Source: Zonotrichia leucophrys gambelii (Eukaryota; Chordata; Aves; Passeriformes; Passerellidae). Taken from it: a DNA stretch of 64,000 nt. The DNA lies in assembly GCF_028769735.1 (NCBI RefSeq), contig NC_088173.1:71174463-71238462 (forward strand), written 5' to 3'. Position 1 is the first letter of the stretch; each line of letters begins with the position of its first letter. The notes under the pieces are model-generated. The model saw only the letters and a list, made by a program, of their open reading frames with translations, ran no database searches and was not told where the DNA came from. The position numbers and the translations under genes were made by a program. Positions 1 through 64,000 of this stretch are shown here, one piece after another.

Positions 1-516
1 CAAAGGCAAGGTGGGAATTGTGTCCCTGTGCCCTCCCTCAGGTGAGAGCCCACCTGCAGAGCTGCCCCAGCCCTGGGGCCAACAGCAGGAGGACGTGGAG
101 CTGCTGCAGAGAGCCCAGAGGAGGCCCCGGAGCTGCTGCAGGGCTGGAGCCCCTCTGCTCTGGAGCCAGGCTGGCAGAGCTGGGAATGTTCCCCTGGAGA
201 AGGGAAGGCTCCAGGCAGAGCTCAGAGCCCCTGGCAGGGCCTGGAGGGGCTCCAGGAGAGCTGGAGAGGGACTGGGGACAAGGGATGGAGGGACAGGAGC
301 CAGGGAATGGCTCCCACTGGGAAAGAGGAGATTGGGCTGGGATCCTGGCAAGGAATTCCTGGCTGGGCTGGAATTCCCAGATTTGCTGGGGCTGTCCCTG
401 GATCCCTGGCAGTGCCCAAGGCCAGGTTGGACACTGGGGATTGGAGCACCCTGGGACAGTGGGAGGTGGAACAAGGTGGTTTTTAAGGTTCCCTTCCATC
501 TCAAACCATTCCATGA
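1..516 (+). mobile_element. CR1 LINE 3' part, long copy
   Basis: A CR1 tail running from GGTGAGAGCCCACCTGCAG-like sequence through the G-rich GAGCTGGAGAGGGACTGGGG block to the terminal AAACCATTCCATGA. It shares more than 350 bp with the - strand copy at 36497-36925 and may continue left of the window. Confidence 0.85.
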
Positions 517-1767
517 GTGTTTCACTTTGGTCCATAGCTCAGAAGCACAGGCACTTTGGGGAAGCAGCCTTGGCCAATCCCTGGGAGAACATTCCTCTGC
601 CATGGAAAACAGGATCTTCGGGATGTCAGGGCAGCCTTAGTTGGGCAGGTTCTTCCCAGACTCAGTGAACATCCCAGATCCCATCTCTGTCCCTCAGTCA
701 CTGAACTGAGTTACTCTGTTACTCAGTTCCCAGATCCCAGCATGGAACATGTCTCCTTGGGATCCCTTTATCCCAGATTTCCGTGGGAATAGCTGAGGAT
801 ATTCTGCCTGCAGGTCTGGGATCTGAGTTAGATACAAAGGATCTCTGCTGCTCTTCCCAGATCTCACTTAAAGACTTTCAGGCTGTCCTGTGGAAAAGCC
901 AAAATCCTGTTTTGTGCAGGATTACCCACACTGGGCATTTCCTGGGATTTACTGAGTCCTGTTGTTCCAGGAGAATCAGAGCCATCCCAGGGAGGTGCTC
1001 TGACCCTGGCCAGTGCCTCAGAATCCTTCAAACACCCAGCCCAGGCTGATAAACAGGAACAAAAGCAGAATCTTGAAAGGAACCTTATCGGCAAGTGCCA
1101 GAGCCAGGGAGGGGGTGTGGAGCAGCACTCTGGGAACTCCCACGGACACTGGGACGCAAGGATTCCATCCCAGGCCAGGCCAACTCCCTGGGGAACATTG
1201 TGAGGTCAAGGAAAAGTGGGGCATCCATGAGTGATAATTCCTGTCTGCTCCAGGGCTGGGGGAGCAGCTCCTGCCATGGAAAACAGGGATAACAGGCAGG
1301 CTATTCCTCAGGAAAGCAGCAGCTTCCCAGCTGGTGGGAAGGGAAAATGGGAGGAAAACCCCTGGGAAATGATGGAATCAGGCTGGAGTGAAGGCCCTGT
1401 GTGGTGTCAGAGCTCGAGCAGGGGCAGCTCCAAGCTGAGCACACTCAGATGTTTTTTTCCAGAATTCCTCCTGGATCAAACCCTGGAAAGTCCAGCCCAA
1501 CACCTTCCCCCTTCAGTGAGATCTAATCCATGGCTGCTTTTATCCTGAATTTCCAGAGGGGTGAGGGTCCCACATTCCCTGGGCAAGGACAGAGGTGGGG
1601 ACAGCACCTGGAGAGGCCCCAGGGTTTTGAGGGGCTCCTGGAGCTGGGATTATTCCTGTGCTGGGGGCTGGAATTTCACTGGGGGCCTTTGGGTTGAGAA
1701 GGAGCTTTCCTGGTGCTCCAGGCTCGCTCCAAGCCCCAGAGCTGCACTGGGAGAGCCCAGGGAAGGG
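517..1767. other. intron, no feature recognised
   Basis: Unique-looking intronic sequence. Open frames here are short and show no splice-bracketed coding pattern. Confidence 0.6.
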
Positions 1768-1872
1768 CAGGGAGAGGCTTGGAGCACCCTGGGATATTGG
1801 AAGGTATCCCTGGACATGGAAGGGCTGGAATGGGATGAGCTTTTCCAACCCAAACCGCTCTGTGATTCCATG
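1768..1872 (+). mobile_element. CR1 tail fragment
   Basis: About 105 bp of diverged CR1 3' end: GAGGCTTGGAGCACCCTGGG through CCAACCCAAACCGCTCTGTG and ATTCCATGA. Confidence 0.7.
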
Positions 1873-1969
1873 AACTGCCCAGTTTTGTAATTCTGCATAG
1901 AATGTCCTGAATTTGTCCCTTTAGCTCCCTGCTCTCCTCTCCAGCTTCATTCCCTTTTCCTCTGGGTGT

Positions 1970-2075
1970 TTTTTTTTTTTTTTGTTATTTGTTTTGTTTT
2001 TGTTTGTTTGTTTGTTTTTGTGGGGTTATTTTTGTTGTTTTCCAGTTTTTTGGGAAGTTTTTATTATTTTTTTTT
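1970..2075 (+). repeat. T-rich low-complexity tract
   Basis: Poly-T followed by (GTTT)n-like and T-rich sequence. The hydrophobic peptides it appears to encode are artefacts of composition. Confidence 0.85.
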
Positions 2076-2695
2076 TCCTGAGGAAACACAGCCTTTTGCC
2101 TGGATATTTCTCCTTTTTAACACTTTCACTGGAGGGGAAAAAAAAAGCCAACCCCAAGCCCTGTTCCCTGTGCCATGCCTTGCTTGTCAGGGAGCGTGTT
2201 GGAACAAAGCCTGGCTTGGAAAACAATCCCAATTCCCTGGGAGAGCTCCCAAAGGCAGGCCCTGCACGCTTGGGTGCTCCTGAGTCATCCCAGACCCTCT
2301 CACCTGTGACCAGTTTTGGTTGTGGTTCCTCTGCTGCTCCCTCTCTTACTCAGGGCTCTGGTTGGGTCCCAATTACGAGTGAGGAGAGGCTCAAGGGACG
2401 TGTGGGAGTTTCCAGGGCAGCTTTGAGTCATGGTTGGGCCTCCTTGGGCAGAGCTGAACCAGCCCTGGGTCACAGCAGCTCCCAGGGTGGGGGATTTCAT
2501 CCAGGGGTGCTCCCAGCTGGAAAAATGAATTTTGAATGGTTGGTAGAAGGGAATCAAAGAGTCTCAGTTCCATCTCAGCTCAGATGAATCGCAAACCATT
2601 TTTGTGCCCAAGAGCTTGGGCTGCTGGAGCAGAGCCCTGAGTTGTGTCAGGCCGAGGACTTTCATGTGTTTGCAATTCTCTGTGGAACACCCATC

Positions 2696-2739
2696 CTCCT
2701 CCTCTTCCTCCTCCTCCTGCTGCTGCTGCTGCTGCTGCC
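2696..2739. repeat. CTC/CTG trinucleotide microsatellite
   Basis: (CTC)n with one interruption runs into six CTG units. Intronic. Confidence 0.85.
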
Positions 2740-3159
2740 TTGGGTGCCCTGAGCTCATTCTCGGCTCCTCCGCCGCCGTGTAAATGTGATAAATAAACTC
2801 TGTAATCGCCCCTCTGAGCTTCCTTTGAAGCTGCCCGCAGATCTGGATCCCACAGAAGTGTAAATCAACACTTGGGCCATAAAGGGCTCCTTAAAAAGTG
2901 GGATTTTTTTGGTTTTTTTTTTTTTTGCGCAGCTGACCCGGAGGCTGTGGTTGCCCGAGGCTTTTTATCAATCCTGGTGTGATAAATTTCTCCTTGGAAG
3001 GGAGAGTCTGGATCATTCTCTTCTCCCAGAGCTGGGCTGAGCAGCCTCCCCCCAACACAGCTGAGGTTTAATGGGTTTTGTGTGAAAAGCTGAATTAACC
3101 CAGTTATTGAATGAACTCCAAGGAGGTGAATATGGCTGAGCTCATCCCATGGGCTTGAT

Positions 3160-3478
3160 CCCATCCATGGGCAGGGACACCTCCCACTGTCCCAGGTGAA
3201 TCCAAGCCCCAATGTCCAGCCTGGCCTTGGGCACTGCCAGGGATCCAGGGGCAGCCCCAGCAAATCTGGGAATTCCAGCCCAGCCAGCAATTCCTTGCCA
3301 AGATCCCAGCCCAATCTCCCCTTTCCCAGTGGGAGCCATTCCCTGGCTCCTGTCCCTGCAGGCCTTGTCCCCAGTCCCTCTGCAGCTCTCCTGGAGCCCC
3401 TTCAGGATTCCCTGGATTTTTCCCTTCTCCAGGGGAACATTCCCAGCTCTCCCAGGGAAGAGGAGCTCCAGAATCCTG
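3160..3478 (-). mobile_element. CR1 tail, - strand
   Basis: The reverse complement of the common tail, from CCATGGGCAGGGACACC (near the element's 3' end) to CTCCAGGGGAACATTCCCAG (towards its 5' side). Confidence 0.85.
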
Positions 3479-3479
3479 T

Positions 3480-3605
3480 AATGGTTTGTGTTGGAAAGGA
3501 CCTGAAATCCCATCTCATTCCAACCCCTTCTCCTATCCCAGGTTGCTCCAAGCCCAGTGTCCTGCCTGGCCTTGGGCACTTCCAGGGATCCAGGGCAGCA
3601 CAAAC
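3480..3605 (-). mobile_element. CR1 tail, - strand, second copy
   Basis: A second, shorter tail starts at TGGTTTGTGTTGGAAAGGAC directly against the previous one, so two insertions lie in tandem. Confidence 0.75.
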
Positions 3606-4835
3606 AGGAATTTTTGGGTATCCAGTGGGATCCTGCTGCCACAGCGGTGCCCTTGTCCTCACCAGTGAATATTGAAATGTAAAATCCCTGGAATTAGGCC
3701 TGGCTTAAATCCAGGTTGGGAAAATGAGCAGGAGCAAGGGATGAGGATAAATCATGGGGTGAGAGCAAAGCAAAAGGGGAATTGCATTTTCCTCATCACA
3801 CACTCAATGCCAAAAACTTGTATTTGAGGAAAACTGATGTTTAGGAATATCAGACCCAGGGCGGATTTCAGCTCTGGATGGGCTGAGGTGGAAGAGACTT
3901 TTTAGGGAATGAGGAGTGGGGATGGATTGAGGCTGAGTCTGTGCACTGGGGAGAACAAACCCGTCCAGTGCTGCATTTCCAAACTCCTTTTATTTAATGA
4001 CCTGGAATGGAGTTCAAAAAAAAAAAAAAAAAAAAAAGAAAACCCTCCCATTGTTGGGCCTGGTTTCCTGAGCCCAGGGAGAACTTTGTCAGCCAAACCT
4101 CCAACAAATTGTCTGCTCTGATAACAAGTTAGCACCGGGGGCGGGAGAGGCCGAGCCCCTCCTGGTCCCGACAGCGCCGGCTCCGCGGGCAAACTCAAAG
4201 CAGGAGCTGCGGCCGTGAGCTGAGTTTACACCTTGCAATAATAATCCCTGCTTTTATCTGATCCCTGGGGGATTTTATAACTTTGGAATGGCTCTCTGGC
4301 AGGGCTCCAGCCTTACTGTCATTTTTTATTAACATTCTTTTTTTTCCCTACCCCCGTAGCCAGTCGGCTTTGCTGCTTTTTATTTTTTCCCCCTTCTTTT
4401 TTTCCTTAAGATTGCTTAAGGAATATGTATCCCATTTCTAGGGATATTGGGAAATGATATTTGAAAATTCAGTGTCTCAGCCCATTAGAGGGGTCTGTAA
4501 AAGCATCACAGCAGGAACTAATCAAAACAACCAAAGCCAGCCTTTAAATCATGGCTCCCTTTAAATCACCAGCCCCTTCTTCCCGGGCCTTATCTCGTGT
4601 CTCATCAGGAAAAACCTAATTAGATTCTGCTCAAAAGTAAATATTGGTGGGTGGAGGTGAGGGGAGGTGAGACTGGAGTGTTTGCAAAGGGTGCAGAAAA
4701 CAAGGTGAAGTTACAAAAATAACAATATTGGAGTTTTAGAGGAGCTCCTTCCTCCTGGAGCTGGGGAAAACAACTTTTCCTTAGGGTGGCTTTGGAGGCA
4801 GAGCCTGGAGGAGTCCCTGGCCTGCTCTGGGAATG
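3606..4835. other. intron; poly-A tract and a GC-rich patch
   Basis: Contains a 22-bp poly-A at 4017-4038 and a GC-rich patch near 4130-4215, followed by AT-rich sequence with conserved-element character (CAATAATAATCCCTGCTTTT). No exon recognised. Confidence 0.5.
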
Positions 4836-5390
4836 ATCCTGCAATGTTGGGAATGAGCCCATGGACATGTGGGAGAGTCTGACATGCCCATGGGTGATAT
4901 GGGAAATGAGCCTCATTTGCTGGTGAGGAGTGATTCTCCAGCATGGATGTGTGGGATATGATGCCCATGGTGTTGGATGAAGATAGAACCCTTGGCATTG
5001 GAAATGAGCCCATGGCATTGGAAATGATCCTGTGGCATTGGGAATGATTCCATGGAGCTGGGATTGACTCCATGGCACTGGGACTGCTCCCAGCCCATGG
5101 CATTGGGAGTGACTCTATGACAGTGGGAGTGACTCCATGGCAGTGGGAATGATCCCATAGTGTTGGGAATGTTCCCATGGCACTGGGAATGACTTCATGG
5201 CCTTGGGAATGATCCTGTGGCACTGGAAATGATCACATGGCAATGGAAAGGAACCCTTGGCTTTGGGAATGATTCTGTGGCATTGGGAGTGACTCCATGG
5301 AGTTGAGAATTACTCCATGGCACTGGGAATGATCCCATGGCACTGGGAATGATCCCATGGCGCTGGGAATGCCTCCATGCCCTTGGGGTG
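4836..5390. repeat. 20-bp minisatellite
   Basis: About 27 imperfect copies of CATGGCACTGGGAATGATCC. Copies near 5310-5370 are almost identical, while those at the left end are diverged. Confidence 0.92.
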
Positions 5391-5609
5391 CAGGTTTGGA
5401 GCCAGGGTTACTCGATCTCGAGGAGCTGAGTTGCTTTGAAAAATCCAACTCTGAAAAATTCAGCTACAAAAATTCATCTCCAGCTTGGTTGGGTTGTTTT
5501 AGGTTTGAGGGGTGAGGAAGGTAGAGTTGCTGTTCTCAGGCTTGTGGGAGTTTTTTGGGATGGATCCTGGAATGTTGAGGGAAGTCCTTCCTGCTGAGGG
5601 CTTTGAATC

Positions 5610-5765
5610 TCAGGATGGTTTGGGTTGGAAGGGACCTTAAAAATCATCCCATCCCACCCCTGTCATGAGCAGGGACACCTTCCAGCATCCCAGGTTGCTC
5701 CAAGCCCTGTTCAGCCTGACCTTGGACACTTCCAGGGATGAGGAGTCCACACCTCTCTGGGAATT
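5610..5765 (-). mobile_element. CR1 tail, - strand
   Basis: Begins GGTTTGGGTTGGAAGGGACC and runs through CCAGGTTGCTCCAAGCCCTG to CACACCTCTCTGGG, an older and more canonical CR1 end. Confidence 0.85.
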
Positions 5766-5842
5766 TTAGGGTTTGAAGAGAAACCCCCAAAGCTGCATCC
5801 TGCAGGGTCGAGCCCTCAGTGAAGGGATGTGCAGAAGAATAA

Positions 5843-5932
5843 TCCCAGGGTGATTTGGGTGGGAAAGGACCTTAAATCCCATCCCATTCCATCCCCTGCC
5901 ATGGGCAGGGACACCTCTCACTGTCCCAGGTC
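5843..5932 (-). mobile_element. CR1 tail fragment, - strand
   Basis: About 90 bp of CR1 terminal sequence: GGTGGGAAAGGACCTTAAAT through CACCTCTCACTGTCCCAGGT. Confidence 0.8.
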
Positions 5933-7164
5933 CCCTAAAAGTCTTCTGGACTGCCTGATGATAACCTCAGTGCACAAAGGTGGAGAGGTGCCTCTGCTTG
6001 TCCTCCCAGCCAGTCTGGATAGAGGATTCCCACTAGGAGCTGGGAATTCTGCCCTGATGGATGATGGGGGTGCTCCTGGTCTCCAGGCTGCTGCGGATGA
6101 GGGAAGTGGCTGTGCCTGGTGGGAACTTCGCCTCCAGGATCCCAACACTTTGTGTTTGATCCTAAAAGCAGCATCAGCCGTGACCAGGCCTTGGCTCTCC
6201 TGCCTTTTTTATGCTCCTGTGGAGCAGAGCGAGCCAGGATTGATGGTCCTGGATAACAGAGGCAATCCCACAGGATAACCCCAAACTGGCCTCACTTTCC
6301 TGGAAACCACACCAAAAGGTGGGGGGATTTTGGGTTGTATTTATCATCTCCTGAGGGTTTTAGGCTTCCTTCAGCCCTGCTTCTGTCAGTTTTCTGAGGG
6401 AACCCTGAGTGTCACCCGGCCTTTGATGTGGGGAACTCATCCCTTGGTGGGGAACAGAGCCCCCAAACCCCCCAGTGTTACTCTGCAGGTCGGGTTTGAT
6501 CCTTCCTGTACCACAACGAATCCATGGAAAAGTTGTTCTGCTGCACTCCGGCCCGGGGAGGTGCTGGGAATGAGCTGGGGAGTTCCTTTGGATAATCCCG
6601 AATTTCTCTGGAGCTGCTTCCTCTGGGCCTCCCCCCAGCCCTGCCTTTCCCTCACAGTGAAACCCAAACCTCGCTGACTTCACGGAGCTGAGGAAAATTC
6701 GATATTTCTCACTTGTAGGTCACCTCAGTCCAGATTGTTTCCTGCCGGGAGGGAGCGGGGGGTTGGGAATGCCCTGGTGGGATGGAGATGGAAAAGCCAT
6801 TCCCGTTCCTCCTGGGGTGTGCAGGGCCTGGCTCCAGGATTACTCCTTCATTCTGCGCTCGGGGCATTCCTGTTCCTGCTGCAGTGGGAACGTGCCCATC
6901 ACAGGTCGGGATTTGGCTCCAGTGTTCCCAGAAAGGGAAGGGAACAAAGCTCCACTGAGTGATGTGAGGTCATTCAGGCAGAAATCCCTGGAAAATCACA
7001 TCCAGTTTAAAACTCCCCCCACAAAAATCCTAAAAGGTGAAGATTTCTCAAGGTCCCAATTGCTCCTTGTGGGCTGGAAACCTTTTGTGCTTTTGAGAGC
7101 ATCCTCTGGCTGCTTTTTAGGATATGTGGGAGTTGGGGCATTCAAATTTTTCCTTTTTTATTAA
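5933..7164. other. intron, no feature recognised
   Basis: Unique-looking intronic DNA without repeats or splice-bracketed frames that I could support. Confidence 0.5.
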
Positions 7165-7352
7165 TTCAGAGAGTGGGTGGGCCCTGGCACAGGGTGCCCA
7201 GAGCAGCTGTGGCTGCCCCTGGATCCCTGTTAGTGTCCAAGGCCAGGTTGGACACTGGGGCTTGGAGCACCCTGGGATAGGGGAAGGTGTCTCTGGGGGT
7301 GGAATTGGGATGGGATTTATGGTCACTTCTAACCCAAACTGTTCCTAGATTC
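7165..7352 (+). mobile_element. CR1 tail
   Basis: Starts GGGCCCTGGCACAGGGTGCC and ends CCTAGATTCTGTGATT, the standard CR1 3' end. Confidence 0.85.
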
Positions 7353-10110
7353 TGTGATTTTCCCAGCTGGTGCTTGGATTTCAATCCAGATCAAAACTCT
7401 TCTCTTGATAAATCAGTTTATTTGCATTAAAAGTGCAAAATCAAAGCTTGGCGGGTAAATTCCATGTGGGGCTCCTTGTCCTGTAGCAATGCCGGAGGGA
7501 CAGATTTCCTTGATTTCTAAATAACTGTAATTTATGAGGTCTTATCAACATTTGGTTTGGATCTTATCAATATTCAAATTTCCATCCTGACGCAGTCCCT
7601 TATTGAAAGACAAACCATGTCTGACCATGTCCTGCTGTGCTCCCAACACAGGGAAGATTAATCCCTGTTGGAAAACAGAGGTGGGACCAAGGTTGGTGAT
7701 CCTTCCATGGATCCTTGGTGGCACCAGCTCCATGTCCAGGCTGAAATCCCGTGTGTTTCATGCTGAGGGCTGGGGCAGGGGAGTCCAGGGCTGGCAGCAG
7801 CATCCTCCAGCTCGTTATCCCAGATTTCCCTCTCCCATGACCGCCTGTGCTCTCCAGGCCCACTCCACCCTGCTTAACGAGCCGTGTCCAGCTCAGGGCC
7901 TCATCCAAAACTGCGCCTTTTCCCACCCTTTGATTCTCCCCTCTCCAGAAGGAGAAGGATTACATAAACTGGAGGGTTTAATGAGTGCACTGGGCTTGCT
8001 TTTGGGGGAATTTCCAGTGGATTCAGGGTTATAACTTCATTAGGCCTCATTGGGAAACTCATGGCAGCGCTGGGCGGGCCCGAGCCCCGACCCTTTGTTG
8101 TGTTCTCTTCTGAAGGACCGAGCGCTCCCGCCCCTTTTTGAAGTCCTAATTCCCTTTATGGGATGTTGCAAGGCCTTTCTATAGAGTGCTGCCTCTGAAG
8201 TCCGAAAATCCTGGTGCCAAAAATGCCCCTTTCCCCATTGGCCTCGTGTCCTGATGTCGGGAGCAAAACTTTGTCCTGAGCAGCGTCCACCCAGACCTTT
8301 CCCTCTGGGCTCTGTTGCAAAAATTCCCATTGTTGGGATTCATCCCCGAAGAGATTTTTTTTTTTTTTAAAGGGATGGGGTTGGAAGTCCCCTGGCTCAG
8401 CTGGGAGGAGCACTCGGAGTAAATAAACTCCAGGGCTACTCCTGCTTTCCAACCACTAGAGGTCAAGGTTGTGCTGTGGGATAACACATCCCGCAAGGAT
8501 TCACATCCCTATCCAAGGATTCGCTCCTGTTCCTGCTGCAGCTGCCTCCAGGGGCAGCTTTGTACAGGGAATTTTGTTAGGGGTTGGCCAGCTGGTTAAT
8601 TAATTCAGAGCTGATTGTGTGTGCTCAGGGTGAGGAGCACTTTGAGGTGGATTTTCCGAGGAATGGGATGTCCATACCTGGATCTTCCAAGGAATGGCGC
8701 CTTCATGCCATGCTTGGATTTCAGTATTCCTCAGGTGTAGGAATTATCCAGTGCCCAGTCCCTGGTGGGGTTTTGCTTCCCAAGGGGAGATTCCAAAGGG
8801 ATTTCCAGGCTGGCAAAAATCAAAGCTGCTCCTGAATTATTTTTGGTGGGATGTTAAAACTTCCAAGTTTTGAAAAGGAAATAATCTGGGAGGTTTGCAC
8901 ACAGATTAAGCACACTCTGTGCTCTCTGCTGTTCAGGTAGGAAAAGTAATTAATAATTAGAGATTTTTAGTAGTAATTAATAATGTTTAATTCTCTCGGT
9001 ATTGCTGACAGTTGGATCTCCAACAGGTTTAATGGTTTTCCTGCTTCCTTCTAAATCCAGGCTGCCACATTCCCATAGGGAAGGCCTTTTGCCACCTCAG
9101 AGACTCCTGGAATTCCAGAATGTCCAGGAGCTACCTGGGCTTGTGGAAAGTGTCCTTGTCTATGGAATGAGAGGATCCTGAACATCCTGTCCGTGATTCC
9201 ATAATTTCCACACACCTTTCTCCTGATGCATCAGAAATCCATAGCATAATACAGGGAGGAACCCTCTAAATCTGTCTAAATCTGTATAAATTCCAGGTTT
9301 TCCAAGTTTTTTTTTCCAGTTACACCAGCTCACAAGCCCATGTGTCCAGCAGGGCCACATTCATGGGATTGGCCTTTTTCCCTGATTTTGGCTGGGATTT
9401 GACCCCTTGTGTGTTCGTGCCATTCCCATTCCTTGCCCTTGGGTTTGAACTTGATCAGCTCCTGAACAAGTGGGGCTGAACAATTTTTCCTGTTGATTAT
9501 TATGCTCCATATCAAAGGAAAAACAGTGGAATTTTTGCAGGAGGGCACAGTGTGACCTCGGCCGCCAGACAACCCCAGAACCCCTGGAATAACTCGGCGT
9601 GTTCCCAGCCCTCCATCCCGCTGCTTCCAGCACGTTTTCCTTGAGCACCTTTTACAGCTCGTTCCGCACATCAACAATGCGCAATTAAACCCTCCTGGGC
9701 TCCCACAAAAATGCTTTCAGGAACCTCTGGGGTCCAGATGTGGAATGTTTTGTGCCGCCACGGCTGGGAAAGAGGAACAAACCCGGCGGTTCAGGAGGTC
9801 CCTGTGACAGTCACCACATGGCCCGCGGGCCAATATCGCCGCAGCTGGGCCGTAAACGGATCAATGTGGCAGCACGGGGGCCGGGGCGCTGGGATTTGGA
9901 AAGAGTCAGGAGCGTGTTTGGATTGTTGCATAATCCCTGGCCTGCTTTGCAAATGGATCTGGGAATATCTGGCTCGGGGGGAAAGGCGACGTGTCGGAAT
10001 TCCGCCGAGCGCGTGGCGCCTCCGGCCTCCTTTGTCCCCGTTCAGGGCTGGCTGCTCCTCGTGCCTGAAAACCAAGTGAAACCCCAGGTGGAATCTGTGT
10101 TTGCTCCTAG
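7353..10110. other. intron before the first EXOC6B exon; possible conserved non-coding block
   Basis: No repeat family recognised. The last 300 bp (9790-10080) are GC-rich with several CpGs and motif-like words such as GGCCAATATCGCC, TTGTTGCATAAT and TTTGCAAATGG, the mix seen in conserved regulatory elements. That reading is inference only. Confidence 0.4.
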
Positions 10111-10287
10111 GCACAGCAGCAGAGGAACCTGGACAACATCGTGTCCCAGCAGCCCAGGATTGGCGGGGGGAAGAAATCCAAGAAGGAATTCAGCGCCAGC
10201 TCCGAGCTGGAGGTGAAGAACACCAGCCCCATGTCGGAGCAGGATTCGGGGATCCTGGATGTGGAAGATGAGGATGAGGAGGAAGAG
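10111..10287 (+). CDS. EXOC6B: EXOC6B exon, acidic linker
   Basis: This 59-codon exon has phase 0 at both ends. The acceptor is TTGCTCCTAG and the donor GAG|GTAAAC. It reads AQQQRNLDNIVSQQPRIGGG, then a lysine-rich stretch, a serine-rich part (SASSELEVKNTSPMSEQDSG) and ends ILDVEDEDEEEE. Basic then acidic low-complexity sequence suggests an exposed linker between N-terminal helical bundles of Sec15. In the family this is the least conserved part, while the ILDVEDE motif is shared by EXOC6 and EXOC6B. The previous exon was not found in the 10.1 kb upstream. Confidence 0.93.
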
Positions 10288-11304
10288 GTAAACACCAAAC
10301 TGGGCGGTGTGGGGTGCCTGTGGTGTCTCAAGAGTCTCAAGGTGCCTGTGGCTCCTTGCTCGTGGAGGAGTCCTGAAGGTGCAGAAGAAGCTGGAGAACA
10401 TGGGATGGGTCTCCAAATGTGGTTATTTTGTGGTTTTATCCCTATTCCCATTCCTGGGCTCAGTAGAGAGGCCAAGGATTGGGAAATGCCCACCCCAGTC
10501 TGTCCCAGCATCTTGGTGCTGCAGGAGAACATCCATCCCTCGTGGAAACATGGCTCCATAACCTGATTTTTGGCCTTTTCCTTTGTCCTGGTTTGTCTTT
10601 GGATAAGGGACTGTGTCAGGATAGAAATTTGAATTCCTTGATGTTCTCCCTTCTTCCCTTCCTGCTGCAGCTTGCTGGCATCTGACAGAGGGTTTTGGGA
10701 ACCACATAACCTGGGGATGGTGTTGGTTTTTCCTTCCTCCCAGTGCTGGTTCACCTGGGATTTGGGATGTTTCCCATGGAATTGAGCCTCGTGTCTCAGG
10801 AAAGGCAGCTCAGACATCCAGACCTGCAGTGCAGGACCTGAGGGGGTTGAGCCTTTGGATGTGTCCATCATTCCTTGGGATGCAGCCGTGTCCTGGACCT
10901 TTTGGGAAGTTCTGTCTGGATGGGAAGAACTTTGGGAAGTTCTCTCTGCTCCTCTGGATGGCTTTTCTCACTTGTTGATGCCTCTTTTGTTGGGAAAATG
11001 ATCTTTTCAGCTGCAACCAGTCCCTGGGCTGGGGGGTGTTTGCAACCCTGTCCGTGACAGTCCCTGGGCAGACATGGAGGGGATCAAGGACAAACTGGAA
11101 ATTTGAAATTGGGGTTGTTCAAGTGATTCTGGGCTTTGTTTTCTCCCTGCAAATCCATTCCCTCCTTTCCATGGCTACTGTGCATTCGGAGCAGAGCGAG
11201 GTCACACCTTCCTCCATGGGGATGGAGTTGTGGGGTCAGCCCTGAGCCCTCCTGGGGCCTGCTCTGGGACCCTCTGGGTGTGGCTCCACATTCCTACAGC
11301 AGCA
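10288..11304. other. start of the 8.3-kb intron, no feature recognised
   Basis: Ordinary intronic sequence after the GTAAAC donor. Confidence 0.6.
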
Positions 11305-11702
11305 TGGAATGAGAGACCAGGGCTGGAGCCAGGCTGGGAGGGCTGGGAATGTTCCCCTGGAGAAGGGAAGGCTCCAGGCAGAGCCCAGAGCCCCTGGCAG
11401 GGCCTGGAGGGGCTCCAGGAGAGCTGGAGAGGGACTGGGGACAAGGGATGGAGGGACAGGAGCCAGGGAACGGCTCCCACTGGGAAAGGGGAGATTGGGC
11501 TGGGATCTTGGCAAGGAATTGCTGGCTGGGCTGGAATTCCCAGATTTGCTGTGGCTGCCCCTGGATCCCTGGAAGTGCTCAAGGCCAGGTTGGACACTGG
11601 GGCTTGGATCCACCTGGGACAGTGGGAGGTGTCCCTGGAGTTGGATCCAGATGGTATTTAAGGTGCCTTCCCACCCAAACCCATTCCGTGATTCCATGGT
11701 TC
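11305..11702 (+). mobile_element. CR1 tail, long copy
   Basis: About 400 bp of the same CR1 subtype as at 1-516: GGAATGTTCCCCTGGAGAAG, the GAGAGGGACTGGGGACAAGG block and the terminal CATTCCGTGATTCCATGG. Confidence 0.9.
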
Positions 11703-11919
11703 TGGCCTGTCTCAGGCAGGTGAATCCCACCTCTGGGTGTGGTGGCCCTTTGGTGACCTCCCAGGGGTGACCCTGCGGTGGGGATGGACAGGAGGGGCTG
11801 TCCTGTCCTGTCCTGTCCCTGTCCCAGGGTGGGCAGGGGCCGCTGTCCGTGGTGATGAACAGCACAGGGGGAGGGGCAGCAGCCACGGGACCCCCGGGTG
11901 CACCTGGCCAGGTGTCCTG

Positions 11920-12300
11920 GAGGAGATGCCATGGGGGAGTTCCCATGGGGAATATACCATGGAGGAGATCCCTTGGAGGAGATTGAATGGAGGAGATCCC
12001 TTGGAACAGCCCCCATGGAGGAGATGCCGTGGAAGAGATCCCGTGGAGGAAATCCCATGGGAAATATCCCATGGAGGAGATCCTATGGAAGAGATGCCAT
12101 GGAGAAGCCCCCATGGAGGAGATCCTATCAAGGAGCCCCATGGAGGAGATCCCATGGAGAAATCCCGTGGAGGAACCTCCATGGAGCAGCCACCATGGAG
12201 GAGATCCCATGGAGGAGATCCCATGGCAGAGCCCCATGGAGGAGATGCCACGGAGGAGATCTCATGGAGGAGATCTCATGGGGGAGATCCCATGGGGAAT
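11920..12300. repeat. 15-bp minisatellite
   Basis: About 25 copies of CATGGAGGAGATCCC. A unit of 15 bp is five codons, so all frames stay open on both strands (HGGDP or MEEIPW repeats on +). The peptides are by-products of the repeat. Confidence 0.92.
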
Positions 12301-12453
12301 ACCAGAGTGAATCCTCCTGCGGATTTGTCCTTTTTGAAAAGAAAATTATTGATTTATCGGCCAAAAAAATCTCTCAAGTGGAAATGGAGCCATTCCAGTT
12401 TTGGAGTCTTGGAGAGAGATCTGGAGGGGCTGGTGTGTGCCCAGGGAAGGGAT

Positions 12454-12657
12454 TGGAGCTGGGAAGGGGCTGAGAACTCTGAAGGAGCTGGGAAGGGGCT
12501 GCGGAATCCCTGAGGGAGCTGGGAAGGGGCTGCGGAATCCCTGAGGGAGCTGGGAAGGGGCTGGAGAATCCCTGAGGGAGCTGGGAAGGGGCTGCGGAAT
12601 CCCTGAGGGAGCTGGGAAGGGGCTCAGCCTGGAGCAAAGGAGGCTCAGGGGGGACTC
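12454..12657 (+). mobile_element. CR1 fragment with internal 31-bp VNTR
   Basis: About six 31-bp units (GAGCTGGGAAGGGGCTGCGG + AATCCCTGAGG) lead into CTCAGCCTGGAGCAAAGGAG. Elsewhere in the window this continues into a second CR1 subtype; here the element breaks off at 12657. Confidence 0.85.
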
Positions 12658-12800
12658 TGAGCTCTGCCTGGAGCCTTCCCTTCTCCAGGGGAACACTCCC
12701 AGCTCTGGCTCCAGCTCCCTGATGTCCCCTGGGCTCTCTCCAGCAGCTCCAGATCCTTTTCCCAAGGGCTCCAAAGCTGGATTGGAGCAGAGCCGTGGCT
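12658..12800 (-). mobile_element. CR1 fragment, - strand, fused to the previous one
   Basis: The reverse complement of the common CR1 body, GAGCTCTGCCTGGAGCCTTC through CTCTCCAGCAGCTCC. It joins the + strand fragment at about 12657, and both lack their 3' tails. Confidence 0.75.
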
Positions 12801-13103
12801 GGGGGCAGCAGTGGAGTTTCAGGGACAATTCTGGAATGTTTGTGTCACCTGCTCCATGCCCTGTCCTGGAGTGGAGCCCTGTGGGTTTTGGGTCCTGTCC
12901 CGTGTCCCTGGGCCCCAGCTCATCCATGGGTTCCCATCAATGGGACTCTGGGATGGTTCCGAAATCCATGGATTTGGCTCCTCTGGAGTTCCTGGTGGTC
13001 CAGTCTGGAGTGACAGAACCTGTCCTTACTGAGGGACAGAACCTGTGCTCGTGTCCTGCTTCTGCACCAAAACCCACCAAGGGTCCAGGGTCCAAACCCT
13101 CAG

Positions 13104-13571
13104 ATCCCAAATTAACCCTTGCATCCCAAATTAATCCTTCTATTCCACATTAACCCTCACATCCCAAATTAAGCCTTGCATCCCAAATTAACCCTTATAA
13201 CCCAAATTAACCCTCCTACCCCACATTAACCCTCCTATCCCAAGTTAACCCTCCTATCCCAGATTAACCCTTATATCCCAAATTAACCTTCCTATCCCAA
13301 ATTAACTTTCATATCTGAAGTTAAACCTTGTATCCCAAATTAACCCTCGTATCCCAAATTAACCTTCATCTCCCAAATTAACTCTTGAATCCCAAATTAA
13401 CTCTCCTATCCCAGATTAACCCTTGTGTCCCAAATTAACCCTTGCATCCCAAAATAACTCTCCTATCCCAAATTAACCCCTGCATCCTAAATTAACCTTC
13501 CTATCCCAAATTAACTCTTGCATCCCAAATTAACTCTTCTATCCCAAATTAACCCTCCTATCCCAAATTAT
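13104..13571. repeat. 19-bp minisatellite
   Basis: About 24.5 copies of ATCCCAAATTAACCCTCCT-like units. The strand is markedly asymmetric, with almost no G on +. Confidence 0.93.
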
Positions 13572-14152
13572 CCAAACCCAGAGCAAAGCTCCTCTAAACC
13601 CTGAGCCGTCCCTGTGCTGGTGGCAGCCAGGGCTGCAGTTTCCATGGCAAACTGGCCTTGCAGGGGTTAAATGAGCTGCAGGATTGTTTAACCCCACTTG
13701 CAGGAGGGATTTGGGTGTTTCCAGAGCCCTGCCCTGCTCCCGGCTCTGGGAACGTGCCTGCTGCAGGATTTGGGAATGAGATTGGGAGGTTGATGTTGTG
13801 TGGACTGGGAAATTTTGGGATAAGATGAATAAATCCTTTGTTCTGGAAATCAAGAGGAATAAAAACCAGGATTGGGCTGGAGGGTGTGTCAGGGGAGCCA
13901 TCAGTCCTGGCCTGGGGCAGCCCGAGCTCCCGTGGCATCGGCACGTCCCAAAAATCAGGGATTTATGGATTTATGGATTGCTGGGAGCACTGGCAGTGCA
14001 GCTCTGGCTCAGGAAATGCAGGCACTTCTTCAGGGCTAAATTCGGGGAATTTTTAGATGTGTCTGAATGTTGAAATAGCAGATAAACACCTGAATTTGTG
14101 AATGTGAGATCAGGGTCATTGTGTGATGTGTTAATCCAGGCAGAGGGAGAAT

Positions 14153-14330
14153 TCCATGGAATCATGGAATGGCTTGGGATGGAAGGGACCTTAAAAATCA
14201 TCAATTCCTGTGGGCAGGGACAGCTCCCACTGTCCCAGGGGAATCCAGCCTGGCCTTGGGCACTGCCAGGGATCCAGGGGCAGCCACAGCAAATCTGGGA
14301 ATTCCAGCTCCGCCAGGAATTCCTTCCCAA
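14153..14330 (-). mobile_element. CR1 tail, - strand
   Basis: From CCATGGAATCATGGAATGGC through the GCACTGCCAGGGATCCAGGG block to GCCAGGAATTCC. Confidence 0.87.
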
Positions 14331-14379
14331 GAAGGGATTCCCAAGAGGGAATTCTTTCACTCCAGTTCCATGTCGGAGA

Positions 14380-15690
14380 GGAGTTTATCCCACAAAATCC
14401 CATCCCATTGCAGCCCTGCCATGGCCAGGGACATTTCCACCATCCCAGGCTGCTCCAAGAGCAGTTCCAGAGGCAGTGCAGGTGTGGGGATCCCATCCTG
14501 GATCACTTCAGGATGGGCTTTAAGGTTACTCCCATCCCAAACCAGTCTGGGATCCTGGCATCCCCCATTTCAGCCCCAGCCAGGACTGAAGGATTTCCCT
14601 CACACCCTGTGATCCTTTACCAGCTCCAGTTCCCCCTCACAAAGGAGTTTATCCTACAAAATCCTGAGGGTGCAGATGTGGGAATCCCATCCTGGATCAC
14701 CCCAGGATGAGCTTTAATGTCCCTCCCATCCCAAAGCAGTCTGGGATACTGAGATCCCCCATTTAAACTCCACCCACGCCCCTCTGCAGTGCAAAATCTC
14801 GTTTTCCTTGCATGGAGGAGATTCTTTCACTCCAGTTCCACCCCACAGAGGAATTTATCCCACAAAATCCTGAGGGTGCAGGTGTGGGAATCCCATCCTG
14901 CAGCACTGGGATCACCTCAGGATGGCCATTAAGGGATCCCAACCATCCCAAACCTGTCTGGGATCCTGGGATCCCCCATTTCAGCCCCAGCCAGGACTGA
15001 TTCTCCCCTCACCCTGTGATCCTTTACCAGCTCCATTTCCACCCCACAGAGGAATTTATCCCACCAAATCCTGAGGGTGCAGATGTGGGAATCCCATCCT
15101 ACATCACCTCAGGGGCCCCAGTTAGGGTCCCTCCCATCCCAAACCAGCCTGGTTTGTTTTGGTATCCCCCATCCCAAACCAATCCTGGGATCCCCCATTT
15201 CAGCTCCAGCCAGGACTGATTTCCCTCACACCCTGTGATCCTTTACCAGCTCCATTTCCACCCCACAGAGGAATTTATCCCACAAAATCCTGAGGGTGCA
15301 GGTGTGGGAATCCCATCCTGGATCACCTTGGGCAGCCCCAGTTTGGGTTCCTCTCATCCCAAACCAGCTGGGATCCTGGGATCCCCCATTTCAGCTCTAG
15401 CCAGGCCCTCTGCAGGGCTGAGATCTGATTTTCCTTGCATGGAGGAGATTCTTTCACTCCAGTTCCACATCACAGAGGAGTTTATCCCACAAAATCCTGA
15501 GGGTGCAGGTGTGGGAATCCCATCCTGCAGCACTGGGATCACCTCAGGATGGCCATTAAGGGATCCCCAACCATCCCAAACCAGTTTGGGATCCTGGGAT
15601 CCCCCATTTCAGCTCCAGTCAGGATGGAGTTCCCTCACACCCTGCAATCCTTTACCAGCTCCATTTCCCCCTCACAAAGGAGTTCATCCC
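14380..15690. repeat. about 207-bp tandem repeat, six copies
   Basis: The marker TGAGGGTGCAG recurs at 14664, 14871, 15072, 15291 and 15498 (spacings 207, 201, 219, 207). A diverged first unit near 14380 carries CR1-like - strand sequence. A partial copy ends near 15690. One + strand frame runs through with only single TGA codons between units, because every spacing is a multiple of three. Confidence 0.9.
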
Positions 15691-16329
15691 AATCCCAGTT
15701 TTCCCTTCCCATCCCTCCTGAGGAGCCTCCAGGCCCCTTCCTGGGGCGCTTTGGGATTGGGAATCCTCCCTGAGCCCCGAGCTCCCCCCCAGCCTCACTA
15801 AAACCCCAAACCCACCCCATTTCCAGGGCTCTCCATGGCCCTTCCATCCCTGCCCTTTTCCCACCCCATTCCCACAGAACCCTCCCTTTCCCTGGGATTT
15901 GGGGTGCCGGAGCTTCCAGCCCCCAAGGAGAGCCAAGGGAACATCCCCAAAGGACACAAAATGCAAATTCCCCCTCTGATCCCGCCCAGCCCTAATTCCC
16001 TTCCCAAGGGAAAAAACCAGAAAAAAATCAAACCCAAATGGGGCTTTCAAGCAAAATCCAAAGAATTACTTGGGTTTTTTTGCCCTTTTTTTGCCTTTTT
16101 CCCCACTTTTTGTTGCATGGGTGGTGCCAGCATCCCTTGGATTCCGTGCTTGGAATGATTCCCAGCGTTCCGTGGAATTTCAGTGGAGCAAAACCAACAT
16201 TTAAAGGCATTTTCCTGCTTCCAAGGCCTGAAAAATCAGAATATTTTGGGAGATCCCAGAAATTAAATGGAATTTTTCCATACCTGGAATCCTGGGTTTG
16301 CCCTGGACCCACTGGTGTTGGAGCTGCTC
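15691..16329. other. intron between two arrays, no feature recognised
   Basis: C-rich then T-rich intronic sequence without recognised content. Confidence 0.6.
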
Positions 16330-18460
16330 TCACCTAGAAATGATATTTTGCTGTGATAAACGTATTTAAATGGGATTTTTTAGAGTTAAATTCAACTAGA
16401 ACTGATTTTTTTAGAGTGGAATTTATTTATATTTGATTTTTTTTGAGTTATATTCACCTAAAAGTGTTTTTTACAGTGGAATTTGGTTCTACTTAAATTT
16501 TCTAGAGCTAAACTCACCTAACTTTCTTGAAGTTACACTTATATAGATGTAATTTTTTATAGTTTCATTTGCCTAAATGTGATTTTTGAGGATGGAATTT
16601 CTTTGTATTTTAGTTTTTAGAATTGTCCTCAGCTAAAAGTGATTTTTTTGAGTGACACATTTAATATTAGTATTTTTAAAATCAGATTTTTTTTTAGTTA
16701 CATTGATCTAGATGTGATTTTTTTATAGTTTCATTCACCTAAATTTGATTTCTTAGAGTGGCATTAATTTATGAGATTTCTTAGAGTTAAACTCATCTAA
16801 ATGTGATTTTTTAGGGTGGAATTTATTTAAGTTGGAATTTTTTAGATCTACACTCACCCAAAAATGATTTTTTTGGAGTTACACTGATTTAGATGTGATT
16901 TTTTTAGTGTTTCATTTTCCTAAATGTGATTATTTTTAGCGTGGGATTGATTTAAATTGAATTTTTTAGAGTCGCACTCACCTAAAATTGGCATTTTGGC
17001 GTGACACGAATTTATAGAATTCTTTACAAAATATATATGATAAAACAAATATGATTTATATGATTTTTTTTATAGCTTCATTTACCCAAATGTGATTTTT
17101 TAGAGTGACTTTCATTTAAATTTGATTTTTTGGAAGATTTCACTTCTCTCCATGTGCTATTTTACTCTTTTGCTTGCCCATATTTAGTTTTTTCCAGTTA
17201 TCCTTATTTAGCCATGGAATTTTCAGGAGCTGCACTCGCCTGGATAGGAATTTTCGGACTGATGCTCATTTAAATTTAATTTTTTTAGAGCTACACTCCC
17301 CTAAATGTGATTTTTTTGGAATGGCGTTCTTTTATCTTTGGTTTTTTTAGGATTTCAGTTGTTTCATTGCGATATTTTAGAATTCCACTTGCCCATATTT
17401 AATTTTTTTGCCATTTTACTTATTTATAAATGAATTTTTTATGACTTGCACTCACATAGATGGGATTTTTAGTGACTCTTACTTAAATTTGATTTTTTAA
17501 AATAGTTTCATTCACCTAAATATGATTTTTTTGGGGGTGACAAACTTATTTAAATGTGATTTTTTTTTAGGATTTTACTTGTCTCTCTGTGATATTTTAG
17601 ACTTCCACTTACCCATATTTAAATTTTTTTGCAGTTCTACTTATTTAAAAATAAAATTTTTATGACTTGCACTCACCTAGATGGGATTTTTTAGAGTGAT
17701 GCTTATTTAAATTTATTTTTTTTGTAGTTTCATTCACCTAAATGCAATTTTTTTGACTGATAAACGTATTTAAATGTGGGGTTTTTTTAGGATTTCAGTT
17801 GTCTGTCTGTGATAGTTTAGAGTTCTATATACCCATATATAAATTTTTTTCAGTTCTACTTACTTATAAATCAAATTTTTGTGAGCTGCACTCACCTGGA
17901 TGGTATTTTTTAGAGTGGTGTTTATTTAAATTTGATTTTTTTAATTGTTTCATTCACCTAAATATGATTTTTTTGAGCGATAAACTTATTTAAATGTGAC
18001 TTTTTTAGGGTTTCACTGTTTTAGAGTTCCATGTACCCATATTTAAATTTTTTTCAGTTCTACTTATTTATAAATGAAATTTTTATCACTTGTACACACA
18101 TAGATGGGATTTTTAGTGACTCTTACTTAAATTTGATTTTTAAAATTGTTTCATTCACCTAAATATGATTTTTTTTGAGTGATAAACTCATTTAAATGTG
18201 AATTTTTTTAGGGTTTCACTTGTTTTAGAGTTCCATGTACCCATATTTAAATTTTTTGCAGTTCTACTTATTTGTAAATGAAATTTTTATCACTTGTACA
18301 CACATAGATGGAATTTTTTAGGGACACATTGAAATTTGATTTTTTTAATAGTTTCATTCACCTATATGTTTAAATTGTTTCGTTCACCTAAATATGATTT
18401 TTTTTGATCGATAAACTTATTTAAATGTGATTTTTTTAGGGTTTCACTTGTCGGTCTGTG
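16330..18460. repeat. AT-rich satellite, about 31-bp monomers in a 220-bp higher-order repeat
   Basis: Basic units such as GATTTTTTTAGAGTGGAATT + TATTTATATTT (31 bp) alternate with versions holding TTCACCTAAA. In the right half a longer unit recurs: GATAAAC-type markers near 17540, 17758, 17978, 18181 and 18409, average about 218 bp, or seven monomers. The right end lies about 100 bp before the exon at 18572. Confidence 0.85.
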
Positions 18461-18571
18461 ATATTTTCGTGCTCCACTTATCAATAATTCATTGTTTTGC
18501 AGTTTTGCTTCCTCATCCATGGATTTTTGGTGAGTTTTCCACGTTTTTCATGGATTTTCTCCCCGTTTCAG

Positions 18572-18640
18572 GTGCCTGGAGCCCAGGATTTGGTGGATTT
18601 CTCCCCGGTCTATCGATGCCTCCACATCTACTCTGTCCTG
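18572..18640 (+). CDS. EXOC6B: EXOC6B exon, 23 codons
   Basis: A small exon, phase 0 on both sides, reading VPGAQDLVDFSPVYRCLHIY then SVL. The acceptor is CCCCGTTTCAG and the donor CTG|GTGAGT, a close match to consensus. The sequence is near-invariant in vertebrate Sec15 proteins and resumes structured helix after the acidic linker. It is isolated: 8.3 kb of intron lies before it and 35 kb after. An AT-rich satellite ends about 100 bp upstream, so the branch-point region is squeezed between the array and the exon. Confidence 0.95.
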
Positions 18641-18864
18641 GTGAGTGAATCCGGGATTTTCCTGCTTTGGGCAATTTTCATGGATCTGCTCCTCCCTCCT
18701 TCATCCTGGGATGTGCATCCCTGAGGGAGGAAAAATCCAGGGAAGGATGGGTTTGGGGAAAATCTCTGGAATTCCTTCATGCAGGGCACGGAAACGCAAA
18801 GGGAATTTTCTCCTCCTGTCCCAAATCTGGAATTTTGAATGTGTTTATATTCTTGGTTGTTGGG

Positions 18865-21690
18865 TTTTCCTCCAAGAATTCCTCTTTGGATGCAGGAATT
18901 TCGTTATTCCATGGGAATGGACAAATTTTGGGCAGGGATTGGCTGGATTCTGATGCTGTTTTTCCAGGAAAATGAACTATCCTGTGGAAATGGGAGAATT
19001 TTGAGGTGGAATTGGTTGGATTCTGACATTGTTTTCTCCAACAATTCCTCTTAGGATGCAGAAATTTCGTTATTACGCGGGAATGGACAAATTTTGGGCA
19101 TGGGTTGGTTGGAATCTGATGCTGTTTTCTCCAGGAATTCCTCTTTGGATGCAGTAGTTCCATTATTCCTTGGAAATGGAGGAATTTTTGGGAGGAATTG
19201 GTTGGATTCTGCTGCTGTTTTCTTCAAGAATTCCTCTTTGGATCCATGAACTTCATTATTCCATTGAAATAGGAGAATTCTGAGCAGGAATTGGTTGGAT
19301 TCTGACATTGTTTTCTCCAAGAATTCCTCTTTGGATCAGGAATTGCATTATTCCTTGGAAGTGGAGGAATTTTGGGCAGGAATTGATTGGATTCTTGATA
19401 CCATTATCTCTGAGAATTTTTTGGATTCGTGAACTTCATTGTTCCATTGAAATGGGAGAAATTTGGGGAAGAATTGTTTGGATTTGGACATTGTTTTCTC
19501 CAAGAATTCCTCTTTGGGTGCAGGAATTTCGTTATTCCATGGGAATGGAGGAGTTTTGGGCAGGAATTGTTTGGAGTCTGATGCTGTTTCCTCCAAGATT
19601 TCTTCTTTGGATGCAGTAATTTTGTTATTCTGTAGGAAGTGGAGAATTTTGGGAAGGAATTGGCGGGATTCTGATGCTGTTTTCTCCAACAATACTTTTT
19701 TTGGATGCAGTAATTTCAATATTCCATGGAAATGGAAGTGTTTGGGGGCAGGAATTGATTGGATTCTTGATACCATTATCTCTGAGATTTGTTTGGATTC
19801 ATTAACTTCAGTATTCCATTGAAAAGGGACAGTTTGGGCAGGAATTGGTTGGATTCTGACAGTTTCCTCCAAGAATTCCTCTTTGGGTGCAGGAATTTCA
19901 TTATCCCATGGGAATGGAGGAGTTTTGGGCAGGGATTGGTTGGATTCTGATGTTGTTTGCTCCAATGAAAATGAATTATTCTGTGGGAATGGGAGAATTT
20001 TGGGGTGGAGTTGGTTGGATTCTGACACTGTTTTCTCCAAGAATTCATCCTTTGATGCAGGAATTTCATTATTCCTTGTAAGTGGAGGAATTATTTCCTC
20101 CAAGAATTCTTTGGATTCATTAACTTCATTATTCCATTGAAATGGGAGAAATTTGGGCAGGGATTGGTTGGATTCTGATGCAGTAATTTTGTTATTCTGT
20201 AGGAGTGGGAGAATTTTGGGAAGGAGTTGGTTGGGTTCTGATGTATTTGCTCCAACAATACTTTTTTTGGACGCAGTAATTTCAATATTCCATGGAAATG
20301 GAAGAGTTTTGGGGCAGGAATTGATTGGATTCTTGATACCATTATCTCTGAGATTTTTTTGGATTCATTAACTTCAGTATTCCATTGAAAAGGGACAGTT
20401 TGGGCAGGAATTGGTTGGATTCTGACAGTTTCCTCCAAGAATTCCTCTTTGGGTGCAGGAATTTCATTATCCCATGGGAATGGAGGAGTTTTGGGCAGGG
20501 ATTGGTTGGATTCTGATGTTGTTTGCTCCAATGAAAATGAATTATTCTGTGGGAATGGGAGAATTTTGGGTGGAGTTGGTTGGATTCTGAACTGTTTTCT
20601 CCAAGAATTCATCTTTGATGCAGGAATTTCATTATTCCTTGTAAGTGGAGAATTATTTCTCCAAGAATTCTTTGGATTCATTATCTTCATTATTCCATTG
20701 AAATGGGAGAATTTGGGCAGGATTGGTTGGATTCTGATGCAGTAATTTTGTTATTCTGTAGGAGTGGAGAATTTTGGAAGGAGTTGGTTGGTGTTCTGAT
20801 GTTTTGCTCCAACAATACTTTTTTGGACGCAGTAATTTCAATATTCCATGGAAATGGAAGAGTTTTGGGGCAGGAATTGATTGGATTCTTGATACCATTA
20901 TCTCTGAGATTTGTTTGGATTCATTAACTTCAGTATTCCATTGAAATAGGAGAAATTTGGGCAGGAATTGGTTGGATTCTGACACTGTTTTCTCCAAGAA
21001 CTCCTCTTTGGATCCAGTAATTCCATTATTCCTTGGAAACGGAGGAGTTTTGGGGAGGAATTGCTTGAAATCTGATGCTGTTTGCTCCAAGGAAAAATTA
21101 ATTATTCTGTGGGAATGGGAGAATTTTGGGGTGGATTTGGTTGGAATCTGATGCTGTTTGCTCCAAGGATTCTTTGGATCATTAACTTCATTATTCCATT
21201 GAAATGGGAGAATTTTGGGAAGGAATTGGTTGGATTCTGATACCATTTTCTCCAAGAATTCTTTGGATTCAGTAACTTTGTTATTGCCTGGAAATGGAAG
21301 AGTTTTAGGGTGGAATTGGTTGAAATCTGATGCTGTTTCCTCCAAGAATTCCTCTTTGGATGCAGCAATTTTGTTATTCTGTGGGAATGGGAGAATTTTG
21401 GGCAGGAATTGGTTGGATTCTCTGGTACCATTTTCTCCAAGTATTCTTTGCATTCAGTAACTTTGTTATTCCATACAAATGGAGGAGTTTTGGAGGAGAA
21501 ATTGTTTGGATTCTGATGCTATTTTCTCCAGGAATACCTTTTTTGGATGCAGCAATTTCGTTAATCACCGAAAAATGGAAGAGTTTAGGGCAGGAATTGG
21601 TCAGATTCCAATGCAGTTTTCTCCAAGGATTCTTCTTTAGCCACGGTAATTTCACTATTCCATGGAAAAGGAGGAGTTTTGGGCAGGAAT
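18865..21690. repeat. 93-bp monomer satellite with a 566-bp higher-order repeat
   Basis: About 30 monomers built around GGTTGGATTCTGATGCTGTT, TCTCCAAGAATTCCTCTTTGG and TTCATTATTCCATGGGAATG. The word GGTTGGA or its variants falls at 19014, 19107, 19200, 19293, 19385, 19476 and 19569, giving 93 bp. A block of six monomers is doubled (19703-20268 and 20269-20824), with a third partial copy from 20825. Confidence 0.95.
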
Positions 21691-21959
21691 TCCTCAGAAA
21701 TGGATCATTTGCTGCACCCTGGAGACCTTCCCTGCCCTGCCGGCTCTGTCTGACAGGAGCAGCTTTGCTGCCATCCCCAATCCACCCTTGCCCGGATCAC
21801 TCCGAGATTCCTGAGGGAAAAATTCCCACAGATTGTGCCAGGAGTTTGGTTTTTAACCAAAAATGGTTCCTTGGAGCTGTCCCAGAGAGCTCCGGTTTCC
21901 ACAGGCTGGCTCCTGGGAATTCTGAGTACGTGGATTTTTAAAAATATTCATTTATAAGG

Positions 21960-23300
21960 AGGGCGGATAAGGAACTTTTGGACCTCATCCTCCAACTTTG
22001 AACTGGGAATTTTTAGGATGCTTCCAGCAGCATCCAAGCCTTAAATCTCCTGATCCAAGGAACCTGTGGAGCCTCATCCCTTTTTAGGGACATTGGGAGT
22101 TCATCCTCCAGCTTTGAATTTCCAGGATGTTTCCAGGATCATCCAAGTCCTGAATCCAAGGAACTTACGGAGTCTCTTCCCTTTTTCAGGGCCTTGGGAG
22201 CTCACGCTCCAAATTTTAATTTTGGGGATGAATCCAAGTCTTCAATGTCCCATTCCAAGGAACTTGTGGAGTCTTTTCCTTTTTCCTGGGCCTTTGGAGC
22301 TCTCTCCCCAACGTTCAATTTCAGGGATGCTTCCAAGCTTTGACGGTGCCATTCCAAAGAACTTGTGGAGTCTCTTCCCTTTTCCAGGGCCTTGGGAACT
22401 CACTCTCTCACTCAGAATTTCAGGGATGCATTTGAGCCTTAAATTTCCTGATTCAAAGAATTTTGTGGAGCCTCATCCCTTTTTAGGGACCTTTGGAACT
22501 CATGCTCCAATTCTGAATTTCAGGGATGCTTCCAGCAGCATCCAGGCCTTGATTTTGCCATTCCAAGGAACCTGCATCCCTTTTCCAGGGCCTTGGGAGC
22601 TCACCCTCCAAATTTTAATTTTGGGGATGCATCTGAGCCTTGAATTTCCTGATCCAAGGAACCTGTGGAGCCTCGTCCCTTTCTAGGGACATTTGGAGTT
22701 CACCCTCCAACTCTGAATTTCAAGGATGTTTCCAGGATCATCCAAGCCGTGAATCTGCCATTCCAGGGAACTTGTGGAGTCTCATCCCTTTTCCTGGGCC
22801 TTTGGATTTCACCCTCCAACTCTGAATTTCAGGAATGCACCTGAGCCTTGAATTTCCTGATCCATAGAACCTGTGGAGCCTCATCCCTTTTTAGGGAAAT
22901 TTGGAGCTCCCCCCCCACTTTTCATTTTAGGGATGGTTCCAGGAGTATCCAAGCCCTGAATCTGCCATTCCAAGGAACTTGTGGAGTCTCATTCCTTTTC
23001 CAGGGCCTTTGGATCTCAGCCTCCAACTCTGAATTTCAGGGTTGCATCCGAGCCTTCAATGTACCATTCCAAGGAACTTGTGGAGTCTCATCTCTTTTCT
23101 GGGGCCTTAGGAGCTCACCCTCCAAATTTTAATTTTGGGGATGCATCTGAGCCTTGAATCTCCTGATCCAAAGAACCTCTGGAGCCTCATCCCTTTCTAG
23201 GGATATTTAGAATTTATCCTCCAACCCTGGATTTTTGGGATGCTTCCAGCAGCATCCAAGCCCTGAATCTGCCATTCCAGGGAACCTGCATCCCTTTTCC
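21960..23300. repeat. about 102-bp monomer satellite
   Basis: Thirteen copies containing CCAAGGAACTTGTGGAGTCT and CCAACTCTGAATTTCAGGG. Spacings of the AAGGAAC marker range from 91 to 110 bp. Two monomer types (CATTCC... and TGATCC...) partly alternate, giving an approximate 200-bp dimer. Confidence 0.92.
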
Positions 23301-24427
23301 AGGGCCATTGGAGCCCAGGAGCCGTTTTGGGGCTCTTCCCCTGTGGTTGGGCAGCCCAGATCCCAGGCAGCAGATGAAAGGAGCTCTGTGTTGCCAGCTC
23401 TCCTCCCTTCCCAGCCTGCAGAGGGAATTGTTTCCCAGTTTCCCAGCGATCCACACGGGTTTGCTGAAGGAAAGGAACTGTCAGAAGCCCTGTTCCTATA
23501 AAACATCTTTTTGTGCCCCTCATCTGTTCATAATTAGGTCATTTGGCCACGTCGCCGTGAGATTTTCTTGGAATGAGAAGTTCCCCTCCCCAAAATGCGT
23601 GGCTGTGTTTATCTTGGAGGAAAATCCCAGCGCTCCAGGCGGAGCTGGGAGCTGGAGCAGGAGTTTGTTAATTGGGAATTAGGAGGGAGCTGAAAGGCTG
23701 GGGGGGCTGAAAGTGCCACTTTGTTTGGGGAAACTTCAGGGAGAAACATGGATCGTGGAGATGGGATTGGGAATCCTATTGGAGGGACTGCCAGGCCTTG
23801 GTTTGACTCGAGGGTGTGGGTTTGATATGGATTTGATATGGATTTAATATGAGTTAGTATGGCTTTATTATGCTCAAATAATTTGGATTTAATATGGGCT
23901 GAATTCGGATTTAATACAGATTTAATTTGGATTTACTATGGATTTAATTTGGATTTATTATGGATTTAATTTGGATTTATTATGGATTTGCTGGTGTGGT
24001 TGTCCACAAAGGTGTTCTGAGGAGGGTCAGCAGCTTCTGCTGGTGGATGGGTCAGTTTTGAACATTCCAAATGGTTGCATTCCATGGATTTCAAGGCCAA
24101 GACATGGAATTGCTTTGCTTCACATAACAGAAGTGGGTTTGTCTCTGCATTGGGGATTTTTGTTTTCGTTCCAATCAGAAAAAGGGGTTGATCCTCAGAA
24201 ATGTGTCAGGGGTAGCAGCCGATCCATGGGATGGATCTGGGTGGAATTGTCTCCTTCTGGAGGTGGGAATGGTGCAAGGGATGGGTGGTGGTGTCCCTAC
24301 AAGGGACAGGGGGAACATGGGATGGGATAAGAGGGAATGGCCAGGGGAAGTTTAGGTTGGATACTGGGAAAATTCCTTTGTGGAAAGGGTTTTCCAGCAG
24401 TCCTAATCCCCGCAGGGATGTGGCCCT
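23301..24427. other. intron with an AT-rich simple repeat
   Basis: Mostly unique. 23818-23995 holds degenerate GGATTTAATATG / GGATTTATTATG units of about 11-12 bp. Confidence 0.7.
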
Positions 24428-24915
24428 TGTGATGCCTTGGGGAGGCTGAGCTAGAGCAGAGACCAGACAGAATTAAAGGATAAAGCAGGGATTTGTTAAA
24501 AGGATCTCCTCCATGGATCCACCTGGGGCAGCACAAGTGCCCAGTCAGGGATGCACCCAAGATGAACCAAAATGGTCCCAAAATGTACCCAAGATGAACC
24601 AAAATGGTCCCAGAATGAACCAAGATGGACCAAAATGGTCCCAAAATGCACGAGAGCTCCCGGGGTCTCTCCCTTATATCTCCATTTGCCTCTTGCAGTT
24701 CATTGTCCCATTCCAGCTTTAGCCCAGGCAGTCCCACCCTGCTTGTTTTTCTCTCTCCAGCCCACGGGGTTTGTGCTCTTGGGGCTGAGATTTGGATCAT
24801 TTGTCCTTGGTGCCCAGCTGGAGCAGGAATTGTTTTGTCACCATCCCATAATGTGAACCCAGACCCACACACTAAAGCAGCACAGAATGTGAAAAATAGA
24901 AAAGCTCAAACCTGA
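24428..24915 (-). mobile_element. probable endogenous retrovirus LTR, - strand
   Basis: A known-looking passerine LTR: TGAGCTAGAGCAGAGACCAG near the left end, then AATTAAAGGATAAAGCAGGG and a short ATGAACCAAAATGGTCCC repeat. Read on - it has a TATA-like AGATATAAGG upstream of the repeat. No flanking gag/pol sequence, so it is a solo or partial LTR. Ends are approximate. Confidence 0.55.
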
Positions 24916-25049
24916 GGCATCAGTTGAGGACACAGGACAGGGCTGGGGATGGTTGGATTCAGTCCCTGAGGATTTTTCCAACCTCAGGGATTCCATGGAA
25001 AGATTCAAGCAGGGCAGTGGTTCAGTGCCAGCAGCTCTGTCCCCACCCC

Positions 25050-25165
25050 ACCAGTCCCTGCTCCCATTCCTGTCCCTGCTCCCATTCCTGTCCCTGCTCC
25101 CATTCCTGTCCCTGCTCCCACTCCTGTCCCTGCTCCCACTCCTGTCCCTGCTCCCATTCCTCCTG
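25050..25165. repeat. 18-bp minisatellite
   Basis: About six copies of CCCATTCCTGTCCCTGCT. A unit of six codons keeps frames open on both strands. Confidence 0.92.
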
Positions 25166-25894
25166 TTCATTCCCAGCCCAGACCCTCCAACCAGGAACAA
25201 GAACTAACAACGAGCAGAAACCAGAGCTCAGCTCTAGGGAAGGTGTTTTAGGGAGCCAGGAGCAGGAGAAAAACCTTCAGAGCAGCAAATTGCCCTTTTG
25301 CTGACCTGAGCCTGAATCCTGGCCTGGCTCTCTAGGCCCAGCTCGGGTGGAGCAGTGTCAGAGATCCTGCACAGCATCGAGGGAACGGCCCCGGCAGTGT
25401 CAGACGGAAGGATCATAATGTAATAGTTCCCCAAAACTCCCAATATTTGTCATTTACAATGGCGTTATCTCAGAGCTTGGCCTGCAGTTAAAAAGGCCCA
25501 CGTTGAATAAACATTGAGATATTTATTATTTTTAGTGAAATCGACCTTCCAGTCACCTCGGTTTTATGGCTGCGCTGCTTATAAATTCCCAAAGGATTAT
25601 TTGCAAACTCCTGCTCCTATCTGGCAGCCTTATCAGCAGGGCAGGAGTTCACATATTGTACCGGGGGGTCAGCCCGCGGTCATGGGCTTCCAGAGGGGGC
25701 CAGGCACCTGTAAATCCTGCAAATCCTTCCCTCGGCAACCAAGGCGAAGGACAACATCCAACAGGCACGGAGACTTTTCCAGGAAACGCTGAACTTTGGC
25801 AGGAAGGGCAGAGCAGGGGGAAAGAAAGTGAAGGAAGGTCAGGCGGGGGTTAATTGAGAGCTGGACCTTGGCGTGGTGGCGGCTGCGGGGCAGG
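25166..25894. other. intron with possible conserved non-coding element
   Basis: 25425-25640 is AT-rich, non-repetitive and motif-like (TTTACAATGGCGTTATCTCA, AATAAACATTGAGATATTTA). A conserved element is possible but not shown. Confidence 0.3.
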
Positions 25895-27085
25895 ACGGGC
25901 TCTCCTGGGATGGTTTATGGGATTGTTCATCCCAATTCCCTTCCTGAGGAGGAAGGGGCTGCCTCAGGGAGAGATGAGCATGGGAAGGGTTTGGATTTCT
26001 GCAGGGCTGGGATAAAATATCCCAACTTCTTTAGGGTGCCTCCATCCTAAACCAGCCTGGGAATCTGTGAATGATTTCCCACCCACCCCAGGAGAGTGAC
26101 TGGCAGCAAATCCAAAAATGGGAATTTCAGGGTCAGTTGGCCGAGGCCTGGCCTGGTTTGAGCTGATCCTGAGCCCCAAGTCCAGCCCAAGTTCTGTTCA
26201 GCCATTTCAGGCTGTCCTGGGATGTTTCATGGGATTGTTCATCCCAATTCCTTTCCTGGGGAGGAAGGGGCTGCCTAAGGGGAGAGATGGGAGAGGGGAA
26301 AGCTTGGATTTCTGCAGATCTGGGATAAAGCATCCCAAAATCTTTAGGGTGCCTCCATTCCAAACCAGTCTGGGAATCTGTGAACGATTTAAGGAGAGGG
26401 ACTGGCAGAAAGTCTAAGATGGGAATTTCAGGATCAGTTGGGCAAGGCCTGGCCTGGTTTGAGCTGATCCTGAGCCCCAAGTCCAGCCCAAGTTCTGTTC
26501 AGCCATTTCAGGCTGTCCTGGAATGTTTTATGGGATTGTTCATCCCAGTTCTTTTCCTGGGAAGGAAGGGGCTGCCTGACACTGTCCTGAGGGGGAGACG
26601 CGCATGGATCTATGCAGATAACAAACAAAACATCCCAAACTCTTCAGGGGGCCTCCATCCCAAACCAGTCTGGGAATCTGCAAATTATTTAAAGAGTGGG
26701 ACTGGCAGCAAGTCTAGGACATGAGAATTTTGGGGTCAGTTGGCTGAGATCTGGCCTGGTTTGAACTGATCCTGAGCCCTGAGCCCAGCCCAGGTTCTGT
26801 TCAGCCATTTCAGGCTGTCCTGGGATGTTTTATGGGATTGTTCATCCCGATTCCTTTTCTGGGGAGGAAGGGGCTGCCTGAGGGAGAGATGGGAGTGGAA
26901 AGAGTTTGAATTTATGCAGATACCAAACAAAACATCCCAAAATCTTCAGGGTGCCTCCCTCCCAAACCAGCCTGGGAATCTGCAAACAATTTAAGGAGAG
27001 GGACTGGCAGAAAGTCTAAAATGGGAATTTCAGGATCAGTTGGGCAAGGCCTGGCCTGGTTTGAGCTGACCCTTTGCCCTAAGCC
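25895..27085. repeat. about 302-bp tandem repeat, four copies
   Basis: GGGATTGTTCATCCC recurs near 25919, 26231, 26532 and 26834. Each unit also holds CCAAACCAGTCTGGGAATCT and GGCCTGGCCTGGTTTGAGCT. The array ends in a partial fifth copy. Confidence 0.93.
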
Positions 27086-29462
27086 CGGCCCAGGCCGAGC
27101 TCAGCAGCCCTGGCCTGTCTCAGCCATTCACCTGCAGCCTGGGCTGGTGGCACCAGCTCCATCCCCTGCTGGCCGACGAGCTGTGGAAAATGGCAATAAA
27201 TAAAGGATTGTGACCTAAAGAACAGACCCAGAACGTGATTTCACCATGGAGGGGTCGATCTTTTATGTTGTCTCTGACCAAAGTCTGTGTAATGCCGGGG
27301 CTGCTTTGATCAATATCCAAAATAAAGGGGGAGAGGTGAGGCCTGGGCCAGCTGGTTTATCTGCAGGAGCATCTCAGCAGCTGCTGGGTGCCTTGGATTT
27401 CCAGGCCAAGACATGGGATGGCTTCGCTTTACACAACAGAAAATGAAAAGCAGTTTTGTGTTTCATGTTTCCCCTAAGCTGCAGCGAGGCAGAAAGCAAA
27501 GAGTGAACCCAAAGCAGAAAGGAATGAAATAAAAATAAAAATAAGCCAAAAAAACTCAAGGCAGAGTGGGCTGCACTGAAGGTGCTCCCAAAAAGTTGTC
27601 AGGAGGCAGCTGAGGGTGATTTAAGTCCCTTAAACCCTTCCCTGAGCGGGGCTGGTGCCTGTTAATGCTCATTTAGGCTCTGCCTCGGCGGGGTGGGTTT
27701 TTTTAGCTTGGTGCTAATTGCTTCCCAATTACTTTGAGGTTCTTCACATGTTCCTCAAGACACTGGGATTGACACTCCCAGCTCTTTGATCCCAGCTACA
27801 AAGGGGTCATTTTAGGGGAAAGAACAAGTGTCCAAAAACACAGGCAACAAGGCAGAAAGAAAAAGGGAGCGGATTCTGAGGTAAAAACAGCCCGAAAAGC
27901 TGGAGCTGCTGAAGGATTTCTGGAGAATCCAGAGCTGGATAATTTAGATAAATGGGAGCTGACAGGGATTTACTATAAATTTGTCCTATCTCAGCACTGA
28001 CATTTTTATCTGTGCTGCCTCTCCCCCGACCCTCGAGCTGCTTTGATGCACAAAGTGCATTAAAAAGGTAAAAAAAAAAAAGTACAGTTAATAATAACCC
28101 CTTTTTTTACTGCAAACAATCCATGGAGGAATATCTTGTCAGGGTGGATAGTCTGTATCCTTTTGGAACAGCTCTCCTTGGGAATTTTAGGGAAGGACAA
28201 GTTTTGTGTCTCTTAGTGCCCAGCCAGCACAGCCTTGGGAGGAGAAACAAGGTTTTCTTTTGGAGTTATCACTGGAATCACAAGGTTTGCTGCAGGAGCT
28301 GCTCAGGGGTCCCTGGGCTCAAGGTGAGCCTGTGGAATTCCCACCTGGGATGGCCACATGGAACAGATTCCATTGGAAATGGGGGATCCTGTGGATCCTG
28401 GCTCTCCTGCCAGCCCTGCACTTAAATCACTGCAATTCCTCTCAGAGGTGTGCTGCTGCTGGTGCTGCCTGCCCCAGTCGTCCTTTTCCTGCTTTTTTGG
28501 GATGGGGTTGGGCAGGGGGCTCCCACTCCCTCCCCACCCTCTCAGGGGCTCAGCATCCCCACCAAAAATATTTGTGCTTTGCAGAGGGAGGCAGAACAAT
28601 TGAAGTTCTCCTTTCAAGGCAGGAGGGAGGCTCTGTAGGAACCACAACTCCAACAACGAGAGCCACCCAGCCCTGCCTTTCAGATGAAACCAAACCTTTT
28701 TTCTCTTTGTAGCACCACTTGTTCCTTTTATTCCACCGTGCAACACAAACCCCACCATGGAAACTCTGTGGTTCTTCTGTTTCAGAGCTCGGGCTTGTCG
28801 AGTTTTCCTCGGGAACTTGAAAACTTGATTTTATTTTTGTGGAAAGGAGCGGGGCGCGCAGTGGAAAAAAAAAAAACAAAAATTCCTTTTCTGGTGACTC
28901 CTTGTTCATCTCAGGCACTTTGCAGGCTGTCCCATGGCCGTGTCCTGGCATTTCTCAGCGTCTGCTGCCTGGGCTGGTGCCTGGTGCGGGGAGATAGCTG
29001 TAAACAGAGCTCTGAGATCATAGGGGAAGGCTGGGGGGAGCCACTTTGTGCACGGCATTGATAAGGCCACAGGAAAAGCCATTAGAGCGGGCCGGTGTCA
29101 GTGACCTGTGATAACCACCCTGTCCTACGTGCTAATGGAGCCTGGCCCGAGCCTGGCCCTGGTGGCAGCACAGTGAACTTTGGGAATTGTCACAGAGCTC
29201 CCTTAACCCCCTGACCTCCTTTTCTTCCCCGGGAGAAAAGCTCTTGGCTGCCATCAAAGCGGCGGCGGCGCAGAAATCACAGGGCTGGAAATATTCCCCT
29301 TGGAAAACAGGCCTGGAAAAGGGAGGGAAAAAATGAAAAAAAAAAACACCCTGAGCCAGGGAGGTTTTCCTGCAATAGCCCCAATGCAGATTCCTCATCA
29401 GCTGAGGGGAGGGGGAGCTGCAGAGCTTTTCCAGGGCTGGGAATATCCCAGAGCTATCCCAG
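27086..29462. other. intron; dispersed duplicate and GATA-rich stretch
   Basis: 27395-27450 (GGCCAAGACATGGGATGGCT) matches 24090-24140, so both belong to one dispersed repeat I cannot name. 28990-29120 holds GATAAGG, TGATAACC and GAGATAGC words with little repetition. No exon was recognised. Confidence 0.45.
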
Positions 29463-29655
29463 GGCTGGGAATATCCTGGGGGTCTGGATTTAGGGCTGGG
29501 AATATCTTGGAGGTCTGGATTTAGGGCTGGGAATATCCTGGGGGTCTGGATTTAGGGCTGGGAATATCTTGGAGGTCTGGATTTAGGGCTGAGAATATCC
29601 TGGGGGTTTAGATTTAGGGATTGGGAATATCCTGGGGGTCTGGATTTAGGGCTGG
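29463..29655. repeat. 31-bp minisatellite
   Basis: About six copies of AGGGCTGGGAATATCCTGGG + GGTCTGGATTT. CCTGGGGG and CTTGGAGG versions alternate, making a 62-bp dimer. Confidence 0.93.
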
Positions 29656-29809
29656 TTTCATCCCCTCAATCCCATCGCTCTCTCAGTGACCAGCTCTGAT
29701 TGCCCCCACTGGGGGAAATGCATGGAATCTGTTTGGTGGTTTGTGGGATCATTCGCTGGGAAGGGATCTGGGGGGCTCTGGTCTGACCTCCAGGAATGAG
29801 GGATATTTG

Positions 29810-30027
29810 GGATTTTAGGAAGGATTCCTGGCTGGGAGGCTGGGCAGGGGCTGGGCTGGAATTCCCAGATTTGCTGTGGCTGCCCCTGGATCCCTGGCAG
29901 TGCCCAAGGCCAGGTTGGACACTGGGGCTTGGAGCAGCCTGGGACAGTGGGAGGTGTCCCTGCCATGGATGGGACTGGATGAACTCTAAGATCCCTTCCC
30001 ACCCAAACCATTCCATGATTCCATGGA
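29810..30027 (+). mobile_element. CR1 tail
   Basis: From GGAAGGATTCCTGGCTGGGA to CCATTCCATGATTCCATGG. Confidence 0.88.
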
Positions 30028-30204
30028 AGCAGTCCTGAGATCAGCTCAGGCTGTTCAGGGCTTTATTCCAGCTTGTGATGAAAACCTCCAAGAGTCCAGA
30101 ACCTCTCTGAGAACTTGTCCTGCCCTGCCCTTGTCCCCTGGCTGGCACTGCTGGGGCACCTCCAGTGCTGGGGCAGCTCTGGAGAGCCCTGGAGGGGCTG
30201 GAGC

Positions 30205-30655
30205 ATGACCAGGGCAGGAACAGAGCTGGGAAGGGGCTGGAGAATTCCTGAGGGAGCTGGGAAGGGGCTGCAGAATCCCGAGGGAGCTGGGCAGGGGCTC
30301 AGCCTGGAGCAAAGGAGGCTCAGGGGGCCCTTGTGGCTCTGCACAGCTCCTGCCAGGAGGGCACAGCCGGGGGGATTTGGGATCTGCTCCAGGGAACAGG
30401 GACAGGAGCAGAGGGAACGGCCTCAGGGGAGCTCAGGGTGGGCATTGGGAGGAATTTCCCCATGGAAAGGGGGATGAGGAATTGGAAGTGCCCAGGGAGG
30501 TTTGGAGTGCCCATTCCTGAGGGATTTCAGAGCCCTGTGGATGTGGCACTTAGGGACAGGGGCAGTGCTGGCCCTGGCAGTGCTGAGGATTATTCCCACC
30601 CAATGATTTTAGAGACCTTTTCCAGCCTTTTCCAATCATTCCATGGTCCTGTGCC
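30205..30655 (+). mobile_element. CR1, second subtype, with 2-3 VNTR units
   Basis: Begins with two to three 31-bp units, then CTCAGCCTGGAGCAAAGGAG, CAGGGAACAGGGACAGGAGC, GAGGAATTTCCCCATGGAAA and a tail ending TTTCCAATCATTCCATGG. This subtype differs from the 1-516 type. Confidence 0.85.
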
Positions 30656-32334
30656 TTTCCCCCTGGGCTGGGGTCACTGAGGAGTTCCTGGCAGCTGCTC
30701 TGTGGCTCCTCCAGGTCTCTGCCCCCAGAGTGGAGCTGGACATGTCCCAGGACAGGCCCTGCTGTGGTCCCCATTTGTCACCAGCTCCCTTTGGGGTGAC
30801 TCCCTGAGCTCCTTGATCCCGACCCTCTGGAACTGACCACCCCAATAATTATTTATTTTTCCAGCTGTGCCTCATCCATACAGGGACATCCATGTTTAGG
30901 TTCAGGAATATTGTAGAAAAGCACATAAATCCTGGCTAAGGTCAGGGATTCTGCTTTCCCAGGATCCCCAAATCCAGCACATCATTGCTATAACTCCTGC
31001 TGAAATATGTCCTGGTTCTCCCCACTCCCCTTCTCCTCCATTCTCCTGGAATTCTGTCCCAGGAGGACACAACTCAGGGACTGAAAATTCTGGAATTCCT
31101 CCCATCATTTTTCAGCCTTTACTGCAAATTCCCACTCATTTCTAAGATCTTTTTGAAGGAATTTCAACCACTCTGGAGCTGCTGGATGCAGGGAGCTCCG
31201 AGGCCATGGGGATTTTGTTGGGCATGTTCACCTTGTTCAGGGTCCACCCTGAATTCCAGCCCTGCTCCTCCCATGTGCAGGCGTGGGAAGGCTCTTCCCA
31301 AGATTTGCTGTTTCCGGGCTTTGGGGCTCAGGAGGGTCCCAGGAATGTTTGGAAAACGCCTCAGCTGCCCCAGAGGGCTCTGTGGTGGTGTCCAGAAGGG
31401 AGATATCTCAAAAATAACAAGTGATAGGGGTGGAAGTGAAGTGATCTGGAAGGAATTTCCCTGGAGAACTTTGGTGTTCTAAGGTAAAACTTGGTTTAGC
31501 TCAAAGGGAAATGGTGAATTCCCACTCTTTTCTCATCCTCTGGTTGTGGATTCAAACCATAATGGAATGGGACCTTAAATCCCATCTAATCCCAATAGCA
31601 GGGGCACCCAGTTCAGACTGGAACAGCTCGTGGAAAACTTGGTTCAAGTCTAAATTTGCTGAATTTGAAGTAAAATCAGGAATCTCTGAGCCTTTTCCAT
31701 GTAAATTTTAGGATCTCCAAGGCTGGAGGCTGCCCAGCCTCTCTGCTCCAACATTTCACCACCCTCTGGGGAATTTTTCCCCTCATTTCATTAATTTTAA
31801 TTCCTCTTTTTGTATTTTGCCCCATGCCTCTGTTTTTCTGAGTGTTTCCAAGAGGATTCTGGATCCATCTGTTCTGGAATCCTGGACTGGATGTGCTTCC
31901 TCAGCCTTCTCCCTCCTCTCCTTGCCCAGCTGTCCCAATCCTGCTGGGCTGATGCTGAAATTCCACATTTAGGGCTCATTTTGGCTCCTAAAAATGAACC
32001 AAAGTCTCTCTCTGTGCCACTTCTTGGGGACATTTAAAGACCCAAATCCAACCCTGGTGAGTGGTGCCAGTTTTTCCTGATTATCCCTAAAATTTGAGGT
32101 CTGATGTTGGCTCCAGCTGTGGGAATCATGGAAAAATAGAATGACAGGAATAGGAGATGGATGGAATGTCAGGAATAGGACATGGATGGAATGGCAGGAA
32201 CAGGACATGGATGGAATGGCAGGAATAGGACATGGACATGGATGGAAGGAAAGCTGGGAGGATTCTGTCCCTCTTGATGCGCAATGAGGATGTGTCAGAC
32301 AGGAACTCTGAGATTGCAAGGAGAGGCTTTGGAT
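30656..32334. other. intron, weak CR1-like traces only
   Basis: 31560-31770 has diverged - strand CR1-like pieces (GGGACCTTAAATCCCATCT, CTGCCCAGCCTCTCTGCTCC). A 21-23-bp GGATGGAATGGCAGGAATAG repeat lies at 32145-32250. Nothing else recognised. Confidence 0.5.
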
Positions 32335-32690
32335 CATAAAACCATGGAATTGCTGAGGTTGGAAAAGCTCTCTGAGGTCACCCAGTCCAGCCCTGTCCCT
32401 TGTCCCCAAGTGCCAAATCACAGGGCTTGGAAATCTCCCCAGGGGCGCACAATCCTTTCTTTCCATGAGGAATTTCCCCAAATTTCCAACCTAAACCTCC
32501 TCAGGCCCAGCTTTAGGCTGTTTCCATTCTGCTGTTGTTCCCTGGGAGCAGATCCTGACCCTCCCAAAGTGTGCCCTCCTGCCAGGGACTTGTGCAGAGC
32601 CACAAGATCTCCCCTGAACCTCCTTTCTCCAGACTGAGCCCTCCTGGAAGCTCCTTGGGCTCAGCTCAGCTGAGCTCAGCTTGTCCCTGA
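32335..32690 (-). mobile_element. CR1, second subtype, - strand
   Basis: From CCATGGAATTGCTGAGGTTG through CCAACCTAAACCTCCTCAGG and GTGCAGAGCCACAAGATCTC to CCTTGGGCTCAGCTC. Confidence 0.83.
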
Positions 32691-33776
32691 AACTCCATCC
32701 ATAAATAAACCCCGGAGAATTTTCCTGTGCAGCCCAGAAACTCCAGACTTTATTTTATTTTTTTGGGAAGGGGGTTTTGGGGGACTCTGGAGCTGTAAAT
32801 CCACACCAGCCCCATTCCACCCCTCTCCAGAAGGGCTCAGAGCCCAGCTGCAGCCGCTCTTTTCCTGCTCTTTATGTTTCTCATCCTAAAGCCCTATAAG
32901 CACCGGGAGCTGGGAAATGATTCCCATCCTGTTTGCAATAAATCCCTGGTTTTATGAAGGGTCCCCAAAGCCGGCTGGACACGAATTCTCCATGTGTTTA
33001 CAAATATTTGTGCAGGAAAAAAAGGGTGAGCAACGTCCAGGACGGGCTTGTGACGCATATTCCCCCCTGTTTCAGTCCTTTGTTCAGGAAAACCTGGAAG
33101 CCAGGCTGGATGTGCACAATGAACAAACGCTGCCGTCGCATTCCGGGGGCGGCCGGAGCGCAGGGAACGGGAGAAACTCCCATTAAAAAAAAGGGATTTC
33201 GGGGTCGTGTTGTGGGTGGGAAAGCTCCAAAATCTCTGTGTTCGGGGTTGGGGTGGGAAAGCTCCGAAATCTCTGCACACAAAACTTTGGGGGATGTTCC
33301 CAAGGGCGGCGTTGCCCTCGGAGAGGGTTTTCCGTGGATCCTTTGGAATCCACGGGGTTTGGCTGTGGGGAAAAGCAGCTCTTTCATGGTTTGAAGGTGG
33401 GAGCTGGAGGTCTGGGGGACTTGTGATCTTCGGGTTTCACCCTTTTTGTGGGGGCTGAGTCATCTCCTCGCAGCCCACGGGGGCTGTGTGGGGAGCAGGG
33501 CTTTGGCTCTTCCCTCAAATCCCCTCTCCTGACTCCGTCTTGCCCCGGCACCATGGTTGTGGTGTGGGATTGAAACCCCACGGAATCCTTCAGGATACGA
33601 ACTTGTTGGGAAAACCAGAGGCTTGAAAAGCTGCTCCTGTTGCATCTTGTCATGGTTTCAGGTATTAACCGAAGGACAAGGGCGGATCTGTGTAAAAACT
33701 CTTTATTGGGATGCTCCAGGACGTGTTTTCCACAGGTGTTGGGTGGGAAGGTTCATCCTGCTTTTGTTTCTAGGCC
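32691..33776. other. intron, no feature recognised
   Basis: GC-rich patches with CpGs near 33120-33180 and 33280-33340; a small duplication of GGTGGGAAAGCTCC(A/G)AAATC lies at 33215-33270. Confidence 0.5.
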
Positions 33777-33910
33777 CTGGAAGCGCTCACAGCCAGGTTA
33801 GACAGGGCTTGGAGAAACTTTGGGGAATGGGAGGTGTCCCTGCCCGTGGCAGGGGGTGGAACTGGGTGGTCTTCAAGGTTCCTTCCAGCCCATGCCATTC
33901 TGTAGTTACT
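33777..33910 (+). mobile_element. CR1 tail
   Basis: A more canonical CR1 end: CCTGCCCGTGGCAGGGGGTG and GGTTCCTTCCAGCCCATGCC, ending CATTCTGTAG. Confidence 0.85.
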
Positions 33911-33980
33911 GGAGCACATCCAGAAGCTCCATAGGGAAGGTGTTCCCATCCTCACAGCATCATGGAAGAAGGTCAGAGGG

Positions 33981-34120
33981 GAGCTCTGGATATCATTCTT
34001 CAGCTCTGGAGATCACTGTCCAGCTCTGAGATCACTGTCCAGCTCTGCAGATCACTGTCCAGCTCTGGAGATCACTGTCCAGCTCTGAGATCACTGTCCA
34101 GCTCTGGAGATCACTGTCCA
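33981..34120. repeat. 20-bp minisatellite
   Basis: Seven copies of CAGCTCTGGAGATCACTGTC, some one base shorter. Confidence 0.93.
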
Positions 34121-34369
34121 TCTCCCCACGGAGCCACAGGGGGTTCTCAGGTCCATGTCCCGTTGGGATGGAGCTCCACAGCTTCTCTGGGCAGCCGGTC
34201 CCTATGGTAGATCATCCTCCAGGGAAAAGGGCTTTTCCTGGGAATTCCTGTGGGAATTCCTGTATTTCAGCTTGTCCTCAGCAGGGTCTGGCTCTGCCTT
34301 CTCAGCTTCCCCCTTTTGGTGCCTGTCCATTGCGAGGAGGTCCCTCAGAGTGGTGGAGGTGTCCAAGGC

Positions 34370-34470
34370 GGGGCTGGAGGTGGCCCTGGGGGCCATGCTG
34401 GAGTTCAGTCCCGTCGGACTCGATGACCTCAGGGCCCTTTTCCACCCAAACTGCTCCCGGGTTCCTGGAA
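34370..34470 (+). mobile_element. diverged CR1-like tail
   Basis: CAGTCCCGTCGGACTCGATG and CCCTTTTCCACCCAAACTGC resemble the end of the second CR1 subtype. It overlaps the 3' end of the possible - strand exon. Confidence 0.45.
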
Positions 34471-34848
34471 CTCCCAGAACCCATCCAGCTCCTGCTGCAG
34501 CTCAGCCACCACCTCGCCCCTGCTGGTGAAGATGCTCTCCAGCCAGTCCAGGATGCGCTGGTAGCGGGAGATGCCCCCGAGCTGCCTGAGCCCGGCCTCG
34601 GTGAGCCGGGCCACCCTGACCCTGTTCTGGGCAGGATCCGCGCCGTCCCCAGGCTGGCCCTGCATGCCCGTGGTGGCCGTGGCGAGGCTCTCCTGCCCGC
34701 TGGGGACGCGCGGGTGCTGCCCGGGGCCCGGGGCCCTGCTCCTCCGGCCCGGGACAGCCAGGGGCGGTGCCAGTGCTGGGGGCAGCGGCCGGCGGCTGGG
34801 GTCACGCGCGGGACGGGCTGAAGCTGTGTCCTCCTGGGCCACGGGCAC
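34429..34848 (-). CDS. putative terminal exon of an unrecognised - strand gene
   Basis: On the - strand a good acceptor (GTCCCCGTGTCCCCTGCAG) is followed by 139 open codons to TGA. The sequence is CpG-dense and strongly G/C at third positions, unlike the introns around it. The first 70 residues are proline/arginine-rich and look disordered. The rest predicts a helix: RLTEAGLRQL, then ISRYQRILDWLESIFTSRG, then EVVAELQQELDGFWEF. The stop lies in sequence resembling a CR1 tail, so the original C-terminus may differ. No family was recognised. A chance frame in GC-rich DNA, or a decayed gene inside an EXOC6B intron, remains possible. Confidence 0.35.
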   Translation of the reverse strand: MPVAQEDTASARPARDPSRRPLPPALAPPLAVPGRRSRAPGPGQHPRVPSGQESLATATTGMQGQPGDGADPAQNRVRVARLTEAGLRQLGGISRYQRILDWLESIFTSRGEVVAELQQELDGFWEFQEPGSSLGGKGP

Positions 34849-35044
34849 CTGCAGGGGACACGGGGACAGTGAGGGTGGCCCTGGCTGCTGGGGAAGGTGT
34901 TGGGTGCCATCTCCAGGGGTGTCCCAAGGCCTCTGTGGTGGCTCCCGGTGTGCCATGGGATCTCTGGGGTGGGTGGCCCTGGCAGCCTCATCCCATGGGG
35001 GACTGGCCCTGTCTGCCCTGTGTCCCTGGGTGTCACCTTCAGCT

Positions 35045-36025
35045 GCCAGCACAGCTGTCCCACCTGTGCTTTGTCTCCTCTGTCACACCTCTGCCTGTCT
35101 CTGTCCCGCCTGTGGTTGTTTCCCTGTGTCCCACCTGTACCTGTGTCTCACCTTTACCTGCCAGTGTCCCACCTGCCATTCCCTGTGTCACATCTCTGGT
35201 TGTTCCCTGTGTCCCACTTATGTTTTGTTTCCTGTATTCCACCTGCCATTCCCTGTATCCCACCTGCCATTTCCTGTGTCCCATCTCTGGTTGTTCCCTG
35301 TGTCCCACTTATGTTTTGTTTCCTGTATTCCACCTGCCATTCCCTGTATCCCACCTGCCATTTCCTGTGTCCCATCTCTGGTTGTTCCCTGTGTCCCACC
35401 TGTGGTTGTTTCCCTGTGTCCCACCTGTACCTGTGTCTCACCTTTACCTGCCAGTGTCCCACCTGCCATTCCCTGTGTCCTGCCTGTGGTTTGTTCCCTG
35501 TGTCCCATCTCTGGCTGTTCCCCGTATCCCACCTGTACCTGTGTCTCACCTTTACCTACCAGTGTCCCACCTGCCATTCCTTGTGTCCCATCTCTGGTTG
35601 TTCCCTGTGTCCCACCTGTGGTTGTTTCCCTGTGTCCCATCTCTGGCTGCCCATATCGCACTCATCATTCCACATATCCCACCTGCAGTTCCCTGTATCC
35701 CACCTTTGTTCTTTGTGTCCCACCTGTGGCTCTCTATGTCCCACCTGAAATCTCTATATCCCCACCTGATATTCCCTGTGTCCCATCTCTGATTTTTTTT
35801 TCCCTGTGTCTCACCTGTGGTTTGTTCCCTGTGTCCCATCTGTGGCTGTATTCCCGTGTCTCACCCTATTATTCTCCATGTCCCACCCTGTTATTCCCTG
35901 TGTCCCAGCCATGATTCCCCCATGTCCCACCTTTTATTCCCTGTGTCCCATCTGTGGTTTCATCCCCATGTCCCACCTGTGATTCCCCATATCCCACCCA
36001 TGAGTCCCTGTGTCTCATCTACAGG
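35045..36025. repeat. about 24-bp minisatellite with higher-order copies
   Basis: About 40 imperfect units of TGTGTCCCACCTGTGGTTGT + TCCC. Blocks of several units are themselves duplicated (35100-35200 against 35395-35480 and 35530-35580). The 24-bp period keeps long cysteine-rich frames open on + and GNTTTGG-type frames on -. Confidence 0.93.
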
Positions 36026-36055
36026 CAGGAGAAGCCATGGGAAGCAGTTATTGGC

Positions 36056-36108
36056 CCATCCCATCCCATCCCATCCCATCCCATCCCATCCCATCCCATC
36101 CCATCCCG
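36056..36108. repeat. (CCCAT)n pentanucleotide repeat
   Basis: About ten perfect CCCAT units and one variant. Confidence 0.96.
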
Positions 36109-36394
36109 TCCCTCCCTGTGTCCTCTCCTGTCCCCTCCCTCACCTGGCCCCTTCTCTGGGGGCTCGCCTGCCCCTTCCTTGGCTGGGATTTGGGATGTCC
36201 CCTCTCTGCCATCTCCGTGATCCCGAGCCTCAGAGCGATTGGGGTCCAGACCCTCTGGAGGGTCCTGGGAAGTGCAGCCTCCCGAGGGAGGGGTGTTCCT
36301 GGTGGTGTCCCCAGGTCACAAAGGGCTCTGGGCACGGCACAGCCCCGTGTCACAAAGGGCCCTGGGACACCCTGACAACCAGGGGATTGACTGG

Positions 36395-36495
36395 GTCCAG
36401 CTGGAACTGGTTGGAATTGGATGGAAATGGTTGGAACTCATTGGAATTGATTTGATCTGGTTGGAATTGGTTGGAATTTGTTGGAGATTGTTGGA
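36395..36495. repeat. short GGTTGGAATTG repeat
   Basis: Degenerate units of about 10-11 bp. They end where the inverted CR1 copy begins. Confidence 0.75.
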
Positions 36496-36496
36496 A

Positions 36497-36925
36497 CTCA
36501 GTCAGGGGCAGCCACAGCTGCTCTGGGCACCCTGTGCCAGGGCCTACCCCAGCTCTGAAGCAGGAATTCCTTGCCAAGATCGCAGCCCAATCTCCCCTTT
36601 CCCAGTGGGAGCCATTCCCTGGCTCCTGTCCCTCCATCCCTTGTCCCCAGTCCCTCTCCAGCTCTCCTGGAGCCCCTCCAGGCCCTGCCAGGGGCTCTGA
36701 GCTCTGCCTGGAGCCTTCCCTTCTCCAGGGGAACATTCCCAGCCCTCCAGCCTGGCTCCAGAGCAGAGGGGCTCCAGCCCTGCAGCAGCTCCGGGGCCTC
36801 CTCTGGGCTCTCTGCAGCAGCTCCACGTCCTCCTGCTGTTGGCCCCAGGGCTGGGGCAGCTCTGCAGGTGGGCTCTCACCTGAGGGAGGGCACAGGGACA
36901 CAATTCCCACCTTGCCTTTGCCATC
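36497..36925 (-). mobile_element. CR1 long copy, - strand, 3' end missing
   Basis: The reverse complement of 1-516 over most of its length, including the CTGCAGGTGGGCTCTCACCT and CACCTTGCCTTTG segments. Its 3' end stops at AGTCAGGGGCAGCCACAGC, so the terminal part is absent. Confidence 0.88.
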
Positions 36926-38654
36926 AGCCAGGGCTGAGCAGGGGGGTCTGGGCTGGGCCATTCCAGCCTCATCCACAACATCCCAAATCCCTCTCCCAGT
37001 GCTGCTCTCCATCCCTTCTTTCTCCTCCCAGCCTGGATTTGTGCTGGGATTTCCCTGACCCTGGTGCCAGTGGTTTTTTTGACCTTCCTGAGGTTCCCAC
37101 TGTCCCACCTCTCTGGGTCTGTCTGGATGTCCTGTCCCTTCCAGAGTCCTCTCATTCCATGGCCATTCCCCTCCCAGCATCCAGGATTCCAGGAAGTGCT
37201 TTCTACTGCTCAGAGTGTGACAGCATCCCTTTAGTTGGAATTTTCTGTTTGGATGAGTTTTTAGGGATTTTTGCCTCAAAAAGGGGCAAAACCTGAGCTG
37301 GAGGAGGGCTGCTGGGACATGACTTCTGTCCCAGTACAGAGGGTGCAGCTCAAGCTGGGTGTGCTCAGAACAGGAGGTTTATTTATGAGTTTGTCCTGTT
37401 TTTGTTTCTCCCTGCTCCCTGAGTGTTTCCCCCTGTTCTGCCAGGGGAGAACACAATAATAAAGATGCAAATGTGATTTTTCCAACCCAAACATTTCACG
37501 GCGGAGCTGTGGGAGTGAGCTGAGGCTCCTGGCTGGGACAGGGTTTCAGGGAGAGGGGAAAACAAAAAAAGGCTTTGACCTTACATCATCCCATGGAAAC
37601 TTCCCCATTTTTGGATCTTTTCAGTTCTCAGGGAGCCTAAACCCCACAGCACTGTGGAAAAAGGGAGAGATTTGCTGCAGGTTGTGTTCTCCCTCCTACA
37701 TTTTCCTTCCTCCTCCCTCTGGACCTGCCCTTCATTCTCTTCAGGGACTCATCCTGCTTTTCCCCTAATTCGAAAGGGGAAAATTTTTGAGGGGCAATTT
37801 TTTTTGTCCCTCATGGATGGGAGCCCTGACCAGAGCTGATAACTCTGGGGGTTGGATCCTCCCTTCCCAGAGCCCTCACACGGAGCTTTCCCCACCAGCA
37901 GGGTTCTCCAGGGCTTTTCCTCAGGGTGGCCTCACGTGGAAGACCCTGTGGGGCTTGTCCTGAATCTGTTTGTTTCCCTGGCAGCTCGTTCCTGATAAAG
38001 TTTTAATGGATTTTTAAATTTATCATGAAACAGGCACGGGGCCGGCATCCGGCTCCACTTGTATTTACACTGGGAAGTGTTGGGGTGGGATTTTCCTTGG
38101 GGAGGGAGGGAGGGATGGAGGAGAAAGGCACATCCAGGTGTATTAAGCCTTGCAGGGCACCTGGGATGGTAGGGGACCCAAAACCCAGCCTGAAAACGTT
38201 GGATAATGAGGAAATCTCTGTGGACATCACTTTGTGACTTCTCCAAAGCCTGGCTCGGGCAGGGGAGGGAGAGGCTGGAGCGGGAACGGCTCCATGGAGT
38301 TTTCCAGATGAAAAACACAGGCTACTTGTTCAGCCCTGGAGTTTAGGTCAGCTGGAGTTATGGGAAACAGATGATGGCCGGTGCGGGGCCGGGCTCTGAC
38401 AGATCCCCCATTGTTGAGTGTTGGTATCCTCAGGAGCGGTGCCGGGAGCAGGGCCCGGCCAGGCCTGGCCTCCCCCTGGGCTTCAGGAGGGGCTGGAGCT
38501 CCACATCCAAGGGTTTGGGTCCCTGGGAGGGATTGCACTGAGGGAAAGGCTGGGCGGGAAGGTTTCTGCTCTAGGGATTCAGTCCAGGCTCCTGGGAATG
38601 CCTGGGGGGAAGTTCCCTGGGAACAGCTTGGATCTTGTGTGGTGAAGGTGTTTC
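36926..38654. other. intron, no feature recognised
   Basis: Unique-looking. 38020-38200 and 38380-38480 are GC-rich with some CpGs. No splice-bracketed frame was convincing. Confidence 0.5.
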
Positions 38655-38945
38655 TGAGGGGTGCTGGAGTCATGGAATGGGTTGGGTGGCCTTAAATCCC
38701 ATCCCCATCCTAATCCATGGGCAGGGACACTTCCCAATGCCCCAGGTGGATCCAGCTTGGCCTTGGGCACTGCCAGGGATCCAGGGGCAGCCACAGCAAA
38801 TCTGGGAATTCCAGCTCAGCCAGGAATTCCTTGCCAAGATCCCAGCCCAGTCTCCCCTTTCCCAGTGGGAGCCATTCCCTGGCTCCTGTCCCTGCAGGCC
38901 TTGTCCCCAATCCCTCTCCAGCTCTCCTGGAGCCCCTTTAGGTAC
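38655..38945 (-). mobile_element. CR1 tail, - strand
   Basis: From TCATGGAATGGGTTGGGTGG to CTCTCCTGGAGCCCCTTTAG. Confidence 0.88.
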
Positions 38946-39976
38946 AGCAGGCTGTTATCAGCCTTTTTAGGGTCTTTCTTCTAAAATCGGTGACCCTTTT
39001 CTTGGGAATTTCTTGCCTCTGGAATGCAGAGGCCTAATCCTGGATAATCCCAAGCAGGACAAGCCAGGGGCTGAGCTTTTCTGTCATTGCAGCATCTGAG
39101 AGATTCAACCTTCTCTGGGCAGCCAAGGAGCTCCTTTCCCTTTCCTCAAGAGGATTTTAGGTCCAGCCCATTCCCATGGGGAAATCTGGGAGCATGGAGG
39201 GCTTCTCAGTGTGGGACAGGTGGATCTGAGGATGCTCAGGTTGCTGGGAAATTTTGATCAGGAATGAATGAAGGGAATGTGGAAAAGCCTCTTTGTGGCA
39301 GGAGAAGGCTCTGGGTCTGTCCTTGGAGCAGTGGCAGGAGAAGGCTCTGGAGCATTCCTTGGAGCAGTGGCAGGAGCTGTTCCATTCAGGAAGGGCCGGA
39401 TGCATGCCTGGTCCTGCTCACCTCCATAAACCCTGGACACATCCACTGTTGCTTGATGGATTTGGTCAGCTGAAAACAAAATCCACGCCATGGAAAATCA
39501 GGAAAAGGAGCGAATGTTTGGCTGGTCCCCAGTGTCCCTGCCCTGCCAGGGACCCTCCGTTGGCTGCTGCCCCTCACGGATAACCTGAGGGCTCTGGATC
39601 TTGGGAGAAGCTTTGTTCCTGTGCTTTTCCTGCCCTCTGGAGCAGCAGTGGCTGGGAAAGCCAGAGCTGTCACCCTGGAGAGGTTTAATGTCCCTCTGGC
39701 CTGGCCCAGCTCTTCCCAAGCCCTTCCTCCCTCCAGCTGGAAAGTTGGAACATCCCAAAAGGCCCCCAAGGCAAATCCCGGGGAGGATTGGAGCTGTCCT
39801 GTTCCTGCTGGATGAACAAACCTCTTGGGATTCCAGAGAATTGGTGTGGTAGATCCAAACTCGATGTTTTAAAGGCTGGCCACGTGTTTGGTGTTTGATT
39901 CAAGCAAAGCTGTCTTTACCTGGGATGAAGGGATGGGAAATACATCTTGGATTGGGGCAGCACTCCTGCCTTGGGA
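38946..39976. other. intron with a 36-bp duplication
   Basis: 39295-39376 holds two copies plus ten bases of a 36-bp unit (GTGGCAGGAGAAGGCTCTGG...). The splice-bracketed 48-nt segment at 39422-39469 on - is described under findings. Confidence 0.6.
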
Positions 39977-40357
39977 TGTTCACAGGGGTTCTTGGGTGAG
40001 GGAAGAGATGAGGATCTGACTCCATGTTTCAGAAGGCTGATTTATTATTTTATGATATATATTACATTAAAACTATACTAAAAGAATGGAAGAAAGGATT
40101 TCATCAGAAGGCTAGCTAAGATAAGAATAGAATAGCAAAGAATTATAGCAAAGGCTTGTGGCTTGGGCTCTGTGTCTGAGCCAGCTGACTGTGATTGCCC
40201 ATTAATTACAAACAACCAACATGGGCCAATCACAGATGCACCTGTTGCATTCCACAGCAGCAGATAACCATTGTTTGCATTTTGTTCCTGAGGCCTCTCA
40301 GCTTCTCAGGAGGAAAAATCCTAAGGAAAGGATTTTTCATAAAAGATGTCTGCAACA
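39977..40357 (-). mobile_element. solo LTR of a passerine endogenous retrovirus
   Basis: A 381-bp element with TG...CA ends: TGTTCACAGGGGTTCTTGGG on the left and AAAAGATGTCTGCAACA on the right. The inner sequence (TTTATTATTTTATGATATAT, CCAATCACAGATGCACCTGT, CTCAGCTTCTCAGGAGGAAA) is a type I know as abundant in songbirds. AATAAA near its left end on the - strand suggests - orientation. No internal retroviral genes are next to it. A target-site duplication is not evident. Confidence 0.8.
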
Positions 40358-40774
40358 GGGTAATTTGAGGAAAAGCTCTTCTGGCTGAGCAGCAGAACAA
40401 AAGAAATCATCCAGACTGGATCCCTGCCGTCGTTAAATGAACTGAGCAGCACCAAGGACACGGAATTTCCCTCCTGATATTCCAGGGAAAACACATCCCT
40501 GTTCACACTGGAACCTCTGAGATGGCACTGAAGTGGAATTCACATCTTGGATTACTCGGATGATTTGCTGTGGCCACTTGTGTATCATGTTAGAACTTCC
40601 CTCAGCCTGAAGATCCCTAAAATTCCCTGGGTTTGGAGGTTTGTGCTTCCACACAGACACTTCCCTTGCAGCTGGAATGCCGGAGCTTGGCCTGGACTGG
40701 GACAGATCAGATCAGAAAATAGGGAATGGTGTCAGTCTGCTCCCAGGGACAGCGTGGGGGAACAGCCTCAGCCT

Positions 40775-40982
40775 GGAATATTGGGAAGGATTTCCTCATG
40801 GAAAGGGTGTTCAGGCCTTGAAACTGCCCAGGGCAGGGGTGGAGTTCCCGTTCCTGGAGGCATTTAAAATCCATGTGGATGTGACACTTGGGACAGGGGT
40901 CAGTGTTGGCCTTGGCAGGGCTGGGGATGTTTGGACTCGATGATCTCAGAAGGTTTTTCCAACCTTAGTGATTCCATGATCC
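40775..40982 (+). mobile_element. CR1 tail, second subtype
   Basis: GGAAGGATTTCCTCATGGAA through GGACTCGATGATCTCAGAAG to TTAGTGATTCCATGATCCC. Confidence 0.85.
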
Positions 40983-43689
40983 CAGAAGAGGCTGGAATTT
41001 GATGCTGGTGGGCTCTTGCCAGCAGAGTCTCCTGATCCAGGGTGTTCCTTGTGCCCTAAGGATGAGGAGCATTCCCATCTGCTCCACCAGCAGAGTTCTG
41101 CTGTCTCCAGGAGTTCTGTGTTTCCTTGGAGAGTTCCTCTCCTTGTTCCTTCCCAGAAAATGCTCTCCCTCAGGATCCTGGAGGTCCTGGATCTGCTGAG
41201 TCTCCTCCCAGTTCTGCTTCCAAAGGTGGAATACTCCTTCTCCTGTAAACTCACCCTGCCCCTGCTCTTCCTGAGCCATTGACAAAGTTCTTGTGGACAC
41301 CAGAGGTTTACACAGCACAGGAACCTTTGGATAAACCCATGGAACAAAATCCATCCAAGGCTATTCCAACCTGTCCTGTGGCTCGGGATGTCCTCGCTCC
41401 AGGACCTGCTGAGAACAATGCTGGAAAATCTGGAATTCCCTGTCCAGGCCATTGTTGTGTTATTTTTCAGCAGCACCTGGGCTGGTGCTGGCTCTGCTGG
41501 CTGTTCCTGCTGGGACAATTGGGAATTTATGGATTTGTGCTGTGGGCAGGGCAGGGGGTGGCTCCTGACGGCTCCTGGGCACCCTCTGCTCTGCCTCAGA
41601 GGCCTCCTGACTTTGGTAGAGAAATTCCATTTTCTGCTCCTGATTTTCAGTGAAATGAGATTCAAACAGTCGTTTCCAGAGCAGAGGTTGCTGCTTGTTG
41701 CATCCTGGAAATGTCTGGGAATGTCTGGTTTTCCCTGTTTTATCCAGGTGGGTGAATGGGAATGAGCTGGAAGCACTGGTGGCATGTGGGAAAAGGTTTC
41801 TGTCCCAAAGTTAGGAATTTATTCCCAGTTCCATGCCTTTTCCCCTACAGTACCAAGGAATAGAAATCCCTATTTATTTATTTTTAGTATTTATTTTCAA
41901 GAGTGAAGCAACTCTTGATTCCATCCTTGGAGGTTGATGGGAGGCATCAGAGCCCTGTTTGGACCCTGGGATCAGAACTGGCTCCAGGGGTGTTGTCTGC
42001 TCTGGAATTTGGAGACAGGAGCTCCCTTACCCTTCCACCACCCTCAACAGGCTGTTTTGGCAATTTTATTTCCTCCAGGCTTTCTTTTTTCCCCTCAAAT
42101 CCTCAATTCCTTGGTTTTCCATCATGCTGCCAGTGGCAGTTTTCTCTCATGGGTGGCTTTGTCCTGCAAAAAGAGGAAAACCCTGAGCACTTCCAAAATT
42201 TGGCTTTCAACTCCTGGTCCCCACATTCCAGCTGTTTCTTTCATGGTGATTCCCTGGGAAGGAGGGAAAAATCCTGGTTTTGTCTCTCCCCTACAGCAGC
42301 AGGTCAGAAAGAGCATGGGATGGGGAGCTGGGGAGCACCAGGATCAGGATCTCTCTGAATTCCTTGGATTTCAGTGAGGAGAGTGGATTCCTCCCATTTC
42401 TCAGCAAATTGGTGTTTTCTGCTTTTGGGAAAAGTGGAGCATCTGGAAAAGGGACTGAAATGGGAGGAATCCTGGGATGGTTTGGTTGGAAGGGATCTCA
42501 ACTCCAGCCTTCCCATCCCTGGGATCCATCCGAGCCCTTTGCATCCCTGGATGCTCTTTTGGGATGGAAATTCTTCCTTTGCTGTCCTGACCCCGGCTCA
42601 GATGTTGTGCTAATTAACACTTAAATAGGAGCTGGGAAGGCTCTGGCAGAACCTGGCTGCTCCAAAAGTCCTTTGGGAAGGCATTCCATGGATTAACGCT
42701 GGATTCTGAAGCTGGATTCCCAAAGCCTTCCTCAGGCTCCTTCCTCAGGCTGTTTTCCCTCTTCCAACGCTGCTCCTTAATCAGATTGGTCAGGAGTTCT
42801 GGGGACAGGACAGAACAGGGACAGGACAGGGCAGGACAGGGACAGGACAGGATGGGACAGGACGGGACAGGGACAGGACGGGAAGGACCTTCCCGGGTCA
42901 CTGCAGGGCCACGCTCTGGAGCCACACCAACACAAACACAGGTGGCCCTGGCCGAGGAGCATAACCCTAACACCCCACAATATATGGGGAACCCATCCCA
43001 GGTGTGGGGATGATCCCAAAACTCCGGGATACCCCAAACCCTCTGCATTTTGCCCCATCCCTGCCCCTCTCTCCTGATTCCCCACCCCATTCCACAGCTG
43101 TGCTGCCGGGCTCGAACATTAGAGGGCATCTCCTCCTCACGCTTCCATCCGTTATTTATTTTTGGTGTGTTTTGTTTTACTGCAGTGGGGCCTGTCCTTA
43201 AAAAGCCAGGAGAGCCTTTTCCCTGCTGTGCAGAGCAGCCAGATGGGAAGTGCAATATCCCGCTGCTGCCCCTCATTACCGGGCCCTCGGAAAAGCTCCC
43301 CCCTTCCCACATGTGACCATATTAAAGTGGCCTTTGCAGCCTTTTCCCCCATATAAAACTGTCTTCACTCCTGCAGGCCGGGAGTTAAAAGGGAACTCCA
43401 GCTGCAGGCAGGAGGCTGAAATTAAAGGCTTTGCCCTGGTCTAAATGGAAAATGGATATTGCTTCCCATATCCAGGGCTGGGAACAATGGGGCTGCAGCT
43501 CTGGGCAGGGGTAATGGCCTGCTTTGCTGGGAGGAAGGAGCAGAGGGGAAGGGGGAAAAGGGGGAATCTCACCTTTTTCCCTCGTGGTTAACTCTTCCAT
43601 GGCTGGTAGGGAGTGGGAGAAGCTGAGCAAGGAGCCTGGGACCTGTGGTGGCTTTTGCTGCAGAGCTGAGACAAAGCCTCCAGCATCTT
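40983..43689. other. intron; short GGACAGG repeat and a possible regulatory block
   Basis: 42793-42882 is a (GGACAGGACAG)n-like repeat. 43095-43440 is non-repetitive and holds CCGTTATTTATTTTTGG, CATGTGACCATATTAAAGTG and CCCCATATAAAACTG, which could be promoter or enhancer motifs. A - strand frame across 41010-41300 was considered and rejected. Confidence 0.4.
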
Positions 43690-44425
43690 CCGCTGGAGAG
43701 AACGGGGTTTGAAGAATTCCTCCTCAAAAGAATGGGGTTTGAAGGAGAGAACAGGGTTTGAAACAGTTCCCCCTGGAGAAAATGGGATTTGAAACAGTTC
43801 CACCTGGGGTTTGAAACAATTCCCCCTGGAGAGAATGGGATTTGAAACAATTCCCCCTGGGGTTTGAAAAAATTCCTCCTGGAGAGAATGGGGTTTTAAG
43901 GAATTCCCCCCAGAGAAAATGGGGTTTGAAACCATTCCTCCTGGAGAGAACAGGGTTTCAAACAATTCCCCATGGAGAAAATGGGATTTGAAACCATTCC
44001 ACCTGGGGTTTGAACCATTTCCCTGGTAGAGAATGGGGTTTGAAACAATTTCCCCCAGAAAAAATGGAGTTTGAAACTGGAGAGAAGGGGGTTTCAAACA
44101 ATTCTCCCCAGAGAAAATGGGGTTTGAAACCATTCTCCCCAGAGAGAACAGGGTTTGAAACAACTCCCCCCAGAGAAAATAGCATTTGGAACAATTCCCC
44201 CTGGAGTTTGAAACCATTCCCTCTGGAGAGAACGGGGTTTGAAACAATTTCCCCCAGAAAAAATGGGGTTTGAAACTGGAGAGAAGGGGGTTTCAAACAA
44301 TTCCCCCTGGACAAAATGGGGTTTGAGTGAATTCCCCCTGGGGATTGAAACAATTCCCCTTGGAGAGAATGGGGTTTGGAACAATTTGCCCCAGAGAAAA
44401 TGGGATTTGAAACAATTTCCCTGAT
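43690..44425. repeat. 31-bp minisatellite
   Basis: About 24 copies of GGTTTGAAACAATTCCCCCT + GGAGAGAATGG, some shortened to half units. Confidence 0.94.
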
Positions 44426-44744
44426 ACATTGATGTCCATGTGCTCCCTGTTATCCCTGTGCTCCTTGTCCATGTGTTCCCTGTTGTCCCGAGCAGGCCTG
44501 GCCAGGAGCTCGGACTCAATGGGTCTGGAGAGGTCCTTGAGTCTGTTGGACCAAAGATTTCAAACTTATTTTTTCCCCCTCTTGCTTTCTCTTTGTAAAT
44601 TTTTGTTGCTTTCCAAGTTGGCTTTAAATGAACTCAGCCAAACCAAGGATGGGAGAGAGGGAAAGGAGAGTTGGATCTTCCATGGACTCTTCCAAGTGGG
44701 ATTTCTGAGGTCATGCCTGGTTCTTGGTCATTTCATGGAATCAT

Positions 44745-44880
44745 GGAATTATTTGGCTTGAAAGGGACCTTAAATCCCACCCAGTGCCACTTCCACTGTC
44801 CTAGGCTGCTCCAAGCCCTGTCCAACCTTGCCTTGGACACTTCTGGGATGGGGAGCCACAACCTCTCCTGACCTCTGGAG
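44745..44880 (-). mobile_element. CR1 tail, - strand
   Basis: CATGGAATCATGGAATTATT, then AAAGGGACCTTAAATCCCAC and CTAGGCTGCTCCAAGCCCTG. Confidence 0.85.
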
Positions 44881-46714
44881 ACTCCTTTCCTTTGGGATCA
44901 CCTTTGCTTGTGCTTCTTGGCCTCCCTGCTCTTCACCAGGCCCCAAAGAATTTATTGTTGAGCACATAACAGAAGAAACCAAGCCCTGAAGTACCCAAAA
45001 TGTAAAATTGGGATTCACTGCCTGAAGAAGGAACGGGTGGCTGCTGCTTTTTCCAGGACACAGGTCGAGGTCAGGGCTGGGTGGAGGAGACCAAATCCTG
45101 CCGGGCTGGCAGGAGAGGCCTCTCACAGCCACTCTCTCTTCCCCCCACGCAATTCCTGCTCCACTTCATCTCCGTGTTTTCGGTATCGAGGGGGTGTTTA
45201 CAGTCAACAAACAGGAGCCTTCTTTTTTGATCCCAGCTTTCCCTGCCGAGCACCTGCGAGCGCGTCCATGCGCTCCGTGAGATTTGTTGGGAATATTTAC
45301 CAGTGTTTTCCAAGAGGAGCATCTGCTCGGGAGTCGGACTCTTTGTGCCTCATTAGTGGCTACCGGGCTTCTCTTATCTGCACACATCTCCGGGGCATGT
45401 CAGGATCATTTTCTGAGCTGCTTTTCTTGGCAGCTCCTTCCTCACTGGTGGGAAGCTCCTGGTGTTTGGTGAAGTGCTGGACCCTAAAAAAAAAAAAAAA
45501 CCAAACCAAAACCTGCTTGTTTCAGCTGGTTTTGGGGTGAAAAAAGGGTGATTTGTAAGGTTTTAAAGGTTCTGTGCTGCTTTTGGTAAGATGTATCCCA
45601 TCCAAGCTGCTGCACTGCGCTGTTGAGCAATTGGGGTTTGGTTTGGGGTATTTCCATGGAATTCCAGGGTTGTAAGGGGGGAGCAGGGATGGGATCCAGG
45701 TTGGACCAAGTGGGTTTTTAGCATGAATGTGTTGTTTGGCACTCGCAGGCAAATTAAAATGGAGCCCTGGGCTGGGGCTGTCTCGGGCAGGTGAGGGTGA
45801 CACAGGCCAGGGCTCTGCTCATGGTGTGAGGGGAAGGAAGTCCTGTTTTTTGTTGGAATGAGACTGGAGTTGCCTAAACTGTGACTAAACCCCCTCAGAA
45901 ATGGGATTTTGGGCCCAAATCTGGCCTTTCCACCTCCCAGAACATGGGAGGGGGTTGGTGGTCAGGGTACTGACTGGGAGATGGGTGTGTGTGGGATACT
46001 CAGAGGCTCCAGAGTATCCTGGTGGGAAGGGATGGGGCCATCATCTCCCAGGATGGGGCCACCTGGGTGGGAAGGGACCTCAGGAGGGCTCCAATCCACC
46101 CTCCTGCCTGGAGCTGGGAGATCAGACTGGGTTTCTCAGGGATTTGTCCAGCCTGGCCTGGAAGGATTCCAAGGATGGAGATTGGGATCCAGCTTTGGGG
46201 ATTTCTTTCTGCTACTTCATGGAATTATGGGATATTCTGAGTTGGAAGGGACTCAAAAAGATCCAGCTCCTGGGGGAATCATCCAGAAATCAAAATCCAC
46301 ACCTTGGTGTTATCAGCACCCTGCTCCAACCAGTCTCAGGGATTTTTATTGTTCTCCTTGTGGAAAAGCTTCCTGTCTACCCAAAATTCCCATCTTTATC
46401 CACAGAGGAAGTCTCAAAACAGTGGTGCCCAGTTTGTGAGGGGTTCAGGGTTTCTCCCTTTCCATAAGGGATGTTTGGAATTTGTCCTTTTGGGTGTCAC
46501 CATGTTGGGCTGTTTCTCCAGCCTGCCCAGACCTCTCCAGGCGTTGGCTTTGCCTTGAGTCTGTCAATTTTCACCAAACTTGGGGACATCTGCAAAGTGG
46601 AGAGATCTTGTCCAGGGCTCCTGCTGGTCTTTGGTGAGGATGTGGAGGGAGCAGGTCCCAGAATTCCTGTTATTCCCAATCCCAGTTGTTTTGGGCCCCA
46701 TGGAAAGCTTTGCT
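44881..46714. other. intron; old CR1-like pieces at the right
   Basis: 46060-46180 and 46215-46450 resemble diverged - strand CR1 (GGGTGGGAAGGGACCTCAGG; GAGTTGGAAGGGACTCAAAA). 45120-45440 is unique, with a few CpGs. No exon recognised. Confidence 0.45.
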
Positions 46715-46835
46715 GGTTGTCCCAGGCCAGGTTGGACATTGGGCTTGGATCCACCTGGGACAGGGGAGGTGTCCCTGCCATGGCACTGGGTGGGATTTAA
46801 GGTCCTTCCAACCCAAACCATTCCATGATTTTAGT
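46715..46835 (+). mobile_element. CR1 tail
   Basis: CCAGGCCAGGTTGGACATTG to CCAAACCATTCCATGATTTT. Confidence 0.85.
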
Positions 46836-47819
46836 GGTGTTATGTTGATAAATCCGGGTGGATGCTGGGTTTAGAATTCTCCAAGCATGGAATTAATCCT
46901 GGGTTCATTCCTGGTTATTTAAACCAGAGCTACAGGGATGGGACAGAGCTGCTCTGTGGGTGAGGGGTACAAAAACCTCCTCCAGTGGATGTAAAATTGG
47001 GCTGTTCTGGTAAATTTGGGCTGTGTCCATGGATTGATTTCCCTGGCACAAACTGGCACAACCTGGGTTTTCCCGGGAGGAATCTTCTCAGCAGATCTTG
47101 CAGTACATCCCCTTCCTTGCTGTCGTTGTGATGGGATTTTAATGGAAGAGCCCAGAGGATTCACTGATTTTTAGGGAATGATTAATGATGTTCCAAATGG
47201 GAAGGGTTTGAGATGGCTCAGGCAGTGATATCCCACGGGAATGTTGGGTTATGGATTCCCTGTGTTATCCAGGTAGGAGATATGTGAAATGCACAAGGTG
47301 CATTTCTGCTGCAGGCTGAGGAGAAACTGTGCTCCAAACCACTGTCATCCCAATTCCCAAAGTCCCATTTCCATGGGCATTTTGATTATTCCTGGAGAAT
47401 AAAACCAGGAGCACATTTTTTCCCTGGTGTAATCCCAGCTCGCTTGGCTCTCAGCTCTGCGCTGCTCCTGAATCCCGAAACATTTTTGGGTTTGTTCAGC
47501 TGCTGTTTTTGCTTTCTTGTGATTATCCTCTGTTTTCCCTTCTGTGGTGTTCATCCCCGCTGGTAATTATCCCCCTCTCCCTGCCAACTCTGTGAACTCC
47601 AGGGCTAATTTGAGCAGGAGAGTTCTGCCCGGTAATTTTACAAATATGAGGCGTTATTGAGGGTTTTTCCTGGACCGGTGATTACAAGGAATGGGTCCTT
47701 TGGGAGCCAGGAATCCTTTGGGTTCCTCTGCTCCCTCGGAGGGGTTGGGAGCTGGGTGAAGCTGGAATTAAAGCTGGATGGAAAAGGAGCAGCTCCTCTG
47801 CCCAGCACTGGCGCTGGGT
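46836..47819. other. intron, no feature recognised
   Basis: Unique-looking intronic sequence. Confidence 0.6.
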
Positions 47820-48100
47820 TCCATGGAATCGCTGAGGTTGGAAAAGCCCTCCAGGATTGAATCCAGCTGTTCCAAGGCCACCACTGATCATGTCCCCAAG
47901 TGCCACATCCACAGGGATGGGGACTCCAGACCTCCCTGGGCACTTCCAGTGCTTGACCACGCTTTCCATGAAGGAGTATTCCCAAATATCCAACCTAAAC
48001 TTTCCCCACAGGCCCTTTCCTCTTGTTCTCTCCCTCAAACTGTGAGAGAGGAGCAGCCCTAAAACACAAATCCCACCTGGAGTTTCAGCTGGGTAGCCCC
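47820..48100 (-). mobile_element. CR1, second subtype, - strand
   Basis: CCATGGAATCGCTGAGGTTG, TGTCCCCAAGTGCCACATCC and CCCAAATATCCAACCTAAAC, matching the copy at 32335-32690. Confidence 0.82.
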
Positions 48101-49204
48101 AGAAAACTCAGGATCTTGTGGTTGGTTCTGGAGAATTCTTGATCTGGTTGATGTGTTCATTTGGTTTTTTTGCCTTTTTGTTTTTTTTTTAATCCAGAGG
48201 AAAACAGGATTCAGGCATGGAATTCAGAGGAGTAATGGATTTTCTGGAGACCTGAGAAGATGAATAGTCCTAAACAGATCAAATGTGGGAAACTGGGTGG
48301 TCTGAGCTCAAACTGCCATGAAGAGGAAGAAATATTTTCCAGTTTGAGGAGAATGTAATATGGCAGCAGTGGGAATATCTGGGGAGATGAGGGAGGAATG
48401 CACTTAGGAGAAAGGGATGGAACTGGGAGGATGAAAAATGGGAGTAGGGTCATGAGAGGGGCTGTGGGGAGGATGAGGTTTTTGTTGGAGGAACCTCCTG
48501 TGAGAGAGTCCCTGATTCCTGGGGCAGCCAGAAATGGCTCAGGAAAGAGAAGCCAGGGAACAGAGCCGTGAGGGGATGGGTTTGGTCATACTGGCAGGTC
48601 CCTGGGCCATAAATTTTGGGGAAACTGTTAAAATGTGAATAGGATTCTCTGATTTTCTTTTTGGGAATGGTTTCAAAGGAGCAAATTTTCTGCTCCTTCC
48701 CTTCTGCTGCAGTTCCCTTTGTGGAGTTGGAACAAGGAGGGGGCACCCAAAACCTTCTGAGGCTGAGGAGAATTCAGCCAAGGATGGGAGTTGGGTTGTT
48801 GTGGGGCCTTCCTGTGCCATCTCCAGCCCAGCTCTGGTTGCTTCTCCTTCTCCTGCCTGTGGAAAACACATTTTTTACTCTGGAAGAGATTCCAAAGTAA
48901 TTTTAAATTTCAGAGGTTGTGGTGAAGCTGCTCCAGGTGTTTCACCCTCCTCAGAGCCATGGGTGAAACTGAGATGGAGACCGGGCCTGAAATTTGTCCT
49001 GGATCACAAATCCCAGCTTTCCCCTGTAATCAGGTTCAGCACCAACTAGAATCTACAAGAAATGGGAAGGAGCTGAAGAGTGGGGTTGGAAATTTTGGTT
49101 CCTGTGCTTCCCTGAGCCCCAGGACCTGGGGGGCTCCCCCATCCTGTGGTGCTGCTGAGGAGCTGGTGGGGAAAATTCCCCATGGGAATGGTGGGAAGCT
49201 GCTG
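48101..49204. other. intron, no feature recognised
   Basis: Unique-looking intronic sequence with a short poly-T at 48180. Confidence 0.6.
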
Positions 49205-49605
49205 GAGAGAGCCCAGAGCTGCTGCAGGGCTGGAGCCAGGCTGGGAGAGCTGGGAATGTTCCCTTGGAGAAGGGAAAAATCCAGGGAATCCTCAGAGTCC
49301 CTGAAGGGGCTCCAGGAGAGCTGGAGAGGGACTGGGGACAAGGCCTGCAGGGACAGGAGCCAGGGAATGGCTCCCACTGGGAAAGGGGAGATTGGGCTGG
49401 GATCTTGGCAAGGAATTGGTGGCTGGGAGGGTGGGCAGGGGCTGGGCTGGAATTCCCAGATTTGCTGTGGCTGCCCCTGGATCCCTGGCAGTGCCCAAGG
49501 CCAGGTTGGATCCACCTGGGACAGTGGGAGGTGTCCCTGCCATGGATGGGGTGGGAATGAGGAGATTTTTTAGGTCCTTTCCCACCCAAACCAGTGTGGA
49601 ATTCT
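49205..49605 (+). mobile_element. CR1 tail, long copy
   Basis: GAGAGCCCAGAGCTGCTGCA through GGCAAGGAATTGGTGGCTGG to the tail AAACCAGTGTGGAATTCTG. Confidence 0.9.
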
Positions 49606-50861
49606 GTGGAGGTGGGTTGGACACAGCCATGGCGGGGCACTGGAAATGCAGCCAGGTGTGGGGTGGCTCCTTGTCCTTTCTTTACTGAGGGAAAGTGGGG
49701 ATGAGCAGGCAGGGTCCTGGAGCTGGGGGATGAGGACTTGGTGCAGTCTCAGCAGAAACCTCCAAAATCTGCTCTTAAAACTGGTCTCAGGCCTCCTGCT
49801 CCTCTTGGAGAGTCCAATGGGTCCTTGAGGCCACCACAAAATATTGAGGAAATGGCAGCTTCTGTGAGTCCAGTGATTAATTAATTACTCATTAATTTCA
49901 GGGGATGGTGCACCATGAATGAGGGGTTTGGTGTGTGTCCAACCATGGTCCTGCTGCTGCTGGTGGTGGCTCCTGCCTTTTATGTTGCCACACATTCATT
50001 TATTAAAGAAATTATGTAAATACACCTTCAGTTTTAAATTGGCCCCAAAATTCAATTATTTTTTAGTTCTTTTAAGTTTTAATTTTTTAATTTTTAAATG
50101 TTTTTATTTAAGTAATTTCCTCCAGCTTAATGAGTGGCTTCACTCCAAGGTGTCAGTGATGGCACCAGGGCTGTGTTGATGAGAATGGAGATGATCATGG
50201 TGGGGTTAGTGCTAATTATGGAAGTTTAGAGAGCCAAGACCCGGCAGAATTTAATAAATCCTTTTGGTTTTGTCCCTTAGTGGTGGGGTGGGAGTGGGAC
50301 AATCCCTTTTTCCATGGTTTTCCTGTGGTGGAGAGGACATGGACAACACCAGGATTGTGAGAATCACCAACTTCAGGGCTTGCAGAGGGGCTCAAAGGGA
50401 GGGGCTGCTACCTGCATGGAATTTATCAACTTTTAGCTTCAGGCACCACCCAATTTTATCTCTTGGTTTGATAAAATTGTAATAATCCTCCTCTTTCTGG
50501 ACCTCACCTGTAGATCCCTGATTTCTGCCTTGGGATTTTTCCCTTTCCTGAGGGAAGCAGCTTTTGGGAGTGTTGGGAACACCTGACAGGGAAATGATGG
50601 TTCACAGTTCCTGGTTCTAAAATCTCTCTTAAAATATCAAATTTCACATGGATTCAAGTTGGTCCTGAGCCTGATTACAGGGGAAAAGCTGGGATTTGTG
50701 ATCCAGGTTTCAGGGTGGCTGGATGTGGCTGGCATGGACTGGGAGCTGCTCATCCTGAGCCCCCCTGAGACTCAGCCAGGACAAAAAGCAGAATTCAAGG
50801 ACAAAATCCACATTTAAAATCTCCACATCCCTTTGCAATGCACCTACACAGTAGCAAGGAA
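49606..50861. other. intron, no feature recognised
   Basis: Unique-looking, with a strongly AT-rich stretch at 50020-50115. Confidence 0.6.
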
Positions 50862-51432
50862 GTTTAGGGGATGGATTTTAGCACCTAAGAAGGTTTTGGG
50901 GATGGATTTTAGGACCTTAGAAGGTTTTAGGGAATGAATTTTAAGACCTAAGAAGGTCTTGCAGATGGATTTGAGTACCTAAAAAGATGTTTTAGATGTT
51001 TTTTAGGACCTAAGAAGGTTTTTAAAATGGATTTTTGCACCTAAGAAGGTTTTGGGGATGGATTTTAAGACCTGAGAAGGTGGTTTTGGATGGATTTTTT
51101 TCACCTAAGAAGCTTTTGGGGATGGATTTTTGCATGCAAGAAGGTTTTGGGGGTGGATTTTAGAATCTTCAAAAGTTTTGGGGATGGATTTGAGCACCTA
51201 AGATTTTTGGGGATTGATTTTTCTACCTAAAGAGGTTTTGGGGATGGATTTTTGCACCTACGAAGATTTTGGGGATGGATTTTTGCATGTAAGAAAGTTT
51301 TGGGGATGGATTTTAGAATCTTAGAAGGTTTTGGAGATGGATTTTAGGACCTATGAAGGTTTTGGGGACGAATTTGAGCACCTAAGAAGGTTTTTTGACG
51401 GATTTTAGCACCTAAAAAGGTTTTTTTGGATA
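50862..51432. repeat. 31-bp minisatellite
   Basis: About 18 copies of TTTTGGGGATGGATTTTAGG + ACCTAAGAAGG. Confidence 0.94.
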
Positions 51433-51539
51433 GATTTTGACCCCTTTGGGAAGGGTAGAATTAGGTGGGAGAGCTCTGGGCACATCCCTGGGCTGATTCC
51501 TGGCGGAGCCTGGAGCTGCACTTGGAGAAAAGAAGGAGC

Positions 51540-51720
51540 AAGTCAGGCTATGGCTCCTCACAAGCCCCGGTAGCTGAGGGCATCCCGAGGCAGCCTGGTT
51601 GTATAATGCCGCAACAGCTGGAGAATCATTAAATTACCATCAGGTTTTGCTTTTAATTAATTTATTTTCTGGAGAGGAGCAGGTTGACAGCTGGTGCCTC
51701 GCTCAGGTGATATTTGTTGT
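51540..51720. promoter_or_regulatory. possible conserved enhancer-like element
   Basis: Non-repetitive sequence with two CAGCTG E-boxes, a homeodomain-type TTTAATTAATTTATT core and low CpG, set between repeats. The composition resembles deeply conserved vertebrate enhancers. Conservation itself cannot be seen from one sequence. Confidence 0.25.
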
Positions 51721-52164
51721 TGCATGTTGTTTGTTTTGTGAATTCTAAATGAGGCTGAGTTGGGTTTTTTGTTGGGTTTTTTTTTTTTTTCCCTCTCCCT
51801 TGGCTCCCAACAGTTCAAAGCAAGACGTTGTCCCTTCCCTGAGATGTTTGTGATCCAATTTCAGACAGAAGACAGGGTGGGTGTGGAGGAGGGAGGATGG
51901 GCAGGGATGAAACATCCAGGCTGGATGGCCCGGGGGCTCATCCTTGAGTTCTGGGGAGCTCCAGGATGGGGATGCTGAGGTGGAGCCTGGTTTGGAGCAA
52001 AGATCACCCCAGAGGGGCCATCCGGAGCCCAGCCCAGGGGTGATGGCCATGGAAGGGGGTCAGCTGTGGGCATGGAAACCCTCTGGACACTCAGAGCCAC
52101 AGCAGGTTGGGAAAAATGAGCTGCAGAGTTTGTTTCTCCCAATGATACAGAGTGGTCTTGAGGA

Positions 52165-52558
52165 GTGCCCCAAACACATTCTGGAATTCTGTACACAAAG
52201 CACATTCTGGAATTCTGCACCCCAAACACATTCTGGAATGCTGCAGCCCAAACACAATTCTGGAATTCTCCACTCCAAACACATTCTGGAATTCTGCACC
52301 CCAAACACATTCTGGAATTCTGTACCCCAAACACATTCTGGAATTCTGTACATAAAACACATTCAGGAATTCTGCACCCCAGACACATTCTGGAATTCTG
52401 TACCCCGAACACATTCTGGAATTCTGTACATAAAACACATTCTGGAATTCTGCACCTCAGACACTTTCTGGAATTCTGCACCCCAAACCCATTCTGGAAT
52501 TCTGTATCCCCAAACACATTCTGGAATGCTGCACCCCAAACACATTCTGGAATTCACA
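52165..52558. repeat. 26-bp minisatellite
   Basis: About 15 copies of ACACATTCTGGAATTCTGCA + CCCCAA. Each unit has an EcoRI site (GAATTC) or one base off it. Confidence 0.94.
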
Positions 52559-52559
52559 G

Positions 52560-52680
52560 ATTCCCAGGAGGGCTTGGTTGGAGGGACCTTTTGAGCCCAT
52601 CCATGGGTAGGGAATTCTCACCTATCCCAGGGTGCTTCAGGCCCTGTCCAAGCTGGCTTTTACCTCCCCCTGTTTCTGGC
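52560..52680 (-). mobile_element. CR1 tail, - strand
   Basis: GCTTGGTTGGAGGGACCTTT, CCATCCATGGGTAGGGAATT and GGTGCTTCAGGCCCTGTCC. It abuts the 26-bp array. Confidence 0.75.
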
Positions 52681-52974
52681 TTTGGTGTCTTTTGGCCCCT
52701 CGTTCTCTTTGCTGACACCACCACTGGTTGTTCCATGGAACAATAAATCCAACATTTGTCCAGATTGTGGTCCAGAAAGCAGCTGGGCACATCCCTGTGG
52801 ATCCCAGGAACTGGGCAGGGAACGTTCCTGTACCTGAGCACTCGGGGTTGGGCTCCGTGTGTTCAGATCAACTCCTTGTGCTCTGATACTTGAATGGAAC
52901 TTTGGGGGAAAGTTCCATGTTTGTGGTGGAGGAACACAAGGTTGGACATTGATTGTGCCAGCTGGGGGTGGCAG

Positions 52975-53595
52975 CAGGGCTAGGGCAGGAACAGAGCTGG
53001 GAAGGGGCTGGAGGATCCCTGAGGGAGCTGGGCAGGGGCTGCAGAATCCCTGAGGGAGCTGGGAAGGGGCTGGAGAATCCCTGAGGGAGCTGGGCAGGGG
53101 CTGCAGAATCCCTGAGGGAGCTGGGAAGGGGCTGCAGAATCCCTGAGGGAGCTGGGCAGGGGCTGCAGAATCCCTGAGGGAGCTGGGAAGGGCTGCACAA
53201 TCCTGAGGAGTGGGGAAGGCTGGAGATCCCTGAGGGAGCTGGGAAGGGGCTGCAGAATCCCTGAGGGAGCTGGGCAGGGGCTCAGCCTGGAGCAAAGGAG
53301 GCTCAGGGGGCCCTTGTGGCTCTGCACAGCTCCTGCCAGGAGGGGAACAGGGACAGGAGCAGAGGGAACGGCCTCAGGGGAGCTCAGGGTGGGCATTGGG
53401 AGGAATTTCTCCATGGCAAAGGGAATCAGGAATTGGAAGTGCCCAGGGAGGTTTGGAGTGCCCATCCCTGAGGGATTTCCAGCCCTGTGGATGTGGCACT
53501 TGGGGACATGTGGCACTGGTGGCCCTCGTGCTGCTGGGCATGGTTGGACTCCCAGATCTCAGAGGGCTTTTCCAACCTCAGCGATTCCACGGTTT
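52975..53595 (+). mobile_element. CR1, second subtype, with about nine VNTR units
   Basis: Nine 31-bp units (52990-53285), in which GGGAAGG and GGGCAGG mostly alternate as a 62-bp dimer, are followed by the body seen at 30205-30655 and the tail CAACCTCAGCGATTCCACGG. Two units at 53185-53240 are short by several single bases. Confidence 0.88.
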
Positions 53596-53658
53596 ACATT
53601 CCAAGTGACCTCTTCCTGCACATCCTGAGGGCTGCAATGACCCTTTCCTGTTTTCCAG

Positions 53659-53742
53659 GGAGCCCGGGAGACCTTTGAGAGCTACTACAGGAAGCAGAGG
53701 AGAAAACAAGCGCGGCTGGTGCTGCAGCCTCCCTCCAACATG
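53659..53742 (+). CDS. EXOC6B: EXOC6B exon, 28 codons
   Basis: Phase 0 at both ends; reads GARETFESYYRKQRRKQARL followed by VLQPPSNM. The acceptor is CTGTTTTCCAG. The donor is ATG|GTCAGT, with C at +3 where A or G is usual, so it is slightly weak. The lysine/arginine cluster RKQRRKQAR is typical of Sec15. A CR1 element ends about 60 bp upstream, very close to the acceptor. Only 117 bp separate this exon from the next. Confidence 0.95.
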
Positions 53743-53859
53743 GTCAGTCTGTCCTGGAGCCTCATCCCGGGCTCCTGCTGCCCCTGGCTCATCCCCAAAA
53801 TCCCCCCTTGCCCTCGGCCACCTGGGTTTTAACCTCTGCTCCCTCTCTCTTTGTTGCAG

Positions 53860-53906
53860 CACGAAACTTTAGATGGCTACAGGAAGTATTTCAATCAAAT
53901 TGTAGG
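53860..53906 (+). CDS. EXOC6B: EXOC6B exon, 15 codons plus 2 nt
   Basis: Reads HETLDGYRKYFNQIV and leaves two bases (GG) that form a glycine codon with the first base of the next exon. The acceptor has a long pyrimidine tract (CTCCCTCTCTCTTTGTTGCAG) and the donor is GG|GTAGGT. The leucine after HET and the N before QIVG fit EXOC6B; EXOC6 has different residues there as I remember it. Confidence 0.94.
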
Positions 53907-54129
53907 GTAGGTGTTCCTTTTATACACGGCCCTGCTAAAAATGGGTGGCCTGGGCTGCTCAGGAGCCCAGAAAAAACCATGAGAGGAGGGAATGTTGGTA
54001 TTTTTGGTGGTCCTCAAAGCCAAAACAGGACAAAAAAAGAGGTGGTTTGTGCTTTTTAAGTGTTGTAAAGTGAATTTTATCCACTTTGCTGTGTCACTGA
54101 GGGGGGAGCGGGGAGGGACCTGCCAGCTC

Positions 54130-54322
54130 TTGTAGCAGTCTGTGAATTTCTGTGAATTTCTGGGATTTTCTATGATTTTTTTGGGGATTTTCTATGAATT
54201 TCTAGGAATTTTTATTAATTTCTGGGAAATTCTGGGATTTTCTGGGAATTTCTATGAATTTTTGGGGCTTTTCTATGAATTTCTAGGAATTTCTATGAAT
54301 TTTTATTAATTTCTGGGAATTC
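54130..54322. repeat. degenerate TTTCTATGAATTTCTGGGAA repeat
   Basis: Irregular units of about 10 and 20 bp made of TTTCTATGAA, TTTCTGGGAA and TTTTTATTAA. Confidence 0.85.
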
Positions 54323-54835
54323 AGGATAAATGATCCCTGTGGATTATGTTCATCTTTGGCCCCACTAATGACATGAATGGGCCCTCTGCTTTAATGATTC
54401 TGGAATATTTAACGATTATTCTTTAATTATTTTCCTGCTGGAGGAGGTGATTCTCCATTCCCCAGAGCTGCTTTTTTGTCACGCTCAAATTTAAATATAA
54501 ATCTTCCCAAACTGAGCTCTGAGAGGAGAATTCCAAAGGCTGCTGATCCATAAAAATTGGATAGGATTTGTTCTTTATTCATCTAATAATGAGAATTATT
54601 TCAATAATTCCACGTGTGCTGCTCCCCTCCTGCAGCTCCCTGCTCCTGGCCTGGATTTCCTTGGGAAAAACACCTGGAAATTCGTGTGTCACCATTTAAA
54701 ATGGCCACTCTCACCCTCATTCCTTGGAAAACACTTTGTTTGGAGCAGCAGAGTTGATCTCCAACTGGAGATTGGAGCAAATTGGGGTTGTCTGGAAATC
54801 TGGGAGCACGTAGTGGGCCTGGGTGGGAGAGGGGA

Positions 54836-55460
54836 TTTTCCCTGCAGTTCCAACATTTTTCCCTGCACTTAAAGCATTTTTCCCTGCAAATAAAGCGTTT
54901 TCCCGTGCAGATTATTAATTTTTCCTTACAGTTCCAACATTTTTTCCCTGTACTTAAAACATTTTTTCCTGCAGATAAAGCAGTTTTCCCTGTAATTAAA
55001 ATATTTTCCCCTGCAGATAAAGCATTTTCCCCTGCAAATTAAGCATTTTCCCTGTACTTAAAGCAGTTTTCCCTGCAGATAAAGTGTTTTCCCTACAATT
55101 CCAACATTTTCCCCTGTATTTGAATAATTTTTCCCTCCAGATAAAGCATTTTTCCCTGCAGATAAAGTGTTTTTCCCTGCAGATAAAGTGTTTTTCCCTG
55201 CAGATAAAGTGTTTTTCCCTGCAGATAAAGAGGGAAGATAAAGTTTTCCCTATACTTAAAGCATTGAAGATCAAGTTTTCCCTATACTTAAAGCATTTTA
55301 CCCTGCAGATAAAGGATTTTCCCCTGCAGATAAAGCAGTTTTCCCTGTATTTAAAGCATTTTCCCCTGCAGATGAAGTGTTTTTCCCTGCAGATAAAGCA
55401 TTTTTCCCTGCAGATAAAGCAGTTTCCCCTGCAGATATAGCAAGATAAAGCATTTTCCCC
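54836..55460. repeat. 21-bp minisatellite
   Basis: About 30 copies of TTTTCCCTGCAGATAAAGCA with one extra base in many. A unit of seven codons gives spurious SLQIKHF-type peptides on + and CRENCFI-type on -. Most units contain a PstI site (CTGCAG). Confidence 0.94.
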
Positions 55461-55748
55461 AGTTGTGATGGACTTGCTGCTGGCTGCAGCAGAGTTTAAT
55501 CCGTGGTTCTTGTGGGAATAACAAGGTGGAGAGCTCACGGAGGGGGAATTCTGCCTTTGTGTACACACAGGGAGGGTTTTACCTCCCTCCTCCAACCCAG
55601 TGAAATTAAAAATGAGGGAATGAAGCGCTTGGAGCTGCCTGGGTTTGACAAATCCCCCAAACCCAGAGCCCAGCTTTGCCCGAAGGGGCTCGGGGATGCC
55701 CTTGGACCCCTCAGATGTGAAGTTTCGGTGGCGTTTTCTGCGTTTCAG
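55461..55748. other. intron before the FFVVEDHILH exon, no feature recognised
   Basis: Short unique stretch leading to the GCGTTTCAG acceptor. Confidence 0.6.
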
Positions 55749-55869
55749 GTTTTTTGTGGTGGAGGATCACATCCTGCACACCACGCAGGGCCTGGTCAAC
55801 CGGGCCTACATTGATGAGCTGTGGGAGATGGCCCTGTCCAAAACCATCGCGGCCCTCAGGACCCACTCC
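55749..55869 (+). CDS. EXOC6B: EXOC6B exon, 40 codons
   Basis: The first base completes the split glycine; the exon then reads FFVVEDHILHTTQGLVNRAY, IDELWEMALSKTIAALRTHS. The acceptor is GCGTTTCAG and the donor TCC|GTGAGT. FFVVEDHILH is a signature of animal Sec15 proteins, and HTTQGLVNRAYIDELWEMAL points to the B paralogue. It leaves phase 0. The preceding intron carries a 21-bp minisatellite ending about 290 bp before the acceptor. Confidence 0.96.
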
Positions 55870-56189
55870 GTGAGTAAAAGCCCAGCAGAGCTCAGCTGTT
55901 GCTTGACTGTCCCTGACATGTTGCAATTCTGCCTTTTTTCCCCCCTCAGGATTCTTTGTTTTCCCTCTTTTCCAATGAGTGTTTAAAGGAACGACACAGA
56001 CACGCAGATAATTCTCTTTCTCTGGGTTGTTTTAGCCTCTTGGTTGGCTGAATTTCCCTACCAAACTCGATATTTTGAAGACTAAAATGGTGGTTTTGTG
56101 TTTTTGTCATTATTTAATCCAGAATTTTTGAGGAGCACCAGCAGAAGGAGTTGATTTGTCCCAAAAAAATGGGGGTGGGGAAGAGCATC

Positions 56190-57470
56190 TTTTTCAAAAA
56201 GCATGACCTTGTTTGATAGAGAGTCAGAGAATCCCAGGGTGGTTTAGGTTGGAAGGGACCTTGGAGATGACCTTGATCCCTTAAATTTAATGGCTGAAAA
56301 ATGGGCTAAAATTGGGCTGGAAAATGGGCTGAAAAACCAAATCCAGAGAGACAGAACCCCAGGAGAGAGCCAGGAGCACCTTGGGTGAAAATATGGGAAG
56401 AGAAGGACACAGATCTCTCTGATGAACCTGGATCTCTCAGGGATGAGGGACCCCAGAAGATTCCTGGTGTTCTCCATCCCCATCCACATGACTGGAAAGG
56501 GAAAATTGATCTTTCCCAAGAAAGCTGAATTTTCCCAAGAGGGGGGAAGGCATCTTTTTGGCACACATGGTCAGAGAATCCCAGAGTGGTTTGGGTTGGA
56601 GGGGACCTTAGAGATCACCTTGATCCCTTAAGTTTCATGGCTGGGAATGTGCTGAGAAATGGGCTAAAAAACCAAATCCAGAGAGACAGAACCCCAGGAG
56701 AGAGCCAGGAGCACCTTGGGTGAAAATATGGGAACAGAAGGACACAGATCTCTCTGATGAACCTGGATCTCTCAGGGATGAGGGATCCCGAGAAGATTCC
56801 TGGTGTTCTCCATCCCCATCCACGTGACTGGAAAGTTGATTTTTCCTAAAAAACTGAGGGCTAAAGCATCTTTTTGGCACACAGACAATCCCAGAGTGGT
56901 TTCAGTCAGAGGGGACCTTAGAGATCACCTTGATCCCTTAAATTTCACAGCTGGGAATGTGCTGAGAAATGGGCTGAAAACACCAAATTCAGAGGGAGAG
57001 AACCGCAGGAGAGAGAAAGGGTGAAAATATGGGAGGAGATGGGCATGGATCTCTCTGATGAACCTGGATGTCTCTGGGATGAGGGAACCCAGAAGGTTCC
57101 TGGTGCTCTCCATCACCATCCAGGTGACTGGAAAGTTGATTTTTCCCAAAAAACTGGTGTTACAGCATCTTTTTGGCACGCTGAATCATGACCTTGTTTG
57201 ATAGAGGATTGTAGAAACCCAGAGTGGTTTGTGTAGGAGGGGACCTTAGAGATCATCTTGATCCCTTAAATTTCATGGCTGGAAAATGGGCTAGAAATGG
57301 GCTAAAATAGGGCTGAGAAATGGGCTAAAAATGGGCTGAAAAACCAAATTCAGAGGGAGAGAACCCCAGGAGAGAGCAAGGGTGAAAATATGGGAAGAGA
57401 AGGGCACAGATGTCTGTGGGATGAGAGACCCCAGAAGGTTCCTGCTGTTCTCCATCCCCATCCAGGTGAC
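56190..57470. repeat. about 310-bp tandem repeat, four copies, containing a CR1 end
   Basis: Units carry CCAGAGTGGTTTGGGTTGGA + GGGGACCTTAGAGATCACC (a - strand CR1 end), then AAATGGGCTGAAAA, CCCCAGGAGAGAGC and CATCTTTTTGGCAC. The last marker recurs near 56553, 56868 and 57167. Confidence 0.92.
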
Positions 57471-58653
57471 TGCAGAGCCTCCTCCTTCCCCCCCAGCTCC
57501 TGTGCTGCCAGGGGGGATAAACACCAACCCCCCCAGCTGCAAACCTGTGTTTGTTTTGGTTTCAAGTGGGATTTTCTCGGGGCTGGCAGCAGGAGGCTGA
57601 GGCAGGCCCAGCCACGGGGTTTTTTTGGTGTTCCCAGCTTTGTTGCCACTCAGGTTGTTTCAAGTGGTGCCAAAGGGAACGCACGGAGTGGCTGCCAGGG
57701 GAGGCTTCTTCAGCAATCACAAAACATTCCCCGATTTCCCAACCCCTGTGGCCACCACCATTTATTTGCCCTGAGCGCTCCCAGTTCAACCAGTGCCCTG
57801 CATCCCAAACTGGGATCTGAGGGAGGGTCTCTCACCTCGCTGAGGCCATTTGGATCCTTCCAAGGCAGACAAATTTATCCCTGGATTTTCCTCCTCGCCG
57901 CAGACAGGGACATCTTTAATCACTGCTGATGCTTCAGGGCATTATCTTTCTTCCTGACTCTCCTTTTTGGACAGGGAGATGGAAAACGTGTGTCTCCCAG
58001 TCCTTCCCTCTGATTAATGGAGCTGTTCCTCCTGGAGTTTCCAGCGAGCTTTAAATCCCACTCCCTTTCCAGCCGGGGATCACTGATTCTATATTTGGGC
58101 AGCCTCTGTCTCAAACTCCACATTTTCCAGCTCATTTTTGGCTGCTCTTGGGAAGCCCAGGGGGGACTGGGGCTGCTCTGGGGACACTGAGCTGTGTCTG
58201 GGGGGTTTGGAGCAGGATAAATCCCCGTGCTGGAGCTGCAATCCAGCGTGTTTTCCCCTCAGCCTGGCTGAGATGCTTCATTACCATCAGACACAACACA
58301 GTAAATATTAAATGAGAGGCAAATGAAATGAGAGGTAAATATTAAATGTCACCCTGTCCCATGGTGACAACACCGTGGGAGCCATCTCCTCTCACTGCCC
58401 AGCAGCTCCTGGGCAGTTTTAGACACACCTCAGGTGTCTCTGGGGCAGCCCAGAGCCTTCTCCAGCCCGGAGAGCAGAGCCTTATCAGCCTTATCACCCT
58501 TATCAGCCCTGCCTCACTGCTCCTGGGCAGCGTTTATCAGATTAACTCTGGGCAGTGTTTATCAGATCTCTGGTGGCACAGGGGGGCTCAGGGCAGGGTT
58601 TGGGCTGTGCCACACAGTCACAGCTGTGTTTTCCTCTCTGCCCTCCTCTCCAG
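57471..58653. other. intron, no feature recognised
   Basis: Unique-looking intronic sequence. Confidence 0.6.
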
Positions 58654-58725
58654 TCCTACTGCTCTGACCCCAGCCTGGTGTTGGACCTGAAGAACCTCAT
58701 TGTGCTCTTTGCCGACACGCTCCAG
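58654..58725 (+). CDS. EXOC6B: EXOC6B exon, 24 codons
   Basis: Phase 0 on both sides; reads SYCSDPSLVLDLKNLIVLFA then DTLQ. The acceptor CCTCCTCTCCAG has a strong pyrimidine tract and the donor is CAG|GTACGT. The central DLKNLIVLFADTLQ is conserved in Sec15 from flies to mammals (family knowledge). Serine at SDPSL, where I recall asparagine in human EXOC6B, would be a conservative change. Confidence 0.96.
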
Positions 58726-58968
58726 GTACGTGGGGCCTCTCCTGGTGCTCCCAGAGCTCCAGCAGTGCTTTGGTGCCTGGGCTGGGCTGGCCAAGCTCTT
58801 TTTTCGGCATTTCTAGGCCAAAAAAATGCCAGAATTTTTTTGGCATTTCTGGATGGCCTAAGGGACAGTCTGGTTTGGTCTGTGCAAGGACCAAGCTTGA
58901 GCCTGGGACAGCTCTGGGTGGTGCTCCCTTGGTCAATCACCCCCTGAGCCCCTCCAGCTGCACCAGGG

Positions 58969-59252
58969 GTGGTGCTAGAGGAGGATTTGCCCCTGGTCAA
59001 TACAGACAGTGAGCCCCAGCTACACCTGGGGTGGTCCTGGAGGAGGATTTACCCCTGTTAAATACAGACAGGGATGCCCAAGGGTGGTGCTGGAGGAGGA
59101 TTTGCCCCTGTTAAATACAGACAGGGATCCCCAGGGGTGGTGCTGGAGGAGGATTTGCCCCTGTTAAATACAGACAGTGATCCCCAGCTGCACCAGGGGT
59201 GGTCCTGGAGGAGGATTTGCCCCTGTTAAATATAGACAATGATCCCTAGCTG
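58969..59252. repeat. 51-62-bp tandem repeat
   Basis: About five copies of GTGGTGCTGGAGGAGGATTT + GCCCCTGTTAAATACAGACA with variable spacers. It ends about 40 bp before the exon at 59291. Confidence 0.92.
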
Positions 59253-59290
59253 CCTGCTGGGGGTTTCATTCCCTTCCTGCTGCTCTGCAG

Positions 59291-59388
59291 GGTTATGGCT
59301 TCCCTGTGAACCAGCTCTTTGACATGCTGCTGGAGATCCAGGACCAGTACAGCGAGACCCTGCTGAAGAAATGGGCTGGGGTCTTCAG
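59291..59388 (+). CDS. EXOC6B: EXOC6B exon, 32 codons plus 2 nt
   Basis: Reads GYGFPVNQLFDMLLEIQDQY then SETLLKKWAGVF, leaving AG of an arginine codon finished by the next exon. The acceptor is CTGCTCTGCAG and the donor CAG|GTGAGA. The sequence matches the conserved Sec15 segment just before the C-terminal domain. A roughly 55-bp tandem repeat ends some 40 bp before this exon, and a CR1 copy starts about 100 bp after it. Confidence 0.96.
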
Positions 59389-59481
59389 GTGAGAGGCTCC
59401 AACAGAACCTCCTGAGACACCCCTCACTGAGGGGTTCTGGCCCCTGTGTGGAAGTTTTTGAGGGATCAGTCACAGAAAGGT

Positions 59482-59955
59482 GGAATGGGTTGGGTGGGAA
59501 GGGACCTTGAAGCCCATCTGGGTCTTTCCCTGCTGGAGTAAATTCAGAGGAGACCCCAGAGCTGCTCTGGGGCTGGGAGCCAGGCTGGCAGAGCTGGGAA
59601 TGTTCCCTTGGAGAAGGGAAAAATCCAGGGAATCCTCAGAGTGCCTGAAGGGGCTCCAGGAGAGCTGGAGAGGGACTGGGGACAAGGCCTGCAGGGACAG
59701 GAGCCAGGGAATGGCTCCCACTGGGAAAGGGGAGATTGGGCTGGGATCTTGGCAAGGAATTGCTGGCTGGGAGGGTGGGCAGGGGCTGTGGCTGGAATTC
59801 CCAGATTTGCTGTGGCTGCCCCTGGATCCCTGGCAGTGCCCAAGGCCAGGTTGGATCCACCTGGGACAGTGGGAGGTGTCCCTGCCATGGATGGGTGGCA
59901 CTGGGTGGGATTTAGGGTCCCTTCCCGCCCAAACCATTCCATGGTTCTGTGCCCT
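59482..59955 (+). mobile_element. CR1 tail, long copy, with a small - strand CR1 end before it
   Basis: 59482-59520 (TGGGTTGGGTGGGAAGGGAC) is a - strand end. 59545-59955 is a + copy close to the one at 49205-49605, ending AAACCATTCCATGGTTCTG. Confidence 0.88.
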
Positions 59956-60117
59956 CGCTCCATCACCGAGCTGTGGCTGCTTTGGGCCATCCCTGGCTGC
60001 TGCTGCAGGAATTTGGGATCCCACCTTAGCCTGGCAGCAGCCTCTGGGAATCCCCTGGCCCAGCAGGAAAACTTTCCCCTCTCAGTTGTCTCCCTGACTC
60101 TTCTTTTCTTCTCCCAG

Positions 60118-60223
60118 AAATATCCTTGACTCGGATAACTACAGCCCCATCCCGGTGTCAAATGAAGACGTTTATAGGAAAATTGTTGGGCAGTTCCCAT
60201 TCCAGGATGCTGAACTTGAAAAG
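60118..60223 (+). CDS. EXOC6B: EXOC6B exon, 35 codons
   Basis: One base completes the split arginine, then NILDSDNYSPIPVSNEDVYR, KIVGQFPFQDAELEK. The acceptor is TTCTTCTCCCAG and the donor AAG|GTAAAT. NYSPIPV and FPFQD are shared by Sec15 proteins. The SNEDVYRKI segment differs from the human B form as I recall it (TSEEMYKKV), so it looks like a faster-evolving loop. It leaves phase 0. Confidence 0.95.
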
Positions 60224-61072
60224 GTAAATCTTGGAATGGGGAGCATGGCCTGGCCTGGCCTGGCTGCTGGGGCAGGAGAACCTCACACCCTTTGTGGGCA
60301 TTTAAAGCATCCAAAAAACCCCAAATCAACTCCCCAACCCAAATAAACAATAAAAGAGGAAGGAAATCAATGGGGAAGAACCAATATTCCTCCCATGGGA
60401 TGCATTTCCTTGTGTGGATGAGGGAAGTGGGATTTGTATTTCTCTCAGAGTGTTGTGTCACACACGTAGAAAAATCCTCTTCCACTGGCATTTTATTCCT
60501 ATTTTATGGACCCTGGGATTGACCTTTTTTCATTTTAGTCTCATATTTAGAGAAAAAGAGCCCAGAAAAGTGATGGTTCTTGGCCTTTGCACGAGCATGT
60601 GCTTGGAAAACCAAAGTGTGTCCAGATGTCCCCCAAATCCTAAATCCACACCTGGAAGGCAGCAAATCCAACCCTGATGATCCCAGTTTGGGGTTCAGGT
60701 TTCTGTGTCCTGCCCCAAAATTCAGTCCTGGGGTTCAGCTGCTCCCTGCCCCTCCCAGCTCTGAGTGCTGGGGGTAAAAACTGGGAAAATTTGGTGTTGG
60801 AAAATCTGTTTGCTCCTGGATTTTGGGTAGCACCTGGGGAAGGTGAGCAGGAAAACACTTTGTGCATGGTGGGGGAGGAATTCCAGGTGTTCCCAAGGAG
60901 GGAGGAGAAAGCAGTTGGGAGAGGGAATGGCTCCAAAGCCCTCCTGCTCTATTTGGGATTATCTGCTCTCCTCCTTGGCTGAAGTGTTGATAAAATCCAG
61001 GATAAATCCCAGAATTGCTCTGCCTGCCTGGGAGAGCCCTCCCTCTGGAACTGTTCTCCCCCTGTTTTCCAG
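60224..61072. other. intron, no feature recognised
   Basis: Unique-looking 849-bp intron. Confidence 0.6.
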
Positions 61073-61182
61073 CAACCCTTCCCAAAGAAGTTCCCCTTCT
61101 CGGAGTTTGTGCCCAAGGTTTACGGCCAGATCAAGGAGTTCATCTACGCCTGCCTCAAGTTCTCCGAGGACCTGCACCTCAG
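61073..61182 (+). CDS. EXOC6B: EXOC6B exon, 36 codons plus 2 nt; start of the Sec15 C-terminal domain
   Basis: Reads QPFPKKFPFSEFVPKVYGQI then KEFIYACLKFSEDLHL and leaves AG of a serine codon (SSTE would be expected next). The acceptor is CCCTGTTTTCCAG and the donor CAG|GTGGGA. This is about where the conserved C-terminal Sec15 domain begins, the part that contacts Rab11 in fly Sec15 (family knowledge). The next exon is not visible in the remaining 2.8 kb. A mitochondrial insert starts 53 bp past the donor. Confidence 0.95.
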
Positions 61183-61235
61183 GTGGGAGCCGTGCCCTCA
61201 GGGAGCGGGCCTGCCTCCTCTCCTGAGGCCCTGCT

Positions 61236-61308
61236 GGAAATGTGCCTGAGCACTAAGGGTCACTGCGATACAGTGAACGTGGAGCTATACCAACCCTTTA
61301 ATTTCCTA
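61236..61308 (+). pseudogene. mitochondrial tRNA-Ile pseudogene, copy 1
   Basis: A 73-nt sequence starts GGAAATGTGCCTGA and ends ATTTCCTA, the typical ends of bird mitochondrial tRNA-Ile; the anticodon is GAT within CTGCGATACAG. Several substitutions lie in stems, for example CTGC where copy 2 has CTAT. Full length, but in nuclear DNA it is a relic. Confidence 0.85.
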
Positions 61309-61322
61309 CCTGAGGCCCTGCT

Positions 61323-61386
61323 GGAAATGTGCCTGGGTCACTATGATAAAGTGAACATGAAGCTATACCAACCCTTTCATTTCCTA
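61323..61386 (+). pseudogene. mitochondrial tRNA-Ile pseudogene, copy 2 (9-nt deletion)
   Basis: A 64-nt partial duplicate of copy 1. It keeps the ends and the anticodon loop CTATGATAAAG but has lost nine bases just after GCCTG. Its anticodon arm looks closer to the mitochondrial form than that of copy 1. Confidence 0.85.
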
Positions 61387-61391
61387 GTGCT

Positions 61392-61462
61392 TAGAAAAGC
61401 AGGAATCCAACCTACACCAGAGGGAATCAAAGCCCTCCACGCTTCCTTTATATGACTTTCTA
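61392..61462 (-). pseudogene. mitochondrial tRNA-Gln pseudogene
   Basis: Read on the - strand this is a 71-nt tRNA beginning TAGAAAGTCATATAAAGG and ending TTTTCTA. Position and strand, between tRNA-Ile and tRNA-Met, fit tRNA-Gln of vertebrate mitochondria. It abuts or shares one base with tRNA-Met. Confidence 0.82.
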
Positions 61463-61530
61463 GTAGGGTCAGCTAAACAAGCTATGGGGCCCATACCCCA
61501 AAAGGGATGGTTCAACTCCTTCCCCTGCTA
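61462..61530 (+). pseudogene. mitochondrial tRNA-Met pseudogene
   Basis: A 69-nt sequence AGTAGGGTCAGCTAA ... CCCCTGCTA with the CAT anticodon in GGGCCCATACCCC. It directly precedes the ATG of ND2, as in vertebrate mitochondrial genomes. Confidence 0.88.
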
Positions 61531-61920
61531 ATGAACCCCCAAGCAAATCTAATCTTAATTATTAGTCTACTCCTAGGAGCAACCATTATTGTCTCAAATA
61601 ACCACTGAATTGTGGCCTGGACCGGCCTTGAAATCAACACACTCGCCATCCTCCCATTAATCCCAAAATCCCATCACCCACGAGCCATTGAAGCTGCCAC
61701 TAAATACTTCCTGACCCAAGCAGCTGCTTCTGCCCTTGTCTTATTCTCCAGCATAACCAGCACATGGCACACCAGACCGTGGGACATCACCCAACTCACC
61801 CACCCAGTGTCCTGTCGGATCCTCACCTCAGCAATCACAATAAAACCAGGACTAGTGCCATTCCACTTCTGATTCCCAGAAGTACTCCAAGGCTCTCCTC
61901 TCACCACCGGCCTCCTCCTG
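61531..61920 (+). pseudogene. ND2 5' fragment (NADH dehydrogenase subunit 2, mitochondrial origin)
   Basis: The first 130 or so codons of ND2, about 38% of the usual 346. Under the vertebrate mitochondrial code the frame is open throughout: TGA at codons 26 and 114 reads as tryptophan (NNHW, FHFW), while in the nuclear code both are stops. Recognisable ND2 features include MNPQANL at the start, WTGLEINTLAILPL, HHPRAIEAATKYFL and TQLTHP. No frameshift is seen. It is a passenger of the NUMT and is not a nuclear protein gene. Confidence 0.9.
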
Positions 61921-62754
61921 CGCATGGAGCCTGTCCAGGCTGGAAGTGGCTCTGGAGCAGTGGGATTTTGGCTGGACACCCCTGCTCCTGCAGGGGGAGA
62001 TCCCAGCATGGTTGGGGTTGGGAGAAACTTTGGGGATTGTTTCCAAACCCATCACTGGACAATTTCCATGGTGCTCCAAGCCTCCTCCAGCCTGGCCTTG
62101 GACACTTCCAGGGAATTCCATGTTCCCAGGACAATCTCAGTTGGGGCTGTTTCCTCTGAGATGTTTCTGTGGCATTCCTTTAATAAATAAATGAATGGAG
62201 ATGTCTGGAGAGAGGCTGTGGTGGCCACTCGTCCCCAGGGTCTGCTGGAGCACCTCTGATCTCCCCAGGCCTCCCCTCACAGCTCCCCAAGGAATGGGAA
62301 TCCCGTGGTTCCATGGAAGTGTTGTCAGGAGGGCTCTGAGGGTTGGATTTTTGGTCAGGAACGAGTTTCAGCTGCTGGTTTCGTGCTTTTGTTGTTCTTG
62401 TTTCTTCGGGGAGTTTATATACAAATAATGTGATTTTTTTTTTTTTAAAGCCTGCAAAATATTCCATGTGTTTACCCTCCCTGCTCCATCCCAGGGTGCT
62501 TTGATGCTCGTTTCACCCATGTGTACGTGTGTGAGAGTGAAAACCAGCAGGGTCTGCCAGGAACTGAGAGCTGGGGCTTTGCCTTTGCATCAGCAGCGTT
62601 CAGAGCTTGGGAGAGGCTGAGAAATGCAGGACAAGAGTTTGGCTGGAGGGATTCATCCTCCTTCCCTTCCCTGGGCAAACACGAGGCTGGATTGGGGTGG
62701 GGGGAGTTCCACCTCCTTGGGAGCTTCATATCCTGGCCATGACCTGACCCTGGA
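61921..62754. other. intron after the NUMT; CR1 trace
   Basis: 62010-62115 contains CR1-like words (TTGGGGTTGGGAGAAACTTT, CCTTGGACACTTCCAGGG). 62437-62449 is a short poly-T. Nothing else recognised. Confidence 0.5.
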
Positions 62755-63165
62755 GCTGTGGAGAGAGCCCAGAGGAGGCCCCAGAGCTGCTCCCAGAATT
62801 CCAGAGCCCCTCTGCTCTGGAGCCAGGCTGGCAGAGCTGGGAATGTTCCCCTGGAGAAGGGAAAACTCTAGGGAATCCTCAGAATCACTAAAGAGGCTCC
62901 AGGAGAGCTGGAGAGGGACTGGGGACAAGGCCTGCAGGGACAGGAGCCAGGGAATGGCTCCCACTGGGAAAGGGGAGATTGGGCTGGGATCTTGGCAAGG
63001 AATTGCTGGCTGGGCTGGAATTCCCAGATTTGCTGTGGCTGCCCCTGGATCCCTGGCAGTGTCTAAGGTCAGGGTGGATCCACCTGGGACAGTGGGAGGT
63101 GTCCCTGGAGTTGGATCCCAATGGGATTTGAGGTCCCTTCCATCCCAACCCATCCCATGCCTGCT
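62755..63165 (+). mobile_element. CR1 tail, long copy
   Basis: GAGAGCCCAGAGGAGGCCCC through the GAGAGGGACTGGGGACAAGG block to GAGGTCCCTTCCATCCCAAC. Confidence 0.9.
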
Positions 63166-64000
63166 GTGGAGCTGGGACAGCTCTGGGGACTCAGTGGCTG
63201 TTCCAGTGCCCCAGGCTCTCCAGGATTTTCCTGCTTTCCCCTGGAGCCAAGGATTCTCCCTGGAGTCCTTTTCTTATTGGAGAAAGGGACTCTCTACTGG
63301 CAATTTGGAGAGTCCCTTTCCCTGTGGGTTGCTCTGGGAGCTCAGGAGTTTCTCCCCCATGTTCCACCTCACCCTTGCAGTGGTGGCAGCTTCTCCTCCT
63401 CCTGCTGGTGGCTCCCAGGGCCCCTAACCCGGGCTCACCATGGCCCCTCTCCCTTCCCAGAGCCCATTCCTGTGGGTGCTGCTCCCCGTGGCTGGGATGA
63501 TTGGCCCTGGCAGGGCAGGGAGCAGAGGTGTCCCCGTGGGTCCCTCCTGGGGCTCCCACCAGACCCATTATTAAAATTCCTTTCCACATTGGATTTTCCA
63601 GCCCTTTCGGAGCAGCACGGGGGGAGGGGAGCCCCAGCTCCAGCTCTCGCAGCCAAACATTTGGAATATTTCTCTGCAAACCCCTGTTGACACTTTCTTC
63701 ATTTCACCCTGACAGCTTGAATTAGGTTTTATTAGGAAGCTTGGCTACAAAGCCGGCAGCGAGTTCCCTTTTCTCCTCCCTTTCTTTTTTCGCCTGGCCC
63801 TGTCATTTACGGAGCACCCCGGAGTGCTGGGGGTCAGCCCGTCACTCACAGGGGCCTGGAGGTCACCACAGCTGCCACAGGATCCGGGACAGGAGCTGTC
63901 ATTATCCCAGACAGTTCCCTTCAAGCCTTTTCCTGCACAGCACAAAGTGCAGCTCACATTTTATGGGTTTTTTTTTCTTCTCCCCCCACCACTAATTATT
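63166..64000. other. intron to the window end, no feature recognised
   Basis: No EXOC6B exon or repeat recognised. The next expected coding words (SSTE...DDM) were not seen. Confidence 0.5.

Follow-up and report, generated by a model that had tools for sequence, protein, structure and literature searches.

An intron of EXOC6B in Zonotrichia leucophrys gambelii contains a NUMT which, with a probability of about 0.83, is an old, decaying fossil of the ordinary kind in Passerellidae, of emberizoid origin and with little or no effect on EXOC6B. The insert is found in a window of 64,000 nucleotides (the whole stretch of DNA analysed; contig NC_088173.1, positions 71,174,463 to 71,238,462), where mitochondrial tRNA remnants and the first part of ND2 follow closely on a coding exon (Table 1).

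The host gene is recognizable from its exons, which map in order on the + strand between 10111 and 61182 (51 kb), several of those in the window matching Zonotrichia EXOC6B at 100%. No EXOC6B exon was found after 61182 within the window, and the host intron is therefore at least 2.8 kb in size. The exon upstream of the insert matches Pfam Sec15_C (6.3e-10) and the fly Sec15 structure 2a2f (5.4e-12), and its 36 whole residues recur without change in 14 EXOC6B records (among the best 120 of 791), all 14 of which derive from Zonotrichia, Melospiza or Junco. These three genera belong to Passerellidae, and the EXOC6B proteins most likely place the bird in this family. The preceding exon (60116-60223) has the form SNEDVYRK, which is the same in six of the 14 records (Zonotrichia, Junco), while four Zonotrichia albicollis records have SNDDVYRK and four Melospiza records SNEEVYRK. 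The donor of the 61073-61182 exon fits the consensus at 7/9 positions, the highest simple count in the interval 61170-61930; with the first intron base at 61183, the tRNA-Ile remnant at 61236 is located 53 bp downstream. The sequence-only reading had placed a NUMT close to an EXOC6B splice donor, which is supported by the Sec15_C, fly Sec15 and sparrow EXOC6B matches. Long tandem arrays can also be observed in the EXOC6B introns (53003-53282, 54139-54321, 54836-55442, 56222-57307 and 58954-59253; scan of 53000-64000), among them a 335-bp repeat (approximately 3.3 copies) and a 31-bp repeat (approximately nine copies).

Table 1. Positions in the window of the EXOC6B exon and of the parts of the adjacent insert.
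Feature	Position	Strand	Details
EXOC6B exon, Sec15 C-terminal domain	61073..61182	+	110 bp; donor GT 61183-61184 (CAG/GTGGGA)
NUMT	~61222-61920	+	probable ND1 stop/spacer, tRNA-Ile x2, tRNA-Gln(-), tRNA-Met(+), ND2 codons 1-130
ND1-end/spacer block, copy 1	61222..61235	+	probable; AGG stop 61226-61228, 7-nt spacer
tRNA-Ile remnant, copy 1	61236..61308	+	73 nt; acceptor pair 7 G-A; C for U33 by reading
ND1-end/spacer block, copy 2	61309..61322	+	probable; 61222-61248 = 61309-61335, 27/27 nt
tRNA-Ile remnant, copy 2	61323..61386	+	9-bp deletion, D arm by reading; acceptor pairs intact
tRNA-Gln remnant	61391..61462	-	Rfam RF00005 30.1 bits; ARAGORN -mt anticodon ttg
tRNA-Met remnant	61462..61530	+	Rfam RF00005 30.9 bits; ARAGORN -mt anticodon cat
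ND2 pseudogene fragment, codons 1-130	61531..61920	+	TGA codons 26, 114; AGA codon 82

Homology to mitochondrial DNA (mtDNA) is evident from Rfam, Pfam, bovine ND2 and ARAGORN in mitochondrial mode, and the retention of mitochondrial gene order, which had been read from the letters, is borne out by the Rfam, ARAGORN and Pfam matches and by comparison with passerine gene tables. The order tRNA-Ile, tRNA-Gln(-), tRNA-Met(+), ND2 is that of passerine mitochondrial DNA, and the insert agrees with the tables for the Black Drongo (PMC8317954) and a wheatear (PMC7283232) in the 1-nt overlap between tRNA-Gln and tRNA-Met and in having no spacer ahead of ND2. The base asymmetry of the ND2 part is likewise mtDNA-like (C 0.36, G 0.14), against C 0.23-0.24 and G 0.25-0.30 in the two larger flanks. 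Both flanks are nuclear, with the EXOC6B exon and its donor at the left, while the right flank leaves ND2 after codon 130, with a right edge at approximately 61917-61920.

The left edge probably lies further upstream than had been supposed. A 14-bp block, CCTGAGGCCCTGCT, is found in identical form ahead of each tRNA-Ile copy; when read as mtDNA, it consists of a leucine codon followed by the stop AGG and a spacer of 7 nt. The ND1 stop is given as AGG for Emberiza godlewskii (PMC10443981) and as AGA for the Black Drongo, where an 8-nt spacer precedes tRNA-Ile (PMC8317954). Because CCTGAGGCCCTGCT precedes both tRNA-Ile copies, the left edge is most likely at 61222 or earlier, 39 bp past the donor and not 53. 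Of the earlier placement of the insert from 61236, the position of tRNA-Ile at +53 thus stands, but the insert itself probably starts at or before 61222 (+39). A presumed further extension to the left, through an AGLPP-like reading at 61205-61219, is not relied on. The 8-bp word GCCTCCTC occurs at both edges of the insert (61213-61220 and 61910-61917); an edge match of this length was reached by 96 of 2000 shuffles, and the word could be a microhomology involved in the joining.

The tRNA remnants are unequally preserved. The tRNA-Gln and tRNA-Met scores are just above the RF00005 gathering cut-off of 29 bits in a search of 61100-62100, while the default Rfam search of the whole window lists tRNA-Gln and not tRNA-Met, and neither is called by ARAGORN in default mode. 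The two tRNA-Ile copies, which are nearest to the donor, obtain no tRNA score in Rfam (E<=1) or in the mitochondrial mode of ARAGORN, and they look damaged. They belong to a tandem segment, absent from the sequence-only reading, in which 61222-61308 recurs at 61309-61386; when aligned, the copies differ at 6/78 sites, in addition to a 9-bp gap. The duplication may represent either a nuclear tandem event or the joining of two overlapping mtDNA pieces. A duplication spanning the nuclear-mitochondrial junction, and hence made in the nucleus, was considered and dropped, since the 14-bp block can be read as the AGG stop of ND1 with the spacer after it and the duplication may therefore lie wholly within mtDNA-derived sequence.

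The ND2 fragment matches Pfam PF00361 (2.1e-13) and residues 1-130 of bovine ND2 (1.7e-35), confirming the proposed 130-codon stretch from 61531, and codon reading also recovers TGA at codons 26 and 114. The frame had further been described as open only under the mitochondrial code, which is incorrect: codon 82 (61774-61776) reads AGA, which NCBI table 2 treats as a stop. An open frame would require TGA to be decoded as Trp and AGA as Arg at the same time, and the vertebrate mitochondrial code provides no such joint reading. Residue 82 is glycine in all 67 songbird ND2 haplotypes compared, as well as in the hoatzin. The AGA stop indicates that this copy of ND2 is no longer functional, beyond mere divergence, and the loss of function is also apparent from eight changes at 93 invariant sites.

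The relationship of the fragment to living ND2 proteins bears on whether the insert is a recent arrival, restricted to a genus or species, as had been proposed. Such a young NUMT would be consistent with the lack of any frameshift or indel across the 390 bp of the 130-codon ND2 part and with the two TGA Trp codons, although these codons, read against the remainder of the fragment, where three of the five Trp codons are TGG, do not show youth. It is also favored by the make-up of the comparison, which rests on named relatives other than Zonotrichia, Junco and Melospiza (best 120 of 7645). The ND2 search scored 7999 sequences, 7645 of them significant, and the best 120 were used, giving 67 distinct haplotypes over the first 130 residues; none of the listed rows is named for these three genera, but each row stands for a cluster with unnamed members, and the bird's own ND2 may be hidden in one of them. 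Among the best 120 of 7645, the closest ND2 shares 114/130 residues (88%) when ATA is read as Met, or 86% in the search table, where ATA is read as Ile, and the closest matches are spread over several families. Differences per 130 residues amount to 16-17 for Emberizidae, 17 and 19 for two Passerellidae, 19 for one member of Calcariidae, 16-19 for other emberizoids, 17-19 for Estrildidae (with which P0116, Poephila, was counted), 17-18 for Motacillidae, 18-19 for Nectariniidae, 19-20 for Ploceidae and 18-21 for Passeridae (best 120 of 7645). The listed ND2s, taken as a proxy for the bird's own mtDNA, hence show no near identity to the fragment. A recent insert should almost match the ND2 of its own genus and be clearly nearer to Passerellidae than to other families. 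As the two Passerellidae ND2s that are named lie no nearer to the fragment than those of waxbills, youth is rejected, as is a restriction to the genus or species.

The decay of the fragment points in the same direction. Twelve residues of the NUMT (sites 9, 17, 20, 23, 45, 77, 78, 82, 83, 96, 103 and 106) are private, occurring in 0/67 haplotypes, and eight of these are at sites which are invariant in the 67 haplotypes and the same in the hoatzin. When each of the 67 real haplotypes was left out in turn, the private count reached a maximum of three, with at most two at invariant sites. The distant but functional ND2 of the hoatzin has 14 private residues, seven at invariant sites, so that the private count alone shows divergence, and a long separate history as mtDNA could produce such counts as well. 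The NUMT has an end branch of 0.21, compared with a median of 0.011, in a tree that is poorly resolved. Together with the AGA stop at codon 82 and the divergence of the tandem tRNA-Ile copies, these private changes contradict the recent arrival that had been claimed, and a young NUMT limited to the genus or species is considered very unlikely.

The same features bear on whether mtDNA reads were joined to the EXOC6B intron during assembly. An intact ND2 would be expected in the bird's own mtDNA, and the decayed ND2 therefore argues against a chimeric join: with 12 private replacements and a stop under the mitochondrial code, this part is unlikely to be the functional mtDNA of the bird. The tRNA-Ile stretch is furthermore doubled, with diverged copies, and an assembly chimera can be regarded as extremely improbable.

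Residue 6 of ND2 gives an indication of the lineage in which the insertion may have taken place. The NUMT has Asn at this site, as do 37 of the 43 emberizoid haplotypes, with Ser in five, His in one and Lys in none, while Lys is found in 24/24 other haplotypes and in the hoatzin. This suggests an insertion after emberizoids split from the other sampled families, as judged from a single site in a sample that does not include Fringillidae; Asn6 could also have arisen within the NUMT by one change.

Two measures of age were derived. The first takes the 12 ND2 changes over 295 nonsynonymous sites (4.2%; 95% limits: 2.1-7.5) and the second half the distance between the tandem copies (4.1% per copy; 1.4-9.5). 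At the neutral rates quoted for birds in PMC2946954 (2-3.9e-9 per site per year), the ND2 changes give 10.7-20.9 Myr (95% over both rates: 5.5-37) and the tandem copies 10.4-20.3 Myr (95% over both rates: 3.7-47), while the eight invariant-site changes alone, at the same quoted rates, give only 7.1-13.8 Myr. The agreement of the two measures suggests that the insertion is approximately 10-20 Myr old, within an error range of approximately 4-47 Myr, the bases being proteins and one copy pair, with wide errors. Changes that preceded insertion would inflate the ND2 age, and gene conversion would lower that of the copy pair. At an age of approximately 10-20 Myr, the lack of indels over the 390 bp of the ND2 part is a mild surprise.

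At the protein level, all 14 Passerellidae EXOC6B records (P0130-P0140, P0142, P0143 and P0145) join the exon directly to SSTEVDD, and no insert-derived residues are present in these 14 records among the best 120 of 791. If the relatives are without the insert, their EXOC6B records do not test splicing. Nineteen of the 120 listed EXOC6B records are without the FSEDLHLSSTEVDD junction, none of them from a sparrow. In four of these 19, from a crow (P0128), a jay (P0129), a swallow (P0144) and a crocodile (P0141), other residues are found right after the exon, suggesting read-through annotation at the donor or an alternative exon.

The tRNA remnants could alternatively form a cluster of nimtRNAs (intronic mitochondrial tRNA remnants) whose cloverleaf-like RNA folds help the EXOC6B donor to be recognized. 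Like nimtRNAs, the tRNA-Gln and tRNA-Met remnants are mitochondrial tRNA homologues within an intron, and both still score as tRNAs. The remnants start at +53 and +140 (tRNA-Ile), +208 (Gln) and +279 (Met) past the donor, which can be compared with the human-cell reporter results given in PMC7722341, where a lone mitochondrial-type tRNA within the intron enhanced splicing most strongly at 50-100 bp past the donor and a cluster of nimtRNAs most at 200 bp, and where reverse-oriented nimtRNA-Trp and nimtRNA-Tyr were active. However, antisense human mtRNA-Gln gave no increase in a three-exon reporter in that study, and nimtRNA-Tyr lowered exon inclusion when placed close to the donor within the downstream intron of a three-exon reporter, a set-up that resembles the arrangement at the EXOC6B donor (PMC7722341). 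The conservation scores it presents furthermore place most nimtRNA remnants outside negative selection, and in the sparrow insert the two remnants nearest to the donor are those that are unscored and look damaged. While a role for the tRNA remnants in splicing is conceivable, an aid to donor recognition by such a cluster appears quite unlikely, and it is highly doubtful that the remnants, having landed by chance and been doubled in the best-acting stretch past the donor, tune EXOC6B splicing across New World sparrows.

We suggest that the insert is instead an old NUMT that has decayed in place. A piece of mtDNA extending from the end of ND1 to codon 130 of ND2 would have been captured at a chromosomal break close to the donor some 10-20 million years ago, the recipient probably being an emberizoid songbird. 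The stretch comprising the ND1 end and tRNA-Ile would have been doubled in tandem, either by nuclear duplication or through the entry of two overlapping mtDNA pieces, and the sequence would since have drifted without ND2 constraint. The insert presumably leaves with the spliced intron, most likely with little or no effect on EXOC6B.

If it is old and probably common to sparrows, the insert would provide a datable marker of shared descent, as well as a test locus for the effect on splicing of intronic mitochondrial tRNA remnants outside mammals. The contamination of ND2 barcodes that had been anticipated would be possible only for short amplicons within the region from tRNA-Met to ND2 codon 130, because the rest of ND2 is absent from the insert; where short ND2 primer pairs co-amplify it, the product is recognizable by AGA at codon 82.

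The papers retrieved on NUMTs in sparrows and Zonotrichia, judged by titles and the opening of abstracts, contain no account of the EXOC6B insert. A search for mitochondrial DNA in a collection of viral contigs gave one weak match, L001, with 31% identity across residues 220-275 of the query, and in a collection of genome contigs 27 stretches fit a pattern, none of which encoded a relative. NUMT counts of 52 for the zebra finch and 37 for the chicken are given in Triant and Pearson 2022 (PMC9723244). The sparrow insert resembles bird NUMTs in being a short mtDNA fragment with mitochondrial gene order that undergoes unconstrained decay in nuclear DNA, but differs from bird NUMTs at large in its location 39-53 bp from the donor of a coding exon and in its doubled tRNA-Ile stretch; the present analysis also gives estimates of its age and lineage. 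With the nimtRNAs described by Hoser et al. 2020 (PMC7722341) it shares the presence of mitochondrial tRNA remnants in the intron of a protein-coding gene, 50-350 bp past the donor. Unlike those nimtRNAs, which that source describes for human and mouse, it has a bird host, two of its four remnants are unscored as tRNAs, and it is known here from sequence alone. The NUMT itself is of an ordinary kind, while its position and tRNA content are unusual.
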